NCBI GenBank assembly: GCA_030683815.1
Contig: JAUXPJ010000005.1
Span: 1-64,000 of the forward strand
Source: Flavobacteriaceae bacterium
Lineage (GTDB): Bacteria > Bacteroidota > Bacteroidia > Flavobacteriales > Flavobacteriaceae
Length of the DNA stretch: 64,000 bases
Reading direction: 5' to 3'
Position numbers and translations under genes: made by a program. Below the pieces are notes generated by a model. The model had not been told where the DNA came from. It searched no databases and saw nothing but the letters and a program-made list of their open reading frames with translations. Of this stretch, positions 1 to 64,000 are shown piece by piece (position 1 is the first letter of the stretch; the number at the start of each line of letters is the position of its first letter).

Positions 1-6
1 ACAAAT

Positions 7-636
7 TTAACATCCTCCTTCTTCAACTTCAACTTTTACTTTTTTTACAGGAGTCACTTTTTTTATTGCTGTTTTAAGTGGCTCTATTGTTACCGGCTCC
101 ATTTTAACTTCATTACTTTTCTTAATATATGCGGCAATATCATATTTAAGCATTTCAGCGCTAAAAGGAATTATATCAAATTGATTATTGTTAAAAGTTG
201 TTCTAGCATTTAATATTTTTACATTTTTAAAACCTAATTTGCTTAGTAAACACCAACAACCACTCGCTCCTTGTCTAGTATGACTATATATTACTATTGT
301 TTTTCCTTCACTTTCAATCTTTCTCAATAGTTTAATAGTTGTATTATCTGGAAGTGTTGGGGCAAAAATATTTAATGCGCCTTCTAAATGACCGTTTTCA
401 AAATCGAAAGCACTTCTTAGATCAACTAAAACATAGGTGTTTAAAGGATCTTTTAAGTTGATATTTTCAATTTCGAAAAGGTAATCATCAGTTAATAGTT
501 TTTCATGAACTTCAGTTGATGATTTCTTAAATTTGGCAGACTTAAAATCTATATTTGAAAGCCCTTCTATTGCTACTGCTAAAATTGAAAGTAATAGAAC
601 GCTGGTAATTAATTTTGAAATATTTATTTTATTCAT
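7..636 (-). CDS. Exported rhodanese-fold protein with C-terminal GGC tail (A)
   Basis: Last gene of the molybdoenzyme operon. From the ATG at 636 it has 209 residues; a TTG three codons upstream also opens the frame but is less likely. Residues 7-25 are a hydrophobic signal peptide or anchor. A rhodanese fold follows, with the family's DLRS motif at 72-75 and the active-site loop at about 117-126. The residue where rhodaneses carry catalytic Cys is Ser118 (IYSHTRQGASG). Two cysteines (CWC, 127-129) sit just after the loop. The C-terminus is a Lys/Val/Glu-rich linker ending in EEGGC, identical over the last 13 residues' worth of tail to the neighbouring paralogue. Classical thiosulfate sulfurtransferase activity is therefore doubtful; a periplasmic sulfur-carrier role through the terminal Cys is inference. 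Confidence 0.8.
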   Translation of the reverse strand: MNKINISKLITSVLLLSILAVAIEGLSNIDFKSAKFKKSSTEVHEKLLTDDYLFEIENINLKDPLNTYVLVDLRSAFDFENGHLEGALNIFAPTLPDNTTIKLLRKIESEGKTIVIYSHTRQGASGCWCLLSKLGFKNVKILNARTTFNNNQFDIIPFSAEMLKYDIAAYIKKSNEVKMEPVTIEPLKTAIKKVTPVKKVKVEVEEGGC

Positions 637-669
637 AATTTTCAATTTTATGGATTAGTCGATAAATGG

Positions 670-1314
670 TTAACATCCTCCTTCTTCAACTTCAACTTTT
701 ACTTTTTTAACGGGTGTTACTGTAGTAGTAGGGGCAGATTTCACGACAGCTTCTTTTATTTCTATTTTGGCTGGAGTGGCATCATAAGGTACCCCAAAAA
801 AGATTCCGGCTGCTTTTCTGAAAGTATAACGCTCAAAATCTTCTTGAGGCATACCTTCCGACGGTATAACAGGATTTAAAATAGTTTCGTAAAAACCATT
901 TAATCCTTCTTTGAGGACGATTAAATTTTTATATCCATTACTGTTTGTTAAAAACCATGCTTGATCAGCTAATAAATGATCATTTGAATAGAATATTAAT
1001 GAAACTCTATCTTGGTTTATAATTGATTCATTTTCTTCATTTAATAAGGTTTCAAAAGGAATATTGATAGCTGATGGAATGTGATACTTATCAAATTCAG
1101 CTTTACTTCTAAGGTCTATCAAAAGTATAGAAGGATCTTTATTTACAAGTTTTTCTGCCAATTCATCAGCATTGATGTAACGTTCGGTACTCATAAATTC
1201 AGCCATTAGTTTTGAAGGTGATTTTTCATCACTTTTGATAATCTTTGGACCAAAAAATACTACAAAACTTAAAATTAATAGGCTGCTAAATAATATGGTG
1301 TTTTTATGTTTCAT
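670..1314 (-). CDS. Exported rhodanese-fold protein with C-terminal GGC tail (B)
   Basis: 214 residues, 33 bp upstream of its paralogue and 14 bp downstream of the NrfD-like gene, so it belongs to the same transcript. Residues 6-23 form a signal peptide or membrane anchor. The rhodanese domain spans about 45-150, with DLRS at 67-70. The active-site position is Ser110 (IFYSNDHL) instead of Cys. The only cysteine in the whole protein is the last residue, Cys214, at the end of a flexible Lys/Val/Glu tail (VKVEVEEGGC). The domain is much less similar to protein A than the tail is. Sulfurtransferase chemistry, if any, must use the terminal Cys; this is inferred from sequence only. Confidence 0.8.
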   Translation of the reverse strand: MKHKNTILFSSLLILSFVVFFGPKIIKSDEKSPSKLMAEFMSTERYINADELAEKLVNKDPSILLIDLRSKAEFDKYHIPSAINIPFETLLNEENESIINQDRVSLIFYSNDHLLADQAWFLTNSNGYKNLIVLKEGLNGFYETILNPVIPSEGMPQEDFERYTFRKAAGIFFGVPYDATPAKIEIKEAVVKSAPTTTVTPVKKVKVEVEEGGC

Positions 1315-1328
1315 GACTTTATATGTTA

Positions 1329-2270
1329 TTAATACAGATATCTCGTTATTTGGCCGGCCTCGACCATTACAAATCTAAAAATCAAACCTCCTATTAATAT
1401 TAAGACAGCGGGAATTACAATGGGAATTTTATATCCCAATACTTCTAAAAATTCTAATAATAAAGGAATAATTAAACCTAATATTACAACAAAACCAAAA
1501 AAGACAATCGTAAATTCTCCGCCAACAAGCAACTGCATTGCCTCTAATTGTACTTGAGAACCCGCATATAATCCCATAAACATATGTGTAATCAACCCTA
1601 ATTCAATAATGATTAAACCAATATCAATTTTATTGAGCAAGTGTCTTTCAAAGTGATTTTTAGAAATTAAAATAATAGCAGCTACTCCTGTAGATAATCC
1701 TGAAGTTAGAAATAATGGGCCTAAAATAGCATTATTCCAGAGAGGTCTTGCATTAAAAGCAGATAATAAAATTCCAGTATAAACTCCGAGTATAATTGAG
1801 AGTGGAATTAAAGCAAGCGCCATATTGAGTCTATTTTTTATTAAAATGTGTTGAAATTTCTTTAAAAAATCAAATTTCAAATCCCACTTTGGAAATAATT
1901 CATCAAAATAACTCAAAACCCAAAATATAGATATTGGAGTAATTAATAATAATACCCATGCACCCCACGACATTGGTGATTCAATTCTAATTGTAGTATA
2001 CAATTTCCAAAAATAGATTTTGTGTGTGAGGTCATAAAATAATGCTATTAAGCCAATTATTAAAGCAATTGGAGCTACAATAGAGGCAAATTTCACTGTT
2101 GCAGGCATCTCTTTTTCTTTGCCTAGCAAATAGAATAGTGCTGTAAAAAAGAGTAATCCGGCTGCTAAACCTCCTAAAAATAAGTAAACAGAAATTGGCC
2201 AATGCCAAATATGCAGTATTGGATCTATGTTTGGTATATTTCTTCCGCTAATAAATAATTCTTCTTTCAT
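1329..2270 (-). CDS. NrfD/PsrC-like menaquinol-interacting membrane subunit
   Basis: 313 residues with about eight transmembrane helices, matching the NrfD/PsrC family (Psr subunits are usually around 250-340 residues). These proteins anchor a periplasmic molybdoenzyme and exchange electrons with the quinone pool. Charged or polar residues within helices (WHWP near 21-25, GEF at about 253) resemble the quinone-site region of PsrC, but I cannot assign exact residues. It follows the ferredoxin subunit by 104 bp. The gap shows no obvious terminator, so one operon is likely. The family also occurs in alternative complex III and sulfite dehydrogenase; the partner subunits here favour the Psr/Phs type. 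Confidence 0.85.
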   Translation of the reverse strand: MKEELFISGRNIPNIDPILHIWHWPISVYLFLGGLAAGLLFFTALFYLLGKEKEMPATVKFASIVAPIALIIGLIALFYDLTHKIYFWKLYTTIRIESPMSWGAWVLLLITPISIFWVLSYFDELFPKWDLKFDFLKKFQHILIKNRLNMALALIPLSIILGVYTGILLSAFNARPLWNNAILGPLFLTSGLSTGVAAIILISKNHFERHLLNKIDIGLIIIELGLITHMFMGLYAGSQVQLEAMQLLVGGEFTIVFFGFVVILGLIIPLLLEFLEVLGYKIPIVIPAVLILIGGLIFRFVMVEAGQITRYLY

Positions 2271-2374
2271 TTGATAATTTTTATTGTTTTTTAAAGGTCA
2301 AATGGAATAGCCCGTTTGATTTTATTTTTTTATTAATATTTGTGTTTACGTCAAACATGGCTATTTCATATTAA

Positions 2375-2908
2375 TTAAATTAAGTAATAAACTTGAGGTT
2401 TTGTGCCAGCTTCGGGTGCCAATGTTTTGTATCTTCTTTTTCCTAATAATTGACTTACTTCACTATGACTATTATCAAGATCACCAAAATACATACATTT
2501 AGTTGGGCACACCGAAACACAAGCTGGCAACTTACCTTTGCTCACTCTATGGTAGCAAAAAGTACATTTATCTATATATCCTCTCGGATGTTGGAAACGC
2601 GCATCATAAGGACACGATTCTATACAAGCGCCACAACCAATACATTCATTGTGCGTCACTAGAACAGTTCCGCCATCAACGATATGACTGGCACCTGTTG
2701 GACAGCACCGAACGCAAGGTGCATTTGAACAATGGTTACAGCGTTCAGATCTCAATTCTAATTCAATAGAAGGGTATGTCCCATTTACAGTTTCTATTAT
2801 CCAATCTCTACAATAACCGATAGGTACGTCATTTTCAGTTTGGCAAGCAACCACACAGTCGCTGCATCCTACACACTTTTTAGTGTCAATTACCATTGCT
2901 AGTTTCAT
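2375..2908 (-). CDS. Ferredoxin subunit (PsrB/PhsB type) with four [4Fe-4S] motifs
   Basis: 177 residues of DMSO-reductase-family iron-sulfur subunit. Four cysteine clusters are visible: CVGCSDCVVAC near the N-terminus, CNHCSNAPCVRCCP at about 57-71, CIGCGACIESCP at about 89-100, and CTFCYHRVSKGKLPAC with CVSVCP after it. This is the standard arrangement for four [4Fe-4S] clusters passing electrons between the NrfD subunit and the molybdopterin subunit. It has no signal peptide of its own, as expected for a subunit co-exported with a Tat-signalled partner. The start lies 2 bp after the stop of the catalytic-subunit gene, implying translational coupling. Confidence 0.9.
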   Translation of the reverse strand: MKLAMVIDTKKCVGCSDCVVACQTENDVPIGYCRDWIIETVNGTYPSIELELRSERCNHCSNAPCVRCCPTGASHIVDGGTVLVTHNECIGCGACIESCPYDARFQHPRGYIDKCTFCYHRVSKGKLPACVSVCPTKCMYFGDLDNSHSEVSQLLGKRRYKTLAPEAGTKPQVYYLI

Positions 2909-2910
2909 AT

Positions 2911-5148
2911 CTAAGCTATATTATATGGATTTTCAGTTAAAAAAGTAACAGAGTTACCGCGCATTCCGGTTCCTCCCATTAATGGGTCTATACTTACAGA
3001 AGTAATAAGTTGTGTGTCACAAGCTCCTTTTCCGTGTGCATTGGTTAGTTTTTGATTATCGTGACCAAAACCATGAACCATATAAACAGAATCAAAACGA
3101 ATCCGCTCAGTGACTCTTACTTTTATCGGGAAAGATGAGATAATACCATCCTGATTTTTAAGCCAAACATATTGATCAGCTTTTAATACTTCTATTTTTG
3201 CTACTTTCGGATTGACCCAAACCGTATTTTCATCCATCAAATCATTTAAATTAGGATTGTTGGCTGTTCGGCTAAAAGTATGCATCGGAGCTCTTCCATA
3301 ATTTAATCGGTAATATCCTTTTTCCGGTTCCGGATGAGGTGTATAAACTGGCATAGGCGGTTGTCCGATGGCTGCTAATTCTTCTGAATAGAATTCAATT
3401 TTTCCACTTTTGGTAGGGAAATTAAAATCTAAATCATCATTCATAAATAAAGATCCCGTTTTTCTCGGATAGTTTTTAACGCCAAGTTTTTGCATTTCTT
3501 CTAATGAAGTGCCCACTTGTTTAAACTGCCAATCGAGTACTTCGGTATAATCATTGTAATTGAAATAATCATGCAATCCCAATTTTTCGCCTAATTGTTT
3601 AGCCATCCACCAAGCTGGTTTTGAATCATATAATGGTCTAATTGCCGGAGCTCTTAAAGCAATGGATGGTTCTCTATTGGCGGATGACCGAATGGAACCC
3701 CATCGTTCTAAATAAGTACATTCCGGTAATACAACATCAGCATAACCGGTTACTTCCATTGGCATAGTATCTACCACTATCATAAATTCCAAAGAATCAA
3801 TAGCTTTTAGTAATAAATTTTTATTTGGAATGGAAACAGGAAGATTACAAGCTGCAACAATCCACGCCTTTACCGGATATTCTACATCATCGGCAGGTAT
3901 TGAAGAACGAATTACTTCATTAGTTATACCCATTTCAGCATAAGGATATCTGCTCGATAATTCTTTCCATGTCCATTTTGGCTTTGGATATGGAGGTTGT
4001 GGAAAATCAGGTACTTTCAATGCTTCTTTGAAGTAGAATCCGCCGCGTCTTCCCCAAGATCCTAATAATCCATTTAAGATAGCTATGGCTCTAGAACGTT
4101 GAGAATCATCACCGTACCAAGTTACGTGCCTGCCCGGATGCACAATTACCGCTGGTGCAGCATCTGCCATTTCTCTGGCGGTTTTTCTGATGACATCTGG
4201 TTCAATAGTTGTAATTCCGTAAGCCCATTCCGGAGTAAAAGTTCTGACATGTTCTTTAAGTTGATCAAATCCTAATCCGAATTTTTCAACATATTCTTTA
4301 TCGTATAAATTTTCATAGATTAAAACGTGCATCCATGAAAGTAAAAGTGCGATATCGGTTGATGGTTTGATGGGTAACCAATATTTTGATTTACTTGCGA
4401 CTGTTGATAATCGTGGATCTACTGTAATAAAAGTAGCACCTCTATCAATAGCATCAGCCATTTCTTGTACCTGAGTATTATGCATATTTTCTCCAAGATG
4501 AGAACCAATAAGCACTAAGCACTTAGAATCTCTAATGTCTGTAGGTTCTGGCGATCCAACCCAAGATCCCATGGTTAATTTGAATCCAACTTCTCTTGGG
4601 CCTCTACACTGCGCAAAAGCGGGTTCTGCAACAGTTTCAGAACCAAATGCTTTTAACAGATGTTCAAAATGACCACCGGGTTCTCCATGTTTTATCAATG
4701 CGATACTTTCAGCTCCGTGTTTTTCTTTCACAGCTTGCATTTTTGAAGCGACTAATGTAAGCGCTTCTTCCCAAGATGCTTCTCTAAACGTTTCTTTACC
4801 GTTAACGATATCGCGAATTAGTGGCGTTTTTAGTCTGTCAGGATCTGTGTACATTCCAACGCCACCGGTACCTCTCGGACAAAGCCGTCCGTAACATTGG
4901 AAATCATTGTCATTTCCAATTATTTTTTTAACATTATTATTTTCATCAGAATATATCCAACCGGCGCATTTCCAAAAACATACCTCGCAATAAGTGGCAG
5001 TTTTCCTGTAATTTTCGAGCACTTTGGAATAAACTAACTCATCTAAATAAGTACTTTCGTCCAAAAAATTAAATACCGATGCTGAAACAGCAGCTCCACC
5101 TAATCCAAGTGCAGAAATCTTAATAAATTTTCTTCTAGAGCTAACCAT
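2911..5148 (-). CDS. Tat-exported molybdopterin oxidoreductase, polysulfide/thiosulfate reductase type
   Basis: 745 residues, close to PsrA/PhsA size (about 760). The N-terminus carries a twin-arginine signal (SRRKFIK, residues 4-10, then a hydrophobic stretch), so it is exported folded. Cys54, Cys57, Cys61 and Cys90 (CEVC, C, LCPRG) bind the proximal [4Fe-4S] cluster. Cys181 in FAQCRGPRE is the likely molybdenum ligand, as in the Psr/Phs and arsenate groups rather than Ser (DMSO reductase) or Sec/Cys formate dehydrogenases. A C-terminal molydopterin-dinucleotide-binding domain follows. First gene of a five-gene operon that ends in two rhodanese-fold proteins, which supports a sulfur compound as substrate. 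The exact substrate (polysulfide, thiosulfate, tetrathionate) and direction cannot be read from sequence. Confidence 0.85.
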   Translation of the reverse strand: MVSSRRKFIKISALGLGGAAVSASVFNFLDESTYLDELVYSKVLENYRKTATYCEVCFWKCAGWIYSDENNNVKKIIGNDNDFQCYGRLCPRGTGGVGMYTDPDRLKTPLIRDIVNGKETFREASWEEALTLVASKMQAVKEKHGAESIALIKHGEPGGHFEHLLKAFGSETVAEPAFAQCRGPREVGFKLTMGSWVGSPEPTDIRDSKCLVLIGSHLGENMHNTQVQEMADAIDRGATFITVDPRLSTVASKSKYWLPIKPSTDIALLLSWMHVLIYENLYDKEYVEKFGLGFDQLKEHVRTFTPEWAYGITTIEPDVIRKTAREMADAAPAVIVHPGRHVTWYGDDSQRSRAIAILNGLLGSWGRRGGFYFKEALKVPDFPQPPYPKPKWTWKELSSRYPYAEMGITNEVIRSSIPADDVEYPVKAWIVAACNLPVSIPNKNLLLKAIDSLEFMIVVDTMPMEVTGYADVVLPECTYLERWGSIRSSANREPSIALRAPAIRPLYDSKPAWWMAKQLGEKLGLHDYFNYNDYTEVLDWQFKQVGTSLEEMQKLGVKNYPRKTGSLFMNDDLDFNFPTKSGKIEFYSEELAAIGQPPMPVYTPHPEPEKGYYRLNYGRAPMHTFSRTANNPNLNDLMDENTVWVNPKVAKIEVLKADQYVWLKNQDGIISSFPIKVRVTERIRFDSVYMVHGFGHDNQKLTNAHGKGACDTQLITSVSIDPLMGGTGMRGNSVTFLTENPYNIA

Positions 5149-5267
5149 AAATTTAGTTTATTAATTAAATTAATTTTACTTTAAAACTATATAAAGTTTA
5201 ACACTGTAAAATTATTTTAATCAGTAACTGATTTGTATGATAAATGTCATGAAAAAAACTTTTTACT

Positions 5268-5281
5268 GTAACATTTGTTAC
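5268..5281. promoter_or_regulatory. Perfect dyad in the divergent operon/cytochrome control region
   Basis: GTAACATTTGTTAC is a perfect 6-bp inverted repeat with a 2-bp centre, roughly in the middle of the 218-bp gap between the molybdoenzyme operon and the 12-haem cytochrome gene. Its size suits a dimeric regulator such as a CRP/FNR-family protein, but it does not match the FNR consensus and no regulator gene lies in the window. About 30 bp to the left, ATGATAAATGTCAT (5237-5250) is a second, imperfect dyad. Confidence 0.4.
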
Positions 5282-5337
5282 TATTAAAACATTGGAAATC
5301 ATAATTTTATAATTTTTATAATCTGGTATTTAATATG

Positions 5338-5345
5338 TATTTTTG
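5338..5345 (+). promoter_or_regulatory. Candidate -7 box of the 12-haem cytochrome gene
   Basis: TATTTTTG fits the Bacteroidota -7 element TAnnTTTG and lies 21 bp before the ATG. No good TTTG is present at the expected -33 position, which would fit an activator-dependent promoter, but that is inference. Confidence 0.4.
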
Positions 5346-5366
5346 TAAGGTATTATTCAAGTATTC

Positions 5367-7265
5367 ATGAAGAGTTTTTTTAAAATATACAGCGAGAACA
5401 TCGTCTTATTATTGATTCTTTTTATTACTTTTTTAGTATATGTCTATGTTAATATTTCTGATTTTAAACTTATTATAAACAAAGCGGTTGGCTCCTCTTT
5501 TTTATCGAAGAATAAACTAAATGAATCTTGTTTGGATTGTCATCAGCAATTTGAAGGATTTTCTGATTATCATCATCCTAAATTAATTGGTTGTACCGGT
5601 TGTCATTTGGGTAATAAACATCAGCAGGAAAAAGAAAAAGCGCATCACGGAATGGTTTTAATTCCGGGTAATTTAAAAGATGCTAAAAATACCTGTGGTA
5701 AATGTCATAAAGATCAACTGTCTAAAATTGAATCTTCATTGATGACTACCAACAGCGGATTGGTTGCCGTCAATAAATTTGTTTTTGGTGAAGCCGGAAC
5801 TCCCAATGATAGCTACCATATTAATAATATCAATTTTACACCTGCCGAAAAACATCTGCGCGATTTATGCGCCAATTGTCATTTAGGAACTGAAAAGAAA
5901 GATTTAGGTCCAATCCATCAAAAAAGTAGAGGCGGCGGTTGCAATGCCTGTCATTTAAATTACACCCGGAAAAGTGCCGATGAATTACAAGTTTATCAAT
6001 CATCCAACAAGAAAAAATTACCCAAAACACATCCCGAAGTCAATTTGCAAATTAAGAATGAGCATTGTTTTGGCTGTCACAGTCGTTCCAGCAGAATTGC
6101 CACCAGCTATGAAGGTTGGTCAGAAACCTTGTTAAAACAACATGAAGTCATCCATAAAAAGGATTTTAGAATTTTAGAAGATCAGCGCGTTTTTGCAAAA
6201 CAATCACCCGATGTTCATCACCAAAAAGGGATGTTGTGTATAGATTGTCACAGTTCGCATGAAGTAATGGGCGATGGAAAAACCTATATTCATCAAGAAG
6301 ATGCCGTTTCTGTGCAATGTACAGATTGTCATTTTACAGATTTACCCAAAACCATCACTATCAATCAATTGGATGCAGAATCGGCTAAAATTGCCGCCTT
6401 GCGAAAGTATGATTTAAAAGATAAGAAAATAGTGGTGAAATCAAAATCAGGGCAAGCATTGATCAATACTTATTTGGATGAAAAAAATAAACCATTTATG
6501 ATTTCAAAAAGTGATGGCAAAATTCATCCATTGACCAAGCCGGCATCAAGTTGTATAAAAGACAAAGCACATTCCAATTTAAGTTGTTCCGGTTGTCATA
6601 CTTCTTGGGCATCAAAATGTATTGGTTGTCACAATCAATATGATAAAAATGATCAAATGGGATTTGATTTATTGGATCAAAAATATGTAAAAGGACAATG
6701 GGTTGAGTATGTACATGAATTTTCAGTTTCAGAACCTTCTTTGGGAGTTCGGGTAATTAATGGTAAAAAAGAAATAAAACCTGCTGTTCCGGGTATGATT
6801 ATGACGATTGATAAAGGAAGTTATCAAAATAAACCGGGAACGGAAGTTGTTTTTCATCGGTTATTTGCGCCCAATGCGCCTCATACCATCAGTAAAAATG
6901 GCAGGAGCTGTGTTTCTTGTCATTTAAATCCGTATGTGTTGGGTTATGGTTCTGGAAAATTAGTTCTCAATAAAAAAGGGAAATTTCAGTTACAAAACAG
7001 TTATGCTTTAAATGAGTTCGATCAATTGCCGGAAGACGCCTGGATTCCGTTTTTATCCAATTTAGACAGCAAGAAAACCTATTCAACCCGAACAAATTTT
7101 AGACCTTTTAATTTATCCGAACAACAAAATATCTTAAAAGTAGGCGCTTGTTTAACTTGTCATCAACCGGATGATAAAACCATGAAACAAAGTTTAACAG
7201 TTGGAATTGATGCTTTGATGCTGAAAAAATCTAACTATTGTATCATCCCAAATTTTAAAAAATAA
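5367..7265 (+). CDS. Membrane-anchored 12-haem cytochrome c
   Basis: 632 residues. An N-terminal hydrophobic helix (about 11-30) anchors or exports it. Twelve CXXCH haem-attachment motifs are countable: CLDCH (55), CTGCH (76), then CGKCH, CANCH, CNACH, CFGCH, CIDCH, CTDCH, CSGCH, CIGCH, CVSCH and CLTCH near the C-terminus. A motif-poor stretch separates the ninth/tenth and the eleventh. Many extra histidines could be distal ligands. It is transcribed divergently from the Psr-like operon, so it may carry electrons to or from that enzyme, or be an independent periplasmic/surface electron conduit. I do not recognise it as OmcA, MtrA, NrfA, Hao or ActA, and treat it as an unassigned multihaem protein. 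Confidence 0.85.
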   Translation: MKSFFKIYSENIVLLLILFITFLVYVYVNISDFKLIINKAVGSSFLSKNKLNESCLDCHQQFEGFSDYHHPKLIGCTGCHLGNKHQQEKEKAHHGMVLIPGNLKDAKNTCGKCHKDQLSKIESSLMTTNSGLVAVNKFVFGEAGTPNDSYHINNINFTPAEKHLRDLCANCHLGTEKKDLGPIHQKSRGGGCNACHLNYTRKSADELQVYQSSNKKKLPKTHPEVNLQIKNEHCFGCHSRSSRIATSYEGWSETLLKQHEVIHKKDFRILEDQRVFAKQSPDVHHQKGMLCIDCHSSHEVMGDGKTYIHQEDAVSVQCTDCHFTDLPKTITINQLDAESAKIAALRKYDLKDKKIVVKSKSGQALINTYLDEKNKPFMISKSDGKIHPLTKPASSCIKDKAHSNLSCSGCHTSWASKCIGCHNQYDKNDQMGFDLLDQKYVKGQWVEYVHEFSVSEPSLGVRVINGKKEIKPAVPGMIMTIDKGSYQNKPGTEVVFHRLFAPNAPHTISKNGRSCVSCHLNPYVLGYGSGKLVLNKKGKFQLQNSYALNEFDQLPEDAWIPFLSNLDSKKTYSTRTNFRPFNLSEQQNILKVGACLTCHQPDDKTMKQSLTVGIDALMLKKSNYCIIPNFKK

Positions 7266-7326
7266 TTAATGGCAATTTATTTTTAGATAAAAAATAATCC
7301 CTAATTTAGTGCTTCAAAAAAAATAT

Positions 7327-8028
7327 ATGAAAACCAGAATTTTAATCGCGATGTTTGTTGTGGTCTGTGTGACAAACAATTTAACTGCCCAATCCAACAC
7401 TAAAAAAGTCACAGTATCCGGATTTATTACTGATACCAATAACAATCCCATTCAAGATGCTGTTATCATGGTTGATAACGTAAAGTTGGATACTTATGTA
7501 AACAGCAAAGGATTTTATAAAATTAAAATTCCGTCAAATACAAAAAACATCATGGTTTTTTCTGTCAAAAACGGACTTAAAGAGCATGAATTTAAAGGAG
7601 AATCTACCGTAAATTTTATGTTGAATGCCGATATTAATACTGCTAAATTTGAAAATATTAGCAATGATGATCAAGTTGATGTTGGTTATGGAACAGTTAA
7701 AAAAAGTAATCTAACTTCCAGTGTAGGCACCATTGAGGAAGATAAAAATAGCAGCTATCGCAATATTTATGATATGATAGCAGGTAAAGTTCCGGGTGTT
7801 ACTGTAACCGGAAATAGAATTGTCATTAGAGGGCTTTCATCTATAAATTCTGGAACTGATCCTCTTTTTGTAGTCGATGGATTGGTAACTTCAAATATCA
7901 GTGATATTCCTCCTTCTCAAGTAGATAATATCAGTATTTTAAAAGGATCAAATGCAGCTATGTATGGCGCTAGGGGAGCCAATGGAGTCATTTTAATCAA
8001 TTTAAAGAAAGCAAAAAGGGGGAATTGA
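7327..8028 (+). CDS. SusC-type TonB plug protein without barrel
   Basis: From the ATG at 7327 (a GTG 18 bp upstream is less likely, since it would precede the signal peptide) the protein has 233 residues. A signal peptide ends near NLTAQS. A carboxypeptidase-regulatory-like beta sandwich follows (about 25-105), then a TonB-receptor plug with the SusC signatures VGYGTVKKSNLTSSVG, IVIRGLSS, FVVDG, ILKGSNAAMYGARGANG. It stops exactly where a plug ends, and there is no residue of a beta-barrel downstream in any frame. Stand-alone plugs of this kind are known in flavobacterial proteomes; function is unknown. It could be a relic or a TonB-interacting adaptor. It lies 61 bp after the cytochrome gene. 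Confidence 0.8.
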   Translation: MKTRILIAMFVVVCVTNNLTAQSNTKKVTVSGFITDTNNNPIQDAVIMVDNVKLDTYVNSKGFYKIKIPSNTKNIMVFSVKNGLKEHEFKGESTVNFMLNADINTAKFENISNDDQVDVGYGTVKKSNLTSSVGTIEEDKNSSYRNIYDMIAGKVPGVTVTGNRIVIRGLSSINSGTDPLFVVDGLVTSNISDIPPSQVDNISILKGSNAAMYGARGANGVILINLKKAKRGN

Positions 8029-8076
8029 TTTTTTAGATAAGAGAACATAGATAAAAGATAAAAGTAGCCTACAATT

Positions 8077-8793
8077 ATGAAAAAGTTACTATTAACAGTA
8101 ATCATATTACTGCATTTTACTTCTTGTGATGCGCAAAAATCTAATCTCGAAAATGATTTTTATGTAATTAATGTTTTAGGTGCTGAATTATATGAAAAGC
8201 CCTCTTTTAATTCTAAAGTTCTACTGAAAATAAAAGTTGGTGAAAAATTAATAGCAAAGGAAATTATAAAAACCGCACAATCAAAAATAATTGGAAAGGG
8301 ATTCTCATTTTCCGGTAATTTTATTAAAATCCATAATAAATCTTATACTGGATATATATTTAGTTCGGACTTAACTAAAATTAAACCATCAATAAAGGTT
8401 GATTACGATGGAATTTTAGTAGCTGACATAATGGGAATTGAAAAAGGTAAAAGAATTGAAAAAAGATTTGAAAAATTTGATGGAAAGGAATACGAAATTG
8501 AAGACGAAATTACAGAATATGAAAATGGAAGTTATACTTATACTGCATTTGACGGTTGTTTTGACCACGTTTATGTATTTAAAAATATGACATTAAATGA
8601 AGTTTATCATCAATTGATAAATTTTTACTTTGGTGCAGGTCAAACTGAAAATGGAAGACAGATTGAAATTCCAAAATTTATTAAAAAAACGATAAATGAA
8701 TATTATTTTAATAGTTTAGATGCTACTCAAGATTTGAAATTAATAGACAATCAAGATGGGAGTTTTACGGTTTCATCTTATGACTGTACATAA
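8077..8793 (+). CDS. Putative SH3-like-domain lipoprotein
   Basis: 238 residues. The N-terminus is a lipoprotein signal with a lipobox-like LHFTSC (Cys17). Residues about 30-95 have the pattern of a bacterial SH3 domain (hydrophobic strand, LYEKPSFNSKVLLKIKVGEKL, later GYIFSSDL), usually involved in peptidoglycan or protein binding. The C-terminal half is not recognised; it is charged and contains CFDHVYVF. It lies 48 bp after the plug gene on the same strand. Followed by a 163-bp gap with short tandem repeats. Confidence 0.6.
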   Translation: MKKLLLTVIILLHFTSCDAQKSNLENDFYVINVLGAELYEKPSFNSKVLLKIKVGEKLIAKEIIKTAQSKIIGKGFSFSGNFIKIHNKSYTGYIFSSDLTKIKPSIKVDYDGILVADIMGIEKGKRIEKRFEKFDGKEYEIEDEITEYENGSYTYTAFDGCFDHVYVFKNMTLNEVYHQLINFYFGAGQTENGRQIEIPKFIKKTINEYYFNSLDATQDLKLIDNQDGSFTVSSYDCT

Positions 8794-8795
8794 AA

Positions 8796-8891
8796 TAACT
8801 ATAGTAACTATAGTAACTGTAGGTAACATCTTCGTGATTTAGTGTAGAAAAGAATAATATTCCTGATACTTGATACCAGATTCCTGATACT
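8796..8891. repeat. Short tandem and direct repeats in an intergenic gap
   Basis: TAACTATAG occurs twice in tandem at 8796-8813 with a third copy bearing one change at 8814-8822. ATTCCTGATACT occurs at 8859-8870 and again at 8880-8891. The gap lies between convergent genes and has no coding potential that I can see. Confidence 0.7.
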
Positions 8892-8956
8892 AATAAAACA
8901 ATATCAATCAATAGTTTACCGCATTTCTTTTAAAATATTTCCGATTTAATTTTTCC

Positions 8957-9874
8957 CTACACAATAATAATTCTTTCAGCTTGATGGGTTGTTGTTTTTT
9001 GTGGCTCTAAATAAAAATCGATTCTTCCCATATTAATTCCAGACCAGCCTACCTGGTTTACCAGCACATTTTTATTATCTAAATTTTTAACAAGCGTTGG
9101 TTTTGGCAAGAAAGTATGGGTATGTCCGCCAATAATTAAATCGATATTCTTGGTTTTTGCAGCTAAATTTAAGTCAGAAATGGTTTCTGGAGTCGCTTTA
9201 TAATAGTATCCAAGATGAGAAAGGCAAATAATCAAATCGCATTTTTCCTCATTTTTGAGGATTCGGGTCATATCTTGAGCAGTTTCTAACGGATCGAGAT
9301 AAACGGTTTCTTTGTACATTTTTTTATCAACCAAACCTTCCAATTTAACCCCTAAACCAAAAACGCCAATTTTTACGCCATCCATTTTAAAAACTTTATA
9401 CGGTTTCACAAATGAATTTAAAACGGTATTTGAAAAGTCATAATTGGCAGAAAGTAAATCAAATTGGGCATTGGGAATCTGTTTTAACAATCCGTCAATA
9501 CCATTATCAAACTCATGATTTCCGATGGTTGCGGCATTGTATTGCATCATATTCATCAGTTTAAATTCCAATTCACCTCCAAAATAATTAAAATAAGGCG
9601 TTCCCTGAAACATATCGCCGGCATCTAACAATAATAAATTCGGATTTTCATTTCTCACCGAATTGATATAAGCGGCTCTTTTGGCAGCGCCACCCAAATT
9701 TGGATATCGTGGATGATTGGCATTAAAAGCATCAATATGACTGTGAACATCGTTGGTATGTAAAATGGTGATATGTCTTTTCTGATTTTTTTCTGATGCC
9801 AATAAGGCTAAATCGCTCATCGTTAATAAAGCGGTTGCAGCAGTAGTTTTGGTAATAAAATCGCGTCTTTTCAT
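8957..9874 (-). CDS. Tat-exported 5'-nucleotidase, catalytic half
   Basis: From the ATG at 9874 (a TTG at 9898 would place extra residues before the signal) the protein has 305 residues. MKRRDFITKT and a hydrophobic run form a twin-arginine signal. The UshA-type metallophosphatase domain shows the dimetal motifs HTNDVHSH, DAGDMFQG, GNHEFDNG and GGHTHTF. Full UshA enzymes (about 550 residues) carry a C-terminal substrate-binding domain. Here that domain is a separate gene 92 bp upstream, so the enzyme is split. It probably hydrolyses nucleotides or UDP-sugars outside the inner membrane. Confidence 0.85.
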   Translation of the reverse strand: MKRRDFITKTTAATALLTMSDLALLASEKNQKRHITILHTNDVHSHIDAFNANHPRYPNLGGAAKRAAYINSVRNENPNLLLLDAGDMFQGTPYFNYFGGELEFKLMNMMQYNAATIGNHEFDNGIDGLLKQIPNAQFDLLSANYDFSNTVLNSFVKPYKVFKMDGVKIGVFGLGVKLEGLVDKKMYKETVYLDPLETAQDMTRILKNEEKCDLIICLSHLGYYYKATPETISDLNLAAKTKNIDLIIGGHTHTFLPKPTLVKNLDNKNVLVNQVGWSGINMGRIDFYLEPQKTTTHQAERIIIV

Positions 9875-9966
9875 GTGCTGGTATATATTATAATTCAATG
9901 GTCACATGGAACTCGCTTATAATAATTCTCTTATGTAAGAAACTATTATCAAACTCGTTTCATTTT

Positions 9967-10713
9967 CTATTCAGTTTTTATACGACCGTCTAATTGTGTT
10001 TGAATACTTTTTGTTTTTGAAAAATAATCGATGATGGCATTTCTAACCTTATAATCGATATCGGTAATTTGAATCGGATTTTTAAAGAAATTCATATTAT
10101 CGCCGCCTCCTTGTAAATAATCGGAAGTTAAAACATAGTAGGTTTTATTTTTATCAAATGATAAATTGTTGATATTTAACTGATAATCATTTTTTCTGAT
10201 CAAAAGATTGAATTGTTTTGAAACCGGATGTGCTTTTTTTTCAAGAATCAGAAATTGAACCATTTCAGCAATTTTATTACCTGTCATTTCAACCACTGCC
10301 AAAGTATTTTCAAAAGGCATCATTTCAAAAGCATGACCAACCGTAATATTTCCTTGTTGGATATCAGATCTTAAACCGCCATTGTTAAACAGCGCAAAAT
10401 CAATTGTTTTCCCCGTTCTTGCCAAAAAAACCGGATTTGCTTGTTCGTAGCACATATCGGCCATCAAATTACCCAAAGAACTTTCTAAATTTCCATCTTT
10501 TCGACTAATAGTTGTGGGAGTATGAGAAAGTACGGTATTGATTTCTTTTTCCATTTTTTCTCTGTACGGAGCAATTTCTTGCTCTAAAGCGGTTACCGGA
10601 GTTTGATTTTTAATTTCGGTTAAACTCGCTTCAACTTTAGCAACATAAAGTTTTTGCTCTTTACACGAGAAAACTAAAAATAAAGTTAAAAATATAAGAA
10701 TGTATTTTTTCAT
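9967..10713 (-). CDS. 5'-nucleotidase C-terminal domain lipoprotein
   Basis: 248 residues: a lipoprotein signal with lipobox VFSC (Cys17), a short linker, and the 5'-nucleotidase C-terminal domain that binds the nucleotide base in UshA (FNNGGLRSDIQQGNIT, MPFENTLAVVEMTG, TSDYLQGGGDNM). It lacks the metal-binding catalytic domain, which is the next gene downstream on the same strand. The pair probably forms one active enzyme, one half lipid-anchored and the other exported by Tat. Confidence 0.85.
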   Translation of the reverse strand: MKKYILIFLTLFLVFSCKEQKLYVAKVEASLTEIKNQTPVTALEQEIAPYREKMEKEINTVLSHTPTTISRKDGNLESSLGNLMADMCYEQANPVFLARTGKTIDFALFNNGGLRSDIQQGNITVGHAFEMMPFENTLAVVEMTGNKIAEMVQFLILEKKAHPVSKQFNLLIRKNDYQLNINNLSFDKNKTYYVLTSDYLQGGGDNMNFFKNPIQITDIDYKVRNAIIDYFSKTKSIQTQLDGRIKTE

Positions 10714-10737
10714 AGTTATAGAACTGATGATTTTAAT

Positions 10738-10745
10738 TAAATTTG
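10738..10745 (+). promoter_or_regulatory. Candidate -7 box before DUF6913-dapA
   Basis: TAAATTTG matches TAnnTTTG and lies 20 bp before the ATG of the DUF6913-like gene. It would give a leader of about 17 nt. The -33 element is weak. Confidence 0.4.
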
Positions 10746-10765
10746 TAAATCAACCGTAAATATAA

Positions 10766-11290
10766 ATGATTTTTACCGGACTCAAGAAAAAACGGATTCA
10801 AAAAGTATTTGAAAAAACAATCCGAAAAAGCAAGCAAATAGGTCAATCAACGATGGATGGCTCTGTCGAGAAAATAGGCGTATTGATTGATGAAGAAACC
10901 TATTTGAAAAATGATGTGGAGTATTTGTTGCAATCTATATTAGGGATTGATACCAGTCATATTCAGATTTTTATCATGCGTAAATTTAAGAAGAAAGACA
11001 AACCGTCTGATATCCATTTTACGGTGAAAGATTTTGGTTGGATTGGTGAAATTCACAATCAGAATTTACAGAATTTTCTGGAAATTCCCTTCGATTTATT
11101 AATCAACTTTGATGCTTATAACAATCTGTATATAAAATATTTAACACTCATTTCTAAAGGAAAATTTAAAGTGGGTTATGCCAAAACTGATGACAGATTG
11201 TACAATTTTATGATAGTTCATAAAGAAGATGATTTAAAAACTTTTATCAGCGAATTAAAAAAATATTTAAAAATTTTAAACAAATTATAA
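10766..11290 (+). CDS. DUF6913-like conserved flavobacterial protein
   Basis: 174 residues, no signal peptide or membrane segment, basic N-terminus ([16 protein letters not shown]). I recognise the short flavobacterial family that precedes dapA and recall it as DUF6913; its function is not known. Its TAA stop overlaps the ATG of dapA by one base, so translation is probably coupled. Nothing in the sequence suggests an enzymatic motif. Confidence 0.7.
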
Positions 11291-12171
11291 TGGAGAAATT
11301 CTTTGGAACCGGAGTAGCTTTGGCTACGCCTTTCAAAAAAGATTTATCGGTTGATGTTGATGCACTTGAAAAATTAGTCAATTATCAAATTGATAATGGC
11401 GTCAATTATTTGGTGGTTTTAGGAACTACAGCTGAATCTGCTACGCTTTCTAAAAGTGAGAAAGAATTGGTGAAAGAAACCATCATTAAAGCCAATAATA
11501 AGCGAGTTCCTTTGGTTATTGGTATTGGTGGCAATAATACTGCTGCCGTAATTGATGAAATTAAAACCACCGATTTAACAGCTTTTGATGCCATTCTTTC
11601 CGTTTCTCCTTATTACAATAAACCATCGCAAGAGGGTTTGTATCAGCATTTTAAAGCCATCGCAACAGCTACCGATAAACCGATTATTTTGTATAATGTT
11701 CCAGGAAGAACCGCTAAAAATATGGAGCCATCAACTGTTTTAAGATTGGCAAATGAGTTTAAAAACATCATCGGAATCAAAGAAGCCGCGGGCGATTTAG
11801 TTCAAGCAATGAAAATCATCCAGCATAAACCCAAGAATTTTTTGGTCATTTCCGGAGATGATATGATTGCCTTACCGATGGTTTTATCCGGCGGAGCAGG
11901 AGTAATCAGCGTTATTGCGCAAGGTTTGCCACAAGAATTTTCCAAAATGATGCAATTAGGATTGTCTGGGAAAGTTGATGAATCCTTTAAAATTCAGTAT
12001 CAAATAATGGACAGTATCGATTTCATTTTTGAAGAAGGAAATCCCGCCGGAATCAAAGCCATGTTAGAAATTCTCGGAATTTGCAATGATATCGTTCGTT
12101 TGCCGTTAGTGGTTGCGACTCCACCATTAAAAGAAAAAATAAAACAATTTATTAATCAATTAAATGCATAG
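11290..12171 (+). CDS. dapA: 4-hydroxy-tetrahydrodipicolinate synthase
   Basis: 293 residues, the normal length. It condenses pyruvate with aspartate semialdehyde in the diaminopimelate/lysine pathway, in the cytoplasm. GTTAES at 45-50 is the family substrate loop; Tyr135 (YNVPGRT) and Lys164 (GIKEAAGD, Schiff base) are the expected catalytic residues. It overlaps the upstream DUF6913-like gene by one base and is followed 3 bp later by ferritin. dapD, acting two steps later, is at 39977-40792. Confidence 0.95.
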
Positions 12172-12174
12172 ATT

Positions 12175-12681
12175 ATGTTATCCAAAGAAATTGAAAAAGC
12201 ATTAAATAATCAAGTCAGATTAGAAGCAGAATCATCACAAATTTATTTAGCCATGGCTTCTTGGGCAGAAATTAAGGGTTTTGAAGGTGTTGCGAATTTT
12301 ATGTACGCCCAATCTGATGAAGAGCGAGCGCATATGCTTAAAATTGTAAAATACATCAATGAGCGTGGCGGACACGCTGTAATTTCTGATTTAAAAGGAC
12401 CTGCAACTCAATACGATTCCATCAAAGAAATATTTGAAACGCAATTAAAACATGAAATTTTTGTTTCGGAAAGTATCAATGAATTGGTTAGAGTTACCTT
12501 AGAATCAAAAGATTACGCAACACATAATTTCTTACAATGGTATGTGGCTGAACAAATTGAAGAAGAATCAACTGCCAGAACAATTTTAGATAAATTAAAT
12601 TTAATTGGTGAAGATAAAGGCGGACTATACTTATTTGATAATGATATAGTTCGTTTTATAGCTCCAAAATCAGCTAAATAA
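12175..12681 (+). CDS. ftnA: Ferritin
   Basis: 168 residues of non-haem ferritin. Glu17, Glu50 and His53 fall at the same positions as the ferroxidase ligands of E. coli FtnA, with ATHNFLQWYVAEQIEEE providing the fourth-helix ligands. It stores iron as a 24-mer in the cytoplasm. It begins 3 bp after dapA, probably on the same transcript; the metabolic link is not obvious. The abundant iron proteins nearby (12-haem cytochrome, PFOR) fit a high iron demand. Confidence 0.93.
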   Translation: MLSKEIEKALNNQVRLEAESSQIYLAMASWAEIKGFEGVANFMYAQSDEERAHMLKIVKYINERGGHAVISDLKGPATQYDSIKEIFETQLKHEIFVSESINELVRVTLESKDYATHNFLQWYVAEQIEEESTARTILDKLNLIGEDKGGLYLFDNDIVRFIAPKSAK

Positions 12682-12761
12682 TTAATTGATAACCAACAAG
12701 ATTTTAAATTGTTATGGATTTTAAACGTAAAAAATCGTTTTATAAATCCATATTAAATAAT

Positions 12762-12769
12762 TACTTTTG
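12762..12769 (+). promoter_or_regulatory. -7 box abutting the bamD start codon
   Basis: TACTTTTG matches TAnnTTTG. Only four bases (CACC) separate it from the ATG at 12774. With the usual spacing for this element, transcription would begin at or one base before the start codon, giving a leaderless mRNA. Confidence 0.5.
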
Positions 12770-12773
12770 CACC

Positions 12774-13604
12774 ATGATTAAAAATATAAGAATAATATTG
12801 CTTTTATTGGTGGCTATTTCAACGGTATCGTGCAGCCAATACCAAAAAGTTTTAAATAAAGGTACGGTTGAAGATCGTTATAAAATGGCGACTGAATTAT
12901 ACGAAGCTAAAAAATATACTAAAGCAATTCCATTGTTTGAAAAAATAACGCCAAGTTATAGAGATAAACCTCAAATGGAAAGGATTCAATATATGGTAGC
13001 CGATGCGCATTTCCAAACGAAGGATTACAGTTTGGCAGCTTATTATTTTGATAAGTTTGCCAAAAATTATCCAAAAAGTTCTAAAAAAGAAGAGGCAGCA
13101 TATTACTCTGCATTAAGCTATTATAAACTATCTCCAAAATATAGTTTAGATCAAAAAGAAACAAATCAGGCAATAGATGCTTTACAGAATTTTATTGTTT
13201 CTTATCCTTCTAGTGAATATGTTGTAGATGCCAATAAATTAGTTAAAGAATTGACGGTAAAGTTGGAAAAGAAATCATTCGAAATAGCAAAACAATATTA
13301 TTTGATTGAAGATTATAAAGCTGCAATAACTGCGTTCGATAATTTGATGTCAGATTATTTAGGCACCGTTTACCGCGAAGAAGCCATGTTTTTAAGATTT
13401 AAAGCTTCTAATGATCTAGCACTGAAAAGTGTTATTACTAAAAAAGAAGAACGATTAAATAATGCCGTAAAAGCACATCAGAAATTAAAAAGAAATTATC
13501 CGAACTCTAAATTCTTAGAAGAAGCCGATAAATTATTAGATGTGATTAATAAAGAAATTGAATTATTACCCAAAATTGAAACACTTGTAGAAAATGGATT
13601 ATAA
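12774..13604 (+). CDS. bamD: Outer-membrane assembly lipoprotein BamD
   Basis: The likely start is the ATG at 12774, where a lipoprotein signal begins (lipobox STVSC). An in-frame opening 60 bp upstream would put 20 charged residues before it. About 276 residues. TPR-like repeats follow (ATELYEAKKYTKAIPLFEKI; AAYYFDKFAKNYPKS; SYPSSEYVVDANKL), the BamD/YfiO arrangement. It helps BamA insert outer-membrane beta-barrels. First gene of bamD-rpoZ-coaBC-porD-recN, a conserved flavobacterial order; it overlaps rpoZ by 11 bp. Confidence 0.9.
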   Translation: MIKNIRIILLLLVAISTVSCSQYQKVLNKGTVEDRYKMATELYEAKKYTKAIPLFEKITPSYRDKPQMERIQYMVADAHFQTKDYSLAAYYFDKFAKNYPKSSKKEEAAYYSALSYYKLSPKYSLDQKETNQAIDALQNFIVSYPSSEYVVDANKLVKELTVKLEKKSFEIAKQYYLIEDYKAAITAFDNLMSDYLGTVYREEAMFLRFKASNDLALKSVITKKEERLNNAVKAHQKLKRNYPNSKFLEEADKLLDVINKEIELLPKIETLVENGL

Positions 13605-13920
13605 AAACTCAAAAGCACCGATTAGTACGATTACTTACGATAAAAAAGCAATTGAAGCTCCGGTTGGAAACTTATACGAAGCGATTTCAATCATCGCAAA
13701 AAGATCAGAACAAATAAGTGGTGACGTTAAAAAGGAATTGATAGACAAGTTAGAAGAATTTGCAACTTTTAATGACAGTTTGGAAGAAGTTTTTGAAAAC
13801 AAAGAACAAATAGAAGTTTCAAAATTTTATGAAAAACTTCCTAAAGCCACTGCAATAGCCATTCAAGAATGGTTTGATAATAAAATTTATTATCGCAAGC
13901 AGGAAGAACAATCTAAATAA
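13594..13920 (+). CDS. rpoZ: RNA polymerase omega-like subunit (Rpb6 family)
   Basis: 108 residues, the Bacteroidota omega/Rpb6-type protein. The signature region is APVGNLYEAISIIAKRSEQI, with a helical acidic C-terminal part. It aids assembly of RNA polymerase around beta-prime. The identification rests on family resemblance and on its fixed place between bamD and coaBC. It overlaps bamD by 11 bp and is 5 bp before coaBC. Confidence 0.8.
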   Translation: MDYKNSKAPISTITYDKKAIEAPVGNLYEAISIIAKRSEQISGDVKKELIDKLEEFATFNDSLEEVFENKEQIEVSKFYEKLPKATAIAIQEWFDNKIYYRKQEEQSK

Positions 13921-13925
13921 TCAAT

Positions 13926-15137
13926 ATGGCTGTTTTAAGCGGTAAAAGAGTTTTACTCGGCATTTCTGCCGGAATTGCAGCTTATAAAACAGCGTTCTTA
14001 ATACGACTTTTTGTGAAAGCCGGCGCCGAAGTTAAGGTCGTAATGACTCCAGCTTCCAAAGAGTTTGTAACGCCACTTACACTTTCTGCTTTATCAAATA
14101 ATCCGGTTTATTATACTTTTGTTGCTAAAGAAGAGAACAAAGATTTATGGAATAGTCACGTAGAATTAGGTCTTTGGGCCGATTTTATGCTGATTGCCCC
14201 CGCAACCGCCAACACCTTGGCGAAAATGGCGAATGGCACTTGTGATAATTTGTTGTTAGCCACCTATTTATCGGCTAAATGTCCGGTTTATTTTGCGCCA
14301 ACTATGGATTTAGATATGTATCAACATCCATCAACCAAAGAAAATATTGAAACCCTTCAAGGTTTTGGTAATATTCTTATTCCTGCTACAAGTGGTGAAT
14401 TGGCTAGCGGTTTGGTAGGCGAAGGCAGAATGGCAGAGCCGGAAGATATTGTAAAGTTTATTGAAAGTGATTTGCGATCTAAACTTCCGTTAAGAAACAA
14501 AAAAATATTGATAACTGCCGGTCCAACCTATGAAGCGATTGATCCTGTTCGGTTTATCGGCAATCATTCATCCGGTAAAATGGGATTTGAATTGGCTAAA
14601 AAAGCGGCTGGTTTAGGAGCCGAAGTATTTTTAGTTACGGGTCCATCAAATGAACAAATTTCCAATTCATTTATTCATAGAATTGATGTTGTCTCGGCTG
14701 ATGAAATGTACAATGCTTGTCATCAGTATTTCAAAAATGTAGATATCGCTATATTATCTGCGGCAGTTGCAGATTATAAACCCGTAAAAGCATCCTCAGA
14801 AAAAATAAAAAAATCTGAGCAACAATTGTCGATTGATTTAGAACCTACAAAAGATATTTTAGCGTCTTTAGGAGCGTTGAAAACGAATCAGTTTTTAGTT
14901 GGATTTGCACTTGAAACGCAAGATGAAATGGCAAATGCCATTCAAAAAATTGACAATAAAAATTTAGATTTAATCGTTCTCAATTCATTAAAAGATAAAG
15001 GAGCCGGATTTAAAATTGACACAAATAAGGTAACCATCATTGATAAATCCAAAAAAATTTCGGAATTTAGTCTAAAATCTAAAGAAGCGGTTGCTTCTGA
15101 TATTTTTGATATCGTAATTTCTAAATTAAATGAATAA
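13926..15137 (+). CDS. coaBC: Bifunctional phosphopantothenoylcysteine decarboxylase/synthetase
   Basis: 403 residues, two domains. The flavoprotein CoaC domain (about 1-185) has GISAGIAAYK, the catalytic-His region NSHVELGLWADF and the flavin loop APATANTLAKMANG. The CoaB domain (about 190-400) has ITAGPTYEAIDPVRFIGNHSSGKMG. These carry out two steps of coenzyme A synthesis. Oddity: the segment SGELASGLVGEGRM aligns with E. coli SGAQACGDIGPGRM, whose Cys158 reduces the reaction intermediate; here that residue is Ser. The same change seems common in this phylum, from memory. It overlaps porD by 8 bp. Confidence 0.93.
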   Translation: MAVLSGKRVLLGISAGIAAYKTAFLIRLFVKAGAEVKVVMTPASKEFVTPLTLSALSNNPVYYTFVAKEENKDLWNSHVELGLWADFMLIAPATANTLAKMANGTCDNLLLATYLSAKCPVYFAPTMDLDMYQHPSTKENIETLQGFGNILIPATSGELASGLVGEGRMAEPEDIVKFIESDLRSKLPLRNKKILITAGPTYEAIDPVRFIGNHSSGKMGFELAKKAAGLGAEVFLVTGPSNEQISNSFIHRIDVVSADEMYNACHQYFKNVDIAILSAAVADYKPVKASSEKIKKSEQQLSIDLEPTKDILASLGALKTNQFLVGFALETQDEMANAIQKIDNKNLDLIVLNSLKDKGAGFKIDTNKVTIIDKSKKISEFSLKSKEAVASDIFDIVISKLNE

Positions 15138-16020
15138 AATACTTCCTTTTTTTATTTCTTTATCTCTGACATTCAGTGCTTTAGCGCAAGAATTTCAATG
15201 TAAAGTAATAGTCAATTCTGAAAAAATTCCAGGTTCTAACAAACAAATATTTAGCACTTTGGAAAAAGCATTGAATGAATTTGTCAATCAGAAAAAATGG
15301 GCCAATCAATCCTTTGATTCTAAAGAACCCATAGAATGTGTTTTTACTATCAATATTTTAGAGCAGCCAAGTCAGAATGAGTTCAAGGCTTCTATTCAAT
15401 TACAAGCCTCTAGACCGGTTTTTAATTCGACATATTCAACACCAATTTTTAATTACAAAGACGATCAATTCTCCTTTAGATATACGGAATTTGAACCATT
15501 ATTTTATAATCCTAATAATTTTCAATCTAACTTAGTTTCTGTAATTGCCTATTACAGCTATGTTGTTTTAGGTTTTGATGCTGATACTTTTGCCGATAAA
15601 GGTGGAAATGAATATTATTATCAGGCACAAAATGTGGTGAATTTAGCACAACAAAGCAGTTATTTGGGCTGGAATTCTAATGATGGCTTGCGCAATCGGT
15701 ATAATCTGATTAATGAATTGCTTTCAACAACTTTTGATGTTGTTAGAAATTCATTTTATCAATATCATATCAACGGTTTAGATACAATGTTTGCTGATAA
15801 TTATAATGCTAAAGAAGTGATCTTAAACTCGATAATTTCTATGGATGAATTATTTAATCAAAGACCAAATTCTATTCTGATTCGTGTTTTTATGGATGCC
15901 AAATCGGAAGAAATAGTGAATATATTTTCTGATGGTCCTAAAATAGAGACTCAAAATTTAAAAAGAGTTCTCAATTCAATTTCTGCAACTAATTCATCGA
16001 AGTGGCAAAAAATAAAATAG
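15130..16020 (+). CDS. porD: Type IX secretion system protein PorD (DUF4835)
   Basis: 296 residues with a Sec signal peptide ending ALA-QEF. The sequence (QEFQCKVIVNSEKIPGSN, LVSVIAYYSYVVLGFDADTF, NELLSTTFDVVRNSFYQYHI) matches the DUF4835 family, named PorD from Porphyromonas gingivalis type IX secretion/gliding genetics. It is thought to act in the periplasm or at the outer membrane. Its biochemical role is not settled. The start overlaps the end of coaBC by 8 bp, so it is co-translated with it. Presence implies a type IX system elsewhere in the genome. Confidence 0.8.
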   Translation: MNKILPFFISLSLTFSALAQEFQCKVIVNSEKIPGSNKQIFSTLEKALNEFVNQKKWANQSFDSKEPIECVFTINILEQPSQNEFKASIQLQASRPVFNSTYSTPIFNYKDDQFSFRYTEFEPLFYNPNNFQSNLVSVIAYYSYVVLGFDADTFADKGGNEYYYQAQNVVNLAQQSSYLGWNSNDGLRNRYNLINELLSTTFDVVRNSFYQYHINGLDTMFADNYNAKEVILNSIISMDELFNQRPNSILIRVFMDAKSEEIVNIFSDGPKIETQNLKRVLNSISATNSSKWQKIK

Positions 16021-16059
16021 AAATATTGTATTTTTAATCACCATAATAACATTAATAAT

Positions 16060-17712
16060 TTGCTCACTTCATTAAATATTCATAATTACGCGTTAATCGA
16101 AGAACTTCACGTAGATTTTACGGAAGGTCTCACCATGATTACCGGAGAGACCGGTGCGGGAAAATCAATTCTTTTAGGAGCTTTGGGCTTGGTATTAGGC
16201 AATAGAGCTGATTTAAACAGTTTAAAAGACACTTCCAAAAAATGTGTAATTGAAGCTGTTTTTCAATTAGATAATTATGATTTAGCCACATTTTTTAAGG
16301 AAGAAAATTTAGATTATGAATCGGCAACAATTATTCGAAGAGAAATTCTTTCAGGCGGTAAATCTAGAGCATTTATAAATGATACTCCTGTTAATTTGTC
16401 AGTATTAACAACATTAAATTCTTATTTAATTGATGTTCACAGTCAAAATCAAACCACAGCTATCACTCAAACAGCGTTTCAGTTTGAGATATTGGATGCT
16501 TTGGCAAATCATAAAAATAAAGTTGAATCGTATAAACGCGGATTAACGCTTTATAAAAACTTACAAAAAGAATTGGCAGCACTTTTATTACAGCAACAAA
16601 ATGCTAATGAACAGTACGATTATAATTCTTTTATATTGAATGAATTGACAGCGGCTAATTTAAAAGAAACCGAACAGGAAGATTTAGAAGCCTTATTGGA
16701 AAAATTGAATCATGTTGAAGAAATTAAGCAAAATTTAGGAGAAGCAATTCAAGTATCAGAAAATGAGGAAATAGGACTGGAAGCTTCATTAAAAAAGTTT
16801 AGAGTTAATATTCAAAAAATTTCAACTTATGCAAAAGATTATGAAGATATTGCCAGTCGTTTTGAAAGTATTTTTATAGAATTTCAAGATATTTTATCGG
16901 AAATAGAAACAGCATTTGAAAAGTTAGATGTTGATCCGGCAGAAATTGAATATCTAAATCAACGTTTACAACTCATTTATTCACTTCAGAAAAAGCATCA
17001 TCTAAATTCGATTTCAGATTTATTGGTACTTCAAGATGAATTAGCTGAGAAAATTAAAGTGGTAGAGAATGCATCAGAAGTTATAAAAGAGAAAGAAATA
17101 GCCATCAAAAAAGTTGAGGAGCAATTACATCAGTTAGCTGTTGAAATTCATCAAAATAGGCAAAAAGCAATTCCAATTTTAACATCACAGTTAGAAGATA
17201 TTTTAAAACACCTCGGAATGCCAAATGCGCAATTTCAAATTGTTTTAAATTTATCAGAAACATTCTCCAGCAATGGAAAAGATGAGTTAGAATGGTTATT
17301 TTCAGCTAATAAAGGTACTAATTTAGGTGAATTGAAGAAAGTGGCTTCCGGAGGAGAAATGTCAAGAATTATGTTAGCTATTAAATCAGTTTTATCGAAA
17401 TATACCAAACTTCCGACCATCATTTTTGATGAAATAGATACAGGTATTTCCGGAGAAGTAGCCAATAAAATGGCAGAAATCATGCAACAAATGGCTGACA
17501 ATATGCAAGTTATCACCATTACACATCTGCCTCAAATTGCAGCAAAAGGAGTACATCAATTCAAAGTATTTAAGATGGATGATGTTGATATTACAAAAAC
17601 TCAAATCAGAAAATTATCCAAAGAAGAGCGCATTGAAGAATTGGCTGAAATGTTAGGTGGGAAGTCAATTTCGGCTTCGGCGATTGAACACGCTAAACAG
17701 CTTTTAAGTTAA
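16060..17712 (+). CDS. recN: DNA repair protein RecN
   Basis: 550 residues, normal for RecN. Walker A is GETGAGKS (about 30-37) and the ABC signature and Walker B are KVASGGEMSRIMLAIKS and TIIFDEIDTGISGEVA. Long coiled-coil arms lie between. It is an SMC-like protein of double-strand-break repair. The start is a TTG at 16060: the family's N-terminus begins MLTSLxIxNYALIE directly there and no in-frame ATG lies close by. It follows porD by 39 bp, the last gene of the bamD group. Confidence 0.93.
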   Translation: MLTSLNIHNYALIEELHVDFTEGLTMITGETGAGKSILLGALGLVLGNRADLNSLKDTSKKCVIEAVFQLDNYDLATFFKEENLDYESATIIRREILSGGKSRAFINDTPVNLSVLTTLNSYLIDVHSQNQTTAITQTAFQFEILDALANHKNKVESYKRGLTLYKNLQKELAALLLQQQNANEQYDYNSFILNELTAANLKETEQEDLEALLEKLNHVEEIKQNLGEAIQVSENEEIGLEASLKKFRVNIQKISTYAKDYEDIASRFESIFIEFQDILSEIETAFEKLDVDPAEIEYLNQRLQLIYSLQKKHHLNSISDLLVLQDELAEKIKVVENASEVIKEKEIAIKKVEEQLHQLAVEIHQNRQKAIPILTSQLEDILKHLGMPNAQFQIVLNLSETFSSNGKDELEWLFSANKGTNLGELKKVASGGEMSRIMLAIKSVLSKYTKLPTIIFDEIDTGISGEVANKMAEIMQQMADNMQVITITHLPQIAAKGVHQFKVFKMDDVDITKTQIRKLSKEERIEELAEMLGGKSISASAIEHAKQLLS

Positions 17713-17738
17713 AAAGTTTCAATTTTAAAATATTCGAT

Positions 17739-17746
17739 TAACTTTG
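17739..17746 (+). promoter_or_regulatory. Candidate fabI promoter (-7 box)
   Basis: TAACTTTG matches TAnnTTTG, 42 bp before the fabI ATG. TTTC at 17717-17720, 18 bp upstream, is a near match to the -33 TTTG element. Confidence 0.5.
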
Positions 17747-17788
17747 CGACCACAAAATACTATTAAAATCAATTTATAAAATAAAACT

Positions 17789-18601
17789 ATGTACAATTTA
17801 CTCAAAGGAAAGAGAGGTATTATTTTTGGAGCTTTAGATCAAAATTCAATTGCTTGGAAAGTAGCAGAACGTGCCCATGAAGAAGGAGCAATTTTTGTGC
17901 TTACAAATGCCCCAATTGCAATGCGTTTTGGGGAAATTAATGCGTTAGCAGAAAAAACAGGATCTCAAGTAATTCCTGCTGATGCAACATCAATGGAAGA
18001 TTTAGAGAATTTAGTAACTCAATCAGTGGAGATTTTAGGCGGAAAGTTAGATTTTGTACTGCATTCAATCGGAATGTCAATTAACGTTAGAAAAGGAAAT
18101 CATTATACCGATCAAAATTATGATTATACCCACAAAGGATTTGACGTTTCGGCTTTGTCATTTCATAAAGTGATGAATGTTTTATACAAACATAAAGCGA
18201 TGAATGGGTGGGGAAGTATTGTTGCCTTGTCTTATATGGCTGCCCAACGTGTTTTCCCGGATTATAACGATATGGCCGATAATAAGGCATATTTAGAGTC
18301 TGTGGCGCGTAGTTTTGGATATTTCTTCGGACGCGATTTTAAAGTGCGCGTAAATACCATCTCTCAATCTCCAACGCCGACTACGGCCGGAACCGGTGTA
18401 AAAGGATTTGAGGATTTTTTATCATTTGCAGAAAAAATGTCTCCATTAGGAAATGCAACCGCATTAGAATGTGCTGATTATACCATTACACTATTCTCAG
18501 ATTTAACTAAAAAAGTGACACTTCAAAACTTATTACACGATGGCGGATTCTCTAATATGGGAATTAGCGACGCAATTGTAGAAGATTATTTGAGAGAATA
18601 A
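17789..18601 (+). CDS. fabI: Enoyl-ACP reductase [NADH]
   Basis: 270 residues. It catalyses the last reduction in each cycle of fatty-acid elongation. The Rossmann start is KRGIIFGALDQNSIAW, and the catalytic Tyr-x6-Lys is in DYNDMADNKAYLE. The segment VNTISQSPTPTTAG is characteristic of Bacteroidota FabI. Single gene with its own promoter and a strong terminator after the stop. Confidence 0.95.
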   Translation: MYNLLKGKRGIIFGALDQNSIAWKVAERAHEEGAIFVLTNAPIAMRFGEINALAEKTGSQVIPADATSMEDLENLVTQSVEILGGKLDFVLHSIGMSINVRKGNHYTDQNYDYTHKGFDVSALSFHKVMNVLYKHKAMNGWGSIVALSYMAAQRVFPDYNDMADNKAYLESVARSFGYFFGRDFKVRVNTISQSPTPTTAGTGVKGFEDFLSFAEKMSPLGNATALECADYTITLFSDLTKKVTLQNLLHDGGFSNMGISDAIVEDYLRE

Positions 18602-18632
18602 TACTATTTTAAGGTTAATTATAATTAATATT

Positions 18633-18657
18633 AGCTCCCTTTTAGGGAGCTTTTTTT
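18633..18657 (+). terminator. Intrinsic terminator after fabI
   Basis: An 8-bp perfect stem (AGCTCCCT/AGGGAGCT) with a TTT loop is followed by seven T residues. It lies 31 bp after the fabI stop. Confidence 0.9.
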
Positions 18658-18689
18658 ATTACATTTGAATCAAAGAAAAAATACTTGTT

Positions 18690-19649
18690 TTGGAACTGAA
18701 ATTCTCTTTAATAATTCCTGTATACAATCGTCCGAAAGAAATTGAGGAGTTATTGCATAGTTGTATAATACAAACTTATAAAAACGATTTTGAAATAATT
18801 ATTGTAGAAGATGGTTCAATTTTTAAGTCGGATGAGGTGCTTAAAAAGTATGAAAATCAACTTAACATTAACTATTTTTTTAAGGAAAACAGTGGGGCAG
18901 GAGCCAGTAGAAATTATGGAATGCAACAAGCCACCGGCAATTATTTCATCATTTTAGATTCTGATGTACTTTTGCCGACACGTTATTTAGAAGAAGTTCA
19001 AAAAACATTAACGCATCAATATACAGATGCTTTTGGAGGATCTGATGCTGCTCACGAATCGTTTACAGCTATTCAGAAAGCGATTAATTATAGTATGACA
19101 TCGTTGTTAACAACGGGCGGAATTAGAGGTAAAAAGAAATCAGTAGATCAATTTCAACCACGAAGTTTTAATATGGGGATTTCTAAAAAGGCCTTTGAAG
19201 CAACAAATGGTTTTTCCAACATGAAATACGGAGAAGACATCGATTTATCGTTGCGTTTACAAGAAATGGGTTTTGAAAGTCAGCTAATTTCAACTGCATT
19301 TGTCTACCACAAAAGACGTTCAACTTTTAAACAATTTTTACAACAAACCTATAATTTCGGAACGGCTCGTCCCGTTTTAAATAGAAAATTCCCAAAAACC
19401 GCAAAAATAACCTATTGGTTTCCATCGCTTTTTATAATAGGATTTTTACTTGCTATCATTGCTTTTTTATGCGGATATTGGCAATTACTGCTTTTCTATA
19501 AAATCTATTTTGTGGCTATTTTTATAGATTCATCCATCCAAAACAACAATATCAAAGTCGGGGTTTTGAGTATTTTCACCGCCTTGATACAATTTTTAGG
19601 ATACGGAACCGGATTCTTAAGAAGTTTTTTGAGCCATCAAAAACTATAA
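18690..19649 (+). CDS. Family 2 glycosyltransferase, membrane-associated
   Basis: 319 residues. The GT-A fold begins at once with FSLIIPVYNRP, followed by IIVEDGS, the DxD-like LDSDV and the acceptor-side YGEDIDLSLRLQEMG. Two hydrophobic segments near 248-300 suggest membrane association at the C-terminus. The start is a TTG at 18690; no closer in-frame ATG precedes the fold. A TAnnTTTG box (TACATTTG, 18660-18667) is just upstream. The sugar and acceptor are unknown; a role in surface polysaccharide or glycolipid is likely. The 3' end overlaps hemG, on the other strand, by 6 bp. Confidence 0.8.
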   Translation: MELKFSLIIPVYNRPKEIEELLHSCIIQTYKNDFEIIIVEDGSIFKSDEVLKKYENQLNINYFFKENSGAGASRNYGMQQATGNYFIILDSDVLLPTRYLEEVQKTLTHQYTDAFGGSDAAHESFTAIQKAINYSMTSLLTTGGIRGKKKSVDQFQPRSFNMGISKKAFEATNGFSNMKYGEDIDLSLRLQEMGFESQLISTAFVYHKRRSTFKQFLQQTYNFGTARPVLNRKFPKTAKITYWFPSLFIIGFLLAIIAFLCGYWQLLLFYKIYFVAIFIDSSIQNNNIKVGVLSIFTALIQFLGYGTGFLRSFLSHQKL

Positions 19650-20171
19650 TTCATTTATTTTTTTACCAAAAGCTTTTACCCTGTTCCAATCTGTAAATTC
19701 ATAAGTTTGCGTTTTATCAGTCGGACCTTTAGTCATTCTCATGATGAGTTGAATCATAAATCGATCAAAAAAACCGTATTTTGGATATTCAATTTTACCG
19801 GCAAAAACATCTAACAATTTTGGCTTCCAAGTAATTTGACCCAAAAATTTTTGTAAATATGGATTGGTTTCAGCCGTATTTTTTTCCGGTTTTCGAGCAA
19901 CCACATTCACAGAAAAAAAAGCATTTTTCTTTTGGTCTAACAAATCTTGATTTTTCTTGATGAAATTAAAAACAGATTTATGATGAAAACCATAACGAAT
20001 AGAGGCACCAATCACTACTTTATCAAAAAGATTGATATCAAAATTAGGATGTTCTAAAAGAGATATAATGGTAATTTCATTTTTAGCCGTATCAATTTCT
20101 TTTTTAATGGCTTCACAAATTTCCACGGTATGTCCGTCTGTGGTGTGATATAACAATACAATTTTTTCCAT
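19644..20171 (-). CDS. hemG: Menaquinone-dependent protoporphyrinogen IX dehydrogenase
   Basis: 175 residues of flavodoxin-like protein. The FMN phosphate loop is YHTTDGHTVEI, followed by the HemG signatures IGASIRYGFHH, FSVNVVARKPEK and, at the C-terminus, TDWNRVKAFG. HemG oxidises protoporphyrinogen to protoporphyrin using the quinone pool and works without oxygen, which suits the anaerobic gene content here and the menaquinone genes at 57-61 kb. Related flavodoxins are the alternative, but the C-terminal signatures favour HemG. Confidence 0.8.
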   Translation of the reverse strand: MEKIVLLYHTTDGHTVEICEAIKKEIDTAKNEITIISLLEHPNFDINLFDKVVIGASIRYGFHHKSVFNFIKKNQDLLDQKKNAFFSVNVVARKPEKNTAETNPYLQKFLGQITWKPKLLDVFAGKIEYPKYGFFDRFMIQLIMRMTKGPTDKTQTYEFTDWNRVKAFGKKINEL

Positions 20172-20281
20172 TTTTGATGATTTGAAGAAGGTAATTTTGG
20201 TATGATTATTAAATGTCTTTCAAAACTACAAATCTCTTTTAAATTAAGAGTTGATTTAAATCAGTTTATCAATTGATATGT

Positions 20282-20311
20282 AAAAAAAATCCCGATTTTA
20301 CCCGGGATTTT
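20282..20311 (-). terminator. Intrinsic terminator after yidC
   Basis: AAATCCCG pairs with CGGGATTT around an 8-nt loop. On the minus strand, the direction of yidC, the stem is followed by a run of eight T residues. Confidence 0.85.
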
Positions 20312-20327
20312 AATTATTTAATTGAAT

Positions 20328-22232
20328 TTATTTTTTTTTAGTTTTTTTCTTGTCTTGTTGCTCTTGAGCTTGTTTCATGGCTTCACCTAATTTTTGACGA
20401 AACTTGCTTACCTTTTGAGGTTTTAGTTTGTTTTCCTGAATTTGAGCGTGAATTTTTTCTTCATCAATAATGAAATGTTTGATCACTAACATTATACCAA
20501 TTGTTAATAAGTTGGAAACAAAATAGTATAAACTCAATCCACTTCCGTACATATTAAAGAAAAATAACATCATGACAGGCGAAATGTACATCATGATTTT
20601 CATCATTTGTTGCATATCCGGCATACCTTCCTGAGCTGGTTGTTGCATTCCCATTTGCTGACTTTGACTCATTTTCATATAAAAGAAAATGGCTACAGAC
20701 GCTAAAATTGGAAACAAACTTACGTGATCTCCATAAAAAGGAATATAAAACGGTAATTTATAAACGCTGTCGTAGGATGATAAATCATCTGCCCATAAAA
20801 ATCCTTCTTGGCGCAAAGCAATCATCGCGGGGAAAAATTGGAATAATGCAAAGAAAATTGGCATTTGTAATAAGGCAGGCATACAACCGGACATCGGATT
20901 AACTCCTGCTTTGTTGTAAATTTGCATCATTTCTTGTTGACGTTTCATTGCGTTTTCTTTCCCTGGAAGTCTGGTGTTTAATTCTTCCATTTCCGGTTTT
21001 AGCACTTTCATTTTGGCACTTGATAAATACGATTTATAAACCAAAGGCGACATAAATATTCGTACTACAATAGTCATTAAAATGATAATCCATCCAAAAT
21101 TGGTGATGATTTTACTCAAAAAATAAAACACATTTAAGAATACATATTTGTTTAACCAACCAAAAATTCCCCAGCCCAAATTGATGACATTGTCTAAATT
21201 TTTACCTTCGTAGCTCGTTAAAATGTGATAATCGGATGGGCCATAATACCAGTTCATGGCGTAATTCATTTCGCCATTTTTGATTTTTAAGGGGATTGAA
21301 GTACTGTATTCTTTGGTAAAAACAGTATCAATTTGGTCGTCTTTCACTAAATTTTTAACTCCTAATTTTGCATTTTTAAAAGGAGTCTCTGTAATTAAAA
21401 TAGAGGAGAAAAATTGTTGTTTGCAGGCAATCCAATTCACATTGTCAACCGTTTCTTCATCATCACTCATCGCGTTGAATTTATCAAACTCATCGCCATT
21501 GTGTAACCAACGAAGTGTAGAATATTGATTTTCATATTTTACACTTTTTTCTTGGCTATAACTTTTTAAATCCCAAGTAAGTTGAATTTCTTGTGCCGTG
21601 TTAATCATTTCATGAATCCCAACCGATTTAATGTTGAAATCAACCATATAATCGTTAGGTTTCATTTCATACCGATATTCGATAAACTTATCTTCAGAAA
21701 TTTTTAATTTCATCGATAAAATTTGAGAATCACCACTTTTTGTAGAGGTTGGTTCAAAAAATAAATCTTTAGAATTTAAAACTCTATTATCAGCCGTTGT
21801 GAAATTAAGATTAAACAACGCATTGTTATCTTTTATAAGGTACAGCGGAAGTGAATCGTGAGCTCTAAACTTTTTAAGTTGCGCTTCAACTATTTGTCCA
21901 CCTTTATTGGCAACAGTTAATTTAACTAATTCATTTTCAAGTACAGTTGTATTTTCAGTAGCGCTTGGCAAAGAAGCTGCATAAGCAAAAGCGCCTAATT
22001 TACCCTGAATTTTCGCAACTGAAGCAGAATCAGATAGTTGGGTAGTTTTTCCATCTGTTGATGATAATGAAGAAGGTTCTACAGATTCTTTAAGGGTGTC
22101 TTGAACTATTTCTTCCTGTTGAGGTTTTTGCGTTTCCGGAGTTGGTTGATTCATGTAGAAATACCACACCATAATCAATCCTAATAGAATAAATCCTATT
22201 AATGAATTGAGGTCAAATTTTTTTTCTTCCAT
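20328..22232 (-). CDS. yidC: Membrane protein insertase YidC
   Basis: 634 residues. An N-terminal transmembrane helix (about 12-27), a large periplasmic beta-rich domain, then the conserved insertase core with about five helices (FGWIIILMTIVVRIFMSPL, MSGCMPALLQMPIFFALFQFF, ISPVMMLFFFNMYGSGLSLY) and a basic C-terminal tail rich in Lys for ribosome contact. It inserts membrane proteins alone or with Sec. It lies 89 bp downstream of pyrG on the same strand, a common flavobacterial arrangement, and ends at a clear terminator. Confidence 0.95.
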   Translation of the reverse strand: MEEKKFDLNSLIGFILLGLIMVWYFYMNQPTPETQKPQQEEIVQDTLKESVEPSSLSSTDGKTTQLSDSASVAKIQGKLGAFAYAASLPSATENTTVLENELVKLTVANKGGQIVEAQLKKFRAHDSLPLYLIKDNNALFNLNFTTADNRVLNSKDLFFEPTSTKSGDSQILSMKLKISEDKFIEYRYEMKPNDYMVDFNIKSVGIHEMINTAQEIQLTWDLKSYSQEKSVKYENQYSTLRWLHNGDEFDKFNAMSDDEETVDNVNWIACKQQFFSSILITETPFKNAKLGVKNLVKDDQIDTVFTKEYSTSIPLKIKNGEMNYAMNWYYGPSDYHILTSYEGKNLDNVINLGWGIFGWLNKYVFLNVFYFLSKIITNFGWIIILMTIVVRIFMSPLVYKSYLSSAKMKVLKPEMEELNTRLPGKENAMKRQQEMMQIYNKAGVNPMSGCMPALLQMPIFFALFQFFPAMIALRQEGFLWADDLSSYDSVYKLPFYIPFYGDHVSLFPILASVAIFFYMKMSQSQQMGMQQPAQEGMPDMQQMMKIMMYISPVMMLFFFNMYGSGLSLYYFVSNLLTIGIMLVIKHFIIDEEKIHAQIQENKLKPQKVSKFRQKLGEAMKQAQEQQDKKKTKKK

Positions 22233-22321
22233 TTATATTGAATGTTTTAGACTCAGTTTTGAGTTTTTAAAATCGGGCAAATTTAATCAATCTATTTTTT
22301 ATCGGACAGATTCGTTCAAGT

Positions 22322-23941
22322 TTATTCCTGATTAAGTTGATATTTTAACGAAGCTTTCACAAAATCTACAAACAACGGATGCGGATTTAAGACCGTACTT
22401 TTAAATTCTGGATGATATTGAACTCCAACAAACCAAGGATGAGATGGGATTTCAATAATTTCAACCAAATTAGTTTCCGGATTGATACCAGTTGCAATCA
22501 TTCCAGCATCGGTAATTTGTGTTAAATAGTCATTGTTAAATTCATATCTATGGCGATGCCGTTCGTTAATAATTTCAGTTTGATATGCTTTAAATGATTT
22601 TGAATCTTTTTTAAGTTCACACTTCCAGACACCTAAACGCATAGTTCCGCCTTTATCGGTAATTTCTTTCTGACTTTCCATTAAATCGATGACTGGATTG
22701 GTGGTTGTAGCATTCATTTCAGTAGAGTTGGCATCTTTTAAACCAATAACATTCCGAGCAAATTCAATAACAGCCATTTGCATTCCTAAACAAATTCCGA
22801 AAAAGGGAATGTTATTTTCACGCGCAAACTGAATAGCCGATATTTTACCCTCAATACCGCGTTCTCCAAATCCGGGAGCAACTAATATTCCTTTTAATCC
22901 CTTTAATTTTGATTGAACATTTTTAGCAGTTATTGATTCTGAATGAATCCAATGGATATTAACTTTAATATCATTCTTAGTTCCTGCATGAATAAATGCT
23001 TCAGCTATAGATTTATAAGCATCATGTAATTCTACATATTTTCCAATTAACCCAATTTCTACGGTATTTTTCGGATTTTTAAGTTTATCCAAAAAGATAT
23101 TCCAAGCAGTTAAGGTTGGTTGATTTTCAGTAGATAACTCCAATTTTTCTAATACAACTTTGTCTAAACCTTCTTTTAACATCAGGTTTGGAACTTCATA
23201 AATAGTTTTCGCATCGATGGCTTCTATGACATCTTCTTTATGAACGTTACAAAACAAGGCTAATTTTTCTTTGATGTTATCATTGATTGGATATTCGGTT
23301 CGGCAAACCAAAATATTCGGGCTGATACCGCTTTCCATCAATAATTTTACAGAGTGTTGCGTTGGTTTTGTTTTGAGTTCTTTGGCGGCTGCTAAATAAG
23401 GAATCAATGTTAAATGGATTACGATAATATTGGTAGAACCTAATTCCCATTTCAATTGCCGAACAGCTTCAATATACGGTAAAGATTCAATGTCACCAAC
23501 AGTTCCGCCAATTTCAGTAATAATAATATCGTATTCTCCGGTATTTCCTAAAATCTTGATTCTGTCTTTAATTTCATTAGTGATATGTGGAATTACCTGT
23601 ACAGTTTTTCCTAAAAATTCTCCTTTGCGCTCTTTTTCAATTACAGACTGATAAATTTTGCCAGTTGTAACATTGTTGGCTTGTGAAGTTCTGATGTTTA
23701 AAAAACGTTCGTAATGCCCTAGATCCAAATCTGTTTCGGCTCCATCATCAGTCACAAAACATTCTCCATGTTCATACGGATTTAATGTTCCAGGATCAAT
23801 ATTGATGTAAGGGTCTAATTTTTGAATAGTTACAGAGTAACCCCGTTCTTGTAGTAATTTGGCTAATGAGGCGGCTATGATTCCTTTTCCTAACGAAGAA
23901 CTTACCCCACCAGTAACAAAAATATATTTGGTTTTTTTCAT
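22322..23941 (-). CDS. pyrG: CTP synthase
   Basis: From the ATG at 23941, 539 residues; an upstream in-frame opening at 23971 would run through the promoter. The amidoligase domain has FVTGGVSSSLGKG and the UTP-binding DLDLGHYERF; the class-I glutamine amidotransferase domain has the nucleophile Cys in FGICLGMQ and the His/Glu of VQYHPEF. It makes CTP from UTP and glutamine. A full consensus promoter stands 10-17 bp before the start. yidC follows in the same transcript. Confidence 0.96.
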   Translation of the reverse strand: MKKTKYIFVTGGVSSSLGKGIIAASLAKLLQERGYSVTIQKLDPYINIDPGTLNPYEHGECFVTDDGAETDLDLGHYERFLNIRTSQANNVTTGKIYQSVIEKERKGEFLGKTVQVIPHITNEIKDRIKILGNTGEYDIIITEIGGTVGDIESLPYIEAVRQLKWELGSTNIIVIHLTLIPYLAAAKELKTKPTQHSVKLLMESGISPNILVCRTEYPINDNIKEKLALFCNVHKEDVIEAIDAKTIYEVPNLMLKEGLDKVVLEKLELSTENQPTLTAWNIFLDKLKNPKNTVEIGLIGKYVELHDAYKSIAEAFIHAGTKNDIKVNIHWIHSESITAKNVQSKLKGLKGILVAPGFGERGIEGKISAIQFARENNIPFFGICLGMQMAVIEFARNVIGLKDANSTEMNATTTNPVIDLMESQKEITDKGGTMRLGVWKCELKKDSKSFKAYQTEIINERHRHRYEFNNDYLTQITDAGMIATGINPETNLVEIIEIPSHPWFVGVQYHPEFKSTVLNPHPLFVDFVKASLKYQLNQE

Positions 23942-23956
23942 GTTGCCAGGTTTTGC

Positions 23957-23988
23957 CAAAAGTACAAACATTTAAGGAAGTTGACAAA
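23957..23988 (-). promoter_or_regulatory. pyrG promoter, both elements
   Basis: On the minus strand TTTG (23988-23985) is followed after 20 nt by TACTTTTG (23964-23957), matching the Bacteroidota -33/-7 consensus TTTG-N19/20-TAnnTTTG. The predicted leader is about 12 nt. Confidence 0.65.
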
Positions 23989-24121
23989 CCCAAATTTAAA
24001 AATGTATTTTATCAATAATAAGTTATTGAAAACTTTTAAATTAATATATTTGATGATAATTCTTTAGAAATGAATCTATTAGAAATTGGGACAATGAAAA
24101 TAAATTTTTTGCAAAATTCTA

Positions 24122-24152
24122 TTTGTTAAACACAAAAGTAGTTGTATATTTG
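24122..24152 (+). promoter_or_regulatory. rpmH promoter, both elements
   Basis: TTTG (24122-24125), a 19-nt spacer and TATATTTG (24145-24152) form an exact Bacteroidota promoter. Transcription would start near 24156, about 71 nt before the rpmH ATG. Confidence 0.7.
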
Positions 24153-24226
24153 CCCACGCTTTTAGCAAAGGAATTCGCTTTTGAATTTAATAATCAACGA
24201 ATAGAAGATTTTAACGATATTTTGAA

Positions 24227-24385
24227 ATGAAAAGAACTTATCAACCATCGAAAAGAAAAAAAAGAAATAAGCACGGATTTAGAGAAAGAATGGCGACTGC
24301 CAACGGTAGAAAAGTATTAGCCAGAAGAAGAGCTAAAGGTAGAGAGAGATTAACAGTTTCTTCAGATCCTCGACCAAAAAAATAA
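24227..24385 (+). CDS. rpmH: Ribosomal protein L34
   Basis: A 52-residue basic protein beginning [19 protein letters not shown] and containing [17 protein letters not shown], which are unmistakable L34 signatures. The length is typical. It has its own promoter and is followed by a strong terminator 26 bp after the stop. carB starts 35 bp beyond the hairpin. Confidence 0.95.
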
Positions 24386-24410
24386 TGAGAATTAATTGTA
24401 AAATATAGAG

Positions 24411-24440
24411 GGTGTTACTAATTTAGTAACACCTTTTTTT
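24411..24440 (+). terminator. Intrinsic terminator between rpmH and carB
   Basis: A perfect 10-bp stem (GGTGTTACTA/TAGTAACACC) with an ATT loop, followed by seven T residues. No convincing separate promoter lies in the 35 bp between it and carB. Confidence 0.9.
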
Positions 24441-24474
24441 ATACATTCAAAAAAATAAATAAAAAACATAAAAA

Positions 24475-27321
24475 ATGCCAAAAAACAATCAGATTAAATC
24501 GGTTTTAATAATAGGTTCAGGTCCAATCGTTATCGGTCAAGCATGTGAATTTGATTACGCAGGATCACAGTCTGTCAGATCATTAAAAGAAGAGGGAATT
24601 GAAGTGATACTTATTAATTCAAATCCTGCTACCATTATGACAGATCCTTCCATGGCAGATTTTGTGTATTTAAAACCATTGACAACAAAATCTATTGTTG
24701 AAATTTTAAAAAAACATCAAATAGATGCGGTATTACCTACGATGGGTGGGCAAACTGCGCTGAATCTTTGTATTGAAGCGCAAGAAAAAGGTATTTGGGA
24801 CGAATTTAACGTGAAGTTAATAGGAGTGGATATTGATGCTATTAATATTACTGAAGATCGAGAGTTATTTAGAAAACTGATGATTGAAATTGGAATTCCA
24901 ATGGCGCCTTCAAAAATTGCAACGTCTTATTTAAAAGGAAAAGAAATTGCCCAAGAATTTGGATTTCCTTTGGTAATCAGACCTTCATTTACGTTGGGTG
25001 GATCAGGAGCTTCGGTAGTGTATAAAAAAGAAGATTTTGATGAGCTTTTAGCACGTGGTTTAGAAGCTTCACCTATTCATGAAGTGTTGATTGATAAAGC
25101 TTTATTGGGCTGGAAAGAATTTGAATTAGAATTGCTGCGCGATAAAAATGATAATGTCATCATCATTGCATCTATTGAAAATATGGATCCGATGGGGATT
25201 CATACTGGAGATTCCATTACGGTCTGCCCGGCAATGACTTTAAGCGATACAACTTATCAAAAAATGCGTGATATGGCAATGCATATGATGCGTTCAATTG
25301 GAAATTTTGCCGGTGGATGCAACGTTCAATTTGCAGTAAGTCCAGATGAAAAAGAAGACATTGTTGCCATTGAAATCAATCCACGGGTTTCTCGTTCATC
25401 AGCTTTAGCTTCTAAAGCAACAGGTTACCCAATAGCAAAAGTTGCTACAAAATTAGCGATTGGGTATTATTTAGATGAATTAAAAAATCAGATAACTAAA
25501 ACAACTTCCGCATTATTTGAACCAACCATAGATTATGTGATTGTGAAGATTCCGCGTTGGAATTTTGATAAATTTGAAGGTTCAGACCGCACCATAGGAT
25601 TGCAGATGAAATCAGTTGGTGAGGTGATGGGTATTGGACGTTCTTTTCAAGAAGCACTTCATAAAGCAACACAATCACTTGAAATTAAGCGAAATGGTTT
25701 AGGGGCAGATGGAAAAAGCTATAAAAATTATGATGAAATTGTAGAGAAATTACAAAATCCGAGTTGGGATCGCGTTTTTGTTATTTATGATGCGGTTCAA
25801 TTAGGAATTCCTCTCAGCAGAATTCATGACATCACCAAAATAGATATGTGGTTTTTAAAGCAATATGAAGAACTGTATTTATTGGAGAAAAAAATCACTT
25901 CCTTTTCATTAGATACACTTCCTAAAGAATTGCTTTTGGAAGCCAAGCAAAAAGGTTTTGCAGATCGGCAAATTGCTCATATACTAAAATGTTGGGAAAG
26001 TGAAGTTTATAAAAAACGCGAAGCGCTAAATGTCAAACGTATTTATAAATTAGTTGATACTTGTGCAGCCGAGTTTGAAGCTCAAACCCCCTATTATTAT
26101 TCTACTTTTGAGAATAATATTATTACAGGGAATCAATCTTTTCCAAAAAATGATAGTGTTGTAAGCGATAAGAAAAAGATAGTTGTTTTAGGTTCAGGCC
26201 CCAATAGGATCGGGCAAGGTATTGAGTTTGATTACAGTTGTGTGCATGGCGTTTTAGCAGCCAAAGAATGTGGTTATGAAACAATCATGATTAATTGCAA
26301 TCCGGAAACTGTTTCTACCGATTTTGATACAGCCGATAAATTGTATTTTGAACCCGTTTTTTGGGAACATATTTACGATATCATTTTGCACGAAAAACCG
26401 GAAGGCGTTATTGTTCAATTAGGTGGTCAAACAGCCCTTAAATTAGCAGAAAAACTGGATAAACATGGAATAAAAATAATCGGAACTGATTTTAAATCTT
26501 TAGATTTAGCTGAAGACAGAGGTCGATTTTCAGAATTGCTAAAAGAATTAAAAATTCCGTATCCGGAATTTGATATAGCAACTTCCGCCGAAGAAGCTAT
26601 CAAAGTGGCTGATAAATTGGATTTTCCATTATTGGTAAGACCTTCATATGTATTGGGAGGACAAGGAATGAAAATTGTCATCAATAAACAAGAATTAGAA
26701 GAACATGTGGTTGGTTTATTGCGCTCGATACCAAATAACAAACTTTTGTTAGATCATTATTTAGATGGCGCCATTGAAGCTGAGGCCGATGCCATTTGCG
26801 ATGGAACAGATATTTATATCATCGGAATAATGGAACACATTGAACCTTGCGGGGTACATTCTGGAGATTCAAATGCAACACTTCCTCCGTTTAATTTAGG
26901 GGAGTTTGTAATGCAACAAATTAAAGATCACACTAAAAAAATTGCTTTAGCACTCAATACGGTTGGCTTAATCAATATACAGTTTGCTATTAAAGATGAT
27001 ATTGTTTATATTATTGAAGCCAATCCGCGGGCATCTAGAACCGTTCCTTTTATTTGTAAGGCTTACAAAGAGCCCTATGTAAATTATGCAACCAAAGTAA
27101 TGTTGGGACACAATAAAGTTTCTGATTTTAAATTTAATCCTCAATTGGACGGTTTTGCCATAAAACAACCCGTTTTTTCCTTCAATAAATTTCCAAATGT
27201 GAATAAAAAATTAGGACCGGAAATGAAATCAACAGGAGAAAGTATTCTTTTTATTGATAGTTTAAAAGATGATCAGTTTTATGAATTATACTCAAGACGT
27301 AAAATGTATTTAAATAAGTAA
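24475..27321 (+). CDS. carB: Carbamoyl-phosphate synthase large subunit, short form
   Basis: 948 residues against about 1073 in E. coli. The two homologous ATP-grasp halves are both present (IIGSGPIVIGQACEFDYAG; VLGSGPNRIGQGIEFDYS; each with a PSYVLGG or PSFTLGG loop and an EINPRVSRSS or EANPRASRT motif). The protein stops near where the C-terminal MGS-like allosteric domain would start, so regulation by UMP/ornithine through that domain should be absent. It uses ammonia from glutamine (CarA, not in this window) to make carbamoyl phosphate for pyrimidines and arginine. Confidence 0.93.
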   Translation: MPKNNQIKSVLIIGSGPIVIGQACEFDYAGSQSVRSLKEEGIEVILINSNPATIMTDPSMADFVYLKPLTTKSIVEILKKHQIDAVLPTMGGQTALNLCIEAQEKGIWDEFNVKLIGVDIDAINITEDRELFRKLMIEIGIPMAPSKIATSYLKGKEIAQEFGFPLVIRPSFTLGGSGASVVYKKEDFDELLARGLEASPIHEVLIDKALLGWKEFELELLRDKNDNVIIIASIENMDPMGIHTGDSITVCPAMTLSDTTYQKMRDMAMHMMRSIGNFAGGCNVQFAVSPDEKEDIVAIEINPRVSRSSALASKATGYPIAKVATKLAIGYYLDELKNQITKTTSALFEPTIDYVIVKIPRWNFDKFEGSDRTIGLQMKSVGEVMGIGRSFQEALHKATQSLEIKRNGLGADGKSYKNYDEIVEKLQNPSWDRVFVIYDAVQLGIPLSRIHDITKIDMWFLKQYEELYLLEKKITSFSLDTLPKELLLEAKQKGFADRQIAHILKCWESEVYKKREALNVKRIYKLVDTCAAEFEAQTPYYYSTFENNIITGNQSFPKNDSVVSDKKKIVVLGSGPNRIGQGIEFDYSCVHGVLAAKECGYETIMINCNPETVSTDFDTADKLYFEPVFWEHIYDIILHEKPEGVIVQLGGQTALKLAEKLDKHGIKIIGTDFKSLDLAEDRGRFSELLKELKIPYPEFDIATSAEEAIKVADKLDFPLLVRPSYVLGGQGMKIVINKQELEEHVVGLLRSIPNNKLLLDHYLDGAIEAEADAICDGTDIYIIGIMEHIEPCGVHSGDSNATLPPFNLGEFVMQQIKDHTKKIALALNTVGLINIQFAIKDDIVYIIEANPRASRTVPFICKAYKEPYVNYATKVMLGHNKVSDFKFNPQLDGFAIKQPVFSFNKFPNVNKKLGPEMKSTGESILFIDSLKDDQFYELYSRRKMYLNK

Positions 27322-27729
27322 TAACTAATTTCTTAAGTTAAATGATTAAAATTTATTTCTGATAAATTTGGTTAATTAATAGTGAATTTTTCATTGTATA
27401 ATCACATTTAATTCATTATTAAAACTTATATATTTCCATTTTTATAAAATCGATAATTGAAGTTAAAGATTTCCTGATAGTTGACTTATATCATATTTTT
27501 TTAGATTTTTTGTATTAATTTTGCATTATGAATGTGATACTAATAAAAATAGTAGTTTTTAGGATTTAAAAATTTCTATTATAGAAAATCCATTTTAAAT
27601 GAACATTAACTTGTAAGGAAAAAATTAAATGTAAATTATGAAATGAGCATATAGAGAATTTCAATATCAACCGAAATTAACCTATGCGAATTCCTTGTAA
27701 TCATTTAAAAAAAATTAAAAATTTTACAC
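27322..27729 (+). other. 408-bp AT-rich leader before nifJ
   Basis: No protein gene of normal size. A -7-like box TAATTTTG lies at 27516-27523; right after it a 13-codon reading frame (27527-27568) could be a leader peptide or chance. TTTCTATTATAGAAA (27573-27587) is a perfect 15-bp palindrome. If the box is the promoter, nifJ has a 5' untranslated region of about 200 nt, unusual in this window. No terminator for carB is evident. Confidence 0.45.
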
Positions 27730-30700
27730 ATGAAAAAATCGTTTCCAAAATTAATTTGTGATGCCAATGAAGCCGTAGGTCTCATCGCTCATAAAACAAA
27801 TGAGGTATGTGCAATTTATCCAATTACACCATCTTCTCCCATGGGAGAATATGCTGAATTATTGAGTTCAAAAGGAAAGAAAAATATTTGGGGAAATGTA
27901 CCGCGTATTGTTGAAATGCAAAGTGAAGGTGGAGCAGCAGGAGCTGTTCACGGTTCATTACAAGCCGGAGCTTTGACTTCAACTTTTACTGCCTCTCAGG
28001 GATTATTATTGATGATACCTAATATGTATAAAATGGCCGGTGAATTATTGCCACATGTTATTCATATTTCTGCAAGAACTTTAGCTACACATGCTCTTTC
28101 AATATTTGGTGATCACTCTGATGTTATGGCAGCAAGATCTACCGGATATGCTATGTTATTTGGCGGTTCAGTGCAGGAAGCAATGGATTTTGCTTTAATT
28201 TCACAAGTATCAACATTGCGTTCCAGAGTTCCGTTTATGAATATTTTTGATGGATTCAGAACCTCACATGAAATTTCAAAAATTGATTCTATTCCGGATG
28301 ATATCATCAAATCGATGATGCCTGAGGATAAAATAGCAGCATTCAGAAAAAATTCTTTAGATCCAGATTCACCGGTAATTAGAGGAACTGCTCAGAATCC
28401 TGATGTATTTTTCCAAGCTAGAGAAGCTTCCAATGTTTATTACGAAAAAGTGCCGGAAATTGTTCAAGAAGTAATGAATGAATTTTATGAGTATACCGGA
28501 CGTAGATATAGTTTAAATTATTATATCGGTCACCCGGAAGCTGAAAAAGTAATTATTATTATGGGTTCCGGGCAAGGTGCAGTTCGTGAAACAATAGATG
28601 CTTTAGTAGAAAATGGTGAAAAAGTAGGTGCATTATTTGTGCGTTTGTATCGTCCGTTCTCAATCCGAGATTTTATTGATAAATTACCTAAAACTGTTAA
28701 AACTGTAGCTGTTTTAGATCGTACTAAAGAACCCGGAAGTGTTGGTGATCCATTATATTTAGATGTAGTAACTGCTTTTGTTGAAAATGGTGAAATGATG
28801 CCAAAAATTGTTGCAGGCAGATATGGACTTTCTTCCAAAGAATTTACACCTGCAATGGTAAAAGCTATTTATGATGAGTTGGGTAAAGAAAAACCAATGA
28901 ATCACTTTACAGTTGGTATTAATGACGATGTTACTCATAAAAGTATTTCATTTGATCCAACATTTAAAACAGATAAAACATCAATTAACTGTATGTTCTT
29001 TGGATTGGGTTCTGACGGAACTGTAGGTGCTAATAAAAACTCTATCAAAATTATTGGTGAAACTACAGATAATCACGTTCAAGGTTATTTTGTTTACGAC
29101 TCTAAAAAAGCAGGAGCAATGACTATTTCTCATTTGCGTTTTGGTCCAAAAGAGATATATTCATCTTATTTAATTTCGCGAGCTGATTTTATTGCCTGTC
29201 ATCAATATAATTTTGTCGAAAAATTTAATTTAATTAAAAACATAAAAGAAAAAGGAACATTTTTACTAAATTCTCCTTTTTCTAAGGATGAAGTTTGGGA
29301 TTATTTACCAAAAGAATTTCAACAAGGTATCATCGATAAAGAAGTTGAATTTTATGTGATTGATGCAACAAAAGTTGCCCAAGATTCAAATTTAGGTAAA
29401 AGAACCAATACCGTTTTACAAACATGTTTCTTTGCCATTTCTGGTGTTTTGCCAAAAGATGAAGCCATTGAAAAAATTAAAGGAGCTATTGTAAAATCGT
29501 ACTCTCATAAAGGAGACAAGGTTGTTCAGATGAACTTCCAGGCGGTAGATAATTCGTTAGCTAATCTTCAAAAAGTTGATTATCCTAAAAAAGTTACTAA
29601 TGACAGAAGTTTTAAATCTGTTATGACTGCTGATGCTCCTCAATTTGTTGCTGATATTTTAGGAACTATTCTTGAAGGTAAAGGAGATTCACTCCCGGTA
29701 AGCGCATTTAGAGCTGACGGAACTTTCCCAACTGGAACTGCAAAATATGAGAAACGAGGTATTGCTGACTTTATTCCTACTTGGGATGATACAGGTTTGT
29801 GTACACAATGTAATAAATGTGTTGCCATTTGTCCTCACGCTGCCATACGTTCAAAAGTAGTTACCAATGATATGTTGGCAACTGCTCCAGAATCTTTACA
29901 AAGTGTAGGAGCTAAAGGACGGCCTTTTGATACGGCTTTAGAATCATATATTTTACAAGTTTCACCGGAGGATTGTACAGGTTGTGTACTTTGTGTGGCT
30001 GTTTGTCCTGCTGAAAGCAAAGAAGCAGCAAACTTCAAAGCAATCAATATGACAGATAAACGATCAGTTGAAGTTAACGAAAATAAAAATTGGGATTATT
30101 TCATCAATTTACCAGATTATGACAGAACAAAATTAGCTGTTGGAACCGTAAAAGGTTCTCAATTCTTAGAACCATTATTTGAGTTCTCAGGTGCTTGTTC
30201 CGGTTGTGGTGAAACTCCTTATTTAAAATTGTTAACGCAGTTATATGGAGATAGTATATTAATTGCCAATGCAACCGGTTGTTCTTCTATTTATGGAGGA
30301 AACTTACCTACAACTCCTTATACCAAAAATAAAGATGGTAGAGGCCCGGCCTGGGCTAACTCATTATTTGAAGATAACGCAGAGTTTGGTTTAGGAATGC
30401 GATTTGCATTAACTAAAAAGCAAGAAGTTGCGGTTAATTTATTAAAAGAAATTGAAAAAGAAGTTGGAAGCGAAATTGTAAATGAGATTCTTTCAAATAC
30501 AGAAAGTGATGAAACTTTAAGAGCGGCTAAAAATGTTTCTATTAAAAAATTAAAAGAGCAATTAACAACTTTAGATTCAAAAGGCGCAAAAGAATTACTT
30601 CAATATGCTGATAATCTTAGAAACAAATCTGTTTGGATTGTTGGTGGTGATGGTTGGGCTTATGATATTGGATATGGAGGTTTAGACCATGCTTTAGCAT

Positions 30701-31260
30701 CTGGTGAAAATATAAACATTCTAGTTTTAGACACTGAGGTTTATTCGAATACAGGAGGGCAAGCGTCTAAATCTACTCCAATGGGAGCAAGTGCTAAGTT
30801 TGCAATTTCCGGTAAAGTTTCACCTAAGAAAAGTCTAGCATTACAAGCTGTTTCATATGGTAATGTATATGTTGCACAAATTGCCATGGGAGCTAAAGAT
30901 TTACAAACGCTTAAGGCATTTGAAGAAGCTGCTGCATATCCAGGGCCATCATTAATCATTGCTTATTCTCATTGTATTGAGCATGGTTATGATATGGGTG
31001 ATGGAGCTGCACATCAAGAATTAGCTGTTGAAACAGGTTACTGGCCATTATTCAGATTTAATCCGATGAACCCAAAAGGAAAACGTTTTAAATTAGATTC
31101 AAAAACGCCTACCACACCAATTAGTGATATGATGTACACAGAAGCTCGTTTTACACGTGTTGTAAAAGAAAACAAAGAACAAGGAGCTCTGTTGTTAAAA
31201 AATGCTCAAGAAATTGTTGATTTAACTTGGGAACGATTAGAACTATATCAAAGTATGTAA
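27730..31260 (+). CDS. nifJ: Pyruvate:ferredoxin (flavodoxin) oxidoreductase
   Basis: 1176 residues, the single-chain PFOR. In order: domain I with YPITPSSPMGEYAE near 37; domain II/III; the paired [4Fe-4S] ferredoxin domain (CTQCNKCVAICP at about 693 and CTGCVLCVAVCP at about 752); and the thiamine-diphosphate domain with CSGCGETPYLK, GGDGWAYDIGYGGLDH and EVYSNTGGQASKSTP. It oxidises pyruvate to acetyl-CoA with reduction of ferredoxin or flavodoxin. This oxygen-sensitive enzyme points to anaerobic or microaerobic metabolism. Single gene, long leader, strong terminator. Confidence 0.96.
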   Translation: MKKSFPKLICDANEAVGLIAHKTNEVCAIYPITPSSPMGEYAELLSSKGKKNIWGNVPRIVEMQSEGGAAGAVHGSLQAGALTSTFTASQGLLLMIPNMYKMAGELLPHVIHISARTLATHALSIFGDHSDVMAARSTGYAMLFGGSVQEAMDFALISQVSTLRSRVPFMNIFDGFRTSHEISKIDSIPDDIIKSMMPEDKIAAFRKNSLDPDSPVIRGTAQNPDVFFQAREASNVYYEKVPEIVQEVMNEFYEYTGRRYSLNYYIGHPEAEKVIIIMGSGQGAVRETIDALVENGEKVGALFVRLYRPFSIRDFIDKLPKTVKTVAVLDRTKEPGSVGDPLYLDVVTAFVENGEMMPKIVAGRYGLSSKEFTPAMVKAIYDELGKEKPMNHFTVGINDDVTHKSISFDPTFKTDKTSINCMFFGLGSDGTVGANKNSIKIIGETTDNHVQGYFVYDSKKAGAMTISHLRFGPKEIYSSYLISRADFIACHQYNFVEKFNLIKNIKEKGTFLLNSPFSKDEVWDYLPKEFQQGIIDKEVEFYVIDATKVAQDSNLGKRTNTVLQTCFFAISGVLPKDEAIEKIKGAIVKSYSHKGDKVVQMNFQAVDNSLANLQKVDYPKKVTNDRSFKSVMTADAPQFVADILGTILEGKGDSLPVSAFRADGTFPTGTAKYEKRGIADFIPTWDDTGLCTQCNKCVAICPHAAIRSKVVTNDMLATAPESLQSVGAKGRPFDTALESYILQVSPEDCTGCVLCVAVCPAESKEAANFKAINMTDKRSVEVNENKNWDYFINLPDYDRTKLAVGTVKGSQFLEPLFEFSGACSGCGETPYLKLLTQLYGDSILIANATGCSSIYGGNLPTTPYTKNKDGRGPAWANSLFEDNAEFGLGMRFALTKKQEVAVNLLKEIEKEVGSEIVNEILSNTESDETLRAAKNVSIKKLKEQLTTLDSKGAKELLQYADNLRNKSVWIVGGDGWAYDIGYGGLDHALASGENINILVLDTEVYSNTGGQASKSTPMGASAKFAISGKVSPKKSLALQAVSYGNVYVAQIAMGAKDLQTLKAFEEAAAYPGPSLIIAYSHCIEHGYDMGDGAAHQELAVETGYWPLFRFNPMNPKGKRFKLDSKTPTTPISDMMYTEARFTRVVKENKEQGALLLKNAQEIVDLTWERLELYQSM

Positions 31261-31268
31261 TTAATAAA

Positions 31269-31299
31269 AAAGCGTTAGGCATTTTTTGCCTAACGCTTT
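31269..31299 (+). terminator. Hairpin terminator after nifJ
   Basis: A perfect 13-bp stem (AAAGCGTTAGGCA/TGCCTAACGCTTT) with a 5-nt T loop, 8 bp after the nifJ stop. The T run is only three bases, but the stem is very stable for this genome. Confidence 0.8.
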
Positions 31300-31326
31300 G
31301 ATATTGCGTTTTTAAAATTTGCGCAT

Positions 31327-31704
31327 ATGGAACAATCAGCCGACCACTACTTTAAGATTGCTGCTAAAAAATTACAGGAAGCAAACGAAGAATTATTCAG
31401 AAATGGTAATGATAGTGTTGACAAAAAACTTGTTTGTCAAAACGCACATATGGCCATTGAAAATTACTTAAAAGGATTTTTAGCTTTTCATGAAACAAGT
31501 CCAACTAATAATTCAATAGCTCAATTGTTTGAACAATGCGTGGCCATTGATATTCACCTTCAAAAGATTGAAATGAAAAATGTTATTTGCAAACACAATG
31601 ACGCTTTATTTTTAAAATGTGAGGAAATAGAAGCCATAACAGCTTGTTTTGAAGCTGCCGATAATATTGATACTTATTTTAGAAGAATCAATATTCTTAA
31701 TTAA
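31327..31704 (+). CDS. HEPN-domain protein
   Basis: 125 residues, all helical. The pattern AAKKLQEANEELF, then CQNAHMAIENYLKGFLAFHE fits the HEPN domain (higher eukaryotes and prokaryotes nucleotide-binding). The RNase motif R-x4-6-H of toxin HEPNs is not present, and no minimal nucleotidyltransferase (MNT) antitoxin gene is next to it. It is therefore unlikely to be a HEPN-MNT toxin. ATTTG lies 5-10 bp before the ATG, so the promoter probably sits between the nifJ terminator and the start. Function unknown. Confidence 0.7.
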   Translation: MEQSADHYFKIAAKKLQEANEELFRNGNDSVDKKLVCQNAHMAIENYLKGFLAFHETSPTNNSIAQLFEQCVAIDIHLQKIEMKNVICKHNDALFLKCEEIEAITACFEAADNIDTYFRRINILN

Positions 31705-31840
31705 AACATAAAGAAATCTTTTTTAAATAGATATCATTATCTTTTTAAAATAAATTCCAATTACATTCTTGGTATTAGAGTTTATTTCATTTAATTAAAT
31801 GATAATCTAATTTTCAATTCTCAAATTATTTTCTTTAATA

Positions 31841-31864
31841 TTTCAATATTTCAATATTTCAATT
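31841..31864. repeat. Tandem 8-bp repeat before the GlmU-like gene
   Basis: TTTCAATA occurs twice in tandem, followed by TTTCAATT, in an AT-rich gap (31705-31907) that otherwise holds only a promoter box. Confidence 0.7.
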
Positions 31865-31875
31865 TTTGAATGTTT

Positions 31876-31883
31876 TATATTTG
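31876..31883 (+). promoter_or_regulatory. -7 box of the GlmU-like gene
   Basis: TATATTTG matches TAnnTTTG exactly, 24 bp before the chosen ATG at 31908. It supports that start over the TTG at 31866, which lies upstream of the promoter box. Confidence 0.5.
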
Positions 31884-31907
31884 TATAAAATCAATAATTG
31901 GTTGTTT

Positions 31908-33083
31908 ATGAATTATATTTTATTTGATGGTCCGCAAAGAAATAGTTTATTGCCTTTTACTTTTACCCGTCCGGTGGCTGATATCCGAGTTGGAATTCTG
32001 ACAATCCGTGAAAAATGGGAAAACTATTTAGGATATACCACTACCACACTTACTGAAGATTATTTGGAAGATAAATATCCGATGGTTGAAATGGAAGAAA
32101 ATATCATGATTGATGCTAGTTTTATTCCAACCGATTCTTTGGTGAAACGATTAAAGGAACTAAAAAAGAATCAGGTAATTCTATATCAAGATGAAATTGT
32201 CTGTTTTTTTACAACAGATTCACAAGAAGAAATCGATTTTGAACAGTTTGAAAAAATCAATTTTGAAGATGAACTTCATCAAATAAAAAATACCTGGGAT
32301 ATTTTCAGGTTAAACGGAAAAGCCATACGGTTAGATTTTGATGCTCTAACCCAAGATAGAACAACCCAAAAAATAAGCAAAACCAACCATGTTTTACATC
32401 CTGAAAATATATTTCTTGAAGAAGGAGTTAAAATGGAATTCGCCACTTTAAATGCCACCGATGGACCCATTTATATCGGTAAAAACGCCGAAATTATGGA
32501 AGGAAGCTTAATTCGCGGTCCTTTTGCTTTAGGTGATGATTCGATAATAAAAATGGGTGCCAAAATTTATGGGCCAACCACCATCGGATCACATTGTAAA
32601 GTGGGTGGTGAAGTAAATAACTCAGTTATTTTCGGATATTCCAACAAAGCGCATGATGGATTTTTAGGAAATTCTGTCATAGGCGAATGGTGTAATTTAG
32701 GAGCAGATACCAATAATTCTAACCTCAAAAATAATTATGCCGAAGTTAAATTGTGGAGTTATGAAACCGAAAGATTTGCCAATACCGGACTTCAATTTTG
32801 TGGTTTAATGATGGGCGATCACTCTAAATGTGGCATCAATACCATGTTTAATACCGGAACCGTTGTGGGCGTTAGCGCCAATATTTACGGCAGTAATTTT
32901 CCGCGTAATTTTATTCCATCTTTTAGCTGGGGCGGCGCGGCCGGATTTACCACTTTTCAGATGAATAAAGTTCATGAAGTGGTAAAAGTAGTCATGAGCA
33001 GAAGAAATATTCCTTATGATGAAAAGGAACAAAAAATACTGGAAAAAGTATTTGAACTTACCCAGAAATATAGAAATTTTTAA
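31908..33083 (+). CDS. GlmU-family putative sugar nucleotidyltransferase/acyltransferase
   Basis: 391 residues from the ATG at 31908. The N-terminal part (MNYILFDGPQRNSLLPFTFTRPVADIR onward) resembles a shortened nucleotidyltransferase domain without a classic GxGTRM pyrophosphorylase loop. From about 190 there is a left-handed beta-helix with hexapeptide repeats (IYIGKNAEIMEGSLI; KMGAKIYGPTTIGSHCKVGG). Bacteroidota encode this family beside the ordinary GlmU; it probably acts on nucleotide sugars for cell-envelope synthesis, but the reaction is not established. No operon partner is evident. Confidence 0.8.
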   Translation: MNYILFDGPQRNSLLPFTFTRPVADIRVGILTIREKWENYLGYTTTTLTEDYLEDKYPMVEMEENIMIDASFIPTDSLVKRLKELKKNQVILYQDEIVCFFTTDSQEEIDFEQFEKINFEDELHQIKNTWDIFRLNGKAIRLDFDALTQDRTTQKISKTNHVLHPENIFLEEGVKMEFATLNATDGPIYIGKNAEIMEGSLIRGPFALGDDSIIKMGAKIYGPTTIGSHCKVGGEVNNSVIFGYSNKAHDGFLGNSVIGEWCNLGADTNNSNLKNNYAEVKLWSYETERFANTGLQFCGLMMGDHSKCGINTMFNTGTVVGVSANIYGSNFPRNFIPSFSWGGAAGFTTFQMNKVHEVVKVVMSRRNIPYDEKEQKILEKVFELTQKYRNF

Positions 33084-33240
33084 TAGAAATTTTTTGTAAA
33101 ACTTCTTTAGGGTCAACTTTTAATTTTTTTTAGGATTCCTCTTAGATTTCTTTCAATCAAAAGGAATCGATATTTCTATTATTGTATTTTTCTATATAAA
33201 ATATGAATATAATAAATTAATAGCATCAAAATTATGAATT

Positions 33241-33269
33241 ACACCTAAAATTCATTGTAATTTTAGTGT
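33241..33269. repeat. Inverted repeat before the secreted modular protein
   Basis: ACACCTAAAATT pairs with AATTTTAGTGT across CATTGT, with one bulged base. It lies about 70 bp before the ATG at 33338. It could be a regulator site or a leader hairpin. The rest of the 254-bp gap is AT-rich with no recognised signal. Confidence 0.45.
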
Positions 33270-33337
33270 ATTAAAACTTTAAATAAATTAATTTAGATGT
33301 AGTTTTTCAGTTTTAAAAATTAATAAAATATCTATAT

Positions 33338-34699
33338 ATGAAAAAATCTATTGCTTATTTATGGTTATCCTGTTTTCTTTTATGGACAGGAACAAGTTTT
33401 TCTCAAATAACAACAAAGCAAGAAGTCAAATCAGATGTCACGAGTCTCAAATTAGATTCTGTTCTTTCAGAAGCAAATAAAAAAAGTATCAATAATATCA
33501 ATGGCTCAATGCCCAATCGCATTTCTATGAATGTTACGGTGCCAAAACAAACACAAGGTGCCACTTTTGGTGAAAAAGTAAATGCAGGATTACATGCTGC
33601 CGGTAGTGCAATTGCTCAAGGTGCTTCGGTCACCATTTCTGGAAATTTATGGTGGAATAAAATTGAGTTTCCAAATATCGTAAATAGCGTATCGTCTGTC
33701 GACAATTTAGCCGGTGGTTCCGGTGGTGGCGCTGCTGCGGCATCATACGCCAAAATGGGTATATCAAATAATGCTACAGATGAAAAAGCAACAGGAATTT
33801 CGGCCTTGTTTTTTACCAGAGAAGCAGGAAGTGGTATGGCAACCGGCAAAAGACAATATCAACCAATTTATATATCAAAAAAGAATAGTACTTGTGACAA
33901 TTGTTTAACATCGTTAAAAAGTACGGAAACTGTTTATGATTATGATATTAAAAAGAATCAAGTAAAAAGAGAAGTAAATTCGACGTATAAAGATGATAAT
34001 AAAGATAATGATTGTGACGGTATTACTGATATTCATATATCTTTAATCAATACAGAAACCGGACAAGAAGTTGCGAAAACAGTTACAGGAAAATGCGGAA
34101 ATTTCTCTTTTCCGAACATCTCAAATGGTACTTATATCTTACAATTAACCGGAAATTTTTTATCCAAAAAAGGATATGATTTTTATATGGCAAAAAGTGT
34201 TGATTTCCAAGGGAAAGTGCAGCAAAATGAAGAAACTTTTAAATTGGTTTTGACAAATAATGAAGAAATGCCAACAGAAAACGCCATTATTAAAACCAAA
34301 ACCAAGTCTAATCAGTCAAATGACAAAATAGCCAATAACAATTCGGAAATTTTTATTGTTAAAATGGACAATTCTTATGGTGATATAGACAATGATGGCA
34401 CATCAGATTTAATTGTTGGAGGAGCAATTCCCGGTGGGACTGTTATTTCATCTGCATTAAATGCAAGAGCAGGAAATCCAATAGGCGGATTAAATATTAA
34501 AGGAGGTAAAAACCCGGGAGGAAATATTTTGAATAAAGTTACTAATGATAAAGGAGAATTTGAATTTTTAAACTTAGAGTCGGGAAATTATAAATTTATA
34601 ATAGAACGTACTGTTTTTATTAAAAGTGAAGTCCAAATTGAATTGACAACTAAAACAAAACACGATACGGTAAAAAATTCAATTCAGAATATCCGTTAA
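33338..34699 (+). CDS. Secreted modular protein with calcium-loop and Cna-B-like segments
   Basis: 453 residues with a signal peptide ending TSFSQ. No family recognised for the first 200 residues, which include a small-residue-rich part (GGSGGGAAAASYAKMG). Two similar modules follow. Each has an acidic, thrombospondin-type-3-like loop (DDNKDNDCDGITD near 230; YGDIDNDGTSD near 350) and then a prealbumin/Cna-B-like strand pattern (GKCGNFSFPNISNGTYILQL; NDKGEFEFLNLESGNYKFII). Probably exported and calcium-binding. No T9SS C-terminal domain is obvious, so the final location is uncertain. Confidence 0.6.
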   Translation: MKKSIAYLWLSCFLLWTGTSFSQITTKQEVKSDVTSLKLDSVLSEANKKSINNINGSMPNRISMNVTVPKQTQGATFGEKVNAGLHAAGSAIAQGASVTISGNLWWNKIEFPNIVNSVSSVDNLAGGSGGGAAAASYAKMGISNNATDEKATGISALFFTREAGSGMATGKRQYQPIYISKKNSTCDNCLTSLKSTETVYDYDIKKNQVKREVNSTYKDDNKDNDCDGITDIHISLINTETGQEVAKTVTGKCGNFSFPNISNGTYILQLTGNFLSKKGYDFYMAKSVDFQGKVQQNEETFKLVLTNNEEMPTENAIIKTKTKSNQSNDKIANNNSEIFIVKMDNSYGDIDNDGTSDLIVGGAIPGGTVISSALNARAGNPIGGLNIKGGKNPGGNILNKVTNDKGEFEFLNLESGNYKFIIERTVFIKSEVQIELTTKTKHDTVKNSIQNIR

Positions 34700-34727
34700 T
34701 AATATCAGATTTATATAATAAAATTGC

Positions 34728-34760
34728 CCGTTGAGTATTTCTAATATTCAACGGTTTTTT
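34728..34760 (+). terminator. Intrinsic terminator after the secreted protein
   Basis: CCGTTGA pairs with TCAACGG, with a weaker inner TATT/AATA stem, followed by six T residues. Confidence 0.8.
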
Positions 34761-35119
34761 GCATTATTAAATATAAGGAAAAGAAAATGTGATAAACAAT
34801 TGATTCCTATTACAATAGTCTTTTATCTATATTCTTTCGTCTGGTTAATAAACACATAATTCAAATTTATCATTTACCTAAGCTTGATATTCTGCACTCA
34901 GCAATAAAACTTTTTGTATTTTCTTAAATGATACAAATGAAAGAACAATCAACACTTTAAATTATTGAAAATTTACGTTGTTTCTTTGGCATAACTATTG
35001 TAAATTAATACTATACAAATAACTAACAATTCATAAAACTTTAAAAGATAGTATTTTAAGTAATTTTTGAGTGTTGAATAGTTATTATTTTAAATGACAA
35101 AATGACCCAAGATTGACAA
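34761..35119 (+). other. 359-bp gap before lon
   Basis: No gene of normal size on either strand. It contains a sigma-54-like site (separate entry) about 120 bp before the lon ATG and otherwise AT-rich sequence without a clear TAnnTTTG promoter. Confidence 0.5.
34986..35002 (+). promoter_or_regulatory. Sigma-54-like promoter upstream of lon
   Basis: TTGGCATAACTATTGTA resembles the -24/-12 consensus TGGCAC-N5-TTGCA: GG and the following G of the second block are the usual 10 bases apart, but the expected GC is GT. The ordinary sigma element is missing from this gap, which makes the match more interesting, though one mismatch falls in the critical pair. Confidence 0.4.
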
Positions 35120-37576
35120 ATGAGTAAAATTAAATTTTTAAATATTGACAGTATGTCACTTCATCAAATGCTAGATGAAGATGCAGAATTAATTCCGTTA
35201 ATGACCCCAGAAGATGAAGAAGATTTTAATAAAGAGGAAGTTCCGGCGGCTTTACCAATCCTTCCACTTAGAAATACAGTTTTATTTCCAGGAGTTGTAA
35301 TCCCAATTACGGCTGGTAGAGATAAATCTATCAAGCTCATCAAAGAAGCTTATGCAGGAAGTAAAATAATTGGAGTAGTTGCCCAGAAAAATGAAAATAC
35401 CGAAGATCCAAATTTAGATGATATATTTAAAATTGGAACAGTAGCTAAAATTTTACGATTGTTAAAAATGCCCGATGGCAATACTACGGTAATTATCCAA
35501 GGTTTAAAACGATTTGAAATTGATGAAATCATCAAAGAAAAGCCCTATATTTTGGCTAAAACTAAAGAACTATTTGAAGATAAATCCAATATTGACGATA
35601 AAGAATTTGATGCTATCATTGATTCTATTCGTGATATTTCTATTAAAATAGTAAAAGACAGTCCTAATTTGCCAACAGAGGCATCATTCGCCATCAAAAA
35701 TATTGAAAGCAAATCTTTCTTAGTCAACTTTATTTCATCCAATATGGATTTAAATGTGGCTGAAAAACAAGATTTGTTAGAAATAAATAATCTAAAAGAA
35801 AGGGCGTTAAAAACGCTTAAAAAATTAGATTTAGAATTGCAACGATTGGAAATTAAAAAAGATATCCAGTCAAAAACACGTGTTGATATGGATCAGCAAC
35901 AACGTGATTATTATCTGCATCAGCAATTAAAAACAATTCAAGAAGAATTAGGCGGACTTTCTCATGATGAAGAAATTGATGAAATGATTCGACTGGCCAA
36001 AAAGAAAAAATGGTCTAAAGAAATTGCTGCAGTTTTTGAAAAAGAAATAGGACGTTTGCAACGGATGAATCCGCAAGTTGCTGAATATTCTATCCAAAGA
36101 AATTATTTAGACATGTTTTTGGAACTTCCTTGGAATCATTATTCCAAAGACAAATTTGATTTAAATAAATCACAAAAAATATTGGATAGAGATCATTTCG
36201 GATTGGAAAAAGTGAAAGATAGAATCATTGAATACTTAGCGGTTTTAAAATTAAAAGGTGATATGAAATCGCCGATTATCTGTTTGTATGGACCTCCGGG
36301 TGTAGGAAAAACATCGCTTGGAAAATCAGTTGCAGAATCATTGGGCAGAAAATACGTTAGAATGTCATTAGGCGGTTTACGGGATGAAGCTGAAATTAGA
36401 GGGCATCGTAAAACTTATATAGGGGCTTTACCGGGAAGAATTTTACAAAACATTAAAAAAGCAGGAACATCAAATCCGGTTTTTGTATTGGATGAAATTG
36501 ATAAATTAGGTGCCAGTAATTATGGAGATCCGTCTTCTGCAATGTTAGAAGTGTTGGATCCCGAACAGAATACCGCTTTCTATGACAACTATTTAGAAGT
36601 TGATTATGATTTATCCAGGGTGATGTTTATTGCCACAGCCAATAGTTTATCGAATATTCCATGGGCATTGCGTGATCGTATGGAAATTATCGATGTAAAC
36701 GGCTATACAACCGAAGAAAAAATAGAAATTGCCAAACGTCATTTATTGCCAAAACAGTTAAAAGAACACGGATTAACAGCCAAACATTTAACTTTAAATA
36801 AAGCTATTATTGAAAAAGTTATTGAAGCATACACTCGGGAATCTGGCGTTCGTGGATTGGAAAAGAAAATAGCCAAATTGGTCAGATATGCAGCGAAATC
36901 TATCGCAATGGAAAAAGTATACAATCCAAAAGTAACGACTGAAGAATTGGCAAAAATTTTAGGTCCTACACATTTAGAACGTGATAAATACGAGAGTAAT
37001 GAAGTGGCAGGTGTGGTAACAGGATTGGCTTGGACAAGTGTTGGCGGTGATATTTTGTTTATTGAATCGATTATTTCTAAAGGGAAAGGAGAACTTTCCA
37101 TCACCGGAAATATTGGTAAAGTAATGAAAGAATCAGCCACCATTGCATTGGAATATATCAAGGCCAATATTGATGAATTTGAAATCAGTCCGAAAGTAAT
37201 TGAAGATTATAAGGTGCATATGCACGTTCCGGAAGGTGCCACTCCAAAAGATGGACCCAGTGCCGGAATTACGATGTTAACTTCTTTGGTATCGGTTTAT
37301 ACCCAACAAAAAGTAAAATCTAATATTGCCATGACCGGTGAAATTACGCTTCGCGGAAAAGTATTGCCGGTAGGAGGAATTCAAGAGAAGATTTTAGCGG
37401 CAAAACGCGCCAATATCAAAGAAATCATTTTATGTGAAGATAACAGAAAAGATATAGAAGAAATCAAGCAAGATTATTTAAAGGGATTGAAATTTCACTA
37501 CGTCAAAGAAATGAAAGAAGTAGTAAAATTAGCTTTACTAAAACAAAAAGTTAAAAATGCTAAAACACTCGAATAA
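35120..37576 (+). CDS. lon: ATP-dependent protease Lon
   Basis: 818 residues. An N-terminal substrate-binding LON domain ([17 protein letters not shown] near 45), a long helical region, the AAA+ module (Walker [10 protein letters not shown], Walker [10 protein letters not shown]) and the C-terminal protease domain with catalytic Ser in [10 protein letters not shown] and Lys in [10 protein letters not shown]. It degrades damaged and regulatory proteins in the cytoplasm. Flanked by a long 5' gap and a terminator shared with mazG. Confidence 0.96.
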
Positions 37577-37580
37577 ATAA

Positions 37581-37606
37581 AAAAATCCTGAGAAATCAGG
37601 ATTTTT
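37581..37606. terminator. Bidirectional terminator between lon and mazG
   Basis: AAAAATCCTGA and TCAGGATTTTT form an 11-bp stem closed by a GAAA tetraloop, with A and T tracts on both sides. It serves the convergent genes lon and mazG. Confidence 0.9.
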
Positions 37607-38380
37607 TTATGACAATTTTTTCGCTTCATTCCAAAAAACATCCATTTCTGCAAGTGTCATGTCAGTGAGTTTTTTGTTGATTTTCTCTGCTTCTTTTTCG
37701 ATGTATTGAAACCTGCGGATAAATTCTTTATTGGTACGCTCTAAAGCGCTTTCCGGATTGACATTGATAAAGCGCGCATAATTGATCAAAGCAAAAAAAA
37801 CATCGCCTAATTCTGCCTCCATTTTGTCGCTATTTTTAGCCACTTCATCTTTAAATTCTTGCAATTCTTCTTCCACTTTTTCCCAAACAGCTTCTTTTGT
37901 GAGCCAGTCAAATCCGACACTCGCCACTTTTTCCTGCATTCTGTACGATTTTACCATCGCAGGCAACGATTGCGGAACGCCTTCTAAAACCGATTTTTTC
38001 CCTTCTTTTAGTTTTAAATTTTCCCAATTGGTTTTCACATCATCGGCGCTATTGACTTTTACATCACCATAAATATGCGGATGACGATGAATGAGTTTTT
38101 CTGAGATAGAATTCGCCACATCTGCTATATCAAAATGATTGGTTTCAGAACCAATTTTGGCATAAAATGCGATGTGCATCAATAAATCACCTAATTCTTT
38201 TTTTATTTCATCTATATTGTTCTCAAGAATAGCATCGCCCAGTTCATAGGTTTCTTCGATGGTTAAATGTCTGAGCGATTGAAAAGTTTGCTTTTGATCC
38301 CACGGACATTGCGAACGCAAATCGTCCATAATATCTAAGAGTCGATTAAAGGATTGTAATTGCTGTTCGCGGGAATTCAT
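37607..38380 (-). CDS. mazG: Nucleoside triphosphate pyrophosphohydrolase MazG
   Basis: 257 residues, close to E. coli MazG (263). Both MazG modules are present: the first with CPWDQKQTFQSLRHLTIEETYELGDAI and KKELGDLLMHI, the second with EELQEFKDE and EAELGDVFFALINYAR (metal-binding ExxE-12-28-ExxD pattern). It hydrolyses NTPs to NMPs and pyrophosphate, cleaning the nucleotide pool. It follows the DUF5606 gene with no gap and is the last gene of ruvX-def-DUF5606-mazG. Confidence 0.93.
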   Translation of the reverse strand: MNSREQQLQSFNRLLDIMDDLRSQCPWDQKQTFQSLRHLTIEETYELGDAILENNIDEIKKELGDLLMHIAFYAKIGSETNHFDIADVANSISEKLIHRHPHIYGDVKVNSADDVKTNWENLKLKEGKKSVLEGVPQSLPAMVKSYRMQEKVASVGFDWLTKEAVWEKVEEELQEFKDEVAKNSDKMEAELGDVFFALINYARFINVNPESALERTNKEFIRRFQYIEKEAEKINKKLTDMTLAEMDVFWNEAKKLS

Positions 38381-38788
38381 TTATGCTTCTTCTTCTGTTT
38401 GAACAGTAGAAAAATCAAAATGAGTATCTACTAATTGATTGTACCATCTAATTACTTTTTTTACGTTTGACGGATAAACACGTTCTTTATCAAAATTTGG
38501 CACAATTTCTTCAAAATAAGCCATCAATTCCGGGTCTTTTGCATCGTGGCTGATAGCAGTTTTTCCACCTTCTTTTTCAAATATCGATTTAAAAATTAAA
38601 CCAAGCGGAAATTCTTCATCATATGTGTAAATAGCAATATCTTTTAAAGCGCTCACATTATGAGTCGCAATAAGTGTAGTTCTTTTTCCGTCAGTTAATG
38701 ATTCTATTACAAATCCTGTTTTACTTTGGTTAAGTACTTTGTAAAGTCCGGGTTTTCCAGAAATAGCGATGATTTTATCTAATCCCAT
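38381..38788 (-). CDS. DUF5606 conserved protein
   Basis: 135 residues starting GLDKIIAISGKPGLYKVL, a flavobacterial family I recognise as DUF5606. The N-terminal half looks like a small beta-barrel; the C-terminus is acidic (VQTEEEA). Its place between def and mazG is conserved, and the stop is adjacent to the mazG start, so it is translated together with mazG. Function unknown. Confidence 0.75.
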   Translation of the reverse strand: MGLDKIIAISGKPGLYKVLNQSKTGFVIESLTDGKRTTLIATHNVSALKDIAIYTYDEEFPLGLIFKSIFEKEGGKTAISHDAKDPELMAYFEEIVPNFDKERVYPSNVKKVIRWYNQLVDTHFDFSTVQTEEEA

Positions 38789-38798
38789 TGTATGTTTT

Positions 38799-39380
38799 TT
38801 ATTTTATGTTTGGAAATTTCATTTTATAATCGGCATCCACAATCCCTTTAGAGATGTTTTCTAATTTTTTCTTTAACAATCTTTTTTTAAGCGATGAAAG
38901 TTTGTCTGTAAACATTATTCCTTCAATATGATCGTATTCATGTTGTACCACTCGTGCAGCTAATCCGTTTAATACTTCAGTATGTTCTTTAAAATTTTCA
39001 TCGAGGTATTCAATGGTAACTTTTTCATTTCGGTAAACATCTTCCCTGATATTCGGAATACTTAAACAACCCTCGGTAAAAGCCCATTCTTCACCTTCTT
39101 CCTTTAAGATTTCAGCATTGATAAAAACTTTTTTATAGGTGGCTAAAAATGTTCTTTCATCATCGTCTAAATCTTCATCTTGAGAAAAAGGAACGGTATC
39201 AACAATAAAAAGCCGGATATCTTTTCCAATTTGCGGAGCAGCCAATCCAACGCCTTCAGCTTTATACATGGTTTCCCACATATTTTCCAGTAATTGAGAT
39301 AACTGTGGATATTCAGAATCTATATTTTTTCCTACTTTTCTTAAAACAGGATCGCCATAGGCGATAATCGGTAATATCAT
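38799..39380 (-). CDS. def: Peptide deformylase
   Basis: 193 residues with the three deformylase motifs: GVGLAAPQIG (about 43-52), EGCLSIP (Cys metal ligand, about 112-118) and HEYDHIEG (about 149-156). It removes the formyl group from nascent proteins. It has its own -7 box upstream and is 10 bp before the DUF5606 gene. Confidence 0.95.
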   Translation of the reverse strand: MILPIIAYGDPVLRKVGKNIDSEYPQLSQLLENMWETMYKAEGVGLAAPQIGKDIRLFIVDTVPFSQDEDLDDDERTFLATYKKVFINAEILKEEGEEWAFTEGCLSIPNIREDVYRNEKVTIEYLDENFKEHTEVLNGLAARVVQHEYDHIEGIMFTDKLSSLKKRLLKKKLENISKGIVDADYKMKFPNIK

Positions 39381-39398
39381 ATTTTTAATTTAATTAGG

Positions 39399-39406
39399 CA
39401 AAAGTA
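39399..39406 (-). promoter_or_regulatory. -7 box before def
   Basis: TACTTTTG on the minus strand, 18 bp before the def ATG. The -33 element is not clear. Confidence 0.4.
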
Positions 39407-39466
39407 CAAAGTTTGCAACAATAAAGGAATGTTTACAGGTAGTTTGAAATAATAGTTTAACAGATT

Positions 39467-39877
39467 TTATCTATTATAAAGATACGATTGCAAAATAATG
39501 GCAGCACTTATTTCATCTAATAACTTTTTATTTTGACGTTGTTTTTTTGAAAGTCCGCTGTCAATCATCGTTTGAAAAGCCATTTTAGAAGTAAAACGTT
39601 CATCAATTCGTACTATGGGGATTTTCGGATAAATAATTTCTAATTTCTGAACAAATGATGAAATGTGAACTTCGCTTTCACTGGCTTGATTGTCCAATTG
39701 TTTCGCTTCACCAACTACAAATAAACTTACTTTTTCTGATTTTAAATAATCAGCAATAAAATTAAAAATTTCAGAAGTCTTCACAGTTGTTAAACCCGAT
39801 GCAATCAATTGTAACTCATCAGTAACGGCAACTCCGGTACGTTTTAAACCATAATCAAAAGCAAGAATTCGACTCAT
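39467..39877 (-). CDS. ruvX: Putative pre-16S rRNA nuclease / Holliday-junction resolvase YqgF
   Basis: 136 residues with the RNase H-like fold: ILAFDYGLKRTGVAVTD (first catalytic Asp), VVGEAKQLDNQ, VRIDERFTS and LLDEISAAIILQSYL (last Asp). The family processes 16S rRNA 5' ends and has been proposed to act in recombination. It has a -7 box 13 bp upstream and is separated from def by 86 bp. Confidence 0.92.
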   Translation of the reverse strand: MSRILAFDYGLKRTGVAVTDELQLIASGLTTVKTSEIFNFIADYLKSEKVSLFVVGEAKQLDNQASESEVHISSFVQKLEIIYPKIPIVRIDERFTSKMAFQTMIDSGLSKKQRQNKKLLDEISAAIILQSYLYNR

Positions 39878-39890
39878 CAGAATTTTTTTA

Positions 39891-39898
39891 CAAAAGTA
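39891..39898 (-). promoter_or_regulatory. -7 box before ruvX
   Basis: TACTTTTG on the minus strand, 13 bp before the ruvX ATG, in the gap shared with divergent dapD. Confidence 0.45.
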
Positions 39899-39976
39899 AT
39901 TAATAATTACCGACTTGGCTAAAATGACTTCAAATTCTGCAAATGATTCCTATCTTAGCGTTTTAATTCAAATAAC

Positions 39977-40792
39977 ATGGAAGATTTACAAAAAATTATT
40001 GAAAAAGCGTGGGAAGATAGAACGCAGTTAAAAAATGAAAGCACCCAAAAAGTTATCAGAGAAGTAATTGATTTATTAGATAATGGGAAAATTAGAGTTG
40101 CTGAGCCAACTGAAAATGGCTGGAAAGTAAATGAATGGATTAAAAAAGCAGTAGTGATGTATTTCCCTATTCAAAAAATGGAAACTTATGAAGTCGGCAT
40201 TTTTGAATATCATGATAAAATTCCATTAAAAAGTGGTTATGCAGAAAAAGGAATTCGTGTGGTGCCAAATGCAGTGGCGCGTCACGGTTCATATATAGCA
40301 TCAGGCACTATTTTAATGCCGAGTTATGTAAATATCGGTGCTTATGTAGATTCTGGAACTATGGTTGATACTTGGGCAACTGTTGGAAGTTGTGCACAGA
40401 TTGGAAAAAATGTACATTTGAGTGGAGGTGTTGGAATTGGAGGTGTGTTAGAACCATTACAAGCAGCACCGGTAATTATTGAAGACAACGCTTTTATCGG
40501 TTCAAGATGTATTGTGGTGGAAGGTGTTCATGTTGAAAAAGAAGCCGTTTTAGGAGCCAATGTGGTATTAACGGGAAGTACCAAAATTATTGATGTAACA
40601 CAGGAAATTCCGGTGGAATACAAAGGTAGAGTTCCTGCCAGGAGTGTCGTAATTCCCGGAAGTTATACTAAAAAATTTGCAGGAGGAAATTTCCAAGTTC
40701 CCTGTGCTTTGATTATTGGCACGCGTAAACCTTCGACTGATTTAAAAACATCGTTAAACGATGCGCTGAGAGAATATGATGTTGCTGTTTAA
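39977..40792 (+). CDS. dapD: Tetrahydrodipicolinate N-succinyltransferase
   Basis: 271 residues, normal length. A left-handed beta-helix with hexapeptide repeats (ILMPSYVNIGAYVDSG, VGSCAQIGKNVHLSGGVGIGGV). It transfers succinyl from succinyl-CoA in the succinylase branch of diaminopimelate/lysine synthesis, consistent with dapA at 11290-12171. Divergent from ruvX. Confidence 0.95.
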   Translation: MEDLQKIIEKAWEDRTQLKNESTQKVIREVIDLLDNGKIRVAEPTENGWKVNEWIKKAVVMYFPIQKMETYEVGIFEYHDKIPLKSGYAEKGIRVVPNAVARHGSYIASGTILMPSYVNIGAYVDSGTMVDTWATVGSCAQIGKNVHLSGGVGIGGVLEPLQAAPVIIEDNAFIGSRCIVVEGVHVEKEAVLGANVVLTGSTKIIDVTQEIPVEYKGRVPARSVVIPGSYTKKFAGGNFQVPCALIIGTRKPSTDLKTSLNDALREYDVAV

Positions 40793-40823
40793 ATTCAGTA
40801 TTTAAAATAATAATAATTTTTTA

Positions 40824-41816
40824 GTGAAAAAAAAAATTGATATAACAATAGTCATCGTAAATTATAAAAGCTGGAAACATCTTAGTAATTGTTTAGATTC
40901 TATTTTAAAAATTAAACAGGATGAATTTTTGTTAGAAGTCATTATTGTTGATAATCATTCCAATGATGGGGTTTTTAATGATTTTTCAAGTAAATATACC
41001 TCCTTTAAATTTATAGAAAACACAGCAAATAACGGTTTTTCTAATGGATGTAATTTAGGCGCCAGAAATGCACAAGGAGATTTTATATTATTTTTAAATC
41101 CGGATACCATCGTTAATAAACAAGCAATTTTAACCTTATTTCAATTAGCCGAAAATAATCCGAATTATGGAATTGTATCTTGTAATATCATTAATTCAAA
41201 AGGTGGTTTAAATAAGATTGAGAAAATATTTCCATCTTTTTCATCCTTATTCGGCTTTACAAGAGTTATTTATAGAATCATAAATTATAATCAATTAAAA
41301 GAAAAATATGATGTTTCTAAAGAAATAGTTTTTCCTGATTGGGTTACCGGAGCGGTGGTTTTTATGAGTAAGGAATGGTTTCAGAAAATTGGTGGATGGA
41401 ATGAAGATTATTGGATGTATTCTGAAGATGTAGATATCTGTAAAAAGGTTTCAAATAATGGCGGATTAGTAGCTTTAACCAGAAATGCTGAAATTATTCA
41501 TCACCATGGAGGTGCTGCCAGAATAAATACAAAAACAGTTGCTCTTACTAAAACTGAAGTCATTATTTCAAATCATGTATATATTAACAATCATTTTACT
41601 GGATTTTTAAAAGTGTTATCGCTAATAATATTGGTTTTGGTCATTTTGACCACTAATTTTTTATTGGCAATAATTGGAACAATATTCTTTTATATTCCTA
41701 AATTAAAGGTAAGACTGCTTATATTTACAAATATCATTAAATATTACACTAAAGCTATAATTAAAGGTACTTGGATGAGTGAAAAAGCAATGAATTTTAA
41801 AATAAGACAAATTTAA
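40824..41816 (+). CDS. Family 2 glycosyltransferase, rhamnosyltransferase-like
   Basis: 330 residues. It opens with a GTG at 40824 just before the GT-A fold (ITIVIVNYKSW), with VIIVDNHSNDG, LFLNPDT (DxD-like), and WVTGAVVFMSKEWFQKIGGW plus YSEDVDICKKV as acceptor-site motifs, the pattern of rhamnosyltransferases of the GT2 group. A C-terminal hydrophobic segment (about 260-290) suggests membrane attachment. It lies 34 bp before a methyltransferase gene; both probably act on surface glycan. Confidence 0.82.
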   Translation: MKKKIDITIVIVNYKSWKHLSNCLDSILKIKQDEFLLEVIIVDNHSNDGVFNDFSSKYTSFKFIENTANNGFSNGCNLGARNAQGDFILFLNPDTIVNKQAILTLFQLAENNPNYGIVSCNIINSKGGLNKIEKIFPSFSSLFGFTRVIYRIINYNQLKEKYDVSKEIVFPDWVTGAVVFMSKEWFQKIGGWNEDYWMYSEDVDICKKVSNNGGLVALTRNAEIIHHHGGAARINTKTVALTKTEVIISNHVYINNHFTGFLKVLSLIILVLVILTTNFLLAIIGTIFFYIPKLKVRLLIFTNIIKYYTKAIIKGTWMSEKAMNFKIRQI

Positions 41817-41850
41817 AACTGATTATTCAAATATTAATATTGGGGATCTT

Positions 41851-42501
41851 ATGGATTTAAAAAGAACAAAATATTATGCAAATTGTAGACCTGAAATGTT
41901 GTTTCTTATTCCTTCATCAGCAAAAAAAACACTGGAAATTGGTTGTGCTCAGGGTAATTTTTCGGCACAATTAGTTAAAAAGGGAATTGAAACATGGGGA
42001 ATAGAACCAAATCTTGTTTCGGCAGAAATAGCGAGTAAAAAACTCTATAAAGTTTTAGAAGGCACTTTGGATGAAATGATTAATCAATTACCAGATAATT
42101 ATTTTGATGCTATTATTATGAATGATGTTTTAGAACATTTGTTATTTCCTTGGGAAGATATGAAACAGTTAAAAGCTAAACTTGTAAGTGAAGGTGTTTT
42201 AATATCATCAATACCTAATGTAAGATATGCCAAAAATTTATTTCATCTTTTATTTATGAAAAATTGGGAGTACAAAGAATCCGGAATATTAGATTCGACT
42301 CATTTTAGGTTTTTTACCAAAAAAAGTATTATTTCTCTGCACAAGAAAAGCGGCTATTCAATCCAAAAAATAAAAGGAATTAACATTACAAAATCAGTAT
42401 TATTTTTCCCATTTGCACTGTTAGTCAATATTGTTTTATTATTTACTCAACTAGATATTTTTTACATGCAATATGCAACAGTAGCAAAAAAACTAAAGTA
42501 G
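41851..42501 (+). CDS. Class I SAM-dependent methyltransferase
   Basis: 216 residues. The SAM-binding motif I is TLEIGCAQGNFSAQL (about 29-43), followed by WGIEPN and FDAIIMNDVLEHL. A short hydrophobic C-terminal stretch is present. Such proteins beside GT2 genes usually modify sugars or lipid-linked glycans; the substrate is unknown. It follows the glycosyltransferase by 34 bp. Confidence 0.82.
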   Translation: MDLKRTKYYANCRPEMLFLIPSSAKKTLEIGCAQGNFSAQLVKKGIETWGIEPNLVSAEIASKKLYKVLEGTLDEMINQLPDNYFDAIIMNDVLEHLLFPWEDMKQLKAKLVSEGVLISSIPNVRYAKNLFHLLFMKNWEYKESGILDSTHFRFFTKKSIISLHKKSGYSIQKIKGINITKSVLFFPFALLVNIVLLFTQLDIFYMQYATVAKKLK

Positions 42502-42551
42502 AAAACAATAATTATTTATAGTTACAAAATTTTAATTAATGATTTAAATTA

Positions 42552-43112
42552 ATGCAGCAAGAAATTCAAAATACCTTAAAAACCTTAAAAGAAGATAAAA
42601 TTATTATTTATCCAACAGATACCATTTGGGGAATCGGCTGTGATGCTACCAATAAAGAAGCCGTTCAAAAAATTTATAAAATTAAGGAACGAGAAGAAAG
42701 TAAGAGTATGATAATTTTGGTTGATTCCATTCAGATGCTTCATAAATATATACCTGAAATTCCTGAGGTTGCTTATGATATCATTGAACTAAGTGAGAAT
42801 CCAATTACTATTATTTATGATAATCCAAAAGGACTTGCTAAGAATCTGGTTGCTGATGATAATTCTATCGCGATTAGAATTCCTAAAAATGAATTCTTAA
42901 TAAAGTTGATTCAGAAATTTAAAAAACCGATTGTATCAACTTCAGCTAATATCAGCGGAGATAAATCTCCTTTGAATTTTTCTGAAATCAATCCAGATTT
43001 ATTAAAACAGGTTGATTATGTGGTAGATTTAGATCGAGAAAAAGTGGCAACAAAATCATCTTCCATCATAAAATTAAGGTCCAACGGAGAAGTAATCATC
43101 ATCAGAAAATAA
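42552..43112 (+). CDS. Threonylcarbamoyl-AMP synthase (Sua5/YrdC/TsaC)
   Basis: 186 residues with IIIYPTDTIWGIGCDA, the KxR-type KEREESKSMIIL, and the end motif PIVSTSANISG. It makes the threonylcarbamoyl-AMP intermediate used to place t6A in tRNAs that read ANN codons. The short TsaC-only form lacks the Sua5 C-terminal domain. It lies 6 bp before the CCA-adding-like gene, so two tRNA-maturation genes are together. Confidence 0.92.
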   Translation: MQQEIQNTLKTLKEDKIIIYPTDTIWGIGCDATNKEAVQKIYKIKEREESKSMIILVDSIQMLHKYIPEIPEVAYDIIELSENPITIIYDNPKGLAKNLVADDNSIAIRIPKNEFLIKLIQKFKKPIVSTSANISGDKSPLNFSEINPDLLKQVDYVVDLDREKVATKSSSIIKLRSNGEVIIIRK

Positions 43113-43118
43113 ATTTCG

Positions 43119-44537
43119 ATGCAGCAAAATAATTATAGTTCAGTGCTTACATTACCCATTTTTGAGTTGATTTCTTCAGTTTCAGAGGAAATGAATATAG
43201 AAACTTTTGTAATTGGCGGATTTGTACGTGATTATTTTTTGAAACGTAATTTTAAAAAAGATATTGATATTGTTGCTGTTGGAAACGGAATTGAACTTGC
43301 CGAAAAAGTAGCTTCAAAATTACCTCATCAACCAAAAGTGCAGGTTTTTAAAAATTATGGTACTGCGATGTTTAGATATCAAGATATTGATATCGAATTT
43401 GTTGGCGCTAGAAAAGAATCGTATTCAGAGGAAAGTCGCAATCCTTTAGTAGAAATTGGAACGCTGGAAGATGATCAAAAACGACGCGATTTTACCATCA
43501 ATGCCTTAGCTTTAAGTTTAAATAAAAATAATTACGGAGCTTTATCAGATCCGTTTAACGGAATGTTGCATTTGGAACAAAAGTGTATCAAAACACCCTT
43601 AAATCCGGATATCACCTATTCTGATGATCCGCTTAGAATGTTGCGCGCCATCCGTTTTGCTGCACAATTGCAGTTTGAAATCCATACCGATTCGTTTGAA
43701 GCCATCAAAAGAAATGCCTATCGAATTGAAATTATTTCCGGTGAAAGAATTGTAGATGAATTGCATAAAATTTTGCTGACCAATCAACCCTCCAAAGGAT
43801 TTATTTTATTGGAAGAAACAGGATTGTTAGCATTGGTTTTGCCCGAACTTACAGCATTGAAAGGTGTAGAAGAAGAGGAAGGTCAAAAACATAAAGACAA
43901 TTTTTATCATACGCTCGAAGTGGTGGATAATATTGCCAAACATACCGATGATATTTGGTTGCGATGGGCAGCTTTATTACACGATATTGGTAAAGTGCCA
44001 AGTAAAAAGTTCAATAAAACATTGGGTTGGACGTTTCACGGACATGAATTTACGGGCTCTAAGATGGTTTATAAACTGTTTAAACGCCTTCATATGCCGT
44101 TGAACAATAAAATGAAATTGGTTCAAAAATTGGTATTATTGAGTTCTCGTCCTATCGTACTTTCACAAGAAGTTACAGATGCTGCAGTTCGCAGATTGGT
44201 ATTCGATGCCGGCGATGATATAGATGTGTTAATGACTTTATGTGAGGCAGATATTACCACCAAAAATCCTGCGCGGAAGAAAATATACCTTCATAATTTC
44301 AAAATTGTTCGTCAGAAAATAAAAGAAGTGGAAGAACGCGATCATGTGCGTAATTTTCAACCCCCTATTTCTGGTGAGTTGATTATGGAAACCTTTAATT
44401 TGCAACCTTGCAGAGAAATTGGTCTGATTAAAGAAGCCATTAAAGAAGCCATTTTAGAAGGCGAAATCCCCAATGAATTTAATGCCTCTTATCAATTTAT
44501 GCTAAAAAAAGCAAAAGAATTGGGTTTGGTAATTTAA
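43119..44537 (+). CDS. CCA tRNA nucleotidyltransferase / poly(A) polymerase family with HD domain
   Basis: 472 residues. The class II nucleotidyltransferase head has [11 protein letters not shown] and the DxD of KDIDIVAVG, then [11 protein letters not shown] and [12 protein letters not shown]. An HD domain follows ([10 protein letters not shown], about 290). The CCA-adding activity adds CCA to tRNA 3' ends; the HD domain may be a phosphatase or phosphodiesterase. Co-transcribed with the tsaC/sua5-type gene just before. Confidence 0.9.
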
Positions 44538-44607
44538 TTTTGTAATGTTAGAAAGTTGAATTAATATAATTTCCCCTTTTCGCTTAATTCTTTTCGCTAT
44601 TTGCTAA

Positions 44608-46440
44608 TTAAAAAGACTGCATCGAAACCAATTTTTCGTAAATACCTTTTTTGCCGATTAATTCATCGTGTTTTCCTTGCTCAACAATTTTTCCTTTGTG
44701 CATCACCACAATTAAATCTGCTTTTTGAATGGTTGATAATCGATGCGCAATGACTAAAGAAGTTCGGTTTTGCATCATTTTATCAAAGGCCTTTTGTACC
44801 AATTGTTCCGATTCGGTATCCAAAGCAGAAGTAGCTTCATCTAATACCATAATTGGTGGATTTTTTAAAACTGCACGAGCTATACTGATCCGTTGTTTTT
44901 GTCCGCCCGATAATTTATTGCCGCTATCACCAATATTGGTGTTGATTCCTTGAGGTAAATCAACTACAAATTCATAGGCATTGGCAATTTTTAACGCTTC
45001 AATTACTTGTTCATCGGTTGCATTGCAATCGCCAATTTTAACATTGTTTTTGACGGAATCATTAAATAATAAAGAATCTTGTGTTACTAAACCAATTTGT
45101 TGGCGCAATGATTTTTTTGTCAGATTTTTAATATCAACCCCATCCATTTTAATCACACCTTTATTAACGTCATAAAAACGGGTAATTAAATTGGCTATGG
45201 TCGATTTTCCACTGCCGGATTGACCAACTAAAGCAACGGTTTGCCCTTTCGGAATTGTTAATGTGAAATTTTTCAAAACCATTTCATTTTCATATTTAAA
45301 TGAAATATTTTCAAAGCTGACCGCATTTTCAAATGATTTTATTTGAATAGCTTCTTTTATATCTGGAATGGTATCTTCTGTATTTAGTATTTCCAAAATC
45401 CGTTCTGCGGCTGCATTTCCTTTTCTCACACTGTAACCTGCTTTAGAAATAGCTTTTGCCGGAGTTAAAATGTTGTATGCCAATCCTATATAAGATAGAA
45501 AAATAGCGGGTTCTAAACTTTTATCAATAAAAACTAAATTACCGCCATACCATAACAAACCGGCAATGACTAAGATTCCTAAAAATTCACTGGCTGGTGA
45601 AGCTAAATTTTGACGATTCAATAATTTATTGGAAATCGTAAAAAATCGATTGGTAGAAGTTTGAAATTTTTCGTTAAAATTTTCTTCAGAATTAAAACTT
45701 TTAATCACTTTTAATCCGGTAATGGTTTCATCTAAAAGCGATAAAAAATGTCCTTGTTCTTGTTGTGCTTTGTCTGATTGTCGTTTTAATTTTTTACCGA
45801 TTGCCGAAATAATAAATCCTGAGATGGGAATAAAAATAAAGACAAACAAGGTCAATTTCGGACTCAAAAAGAACATCGTAAAAATGGTAAACAATATAGT
45901 AAGAGGTTCTCTTACAATGAGTTCTAATATCGATAAAAAGGAATGTTGTATCTCTAAAACATCTGTAGAAATTCTTGAAATGACATCACCTTTTCTTTTT
46001 TCTGAGAAAAAGGAAACGGGTAAAGAAACTACTTTGCCGTACAATTCATTTCTGATATCTTTCAAAACACCATTTCGCAAAAAGGTGATGAAATACATCG
46101 CCAGATAATTAAAGATATTTTTCAATAAGAAAATCGAAATAATAACGATTATCATATAAGTTAATACCTGAAATTTTCCGTCAGTTTTGATTCCTTCTGC
46201 GATATAAAAATTGAGTGAATCAACAAAGAAATCTTTTAAACTTGAGATTCCCGCATAAATTGGTTTGGTGGTAACCGGATTTAAATCAGTTTCATTGAAC
46301 AAAACTTTAAGCATAGGAATCAATGCCACAAAAGAAAGCGCACTGAATAAGGCGTAAAAAATATTGGCGATGATATTTAAAATTCCGTAAATTTTATAGG
46401 GAATTGCAAATCGAAATATTTCTTTAAAATAATTCATCAT
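44608..46440 (-). CDS. ABC exporter, MsbA-like half transporter
   Basis: 610 residues: six N-terminal transmembrane helices (about 1-350) fused to an ATPase with Walker A GQSGSGKST, signature LSGGQKQRISIARA and Walker B IMVLDEATSALD. It would act as a homodimer. The length and match resemble MsbA-type lipid flippases common in Bacteroidota. Drug or peptide export is possible; the substrate cannot be inferred from sequence. The nearest upstream gene on its strand is the phosphomutase at 46492. Confidence 0.88.
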   Translation of the reverse strand: MMNYFKEIFRFAIPYKIYGILNIIANIFYALFSALSFVALIPMLKVLFNETDLNPVTTKPIYAGISSLKDFFVDSLNFYIAEGIKTDGKFQVLTYMIIVIISIFLLKNIFNYLAMYFITFLRNGVLKDIRNELYGKVVSLPVSFFSEKRKGDVISRISTDVLEIQHSFLSILELIVREPLTILFTIFTMFFLSPKLTLFVFIFIPISGFIISAIGKKLKRQSDKAQQEQGHFLSLLDETITGLKVIKSFNSEENFNEKFQTSTNRFFTISNKLLNRQNLASPASEFLGILVIAGLLWYGGNLVFIDKSLEPAIFLSYIGLAYNILTPAKAISKAGYSVRKGNAAAERILEILNTEDTIPDIKEAIQIKSFENAVSFENISFKYENEMVLKNFTLTIPKGQTVALVGQSGSGKSTIANLITRFYDVNKGVIKMDGVDIKNLTKKSLRQQIGLVTQDSLLFNDSVKNNVKIGDCNATDEQVIEALKIANAYEFVVDLPQGINTNIGDSGNKLSGGQKQRISIARAVLKNPPIMVLDEATSALDTESEQLVQKAFDKMMQNRTSLVIAHRLSTIQKADLIVVMHKGKIVEQGKHDELIGKKGIYEKLVSMQSF

Positions 46441-46491
46441 ATTTTTTATTGATTAGTTTTCAGAACTTCCAAAAAGGGAAGTTTAGAAAAT

Positions 46492-48204
46492 TTATAGATT
46501 TAATTCTTTGATAATTCTTTGAATTTTAGCGTCTAAAGTTTGCTCAACAATTGGAGCGTCTTTAACGGTATCTAAAACTGATTTAACGCTGAAATAAAAT
46601 TTTATTTTGGGCTCCGTTCCGCTGGGTCTTGCCGCCACTGAAGTTCCGTCTTCCATTTCATAAATCAGCACATTGGATTTTGGAATATCAATAGTGATTT
46701 TTTCGCCTGTAAGCAGATTTGTTTTGATAGATGATTGATAATCATTGATAAAAATCACTTTAGCACCATCGATTTCGGTCAGCGGATTTTCGCGTAAATC
46801 AACCATCATTTGAGCTATTTTTTCGGCTCCATCCATTCCTTTTTTTACGATAGAAATGAGATGCTCTTTGTAAAAATGGTGTTTTTGATACAATTTCAAC
46901 AGTTCTTCGTAAAATGAACTTCCGTTAGATTTGGCATCTGCAGCAATTTCACAAGCCAGTAAAGTAGCAGTAACCGCATCTTTATCGCGGATAAAATCGC
47001 CAATCATAAATCCGAAACTTTCTTCACCGCCACCAATAAATTCTTGATGACTATTTTCTCGAATCATTTTGGCTATCCATTTGAATCCTGTTAAACCAAT
47101 TTTAGTTTCGACCCCGTAACTCGCTGTAATTTCTTTTACCAAATTGGTAGAAACAATGGTGGAAGCAATAAATTGATTCCCGTTGAGTTTACCTGCTTCT
47201 TGCCATTTTTTCAGCAGAAAATCACTCATCATACTCATTGCCTGATTTCCGTTGAGTAAAATCATCTTGCCTTCTAAATCTCGTACGGCAATTCCAACGC
47301 GGTCGCTATCAGGGTCAGTTCCGATAACGATATCTCCCTGAACCTTATCGGCTAAATCCAAGGCCATTTTTAAAGCTGCCGGTTCCTCGGGATTGGGAGA
47401 TTCAACCGTTGGAAAATTCCCATCGGGTTTTCTTTGTTCTTCAACAATAAAAACGTTGGTATAACCTGCTTTGGCTAAGCAATCTGGAATAATTTTGATG
47501 GATGTTCCGTGTAAAGAGGTGAAAACCACTTTTAGATTTTCTTTTCCTGAAGTATTAAAAGTACCATTTTTGATGGATGCATCGATAAAAGCTTCATCAA
47601 TTGCCAAACTTACATATTCAATGAGCGATTCGTTGGATTTAAAATTGATTTCAGAAAATGCAACTTTAGCAACTTCCGCAATAATTTCATGATCTTGTGG
47701 CGGAACAATTTGCGCTCCGTCATTCCAATAAACTTTATAACCGTTATATTCCGGCGGATTGTGAGATGCGGTTAAAACGATGCCGGCATCACAACTTAAA
47801 TATCGAACGGCAAAAGATAATTCTGGTGTTGGTCGCATTTCATCAAAAAGGAAAACTTTGATGTTGTTGGCAGCAAATACATCAGCCACAATTTTCGCAA
47901 AAGTATTGCTGTTATGGCGACAATCGTACGCAATGGCTACTTTTAAATCTTTATTGGGAAATGTTTTGATTAAATAATTGGAAAGTCCCTGAGTGGCCTG
48001 TCCCAACGTATATTTATTAATTCTGTTGATTCCGGCGCCCATAATTCCGCGCATTCCGCCCGTACCAAATTCCATATTTTTATAAAATCGGTCAGTGAGT
48101 TGTTCAGGATAATTATCAATTAAATTTTGTATTTCCTGACGCGTAGTTTCGTCAAAAGTATCAGAAAGCCACAATTGTGCTTTGGCTAAAATTTCTTTAT
48201 TCAT
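46492..48204 (-). CDS. Phosphoglucomutase / phosphomannomutase
   Basis: 570 residues of alpha-D-phosphohexomutase. The phosphoserine loop is TASHNPPEYNGYKVYW, the metal loop GTDPDSDRVGIAV, the sugar-binding loop GGEESFGFMIG and the phosphate-binding RPSGTEPKIKFYFS. This length matches PgcA-type phosphoglucomutases of Gram-positives and Bacteroidota. It interconverts glucose-1-phosphate and glucose-6-phosphate for central and envelope metabolism. A -7 box stands 22 bp upstream. Confidence 0.93.
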   Translation of the reverse strand: MNKEILAKAQLWLSDTFDETTRQEIQNLIDNYPEQLTDRFYKNMEFGTGGMRGIMGAGINRINKYTLGQATQGLSNYLIKTFPNKDLKVAIAYDCRHNSNTFAKIVADVFAANNIKVFLFDEMRPTPELSFAVRYLSCDAGIVLTASHNPPEYNGYKVYWNDGAQIVPPQDHEIIAEVAKVAFSEINFKSNESLIEYVSLAIDEAFIDASIKNGTFNTSGKENLKVVFTSLHGTSIKIIPDCLAKAGYTNVFIVEEQRKPDGNFPTVESPNPEEPAALKMALDLADKVQGDIVIGTDPDSDRVGIAVRDLEGKMILLNGNQAMSMMSDFLLKKWQEAGKLNGNQFIASTIVSTNLVKEITASYGVETKIGLTGFKWIAKMIRENSHQEFIGGGEESFGFMIGDFIRDKDAVTATLLACEIAADAKSNGSSFYEELLKLYQKHHFYKEHLISIVKKGMDGAEKIAQMMVDLRENPLTEIDGAKVIFINDYQSSIKTNLLTGEKITIDIPKSNVLIYEMEDGTSVAARPSGTEPKIKFYFSVKSVLDTVKDAPIVEQTLDAKIQRIIKELNL

Positions 48205-48225
48205 GTTGATTTAAAATATAAACCG

Positions 48226-48233
48226 CAAAGATA
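48226..48233 (-). promoter_or_regulatory. -7 box before the phosphoglucomutase gene
   Basis: TATCTTTG on the minus strand, 22 bp before the ATG. No good -33 element. Confidence 0.4.
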
Positions 48234-48251
48234 TTAAATTGCAGTAAAAGA

Positions 48252-48602
48252 TTAATTTCTTGTGTCTTTCCAGATTAATACTTCATTAGTAGCTGTTTGA
48301 AAAAAATCAGAACATCTACCATCACCCATACCGGTAATTCCTCCATCAGGAAAACAGATAACATTACAATTAACATCGTAAAGCGTGTTATATTGATCAC
48401 AACAATCGGAAGTAATATAAAATACCGTTTTACCTTTGTATTGATAACTATACACAGAACGTGGTGGATTGCTGACTTTTTCTCTTTTAAATTGTTCTAT
48501 TTTTTCTCTAATACAAGAAGTGGCTCCATCTTCGTCAATAATTTCATCGCAAGAAAAATTGAAAGGGATTAAAAACAATAGAATTAGCAGATAGAATTTC
48601 AT
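48252..48602 (-). CDS. Small cysteine-rich lipoprotein (DUF6970-like)
   Basis: 116 residues. Lipoprotein signal with lipobox FNFSC (Cys18). The mature part has several cysteines (CIREK, DCCDQY, VNCNVICFPDGG, GRCSDF) likely to form disulfides outside the cell membrane, and a conserved SYQYKGKTVFYITSDCC. I recall this as the DUF6970 family. Function unknown. It starts 11 bp from the GT2 gene stop and is probably co-transcribed with it. Confidence 0.7.
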   Translation of the reverse strand: MKFYLLILLFLIPFNFSCDEIIDEDGATSCIREKIEQFKREKVSNPPRSVYSYQYKGKTVFYITSDCCDQYNTLYDVNCNVICFPDGGITGMGDGRCSDFFQTATNEVLIWKDTRN

Positions 48603-48613
48603 TTTAATACAAT

Positions 48614-49573
48614 TTAAATATTTACTTCACTTTTTATTTTGTAGCGAGCTTCATCTCGTTTTGTTCTCAAAATAATTTCACCCAAAAAACCGGCTAAAAA
48701 GAATTGAGTACCGATAATCATGGTGGCTAATGAAATATAAAACCAAGGATTGTCAGTTACTAAAATAGTTGGTTTGTGTAAATAAAAAAGATAGAAAAGT
48801 TTGTGAACACCGATATATGCTGCTGAAAGAAAACCAATTATAAACATTAAACTTCCGATAGCGCCAAAAAAGTGCATTGGTCTTTTGCCAAATTTGGATA
48901 AAAACCAAATAGAGATGAGATCTAAAAATCCGTTGATAAACCGTTCCATACCAAATTTAGTTATACCATATTTTCTGGCCTGATGTTGCACAACTTTTTC
49001 TCCAATTTTATTGAATCCGGCATTTTTTGCTAAAACAGGAATATAACGATGCATTTCTCCGTAAACATCTACATTTTTAATGACTTCATTTCTGTATGCT
49101 TTGAGTCCGCAATTAAAATCATTGAGATCTAAACCGGAAGTTTTTCTCGCCGCCCAATTAAATAATTTGGAAGGAATGTTTTTTCTGATTGCAGAATCAT
49201 AGCGCTTTTTTTTCCAGCCGGAAATAAGGTCAAAATTTCCTTCAGTAAGGAGTTTATATAATTCGGTAATTTCCTCCGGATTGTCTTGTAAATCAGCATC
49301 CATTGTAATGATAACTTCACCTTGAGCTATTTTAAAACCGGCATGAAGTGCTTGTGATTTTCCGTAGTTTTTTTGAAATCGAATACCTTTTACATTTTTA
49401 TTTTCTGCTGATAAAGATTCAATAACTTCCCAAGAAGTATCAGTGCTTCCATCATCAATAAAAATAATTTCATATAAAAAGCGATTGAATTGCATCACTT
49501 TTACAATCCAATCGTGTAATTCACGTAATGATTCGTCCTCGTTAAGTAGTGGAATAACTACGGATATATTCAT
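48614..49573 (-). CDS. Polyprenyl-phosphate-type family 2 glycosyltransferase
   Basis: 319 residues. The GT2 domain has ISVVIPLLNEDESL, IIFIDDGSTDTSW, TMDADLQDNP (DxD) and FNCGLKAYR, then two transmembrane helices near 235-300. This is the DPM1/undecaprenyl-phosphate glycosyltransferase arrangement that loads a sugar on a lipid carrier for envelope glycans or lipid A. It lies 20 bp from the DUF4199 gene upstream and 12 bp before the small lipoprotein gene. Confidence 0.87.
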   Translation of the reverse strand: MNISVVIPLLNEDESLRELHDWIVKVMQFNRFLYEIIFIDDGSTDTSWEVIESLSAENKNVKGIRFQKNYGKSQALHAGFKIAQGEVIITMDADLQDNPEEITELYKLLTEGNFDLISGWKKKRYDSAIRKNIPSKLFNWAARKTSGLDLNDFNCGLKAYRNEVIKNVDVYGEMHRYIPVLAKNAGFNKIGEKVVQHQARKYGITKFGMERFINGFLDLISIWFLSKFGKRPMHFFGAIGSLMFIIGFLSAAYIGVHKLFYLFYLHKPTILVTDNPWFYISLATMIIGTQFFLAGFLGEIILRTKRDEARYKIKSEVNI

Positions 49574-49592
49574 TTTAAAATATTATTTTTTG

Positions 49593-50129
49593 TTAATTAT
49601 TATAAGGATTTTCTTTACTTTTTTTCAAAAATAAAGAAGCAATCAGGGAAACAATCAATCCGAAAAATAAACTACCCATAATGGCAAAAGCAGCCATGGC
49701 ACCAGATGTAGTAAATTTTTTAGTCATATTTGCTGCCGCTTCTAATTGTTCATCAGTGAAGTCTGGATAACGCTCTAAAATTTGTTCTTGCTGTAAAATT
49801 AAAAGTTGATTGGCAAAATCGGGTTCAATATAGGTTACAAAAATGAGGGTGTAAATAACCGAAAGAATACCGCCCACCAAAGCGATTCCAACTCCAATTT
49901 TTAATCCTTCACCAATGGTTAAGAAACCTTCATTGGTTTGTTTAAATAAATAAATACCGTATCCAATAATCGCAAACATGGTGATAAAACTGAAAACAGA
50001 AACGGTCCAATCTTGCTCAAGATGTTTACCCATTGCATAGCGGATAACGGAAAAAATGATGGATAAAAATCCGAGAATTAATCCGTAATTTAGGATAAGT
50101 TGTTGTGTTTGGCTTTTTTGATTTTCCAT
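49593..50129 (-). CDS. DUF4199 membrane protein
   Basis: 178 residues with four transmembrane helices (about 11-30, 43-62, 75-100, 143-167). The layout, with GEGLKIGVGIALVGGI and a helical acidic loop (QQEQILERYPDFTDEQLEAAA), is that of the Bacteroidota DUF4199 family, often beside this type of glycosyltransferase. Function unknown. A TATATTTG box on the minus strand (50155-50162) stands about 26 bp upstream. Confidence 0.8.
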   Translation of the reverse strand: MENQKSQTQQLILNYGLILGFLSIIFSVIRYAMGKHLEQDWTVSVFSFITMFAIIGYGIYLFKQTNEGFLTIGEGLKIGVGIALVGGILSVIYTLIFVTYIEPDFANQLLILQQEQILERYPDFTDEQLEAAANMTKKFTTSGAMAAFAIMGSLFFGLIVSLIASLFLKKSKENPYNN

Positions 50130-50229
50130 TGTAATAAGTTTTAGTTAGATAAGCAAATATACTTAAATCGTTATAGCTGAGCGTTATTTTTGTAAAATTA
50201 TTACTTCAAAAAAATAGGGATAAATTCTG

Positions 50230-50259
50230 TTGTAAAATTGAAAAATGGTTGTAAATTTG
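50230..50259 (+). promoter_or_regulatory. SRP RNA promoter, both elements
   Basis: TTG (50230-50232), a 19-nt spacer and TAAATTTG (50252-50259) match the Bacteroidota consensus. Transcription should start near 50263, at the base of the RNA's closing stem. Confidence 0.65.
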
Positions 50260-50261
50260 CA

Positions 50262-50365
50262 CGAGGCAAGTCCTACACAACCAGCTCCTTTGGAATCCTC
50301 CAGGGCGGGAACGCAGCAAAGGTACTTAGTTGTAGCGGTGTGATGTAGGTAGCTTGCCTTTTTTT
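50262..50365 (+). ncRNA. ffs: Signal recognition particle RNA (small, 4.5S type)
   Basis: The apical domain has the conserved asymmetric and symmetric loops and tetraloop region around CCAGGGCGGGAACGCAGCAA (about 50300-50320), the Ffh-binding signature. The 5' segment AGGCAAG (50264-50270) pairs with CTTGCC (50353-50358) and TCCTACA with TGTAGG, giving the long hairpin of about 100 nt. It has its own promoter and ends in a T-rich terminator. With Ffh protein it targets ribosomes to the membrane. Confidence 0.92.
50353..50365 (+). terminator. 3' end and T tract of SRP RNA
   Basis: CTTGCC, the 3' arm of the RNA's closing stem, is followed by seven T residues, so the long hairpin itself is the terminator. 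Confidence 0.75.
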
Positions 50366-50390
50366 ATTCCATCCTCAATCCTTCCCAATG

Positions 50391-50550
50391 TAAATTAAAA
50401 ATTAAAAATGAAAAATTAGCTGTTTAATCGGTTAATTGATTTTGTATTAATCTTTTAATCTTTCAATCTTTCAACAATCTTTGAGTCTTTTATCTATAAT
50501 CTTTTATCTTTACAATTTTACAACTTTACAACTTTCAAACATTACAACTG
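50391..50550. repeat. Low-complexity word repeats between ffs and the SDR gene
   Basis: Short words recur: AATTAAAAATTAAAAATGAAAAATTA, then AATCTTTTAATCTTTCAATCTTTCAA, then TACAATTTTACAACTTTACAACTTT. No gene or promoter seen. Confidence 0.6.
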
Positions 50551-50553
50551 ATC

Positions 50554-51357
50554 ATGAAAAAAGTCGTTTTAGTTACCGGTGCTTCATCCGGAATAGGAGA
50601 AAAAATAGTGGAATATCTGTCAGAAAAAGGATTTACAGTGTACGGAACAAGTAGAAATCCGAATGTAGAAGTTAACAAATCTTTTGAAATGATTCCGATG
50701 GATGTTGTTGATAATGATTTAGTTACAAAAGCAATTAACTATATCGTTGAAATGGAAGGTCAGTTAGATATTCTCATCAACAATGCCGGAAAGGGAGTTG
50801 CCGGTCCGATTGAAGAAACGCCTTTAGAGGAAATTAAAGCAGCTTTTGACACTAATTTTTACGGATTAATTAATGTTACCAAAGCGGTTTTACCTCAAAT
50901 GCGTCAGCAAAAAAGTGGTTTAATCATCAACATCAGTTCTATTGCCGGGTATATGGGATTGCCGTATCGCGGGATTTATTCGGCCTCCAAGAGTGCGGTG
51001 AGTGTGATTTCTGAAGCGCTGAGTTCGGAAGTTCAACAATTCGGAATCAAAATAGTTGATGTTGCTCCGGGTGATTTTATGACCAATATCGCCGCGGGAA
51101 GATTTCATGCGCCGGTTTTAGAAACATCAGCATATCAATCATCTTATCAAAAAGTGCTGAATCAAATTGATGAAGAAGTCAATTTTGGCTTGGATACTTT
51201 AGTGATGGCAAAAGCGATTCATCAAATAATTTTAAAAAAGAATCCAAACTTACACTACAAAATTGGAAAACCCATGCAACGATTTTCAATCGTTTTAAAA
51301 CGAATTTTACCGGATAGGTTGTACGAAAAACTGATCCTGAATCATTATAAATTGTAA
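50554..51357 (+). CDS. Short-chain dehydrogenase/reductase
   Basis: 267 residues. NAD(P)-binding TGASSGIG (about 7-14), NNAGKG, and the catalytic Tyr-x3-Lys in YSASKSAV with the preceding Ser in INISSIAG. A classical SDR, likely NADPH-dependent given the general fold. Substrate unknown. Its stop overlaps the -7 box of the fsa gene. Confidence 0.88.
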   Translation: MKKVVLVTGASSGIGEKIVEYLSEKGFTVYGTSRNPNVEVNKSFEMIPMDVVDNDLVTKAINYIVEMEGQLDILINNAGKGVAGPIEETPLEEIKAAFDTNFYGLINVTKAVLPQMRQQKSGLIINISSIAGYMGLPYRGIYSASKSAVSVISEALSSEVQQFGIKIVDVAPGDFMTNIAAGRFHAPVLETSAYQSSYQKVLNQIDEEVNFGLDTLVMAKAIHQIILKKNPNLHYKIGKPMQRFSIVLKRILPDRLYEKLILNHYKL

Positions 51358-51362
51358 ATTTG
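51355..51362 (+). promoter_or_regulatory. -7 box of fsa, overlapping the SDR stop codon
   Basis: TAAATTTG matches TAnnTTTG; its first three bases are the TAA stop of the preceding gene. It lies 22 bp before the ATG at 51385. Confidence 0.45.
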
Positions 51363-51384
51363 CACAAACCAAAAAACAAAACTC

Positions 51385-52041
51385 ATGAAATTTTTTATTG
51401 ATACCGCCAATCTTGATCAAATAAAAGAGGCGCAAGCACTCGGAATTTTAGATGGTGTAACTACCAATCCGTCCTTGATGGCCAAAGAGGGAATTACCGG
51501 AAAAGATAATATTTTAAGCCATTATAAAGCCATTTGCGAAATAGTAGATGGCGATGTTAGTGCCGAAGTTATCGCTACCGATTTTGAAGGAATGATTAAA
51601 GAAGGCATGGAATTAGCGAACCTTCATCCTCAAATTGTGGTTAAAGTTCCGATGATTAAAGACGGAATTAAAGCCATCAAATATTTTTCGGATCACGATA
51701 TCAAAACAAATTGTACCTTGGTTTTTTCAGTCGGACAGGCCTTAATTGCCGCCAAAGCTGGTGCTACTTATGTTTCTCCTTTTATAGGTAGATTGGATGA
51801 TGTTTCTACCGATGGGATTCATTTGATAGAAGAAATCAGATTGGTTTTTGACAACTACGGTTACCAAACGCAAATTTTAGCAGCGTCTGTTCGTCATACC
51901 ATGCATATTGTTGATTGTGCCAAAGTGGGTGCTGATGTAATGACCGGACCTTTAAGCGCCATTTTGGGCTTGATAAAACATCCTTTGACCGATATTGGAC
52001 TTGCTCAGTTTTTAGCTGATTATCAGAAGGGGAATCCATAA
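51385..52041 (+). CDS. fsa: Fructose-6-phosphate aldolase / small transaldolase
   Basis: 218 residues, the short TalC/FSA group rather than full transaldolase (about 315). [16 protein letters not shown] and [14 protein letters not shown] are typical; the Schiff-base Lys is in [10 protein letters not shown] (about 84-93). It may act as fructose-6-phosphate aldolase or as a transaldolase in the pentose-phosphate pathway; the exact activity is not predictable from sequence. Ends before a shared terminator with uvrB. Confidence 0.9.
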
Positions 52042-52082
52042 ATTTAAAGTTTAAATGTTAAATGTTGAATATTTAACTTACA

Positions 52083-52123
52083 GACCGATTAACTAATTAA
52101 CCGATTAACCGATTAACCGATTG
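52083..52123. repeat. Tandem 8-bp repeats between fsa and uvrB
   Basis: ATTAACCG occurs three times in tandem (52096-52119), preceded by ACCGATTAACTA and followed by ATTGAAC, so about five imperfect units. It lies between convergent genes and is not coding. Confidence 0.8.
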
Positions 52124-52146
52124 AACATTTCTAGAAACTATAAAAT

Positions 52147-52180
52147 AAAATCCCGAAACTTGACTGAGCTTCGGGATTTT
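52147..52180. terminator. Bidirectional terminator between fsa and uvrB
   Basis: AAAATCCCGAA pairs with TTCGGGATTTT around a 12-nt loop, with A and T tracts on each side. Confidence 0.9.
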
Positions 52181-52207
52181 TGTTTGATTACAATTTTAAG
52201 AACTTTA

Positions 52208-54214
52208 TTACTTTCCAACTTTATTACTTTCCAACTTCTGTTGAAGTATTTTAATTTGATCGCGTAATTGCGCCGCCGAAATAAAATCGAGGGCTTTGGC
52301 AGCTTCTTCCATCAGTTTTCGATATGCTCTGATTTTCTTTTCGATATCCGTTTTACTCCAATAATCCATATCAGCTTCTGCAACAGATTTTAGTTGATGT
52401 CCGATAGTGTATTCGGTTTTGGCTCTCACCAAACTATTTTCAATATTCTTGATAATCTGCGTAGGCGTGATGTTGTTTTCTGTATTGTATTGAATTTGTT
52501 TTTCGCGTCGTCTATTGGTTTCATCAATCGTGAGTTGCATACTTCGGGTAATTTTATCGGCATACATAATCGCTTTGCCGTTGAGGTGTCGCGCAGCGCG
52601 CCCAATGGTTTGTGTCAACGACCGATGTGATCGCAAAAAACCTTCTTTATCAGCATCTAAAATGGCCACTAAAGAAACTTCGGGTAAATCTAATCCTTCG
52701 CGTAGAAGATTGACACCGATTAAAACATCAAATAAACCTTTGCGCAGGTTTTGCATGATTTCTACGCGCTCAATGGTGTCAACATCTGAATGAATATAGC
52801 GGCATCTTACATGAATTCTGGATAGGTATTTTGTCAATTCCTCCGCCATTCTTTTGGTTAAAGTGGTGACCAAAATGCGTTCATCTTTTTCAACTCGAAC
52901 TTGAATTTCTTCGATTAAATCATCAATCTGATTTAAACTGGGTTTAATTTCTATAATTGGGTCGAGCAATCCGGTTGGACGAATCACTTGGTCAACCACC
53001 ACACCTTCACATTTTTGAAGTTCATAATCAGCCGGGGTGGCACTTACATAAATAACCTGATTTTGAATGTTTTCAAATTCTTCAAATCGCAGCGGACGAT
53101 TATCCATCGCAGCGGGCAATCTGAAACCGTATTCTACCAAATTCTCTTTTCGGGAACGATCTCCGCCATACATGGCATGTGTTTGCGGAATCGTAACATG
53201 ACTTTCATCGATGACCATCAAATAATCTTCAGGAAAATAATCGAGTAAACAAAAAGGGCGTGTTCCGGCTTCTCTTCCATCTAAATATCTGGAATAGTTT
53301 TCAATTCCGGAACAATAACCCAATTCTCGAATCATTTCCAAATCAAATTCGGTGCGTTCTTCCAATCGTTTGGCTTCTAAGTGTTTTCCAATTTCTTTAA
53401 AATATTCCACTTGTTTTACCATATCTTCCTGTATGGCATGAATAGCATTTTGCAGTATATCAGGTGAAGTCACAAAAATATTAGCAGGATAAATGGTTAG
53501 ATTTTCATATTTTTCGATACTCGAATTATTAAGCATATCAAAGTTTTCTATTTCTTCAATTTCATCGCCAAAGAAGTGAATTCTGTAAGAAACATCGCCA
53601 TAAGAAGGAAAAATGGTAATGGTATCACCTTTAACTTTAAAAGTGCCACTTTTGATTTCGATATCCGTTCTGGCGTATAAACTGGTGGTGAGTTGATACA
53701 AAAATTTGGTGCGGGAAATTTGTTGTCCGACCTTGATATTGATGACATTTTTTTTGAATTCAATGGGGTTTCCGATTCCGTATAAACAGGAAACGGATGA
53801 AACTACAATAACATCTCTTCTACCGGAAAGTAGTGAAGAAGTTGTTCTTAATCGCAGTTTTTCAATTTCATCATTGATGGATAAATCCTTTTCAATATAA
53901 GTATTGGTTACCGGCAAATACGCTTCTGGTTGGTAATAATCATAATAAGAAACGAAATATTCTACCGCATTATCCGGAAAAAATTGCTTAAACTCTGCGT
54001 ATAATTGTGCGGCTAAAGTTTTGTTGTGCGCTAAAACCAAAGTAGGTTTTTGGGTATTTTTTATCAGATTGGCAACTGTAAAAGTTTTTCCGGAACCGGT
54101 AACACCTAATAAGGTTTGATACCGATTACCATGCAAAATACCTTCGGTGAGTTGCTGAATGGCTTCCGGTTGGTCGCCCGTTGGTTTAAAATCTGATACC
54201 AATTTGAATTTCAT
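52208..54214 (-). CDS. uvrB: Excinuclease ABC subunit B
   Basis: 668 residues, normal length. Helicase motif I is GVTGSGKTFT (about 38-47), the damage-probing beta-hairpin region has YYDYYQPEAYLP, DESHVT is the Walker B, QTIGRAARH is motif VI, and a UVR domain ends the protein (YRKLMEEAAKALDFISAA). It verifies lesions in nucleotide-excision repair. Its promoter box lies only 4 bp before the ATG. Confidence 0.96.
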   Translation of the reverse strand: MKFKLVSDFKPTGDQPEAIQQLTEGILHGNRYQTLLGVTGSGKTFTVANLIKNTQKPTLVLAHNKTLAAQLYAEFKQFFPDNAVEYFVSYYDYYQPEAYLPVTNTYIEKDLSINDEIEKLRLRTTSSLLSGRRDVIVVSSVSCLYGIGNPIEFKKNVINIKVGQQISRTKFLYQLTTSLYARTDIEIKSGTFKVKGDTITIFPSYGDVSYRIHFFGDEIEEIENFDMLNNSSIEKYENLTIYPANIFVTSPDILQNAIHAIQEDMVKQVEYFKEIGKHLEAKRLEERTEFDLEMIRELGYCSGIENYSRYLDGREAGTRPFCLLDYFPEDYLMVIDESHVTIPQTHAMYGGDRSRKENLVEYGFRLPAAMDNRPLRFEEFENIQNQVIYVSATPADYELQKCEGVVVDQVIRPTGLLDPIIEIKPSLNQIDDLIEEIQVRVEKDERILVTTLTKRMAEELTKYLSRIHVRCRYIHSDVDTIERVEIMQNLRKGLFDVLIGVNLLREGLDLPEVSLVAILDADKEGFLRSHRSLTQTIGRAARHLNGKAIMYADKITRSMQLTIDETNRRREKQIQYNTENNITPTQIIKNIENSLVRAKTEYTIGHQLKSVAEADMDYWSKTDIEKKIRAYRKLMEEAAKALDFISAAQLRDQIKILQQKLESNKVGK

Positions 54215-54218
54215 TTGG

Positions 54219-54226
54219 CAAAGGTA
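54219..54226 (-). promoter_or_regulatory. -7 box abutting the uvrB start codon
   Basis: TACCTTTG on the minus strand is separated from the ATG (54214) by four bases, CCAA. With the usual spacing, transcription would begin about one base before the start codon. Confidence 0.5.
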
Positions 54227-54259
54227 AGGATACTTTTTAAAGTAAAATAAAAAGGCAAA

Positions 54260-54570
54260 TTACCTTCTTATTAAACTAAAATGTCCTTTGATGACTTTTT
54301 CATTATCTAATTGTGCTGAGAACCAATATTCACCGGAATCTGTTTGTTTTCCTTTATAAGTTACGTCTGTATAAAAAAGTAAGCTATCATCACACCATCT
54401 GAGAATGAAGGACAGCCCTCGTTAGTATATAAACTTTCATTAATAATTGTAGGTGCACTTGTATTTAGATTTAATCCGGTTCCATTACCAAAATACTAAA
54501 AATTTGCTTTGCCTTGAGCAAAAATATTTAGTGAATTTAAAATTAATATAACTACAATTAATCTTTTCAT
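54260..54570 (-). pseudogene. Decayed T9SS type B-exported protein: both ends kept, middle deleted
   Basis: A minus-strand frame starts at an ATG (54570) with a signal peptide (MKRLIVVILILN... ending FAQG). After KANF a TAG stop stands where the family's conserved FWYFGNG needs a TGG. It continues with YFGNGTGLNLNT and NEGCPSFSD, the N-terminal signature of large flavobacterial T9SS proteins. After one more frame change it reads LLFYTDV directly into TYKGKQTDSGEYWF and KVIKGHFSLIRR, the end of the gliding-type (type B) C-terminal secretion domain. A full gene would be over a thousand codons; about 100 remain. So most of the gene was lost by internal deletion. Confidence 0.75.
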
Positions 54571-54633
54571 TTAGAGGGATTTACAAAAATTTGTCAAATA
54601 TATTAAAAACAGTTTTGATAAATTAATGAATAG

Positions 54634-55461
54634 TTACAAGTCCCTTTTTTTAAGAATCCAATAAGAGAAATAAACGAAAATAAATGTCCAAAGAAGAACT
54701 ATTAAAATATCAAAAAAGTGGACAGAAAAATCTTTTGTTAAATCTTCACCAATTTGTTTAGCTACCGTTTTTACGGCATTCAGTTTGGTAAAAGGTTCTT
54801 TGATAAGATTACTCATAGCTTCCAGAGGGAAGAATTGCATAATTGATTCGTAATCTAATTTGAATTTCCAGCGGAGAAGTCCTTTTAATATTGATTCTCC
54901 AACCGACCAAATAATCATAAATCCAACAGCAAAAGCAGAGCGCTTGATGAGTATTCCTAAGAACAATCCAAAACCAAAAAATCCGACTAATTTTATAAAA
55001 AAGGCTAAAAGATATTCTAAATCAGAAAATATTATTGGTATTTCATTGAAATCAGAATAAATCAATCCTAAAATCAAGGAAACAAAAAATACAAAAATGG
55101 TAGAAGCAAACGCAAATAAAACAACGGTATAAAATTTTGAAAGAATAAATTCTTTTTTGCTTAAACCATCAATTAAATTTTGTTTTAGCGTAACATAACT
55201 GTATTCATTCGCCATCATAGAAACGATAACCAAGAGCAAAAAGAATTTTAAAATACCGGCGATAAAAGTGTTGAAATGCCAAATAAACGGAAAGTTAAAA
55301 ATGCCTTGCTCTGCCAAATGAAATTTTACCGGACCGATATCAAATTTTATAGCGGCTGTCAATGCGATGGAAGTCAGCAATAAAAAGTAGGCGATTATCA
55401 ATAAAATACTCGCTCTGTGGTATCTGATTTTGTGCAATTCTATGGAAATTAATCGAAGCAT
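54634..55461 (-). CDS. ABC-2 type permease
   Basis: 275 residues with about six transmembrane helices (about 19-40, 60-85, 107-135, 140-165, 178-200, 252-270). It is a membrane subunit of the ABC-2 class, paired with the ATPase gene whose stop is 1 bp upstream. Substrate unknown; these pairs usually export small molecules or natural products or maintain bacteriocin tolerance. The last segment before the stop ends in KKRDL. Confidence 0.82.
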   Translation of the reverse strand: MLRLISIELHKIRYHRASILLIIAYFLLLTSIALTAAIKFDIGPVKFHLAEQGIFNFPFIWHFNTFIAGILKFFLLLVIVSMMANEYSYVTLKQNLIDGLSKKEFILSKFYTVVLFAFASTIFVFFVSLILGLIYSDFNEIPIIFSDLEYLLAFFIKLVGFFGFGLFLGILIKRSAFAVGFMIIWSVGESILKGLLRWKFKLDYESIMQFFPLEAMSNLIKEPFTKLNAVKTVAKQIGEDLTKDFSVHFFDILIVLLWTFIFVYFSYWILKKRDL

Positions 55462-55462
55462 T

Positions 55463-56362
55463 TTAGGAATGATTGGTCATTTTTAAAAATTGTTCTTCTA
55501 AACTCGGTTTTCTTTTCACCAAATGCGAAGCCACAATTTGATGTTGAAATAACAGTTGATTGATTACCTCTCCCGAAATATCTGTATTTACAAAAACGTG
55601 ATAACCGCCATTTTCTGCCGTTATTTTTGAAATTCCATTCAAATTTTGAAATACAGTTTCCAATTTCTCTATGGATGTTTGGGCTTTCAGTTCAAAATAT
55701 CCGTGGGTAAAAAACAGCTCATTGACTTTTCCGTCGTATAATTTTTTCCCATTTTGTAAAACGATTACATGCGAACACACTTTCTCCACTTCATCCAATA
55801 AATGTGATGCCAATAAAACGGTGGTTCCATCTTGTCCAATTTGCTGAATTAATTGTCTTATTTCGTGGATTCCCTGTGGGTCTAATCCGTTGGTCGGTTC
55901 GTCTAAAATTAATACTTCCGGATTGTTGAGCAGTGCAGAGGCAATGGCTAATCGCTGTTTCATTCCCAGCGAAAAAGTGGAAAACTTGCTGTTTCTGCGC
56001 TCGTATAAATTGACTAATTTTAATTTTTCATTGATGTTGTTTTCTGAAATTTGTTTGATTTTACAAACCAATTTCAGATTTTGAACTGCCGTCATATACG
56101 GATAAAAATTAGGGCGTTCAATAATAGCGCCCACTTTTCTGAGTGCTTCGTGGGTAGTTAAATTGCCATCAAACCAAGAAAAATTACCGGATGTTTTATT
56201 GACGACATTGAGCAGAATTCCTAAAGTGGTAGATTTTCCACTGCCGTTGGGTCCTAAAATTCCATAAACATTTCCTTGTGCTATTTCAAACGACAATTGG
56301 TCAACGGCTACTAATTTTCCGTAGCATTTGGTAATATGCTCAATTTTTAAAATATTTTTCAA
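55463..56362 (-). CDS. ABC transporter ATPase
   Basis: 299 residues. Walker A LGPNGSGKST (about 36-45), signature LGMKQRLAIASAL, Walker B VLILDEPTNGLDP, and the H-loop LASHLLDEVE. A C-terminal extension (after about 215) fits the ABC-2 exporter ATPases. Forms a functional unit with the permease gene directly after it. Confidence 0.9.
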   Translation of the reverse strand: MKNILKIEHITKCYGKLVAVDQLSFEIAQGNVYGILGPNGSGKSTTLGILLNVVNKTSGNFSWFDGNLTTHEALRKVGAIIERPNFYPYMTAVQNLKLVCKIKQISENNINEKLKLVNLYERRNSKFSTFSLGMKQRLAIASALLNNPEVLILDEPTNGLDPQGIHEIRQLIQQIGQDGTTVLLASHLLDEVEKVCSHVIVLQNGKKLYDGKVNELFFTHGYFELKAQTSIEKLETVFQNLNGISKITAENGGYHVFVNTDISGEVINQLLFQHQIVASHLVKRKPSLEEQFLKMTNHS

Positions 56363-56414
56363 GAAATGGACTTTGCTGTTAAACGATTGTCAGTTAATAA
56401 TGTTACAAAAGTTT

Positions 56415-56951
56415 TTAATACTCGTCATCGTAATAATCATCTGTATCAAAATCATCGTTGTAATCATCTCCAATTTCATCATCTAAATCATCCTCACCAT
56501 TGTTGATAAAACCAAAATCATCTTCTATTTTTTTAGTTTCAGATTTAAATTCTTTTTTAGGTGCTTTTTTGGGTACTTTTCCAATTGTAGCAACCACTTT
56601 TGGATCTTCGCTATGGCCTAATGGCTTTACAATATCGATTAATTCGACAAAAAAGGTCCACATTTCTAAAAAATCATACACATAAATCAGCTTATCTCCT
56701 TTTTTGGTCAAAATTTTGTTTAAAACGCAGGTTTGCATGGATGGTTTGTCATCTTCCATTTCAAAAAGCGGAATTTCATCACCTTGATTCCATTGATAAT
56801 CAGCTTTATAAAAGGAAGCCATTTCCTGACCGTTAAAACCAAACGCTTTAGTAATAGCAAAATGCAGTTGCTCTAAATTAGCATGACCTTCAATTAAGAC
56901 GTCTCTTAAAACATCTTCTTTTACATCGAGAATTACACGAATTTTAAACAT
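56415..56951 (-). CDS. pRiA4b ORF-3-like (IS1096-TnpR-family-named) domain protein with acidic tail
   Basis: From the ATG at 56951, 178 residues. The sequence FKIRVILDVKEDVLRDVLIEG and the following LEQLHFAITKAFGFNG match the plasmid pRiA4b ORF-3-like domain. The name comes from a transposon passenger gene; there is no transposase or terminal repeat here, so it is not a mobile element. The last 50 residues are highly acidic (EDDLDDEIGDDYNDDFD). A TATTTTTG box lies on the minus strand (56974-56981), 23 bp before the start. Function unknown. Confidence 0.75.
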   Translation of the reverse strand: MFKIRVILDVKEDVLRDVLIEGHANLEQLHFAITKAFGFNGQEMASFYKADYQWNQGDEIPLFEMEDDKPSMQTCVLNKILTKKGDKLIYVYDFLEMWTFFVELIDIVKPLGHSEDPKVVATIGKVPKKAPKKEFKSETKKIEDDFGFINNGEDDLDDEIGDDYNDDFDTDDYYDDEY

Positions 56952-57031
56952 ACTTTTTCGTTTTAATACCTCACAAAAATAAGATTTAATCTTTAAAAGT
57001 AGTACATTTACCCACAAACAATTTTAAAAAA

Positions 57032-57448
57032 ATGAACAAAACAGAAACCTTGGATTTTTTAAATTCTTTGTCTAAAAATACTTTGATGGAAACCCTTGAA
57101 ATTAAGTTTGTTGATTTGGGCGATGATTTTTTAACGGCCACTATGCCCGTAAATTCACGGGTTTTTCAACCGATGGGAATTTTACACGGAGGCGCAACCG
57201 TTGCTTTGGCTGAAAGTGTTGGGAGTTCTGCTTCTCATCTTTTTGTTGATAATGAAAAGTTTATGGTGAAGGGAATTGAAATTGCAGCCAATCATTTAAA
57301 AAGTAAAAGCGACGGAATTATTATCGCTACTGCCAAAATAATTCATAAAGGAAGAACTACCCATTTGTGGGAAATTAAAATTGTTGATGAAGAAAATAAC
57401 CTCATTTCACTGTGTAAATTAACCAATATTATTCTTGAGAAAAAATAA
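57032..57448 (+). CDS. PaaI/hotdog-fold acyl-CoA thioesterase, possible DHNA-CoA hydrolase
   Basis: 138 residues of hotdog thioesterase, with the PaaI/YdiI-type motif GILHGGATVALAESVGS (about 47-63). It lies 3 bp before menF, at the head of the menaquinone cluster. The pathway needs a hydrolase for 1,4-dihydroxy-2-naphthoyl-CoA between MenB and MenA, a step done by hotdog enzymes such as YdiI in E. coli. The assignment to that step comes from context. A TACATTTA box (57003-57010) may be its -7 element. Confidence 0.8.
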   Translation: MNKTETLDFLNSLSKNTLMETLEIKFVDLGDDFLTATMPVNSRVFQPMGILHGGATVALAESVGSSASHLFVDNEKFMVKGIEIAANHLKSKSDGIIIATAKIIHKGRTTHLWEIKIVDEENNLISLCKLTNIILEKK

Positions 57449-57451
57449 TAG

Positions 57452-58516
57452 ATGAATCTTCAATTTTCCTATCTAATAGATAAAATTCAAATTGCTTTTG
57501 AACAAAAAAAAGCTTTTACAGTTTTTAGAAAACCCAATGAAACTATTGTAAAAGCTCAATTTTTGTCAGATGATGAAATCATTACTACCAATGATTTTAA
57601 AGAAAGTGGATTTGTGTTTGCTCCTTTTGATGCAAAAGAACCGGCTATTTTTTTTCCATTATCTAAATCTGAACTGTTTGAAAGTAATTTTTCAGGGGAT
57701 AAAAACATCACAATTCTACCTAAAACAGCTATTCAAAACAGCTTAAACGATAAAAATTTCCATCTCAATTTAGTAGAAAAAGCGATTGATGCCATCAATT
57801 CAAATGCATTTAAAAAAGTTGTTTTATCCAGAAAAGAAGAAGTTGAAAACTTAAAGTTTGATTTGATTAAAACCTATCAATCCTTACTCCAAAACTATCC
57901 AACTGCTATGGTTTATTGTTGGTTTCATCCAAAAGTCGGGTTGTGGATGGGTGCAACTCCCGAGTTACTCTGTAAAGTAACAAGCAATCATTTTTCTACG
58001 GTAGCACTCGCCGGAACACAATTAGCTGATGAAAATAAAAAAGTAGTTTGGACCAAAAAAGAACAAATAGAACAACAATTGGTAACCGATTTTATTGTTG
58101 ATGAATTAAAATTGGATGTTCAGCAGTTGAAAGTTTCAAGTCCGTATGCTGTTAAAGCAGGTCATTTATGGCATATTAAAACCGATATTGAAGCCGAAAT
58201 TCCAGAAGAAAGTTCTCTGGAAAAAATCATTCAAAAATTACATCCAACTCCCGCAGTTTGTGGATTTCCAAAAAATTTAGCTAAAGATTTTATCCTTCAA
58301 AATGAAAATTATAATCGTGAATTTTACACCGGATTTTTAGGTGAATTGCATATCAATAATAACACAGAGCTATTTGTAAATCTGCGTTGTATGCAAATTT
58401 TTGATCATTCAATTTTCATTTATGTGGGCGGCGGAATTACTCAAGACAGTAATCCCGAAAAAGAGTGGGAAGAAACCGTTGCGAAAGCCAAAACCATGAA
58501 AAATGTACTTTTATAA
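57452..58516 (+). CDS. menF: Isochorismate synthase
   Basis: 354 residues. Chorismate-utilising fold with KVVLSRKEEVEN, GATPELLCKV, ALAGTQ, PTPAVCGFPK and YTGFLGELH, the residues that bind chorismate, magnesium and the reaction water. It turns chorismate into isochorismate, the first committed step of menaquinone synthesis. Second gene of the cluster, 51 bp before menD. Confidence 0.92.
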   Translation: MNLQFSYLIDKIQIAFEQKKAFTVFRKPNETIVKAQFLSDDEIITTNDFKESGFVFAPFDAKEPAIFFPLSKSELFESNFSGDKNITILPKTAIQNSLNDKNFHLNLVEKAIDAINSNAFKKVVLSRKEEVENLKFDLIKTYQSLLQNYPTAMVYCWFHPKVGLWMGATPELLCKVTSNHFSTVALAGTQLADENKKVVWTKKEQIEQQLVTDFIVDELKLDVQQLKVSSPYAVKAGHLWHIKTDIEAEIPEESSLEKIIQKLHPTPAVCGFPKNLAKDFILQNENYNREFYTGFLGELHINNNTELFVNLRCMQIFDHSIFIYVGGGITQDSNPEKEWEETVAKAKTMKNVLL

Positions 58517-58567
58517 ATAATTTTCAGTCGGAAAAAGTACTTTTGTAATCCAAAGAGAACAAAATAA

Positions 58568-60247
58568 ATGCTGCAATATCCTAAAAATAAATTAGCACAA
58601 TTAGTCATAAAAGCATGTGAATTTTATGAGGTTAAAACTCTTGTAATTTCTCCCGGCTCCAGAAATGCGCCGCTCACCATCGGATTTGTAAATCACCCGG
58701 AAATGGAAACCTTGAGTGTGGTTGATGAGCGAAGTGCCGCTTTTTTTGCTCTGGGAATAGCACAGCAAACCCAAAAACCGATGGCTGTTGTTTGTACTTC
58801 CGGCTCTGCTTTACTCAACTATTATCCGGCAATTGCCGAGGCGTTTTACAGCCAAATTCCGTTAATCGTTATTTCGGCAGATCGACCCAAACACATGATT
58901 GATATTGCTGACGGACAAACCATTCGACAAGAAAATGTATTTGCCAATCACAGTTTATTCAATGCCAATTTAGTGGAAGGAAATGAGTTTCTGCAAGCCA
59001 ATAAAAAATTATTAGAAGAAGCTTTTCAAACGGCTTTGCATCAGAAAGGTCCTGTACATATCAATGTTCCTTTTGATGATCCTTTGTATGAATTGGTTCC
59101 TGCGATGGAAGATTTTAATTTTACTGAAATTCAAAAAAACGCTAAATCCTTATTAAATGAAATTCCTTTAGCGGTTAATGAGCTTCAGCAATTTGCCGAT
59201 ATTTGGAATTCTTCCACCAAAAAAATGGTGTTGTTTGGAGAAAATTTTCCTGATGAATTGATTCAAACGCAATTAGCACATTTTACCAAAGATGCGTCAG
59301 TAATTGTGTTGACAGAAGTTTCTTCTAATGTTTCTCATTCAAAATTCATCAACTGCATTGATAAAATTATTTTTCCGTTGGATAATCAACAACTGGAGGA
59401 ATTAAAATCGGAAATTTTACTCACTTTCGGTGGCATGATAGTTTCTAAAAAAGTCAAAGAATTTCTGAGAAATCATCCACCAAGACATCATTGGCATATC
59501 AGCAAAACCATTGCCCCCAATACTTATTTTTGTTTAAATCATCATTTTAAAATATCACCTGAGTTGTTTTTTAGTCAGTTCTTTTTCTTAACAAAATCTA
59601 AAGAGAGTTCTTATCAAACCAACTGGTTACAACTAAAAAATCACAGAATAAATGCACATCAAGCATATTTAAAAGATGGTATTTTTGCTGATTTAAAGGT
59701 TTTTGAAATTGTTTTGGAATCTTTGCCGATGCAAAGTATGTTACAACTTTCCAACAGTTCTGTAATTCGATATGCGCAATTGTTTGATATCAATCCGGCC
59801 ATTCAGGTTTTTTGCAATCGTGGCACCAGCGGTATTGATGGATCTACCAGTACCGCCATTGGCGCGGCTTTTGCCAATCCAAAACAAACAATTTTTATCA
59901 CAGGTGATGTCAGTTTTTTTTATGACCAAACGGCTTTGTGGAATCAATACATTCCAAAAAATTTCAGAATTATGTTGATTAACAATCAGGGTGGTGGAAT
60001 TTTTAGATTTATTCCAGGTCCAAGTTCAACAAATGTTTTAGATTATTTTGAAACACCCCATCAATTATCAGCCGAATATTTGTGTAAAATGTATGGATTT
60101 GAGTATGAAAAAGCACAAAATGAATCTGAATTAAAAAGTAGTTTAATAAAATTTTATGAGGATTCAGGTCAACCAAAATTATTGGAAATCGTTACGCCAA
60201 GAACTCAAAATGACGTAATTTTAAAAGCATATTTTAAATCACTTTAA
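58568..60247 (+). CDS. menD: SEPHCHC synthase (menaquinone)
   Basis: 559 residues, normal length. Thiamine-diphosphate enzyme: ISPGSRNAPLTIGF near the N-terminus, DERSAAFFALG, TSGSALLNYYPA, and in the C-terminal TPP domain CNRGTSGIDGSTSTAIG and NNQGGGIFRFIPG. It condenses isochorismate with 2-oxoglutarate. Its stop is directly followed by the ATG of the S1-domain gene. Confidence 0.95.
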   Translation: MLQYPKNKLAQLVIKACEFYEVKTLVISPGSRNAPLTIGFVNHPEMETLSVVDERSAAFFALGIAQQTQKPMAVVCTSGSALLNYYPAIAEAFYSQIPLIVISADRPKHMIDIADGQTIRQENVFANHSLFNANLVEGNEFLQANKKLLEEAFQTALHQKGPVHINVPFDDPLYELVPAMEDFNFTEIQKNAKSLLNEIPLAVNELQQFADIWNSSTKKMVLFGENFPDELIQTQLAHFTKDASVIVLTEVSSNVSHSKFINCIDKIIFPLDNQQLEELKSEILLTFGGMIVSKKVKEFLRNHPPRHHWHISKTIAPNTYFCLNHHFKISPELFFSQFFFLTKSKESSYQTNWLQLKNHRINAHQAYLKDGIFADLKVFEIVLESLPMQSMLQLSNSSVIRYAQLFDINPAIQVFCNRGTSGIDGSTSTAIGAAFANPKQTIFITGDVSFFYDQTALWNQYIPKNFRIMLINNQGGGIFRFIPGPSSTNVLDYFETPHQLSAEYLCKMYGFEYEKAQNESELKSSLIKFYEDSGQPKLLEIVTPRTQNDVILKAYFKSL

Positions 60248-60664
60248 ATGGAATTAAAAGTAGGAGATACAGTAAATATTGTAATTGGCAGAGCTTCTGG
60301 ATTGGGAGTTATGGTGTTAATCAATGAATTAGAGGAAGGATTAATTTATCGAAATGAAATTTTTCAACCTCTAGTTGAAGGTGAGAAAATGGAAGCGTAT
60401 GTAAAAAATATCCGTGAAGATGGCAAAATAGATATTTCACTTCAGCCACAAGGGTTTAGAAATGTCATCGAACTCAATATGGAAAAAGTATTAGACAGTA
60501 TCAATGAACACAACGGATTTTTGCCGCTTACCGATAAAAGCACTCCAGGAGCAATCAAAAGAGAACTTGAAATGAGCAAAAAATCGTTTAAAAGTGCCGT
60601 TGGAGGATTGTTTAAGCAAAAGAAAATCATCATCCGAGAAGATGGGATTATACTCAATAAATAG
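60248..60664 (+). CDS. Short S1-domain/winged-helix protein (CvfB-like C-terminal half)
   Basis: 138 residues. An S1 RNA-binding domain (about 1-70: VGDTVNIVIGRASGLGVMVLIN, VEGEKMEAYVKNIREDGKIDISLQP) is followed by a winged-helix region (about 75-138: PGAIKRELEMSKKSFKSAVGGLFKQKKI). CvfB (YitL) proteins have about 280 residues with several S1 domains before the same winged helix, so this looks like the C-terminal half only. It starts 1 bp after menD, so it is co-translated with menaquinone enzymes. Confidence 0.8.
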   Translation: MELKVGDTVNIVIGRASGLGVMVLINELEEGLIYRNEIFQPLVEGEKMEAYVKNIREDGKIDISLQPQGFRNVIELNMEKVLDSINEHNGFLPLTDKSTPGAIKRELEMSKKSFKSAVGGLFKQKKIIIREDGIILNK

Positions 60665-60700
60665 TTTTAAAAAATACAGATTTACAAAATTCAAAAATAT

Positions 60701-61540
60701 ATGACAACAATTAGATGGACTACCGCAATCGAATTTGAAGATATTACCTATAAAAAATGTAATGGAGTAGCTCGTATCGCTTTTAACCGACCTGAGGTGA
60801 GAAACGCTTTCAGACCCAAAACTACCTCAGAATTATACAAAGCTTTTTACGATGCCCAAGAAGATACTTCAATTGGTGTAGTTTTACTTTCAGCAGAGGG
60901 TCCGTCGTCAAAAGATGGCGTTTATTCTTTTTGTAGCGGTGGCGATCAAAAAGCGCGCGGTTATCAAGGTTATGTTGGTGATGATGGTATGCACCGCCTC
61001 AATATTTTAGAAGTTCAACGATTGATTCGTTTTATGCCTAAAGCAGTTATTGCAGTGGTTCCTGGTTGGGCTGTTGGTGGCGGACATAGTTTGCATGTAG
61101 TGTGCGATTTAACTTTAGCCAGTAAAGAACATGCCATTTTTAAACAAACCGATGCCGATGTTACCAGTTTTGATGGTGGCTACGGTTCTGCTTATTTAGC
61201 CAAAATGGTGGGTCAGAAAAAAGCACGTGAAATTTTCTTTTTAGGAAGAAATTACAACGCCCAAGAAGCTTTTGAAATGGGAATGGTCAATGCGGTTATT
61301 CCTCATGAGGAGTTGGAAGATACGGCTTATCAATGGGCGCAAGAAATTTTAGCCAAATCGCCCACATCGATAAAAATGTTAAAATTTGCTATGAATTTAA
61401 CGGATGACGGAATGGTTGGCCAACAAGTTTTTGCCGGTGAAGCCACTCGTTTGGCATATATGACGGAGGAAGCAAAAGAAGGTAGAGATGCCTTTTTAGA
61501 AAAACGCAAACCGAATTTTGAAAAGAAATGGTTGCCTTAA
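60701..61540 (+). CDS. menB: 1,4-dihydroxy-2-naphthoyl-CoA synthase
   Basis: 279 residues of crotonase superfamily. SGGDQKARGYQGYVG (about 86-100) holds the substrate and bicarbonate-type loop, and PGWAVGGGHSLHVVCDLTLAS the oxyanion segment. It forms the naphthoyl ring in menaquinone synthesis. It lies 36 bp after the S1-domain gene. menC, menE and menA are not in this window. Confidence 0.95.
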   Translation: MTTIRWTTAIEFEDITYKKCNGVARIAFNRPEVRNAFRPKTTSELYKAFYDAQEDTSIGVVLLSAEGPSSKDGVYSFCSGGDQKARGYQGYVGDDGMHRLNILEVQRLIRFMPKAVIAVVPGWAVGGGHSLHVVCDLTLASKEHAIFKQTDADVTSFDGGYGSAYLAKMVGQKKAREIFFLGRNYNAQEAFEMGMVNAVIPHEELEDTAYQWAQEILAKSPTSIKMLKFAMNLTDDGMVGQQVFAGEATRLAYMTEEAKEGRDAFLEKRKPNFEKKWLP

Positions 61541-61685
61541 TTCAATTGACAATTGACAATTAACCCTTCGACTGCGCTGGCAATGAACAATGAACCCTTT
61601 GGCTTGTTTCGACTCCGCTCAACAAACGCCGATCAAGGTGCGATTTTAAAAAAAAACTTTAAACTTTAAACCTTAAACATTTAAA
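61541..61685. repeat. Repeat-rich gap between menB and the FAH gene
   Basis: TTCGACTGCGCT (61567-61578) and TTCGACTCCGCT (61608-61619) are direct repeats with one difference, more GC-rich than their surroundings. CAATTGA and AATGAAC are repeated in tandem before them, and ACTTTAA words follow. No gene or clear promoter seen. Confidence 0.7.
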
Positions 61686-62297
61686 ATGAAAATAATTTGT
61701 ATCGGACGGAATTACACCGAACACATCCATGAATTAGCCAATGAAAGACCTACTGATCCGGTAGTTTTTATGAAACCTGATTCTGCAATATTACTTAAAA
61801 ATTTTCCTTTTGTCATTCCAACTTTTTCGGATGATATTCATTATGAAGTGGAGGTTTTGGTGAAAATAAATAAATTGGGAAAGCATATTGAATCCCGATT
61901 TGCGCATAAATACTATGATGAAATCGGTTTGGGAATCGATTTTACCGCACGCGATATCCAAGCGAAATGCAAAGAAAAAGGATTGCCTTGGGAAAAAGCC
62001 AAAGCTTTTGATGGCAGTGCTGTTATCGGTGAATTTTATCCTAAATCGTCTTTTCAGCATGTGAATAATATCGATTTTTTGCTCTTAAAAAATGGTCAAG
62101 AAGTTCAAAAAGGAAATTCAGGAGAAATGCTGTGGAAAATAGATGAGTTAATCAGCTACGTTTCTCAGTTTTTTACGCTTAAAATTGGCGACATTATTTT
62201 TACCGGAACACCGGCTGGAGTTGGAAAAGTAAATGCTGGAGATGAATTAATCGGGATGATAAACGGAAAAGAAGCGTTTAAAATTAGTGTAAAATAA
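61686..62297 (+). CDS. Fumarylacetoacetate-hydrolase-family protein
   Basis: 203 residues, the short single-domain FAH type. Metal ligands are visible in HYEVEVLVKI (about 56-65) and GIDFTARDIQ, and the C-terminal FTGTPAGVGKV is the substrate loop. Bacterial members include acylpyruvases and oxaloacetate tautomerases; which one applies here is not predictable. It is 9 bp before cinA. Confidence 0.87.
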   Translation: MKIICIGRNYTEHIHELANERPTDPVVFMKPDSAILLKNFPFVIPTFSDDIHYEVEVLVKINKLGKHIESRFAHKYYDEIGLGIDFTARDIQAKCKEKGLPWEKAKAFDGSAVIGEFYPKSSFQHVNNIDFLLLKNGQEVQKGNSGEMLWKIDELISYVSQFFTLKIGDIIFTGTPAGVGKVNAGDELIGMINGKEAFKISVK

Positions 62298-62306
62298 TCA
62301 ACATAG

Positions 62307-63563
62307 ATGTTAGCTGAAATCATAACCATAGGCGATGAAATTTTAATCGGGCAAATTACCGATACCAATTCGCCGTGGATAGCCATCGAACTCAATAAAA
62401 TTGGAATTTCAGTATATCAAATTACGTCTATTTCTGATGAAAAAAATCATATTTTATCTGCTCTAAAAGAAGCAGTTCAAAGAGCTGATATCATTATCAT
62501 TACTGGCGGATTGGGCCCTACAAATGATGACATCACTAAAATAACTTTAACCGAATATTTTGAGGATGAACTGGTTTTAAATGAGGAAGTAGAGCATCAG
62601 ATTAAACAAATGTTTGAAAAAATAAATTATCCTTTTACAGATATTAATAGGATGCAAGCATTTGTTCCATCAAAATGTATGGTGTTGAAAAATGATTTCG
62701 GCACCGCGCCCGGAATGTGGTTTAACTCGGATAAAAAAGTGATTATTTCCTTACCCGGTATCCCTACTGAAATGAAAGGATTGATGTCAGTTAGTGTATT
62801 GCCAAAACTTCAAAAAGAGTTTGATTTGCCATTTATCATCCATAAAACAATCAGTACTTATGGAATGGGCGAAAGTATGTTGGCAGATTTGATAAAAGAT
62901 TGGGAAAATCAATTGCCAAACTTTATCAAACTAGCTTATTTACCCAATTTCGGAAAAGTACGTTTGCGTTTATCGGCTAAAGGTGCTGATTTTAAAATGC
63001 TTTTAAAGGATGTTCAAAACCAAGTAAATCAGCTAATTCCCATCATTAAACATATTTATATTGGCGAAGAAACGGATACTATTGAAGCAGATTTGGCTAA
63101 CTATTTTACAAAAAATAAACTGACTTTATCAGTAGCAGAAAGTGTTACAGGCGGTAATATTGCCAAGATGATTACTTCTATACCAGGGGCATCTCAATAT
63201 TTTAAAGGAGGTTTGATTGTGTACTCTCAAGAATCCAAAGAAAATATTTTAAATATCAACCCTGAATTAATAGACAAATATTCAACAGTTAGTAAAGAGG
63301 TGGCTGAGTCAATGGCGTTAGAAGTTCAAAAATTATTAAAATCAGATTACGCCATCGCGACCACTGGAAATGCTGGTCCGACCACAGAATTGAACAGTAA
63401 AGAAGTCGGACAAGTATTTATTGCCGTTGCAACACCAAAAAACCTTATTGTAGAAGAATTTAACTTTGGAAATTCGCGTGAAAAAACGATACAAAGAGCT
63501 TCTAATAAAGCTTTTGAAATGCTGAGAAAAGAAATTTTAAAAAACAATGAAAATAGTTTGTGA
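62307..63563 (+). CDS. cinA: CinA / nicotinamide-mononucleotide deamidase
   Basis: 418 residues. The N-terminal MoCF-like domain starts with IITIGDEILIGQITDTNS and has the GGLGPTNDD loop, and the C-terminal CinA domain has AESVTGGNIAKMI and ATTGNAGPTTELNSKE. The full-length protein recycles NMN by deamidation and has an ADP-ribose pyrophosphatase-type N-domain activity in homologues. Its position directly before rpmB-rpmG is conserved in Bacteroidota. Confidence 0.92.
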   Translation: MLAEIITIGDEILIGQITDTNSPWIAIELNKIGISVYQITSISDEKNHILSALKEAVQRADIIIITGGLGPTNDDITKITLTEYFEDELVLNEEVEHQIKQMFEKINYPFTDINRMQAFVPSKCMVLKNDFGTAPGMWFNSDKKVIISLPGIPTEMKGLMSVSVLPKLQKEFDLPFIIHKTISTYGMGESMLADLIKDWENQLPNFIKLAYLPNFGKVRLRLSAKGADFKMLLKDVQNQVNQLIPIIKHIYIGEETDTIEADLANYFTKNKLTLSVAESVTGGNIAKMITSIPGASQYFKGGLIVYSQESKENILNINPELIDKYSTVSKEVAESMALEVQKLLKSDYAIATTGNAGPTTELNSKEVGQVFIAVATPKNLIVEEFNFGNSREKTIQRASNKAFEMLRKEILKNNENSL

Positions 63564-63588
63564 GTTTTTTAAAATATTCGTTAATTTG
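63557..63588 (+). promoter_or_regulatory. Candidate rpmB promoter
   Basis: TTTG (63557-63560), 20 nt, then TTAATTTG (63581-63588), a one-base departure from TAnnTTTG. The -33 element overlaps the end of cinA. The leader would be about 34 nt. Confidence 0.45.
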
Positions 63589-63625
63589 CACCTCATTTTA
63601 AGAGAATAATAAAACTGTTTAGAAG

Positions 63626-63862
63626 ATGTCTAGAGTTTGTGAACTTACAGGGAAAAAAGCAATGGTTGGAAACAACGTTTCTCACGCAGTAAACAGAACC
63701 AAAAGAAGGTTCAATGTTAATTTAATGAAAAAACGTTTTTATATTCCTGAGGAAGATAAATGGGTTACATTAAAAGTTTCGGCTAATGCTTTGAAAACGA
63801 TTAATAAAAACGGAATCACAGCGGTTCTAAAAGAAGCAAAAGAGAAAGGTTATTTAAAATAA
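63626..63862 (+). CDS. rpmB: Ribosomal protein L28
   Basis: 78 residues beginning [20 protein letters not shown], with [11 protein letters not shown], the L28 signatures. Normal length for Bacteroidota. It has a likely own promoter within the end of cinA and is followed 29 bp later by rpmG. Confidence 0.95.
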
Positions 63863-63891
63863 TAACATCATCGCATTAAAAGCATTAAGTA

Positions 63892-64000
63892 ATGGCAAAG
63901 AAGAGCAAAGGAAATAGAATTCAAGTAATATTAGAGTGTACAGAACACAAAACTTCTGGTGTTGCAGGAACATCAAGATATGTTACCAAAAAGAATAAAA
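63892..64000 (+). CDS. rpmG: Ribosomal protein L33, partial
   Basis: The first 36 codons of L33 ([28 protein letters not shown]) run off the right edge of the window. The whole protein is normally about 60 residues. ECTEH has only the first cysteine position; whether the usual second CxxC is present cannot be seen. Confidence 0.93.

Follow-up and report, generated by a model that had tools for sequence, protein, structure and literature searches.

Cysteine-tailed rhodanese-fold proteins as candidate periplasmic sulfur carriers in a Flavobacteriaceae bacterium and its relatives

What can two adjacent rhodanese-fold proteins do if neither has the catalytic cysteine and both end in the same Gly-Gly-Cys? 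The question arises at the start of the window, by which we mean the whole 64,000-nucleotide stretch of DNA analyzed here; its first position is also the start of the contig (G000:C4). An initial annotation had proposed that the shared tail carries sulfur to or from a molybdoenzyme encoded upstream. We put a probability of roughly 0.6 on the reading that the two proteins, RhoA and RhoB, are periplasmic sulfur carriers in which a dead rhodanese scaffold bears a persulfide arm, and that in relatives this arm loads a YedE1E2 importer.

Two rhodanese-fold proteins and their shared tail

The features of the locus are as follows:
7-636, minus strand: RhoA, predicted membrane-anchored rhodanese-fold protein, Ser at the catalytic position, ends EEGGC
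10-54, minus strand: RhoA tail, TPVKKVKVEVEEGGC; Cys codon 10-12, stop codon 7-9; most of the tail has pLDDT below 50
670-1314, minus strand: RhoB, predicted membrane-anchored rhodanese-fold protein, Ser110 at the catalytic position, last residue its sole Cys
673-717, minus strand: RhoB tail, TPVKKVKVEVEEGGC; Cys codon 673-675, stop codon 670-672; pLDDT below 50 from residue 170
1329-2270, minus strand: NrfD-type membrane subunit (PF03916, 1.5e-51)
2375-2908, minus strand: 4Fe-4S subunit (family search)
2911-5148, minus strand: Psr/Phs-like molybdoenzyme (PF00384, 2.8e-38), twin-arginine-like start by eye
5367-7265, plus strand: divergent ExtM-like cytochrome with 12 CxxCH motifs (NF040943, 4.4e-75, below the curated cut-off)

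Rhodanese is the only model above its cut-off in RhoA or RhoB (PF00581 of Pfam, 2.6e-14 and 5.2e-14, both above the gathering score). Structure models of the two proteins are of modest quality (mean pLDDT 60 and 66; shallow, 5 rows), and their best matches among solved rhodanese chains reach Z 9.6 over 102 residues for RhoA and 9.4 over 100 for RhoB. The fold-search matches shown were mostly rhodanese-type chains, and no function was taken from them. The mechanical open reading frame (ORF) of RhoA spans 7-645 with a TTG start, and orthologues align with the ATG three codons later, at 636; the catalytic position is Ser121 in the TTG count and Ser118 in the ATG count of the initial annotation. 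In the models this serine directly follows a strand (117-120 in RhoA, 105-109 in RhoB) and precedes the next helix, so that both proteins have Ser where an active rhodanese-type sulfurtransferase has its loop Cys. RhoA has two extra cysteines, Cys130 and Cys132, which its model places inside the following helix; they are not conserved, and in genome G028 RhoA has a single Cys, located at a neighbouring position. The annotated pair of rhodanese folds with Ser at the catalytic-Cys position and a common GGC end was borne out, as was the terminal Cys as the sole cysteine of RhoB. Each protein has one N-terminal hydrophobic segment, and relatives in family f2 have lipoprotein-like starts (by eye), from which we infer that RhoA and RhoB are exported, that is, periplasmic and membrane-tied.

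The identical C-termini belong to a strongly conserved pattern. An alignment of 21 RhoA and RhoB sequences, drawn from 11 genomes, leaves only D67, R69, K204 and GGC212-214 (RhoB numbering) invariant. Both proteins end in EGGC in all eight genomes of the window's family with both ends readable; RhoA of G002 runs off its contig. Two genomes of another family (G060 and G075) each encode three rhodaneses ending AVSGGCG. A scan of seven genomes for EGGC followed by TAA, which covered this spelling and stop codon alone, gave 14 matches, 13 of them within a rhodanese gene or a copy of the RhoA end. The other, the second match in G035, coincides with the end of no listed ORF on that strand and was taken as chance. 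One unexpected match (L058 1501-2064, G075:C101) is a lipoprotein-like single rhodanese that keeps its loop Cys and ends EEDEGGC, possibly an active, tailed form to judge by these features. The same stretch also encodes a double rhodanese and, by eye, an ExtI-like-looking protein.

The tails of RhoA and RhoB also match each other within genomes. Over 18 residues in the eight family genomes, mean identity is 0.86 within and 0.59 between genomes, and the observed sum of within-genome matches is reached by 4 of 40,320 pairings; the exceptions are two of the eight genomes, where another genome's RhoA tail is as near (G001, a tie) or nearer (G003) to the RhoB tail. A common docking partner would be the simplest explanation. 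Gene conversion was considered and disfavoured as the cause: shared residues often use different codons (codons are shared at 4 of 16 shared residues in G028 and 11 of 18 in G043), which argues for a shared partner over recent conversion and is compatible with an old one. In the window genome itself, where 12 of 16 shared residues also have the same codon, a recent conversion is possible.

Matched tails with one free thiol per arm would also suit disulfide formation, between RhoA and RhoB or with another protein, in which case the tails would act as a redox latch or sensor and carry no sulfur. We consider this quite improbable, since outside families f1 and f2 each retrieved YedE-linked locus has one tailed rhodanese, and those neighbouring genes that were recognised belong to sulfur or electron-transfer systems.

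YedE-linked relatives and the upstream enzymes

A tail-bearing profile gave matches in 76 of 395 sampled genomes of the phylum. This profile favours tailed proteins, and the gene for the YedE half-transporter, which has no tail, was therefore used as bait. The bait marked 66 places in 63 of the 395 genomes. All 66 were retrieved, and a downstream or fused rhodanese was recognised in 65 by a tail-free model, itself built from tailed relatives. At the 66th place (L201) an ORF ends in NEGC by eye and was not recognised by the rhodanese model. Two further loci (L163 and L165) were dropped, the YedE gene being absent from both retrieved stretches.

A cysteine lies within the last two residues of 64 of the 65 YedE-linked rhodaneses. 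The sole exception (L159) is an ORF interrupted by a frameshift, and another frame continues to KKKREGC; a homologue that keeps fold and operon and lacks the terminal Cys, which would have spoken against the carrier proposal, was therefore absent from the sample. By comparison, the same loci contain 964 other mechanical ORFs of 100 or more amino acids, some of which will not be genes, and 10 of these have a Cys in the last two residues. A second control gave 2 of 20 other rhodanese-type ORFs outside tailed operons; it began with 48 distinct ORFs outside the 65, of which 28 belong to tailed operons of families f1 and f2 or are their RhoC or RhoD. L208 entered in this control only, and the G029 and G059 stretches (L209, L210) were represented by the overlapping L019 and L021. 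The proteins at L019 748-1815 and L021 1387-2457 (355-356 amino acids) match the rhodanese model and end in CS without a GGC-type tail; as far as seen, they are not in tailed operons. A broader list contains 69 rhodanese ORFs near YedE, of which 64 have a Cys in the last three residues; the five without comprise four separate rhodaneses upstream of YedE and L159. All such counts overstate the number of events, because genomes of the same genus are not independent.

The catalytic position of the 65 proteins is occupied by Ala (24), Ser (23), Gly (15), Asp (1) or Cys (2), and no single domain column has Cys in more than 2 of 67. In sequence terms, the conserved thiol has, in effect, moved from the loop to the tail. 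A terminal Cys that is kept while the catalytic Cys is lost is expected of a carrier arm and supports that idea, and the loop Cys that would have argued against it is missing from 63 of the 65. Tail and dead loop are not strictly tied, because a loop Cys is present in the remaining two (L117 and L123) and in tailed rhodaneses outside the YedE set (L058 and the RhoC type of L050 and L051).

In 35 of the 65 loci a YedE half and the tailed rhodanese form one ORF, although L121 may be an overlap and not a true fusion. The fused half is the second YedE half; the first halves of these loci contain a GCTSG motif. The rhodanese part of the L160 fusion retains a hydrophobic segment of its own, preceded by several Lys though also followed by Lys and Arg, and a periplasmic location of that rhodanese domain is suggested. 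A third layout was observed at L130, L146, L148 and L162, where MGC-ending tailed rhodaneses follow both YedE halves; no molybdoenzyme or octaheme cytochrome was seen in these retrieved stretches, and L146, L148 and L162 have a further rhodanese ORF upstream of the YedE halves. If a YedE-coupled tailed rhodanese is defined by loss of the loop Cys, a Cys in the last two residues and linkage to YedE halves, RhoA and RhoB have the first two features, and the linkage occurs in relatives and not in the window's genus.

A short, strictly C-terminal GGC on several proteins per genome, with a basic stretch before it, could instead be an attachment or sorting signal for a lipid or covalent anchor and not a redox site. 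Such a signal is hard to reconcile with proteins whose hydrophobic anchor, or fusion to an integral membrane protein, already provides attachment, with the 13 of 14 EGGC-TAA matches that fall in rhodanese genes or RhoA-end copies, or with the range of ends among relatives (EGC, MGC, GGCG, GGCA, GGCS, GGCT, GLCS and FQC besides GGC); we regard it as very improbable.

The annotation of the upstream molybdoenzyme as Psr-like held up well. Its best solved match is 2vpw (E 5e-181, 606.6 bits; next best 162.2), named thiosulfate reductase by its depositors, which we take to be the Thermus polysulfide reductase, and it is closest to the A subunits of polysulfide and thiosulfate reductases. The NCBIfam PhsA model scores 459.3 bits, below the equivalog cut-off of 694, so the enzyme is Psr/Phs-like and its substrate is not fixed by this match.

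The enzyme encoded upstream varies among the 65 YedE-linked loci. Within the retrieved stretches it is a Psr-like molybdoenzyme in 24, an octaheme tetrathionate-reductase-type cytochrome in 35 and neither in six, one of which (L207) is a contig stub from a genome with a molybdoenzyme on another contig. Two of the octaheme cytochromes were checked against TIGR04315 and scored 579 and 570 bits (cut-off 375); a b-type cytochrome lies beside one of them. Conversely, the molybdoenzyme was found at E <= 1e-100 in 42 genomes. A tail is present in every one of the 27 genomes with the closest enzymes, recognised by rule or in the window in 25, by eye in G230 and across a frameshift in G386; 14 have a more distant type and belong to one genus (g136), and one is cut by a contig end. 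At the PsrABC-like loci of genus g136, nine of nine retrieved from the 14 genomes (L211-L219), there is no rhodanese-model match and no YedE nearby. The tail accompanies YedE, whose presence in all 65 loci follows from the selection, and the closest molybdoenzyme type; a molybdoenzyme by itself does not imply a tail. The expected co-occurrence of tail and molybdoenzyme held for the closest enzymes and failed at the nine retrieved g136 loci and, within the retrieved stretches, at all but 24 of the YedE-linked loci. The carrier arm of the original proposal gains support from the kept terminal Cys and lost catalytic Cys, and the molybdoenzyme drops out as its constant partner.

These data bear on the Sud-like reading of the initial annotation, in which the arms would serve the Psr-like molybdoenzyme, bringing it polysulfide sulfur or taking sulfur from it; YedE would then be a secondary passenger. 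It would account for the Psr-like enzyme in the window's operon, for both tails being kept in a genus without detectable YedE and for the tail in all 27 genomes with the closest molybdoenzymes. There is also a precedent for a metallopterin enzyme fed by a C-terminal Cys: in a desulfurase module, a Cys one residue from the C-terminus is essential for sulfur transfer to the metallopterin site, according to excerpts of PMC9516567. We nevertheless consider it unlikely, because an octaheme cytochrome takes the enzyme's place at 35 of 65 tailed loci and neither is present at six, because the fusions seen among these loci are with YedE and none is with a molybdoenzyme, and because no rhodanese lies near the more distant PsrABC-like genes at the nine of nine retrieved loci.

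The window's genus and the surroundings of the contig break

None of the window genus's four genomes, two of which are 87-88% complete, has a PF04143 transporter above the cut-off (best E 0.03). NrfD runs directly into RhoB in all four, and both tails are kept despite the lack of a detectable YedE, so their conservation in this genus is not due to a YedE transporter. The arm must serve something else there, which may be the Psr-like enzyme, RhoC or an importer not yet known; since no YedE was found, the molybdoenzyme and the active double rhodanese on contig C20 stay candidate partners.

Contig C20 ends in a copy of the RhoA end, and from there the gene order that is unbroken in G001 goes on with RhoC, next a double-rhodanese protein whose start is lipoprotein-like, and then an ExtI-like porin. 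RhoC (L039 14373-15383) has two loop Cys. In G000-G003 and G050 it ends in APGC plus one or two residues; this near-terminal Cys is absent in G028, G035 and G051. Some 2-4 kb further on C20 are genes for a type III SQR, a DsrC/TusE-family protein and a DsrE2-like protein. The SQR (L039 8651-9892) scores 644.7 with the NCBIfam selenoprotein subtype model (cut-off 525). The ExtI porin was tried as a marker of the system and set aside as unspecific, with matches in 58 of 198 genomes and none over the cut-off. Elsewhere in the window, adjacent ORFs at 8957-9898 and 9967-10713 resemble, by eye, a 5'-nucleotidase split into two halves.

Contigs break at the RhoA end, which is a repeated sequence. 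Window positions 1-141 are identical over 141 bases to G000:C21 1-141 (L040), and at least 135 identical bases are shared with the end of C20 (L039 15699-15834). C21 starts with a decayed RhoA-like copy that has broken frames and the same tail, and the tail recurs at its other end. Although RhoA ends at a contig break, its tail was accepted because the orthologues in L041 and L044 show it. These orthologues, the EGGC scan and the YedE-baited counts rule out the tail as a product of chance or assembly.

A putative persulfide arm and known sulfur carriers

We return to the sulfur-carrier reading, in which the N-terminal segment would tie RhoA and RhoB to the inner membrane and the rhodanese domain, having lost its catalytic Cys, would have given up chemistry and dock to partners. 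The Lys-rich arm of about 40 residues, predicted to be disordered, ends in GGC, and its terminal thiol would carry sulfane sulfur as a persulfide. The source of sulfur would differ with the operon, its periplasmic sulfur enzyme being a Psr-like molybdoenzyme, an active rhodanese or an octaheme tetrathionate-reductase-type cytochrome. The arm would then hand this sulfur over, in relatives most probably to the two-part YedE1/YedE2 importer that adjoins the tailed rhodanese or is fused to it; in the window's genus, where no YedE was found, transfer by the arms between the Psr-like enzyme and RhoC, the active double rhodanese, seems likeliest.

The direction is probably import, since YedE1E2 elsewhere speeds import and not export. 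In other bacteria YedE1E2 imports zero-valent sulfur and needs one Cys per half (both points from excerpts of PMC10812762). The SoxT work (PMC11582611, in part) points to this handover as an open step for SoxYZ as well; it describes a route for sulfur from SoxY's Cys into the Cys chain of SoxT as conceivable and doubts direct Cys-to-Cys transfer over about 7 A. A reactive residue at the GCTSG motif of the first YedE halves would fit, because a Sec form at GUxSG is listed for the YedE family in the portion of PMC13188914 used here. No SoxY match was obtained in the seven of seven genomes searched, so the arm may stand in for SoxY. Across the phylum, the chances seem to us evenly balanced that the rhodanese fold was turned from enzyme into carrier, with an arm that hands sulfur directly to the YedE1E2 Cys chain, replaces the role of SoxYZ and can be plugged onto a variety of periplasmic sulfur enzymes.

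How sulfur is imported into the cytoplasm is termed poorly understood in the abstract of PMC11582611. A carrier naturally fused to its importer, with one conserved thiol to mutate, would make the question directly testable, and the PsrABC-like loci of genus g136 offer a natural contrast for what tailed proteins add. The reading would give a function to rhodanese-type proteins that annotation would call enzymes despite the missing catalytic Cys, and a Cys-tailed rhodanese together with YedE halves would be a sequence mark for sulfur-importing members of the phylum.

Several known systems resemble parts of this arrangement. SoxY of SoxYZ is a periplasmic carrier with a C-terminal GGCGG arm; the tailed proteins, which are probably periplasmic too, likewise bear their Cys on a Gly-rich stretch at the C-terminus, short in SoxY. 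The tailed proteins differ in being rhodanese folds, probably membrane-tied, with a long Lys-rich arm; RhoA and RhoB do not have the SoxY domain PF13501, and none of the 65 relatives ends in GGCGG. Sud of Wolinella is a polysulfide-sulfur transferase that works with Psr and uses a loop Cys. It too is a periplasmic rhodanese-type protein beside a polysulfide reductase, whereas RhoA and RhoB lack the loop Cys and have their thiol on the tail. DsrC and TusE share with the tailed proteins a carrier Cys at the very C-terminus, and contig C20 of this genome encodes a DsrC-family protein, but their fold is unrelated to rhodanese and they are cytoplasmic. The Geobacter ext cluster, as described in the excerpt consulted, comprises the rhodanese-like ExtH, the porin ExtI and ExtM; ExtI- and ExtM-type matches occur in the same gene neighbourhood here, although both are below curated cut-offs.

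SoxY is also discussed as a donor to the YeeE-type transporter SoxT in the excerpted part of PMC11582611. The importers YedE1E2, PmpAB, TsuA and SoxT (PF04143) come closest to the arrangement in relatives, where the tailed rhodanese adjoins or is fused to YedE halves; the excerpted accounts of these importers mention no tailed rhodanese partner, and PF04143 was not found in the window's genus. No description of Cys-tailed rhodaneses beside or fused to YedE was recognised in the open-licence literature searched. Sulfur-carrier arms and YedE importers are already known; what appears new against that literature is a rhodanese without a loop thiol, with a tail thiol, fused to an importer.
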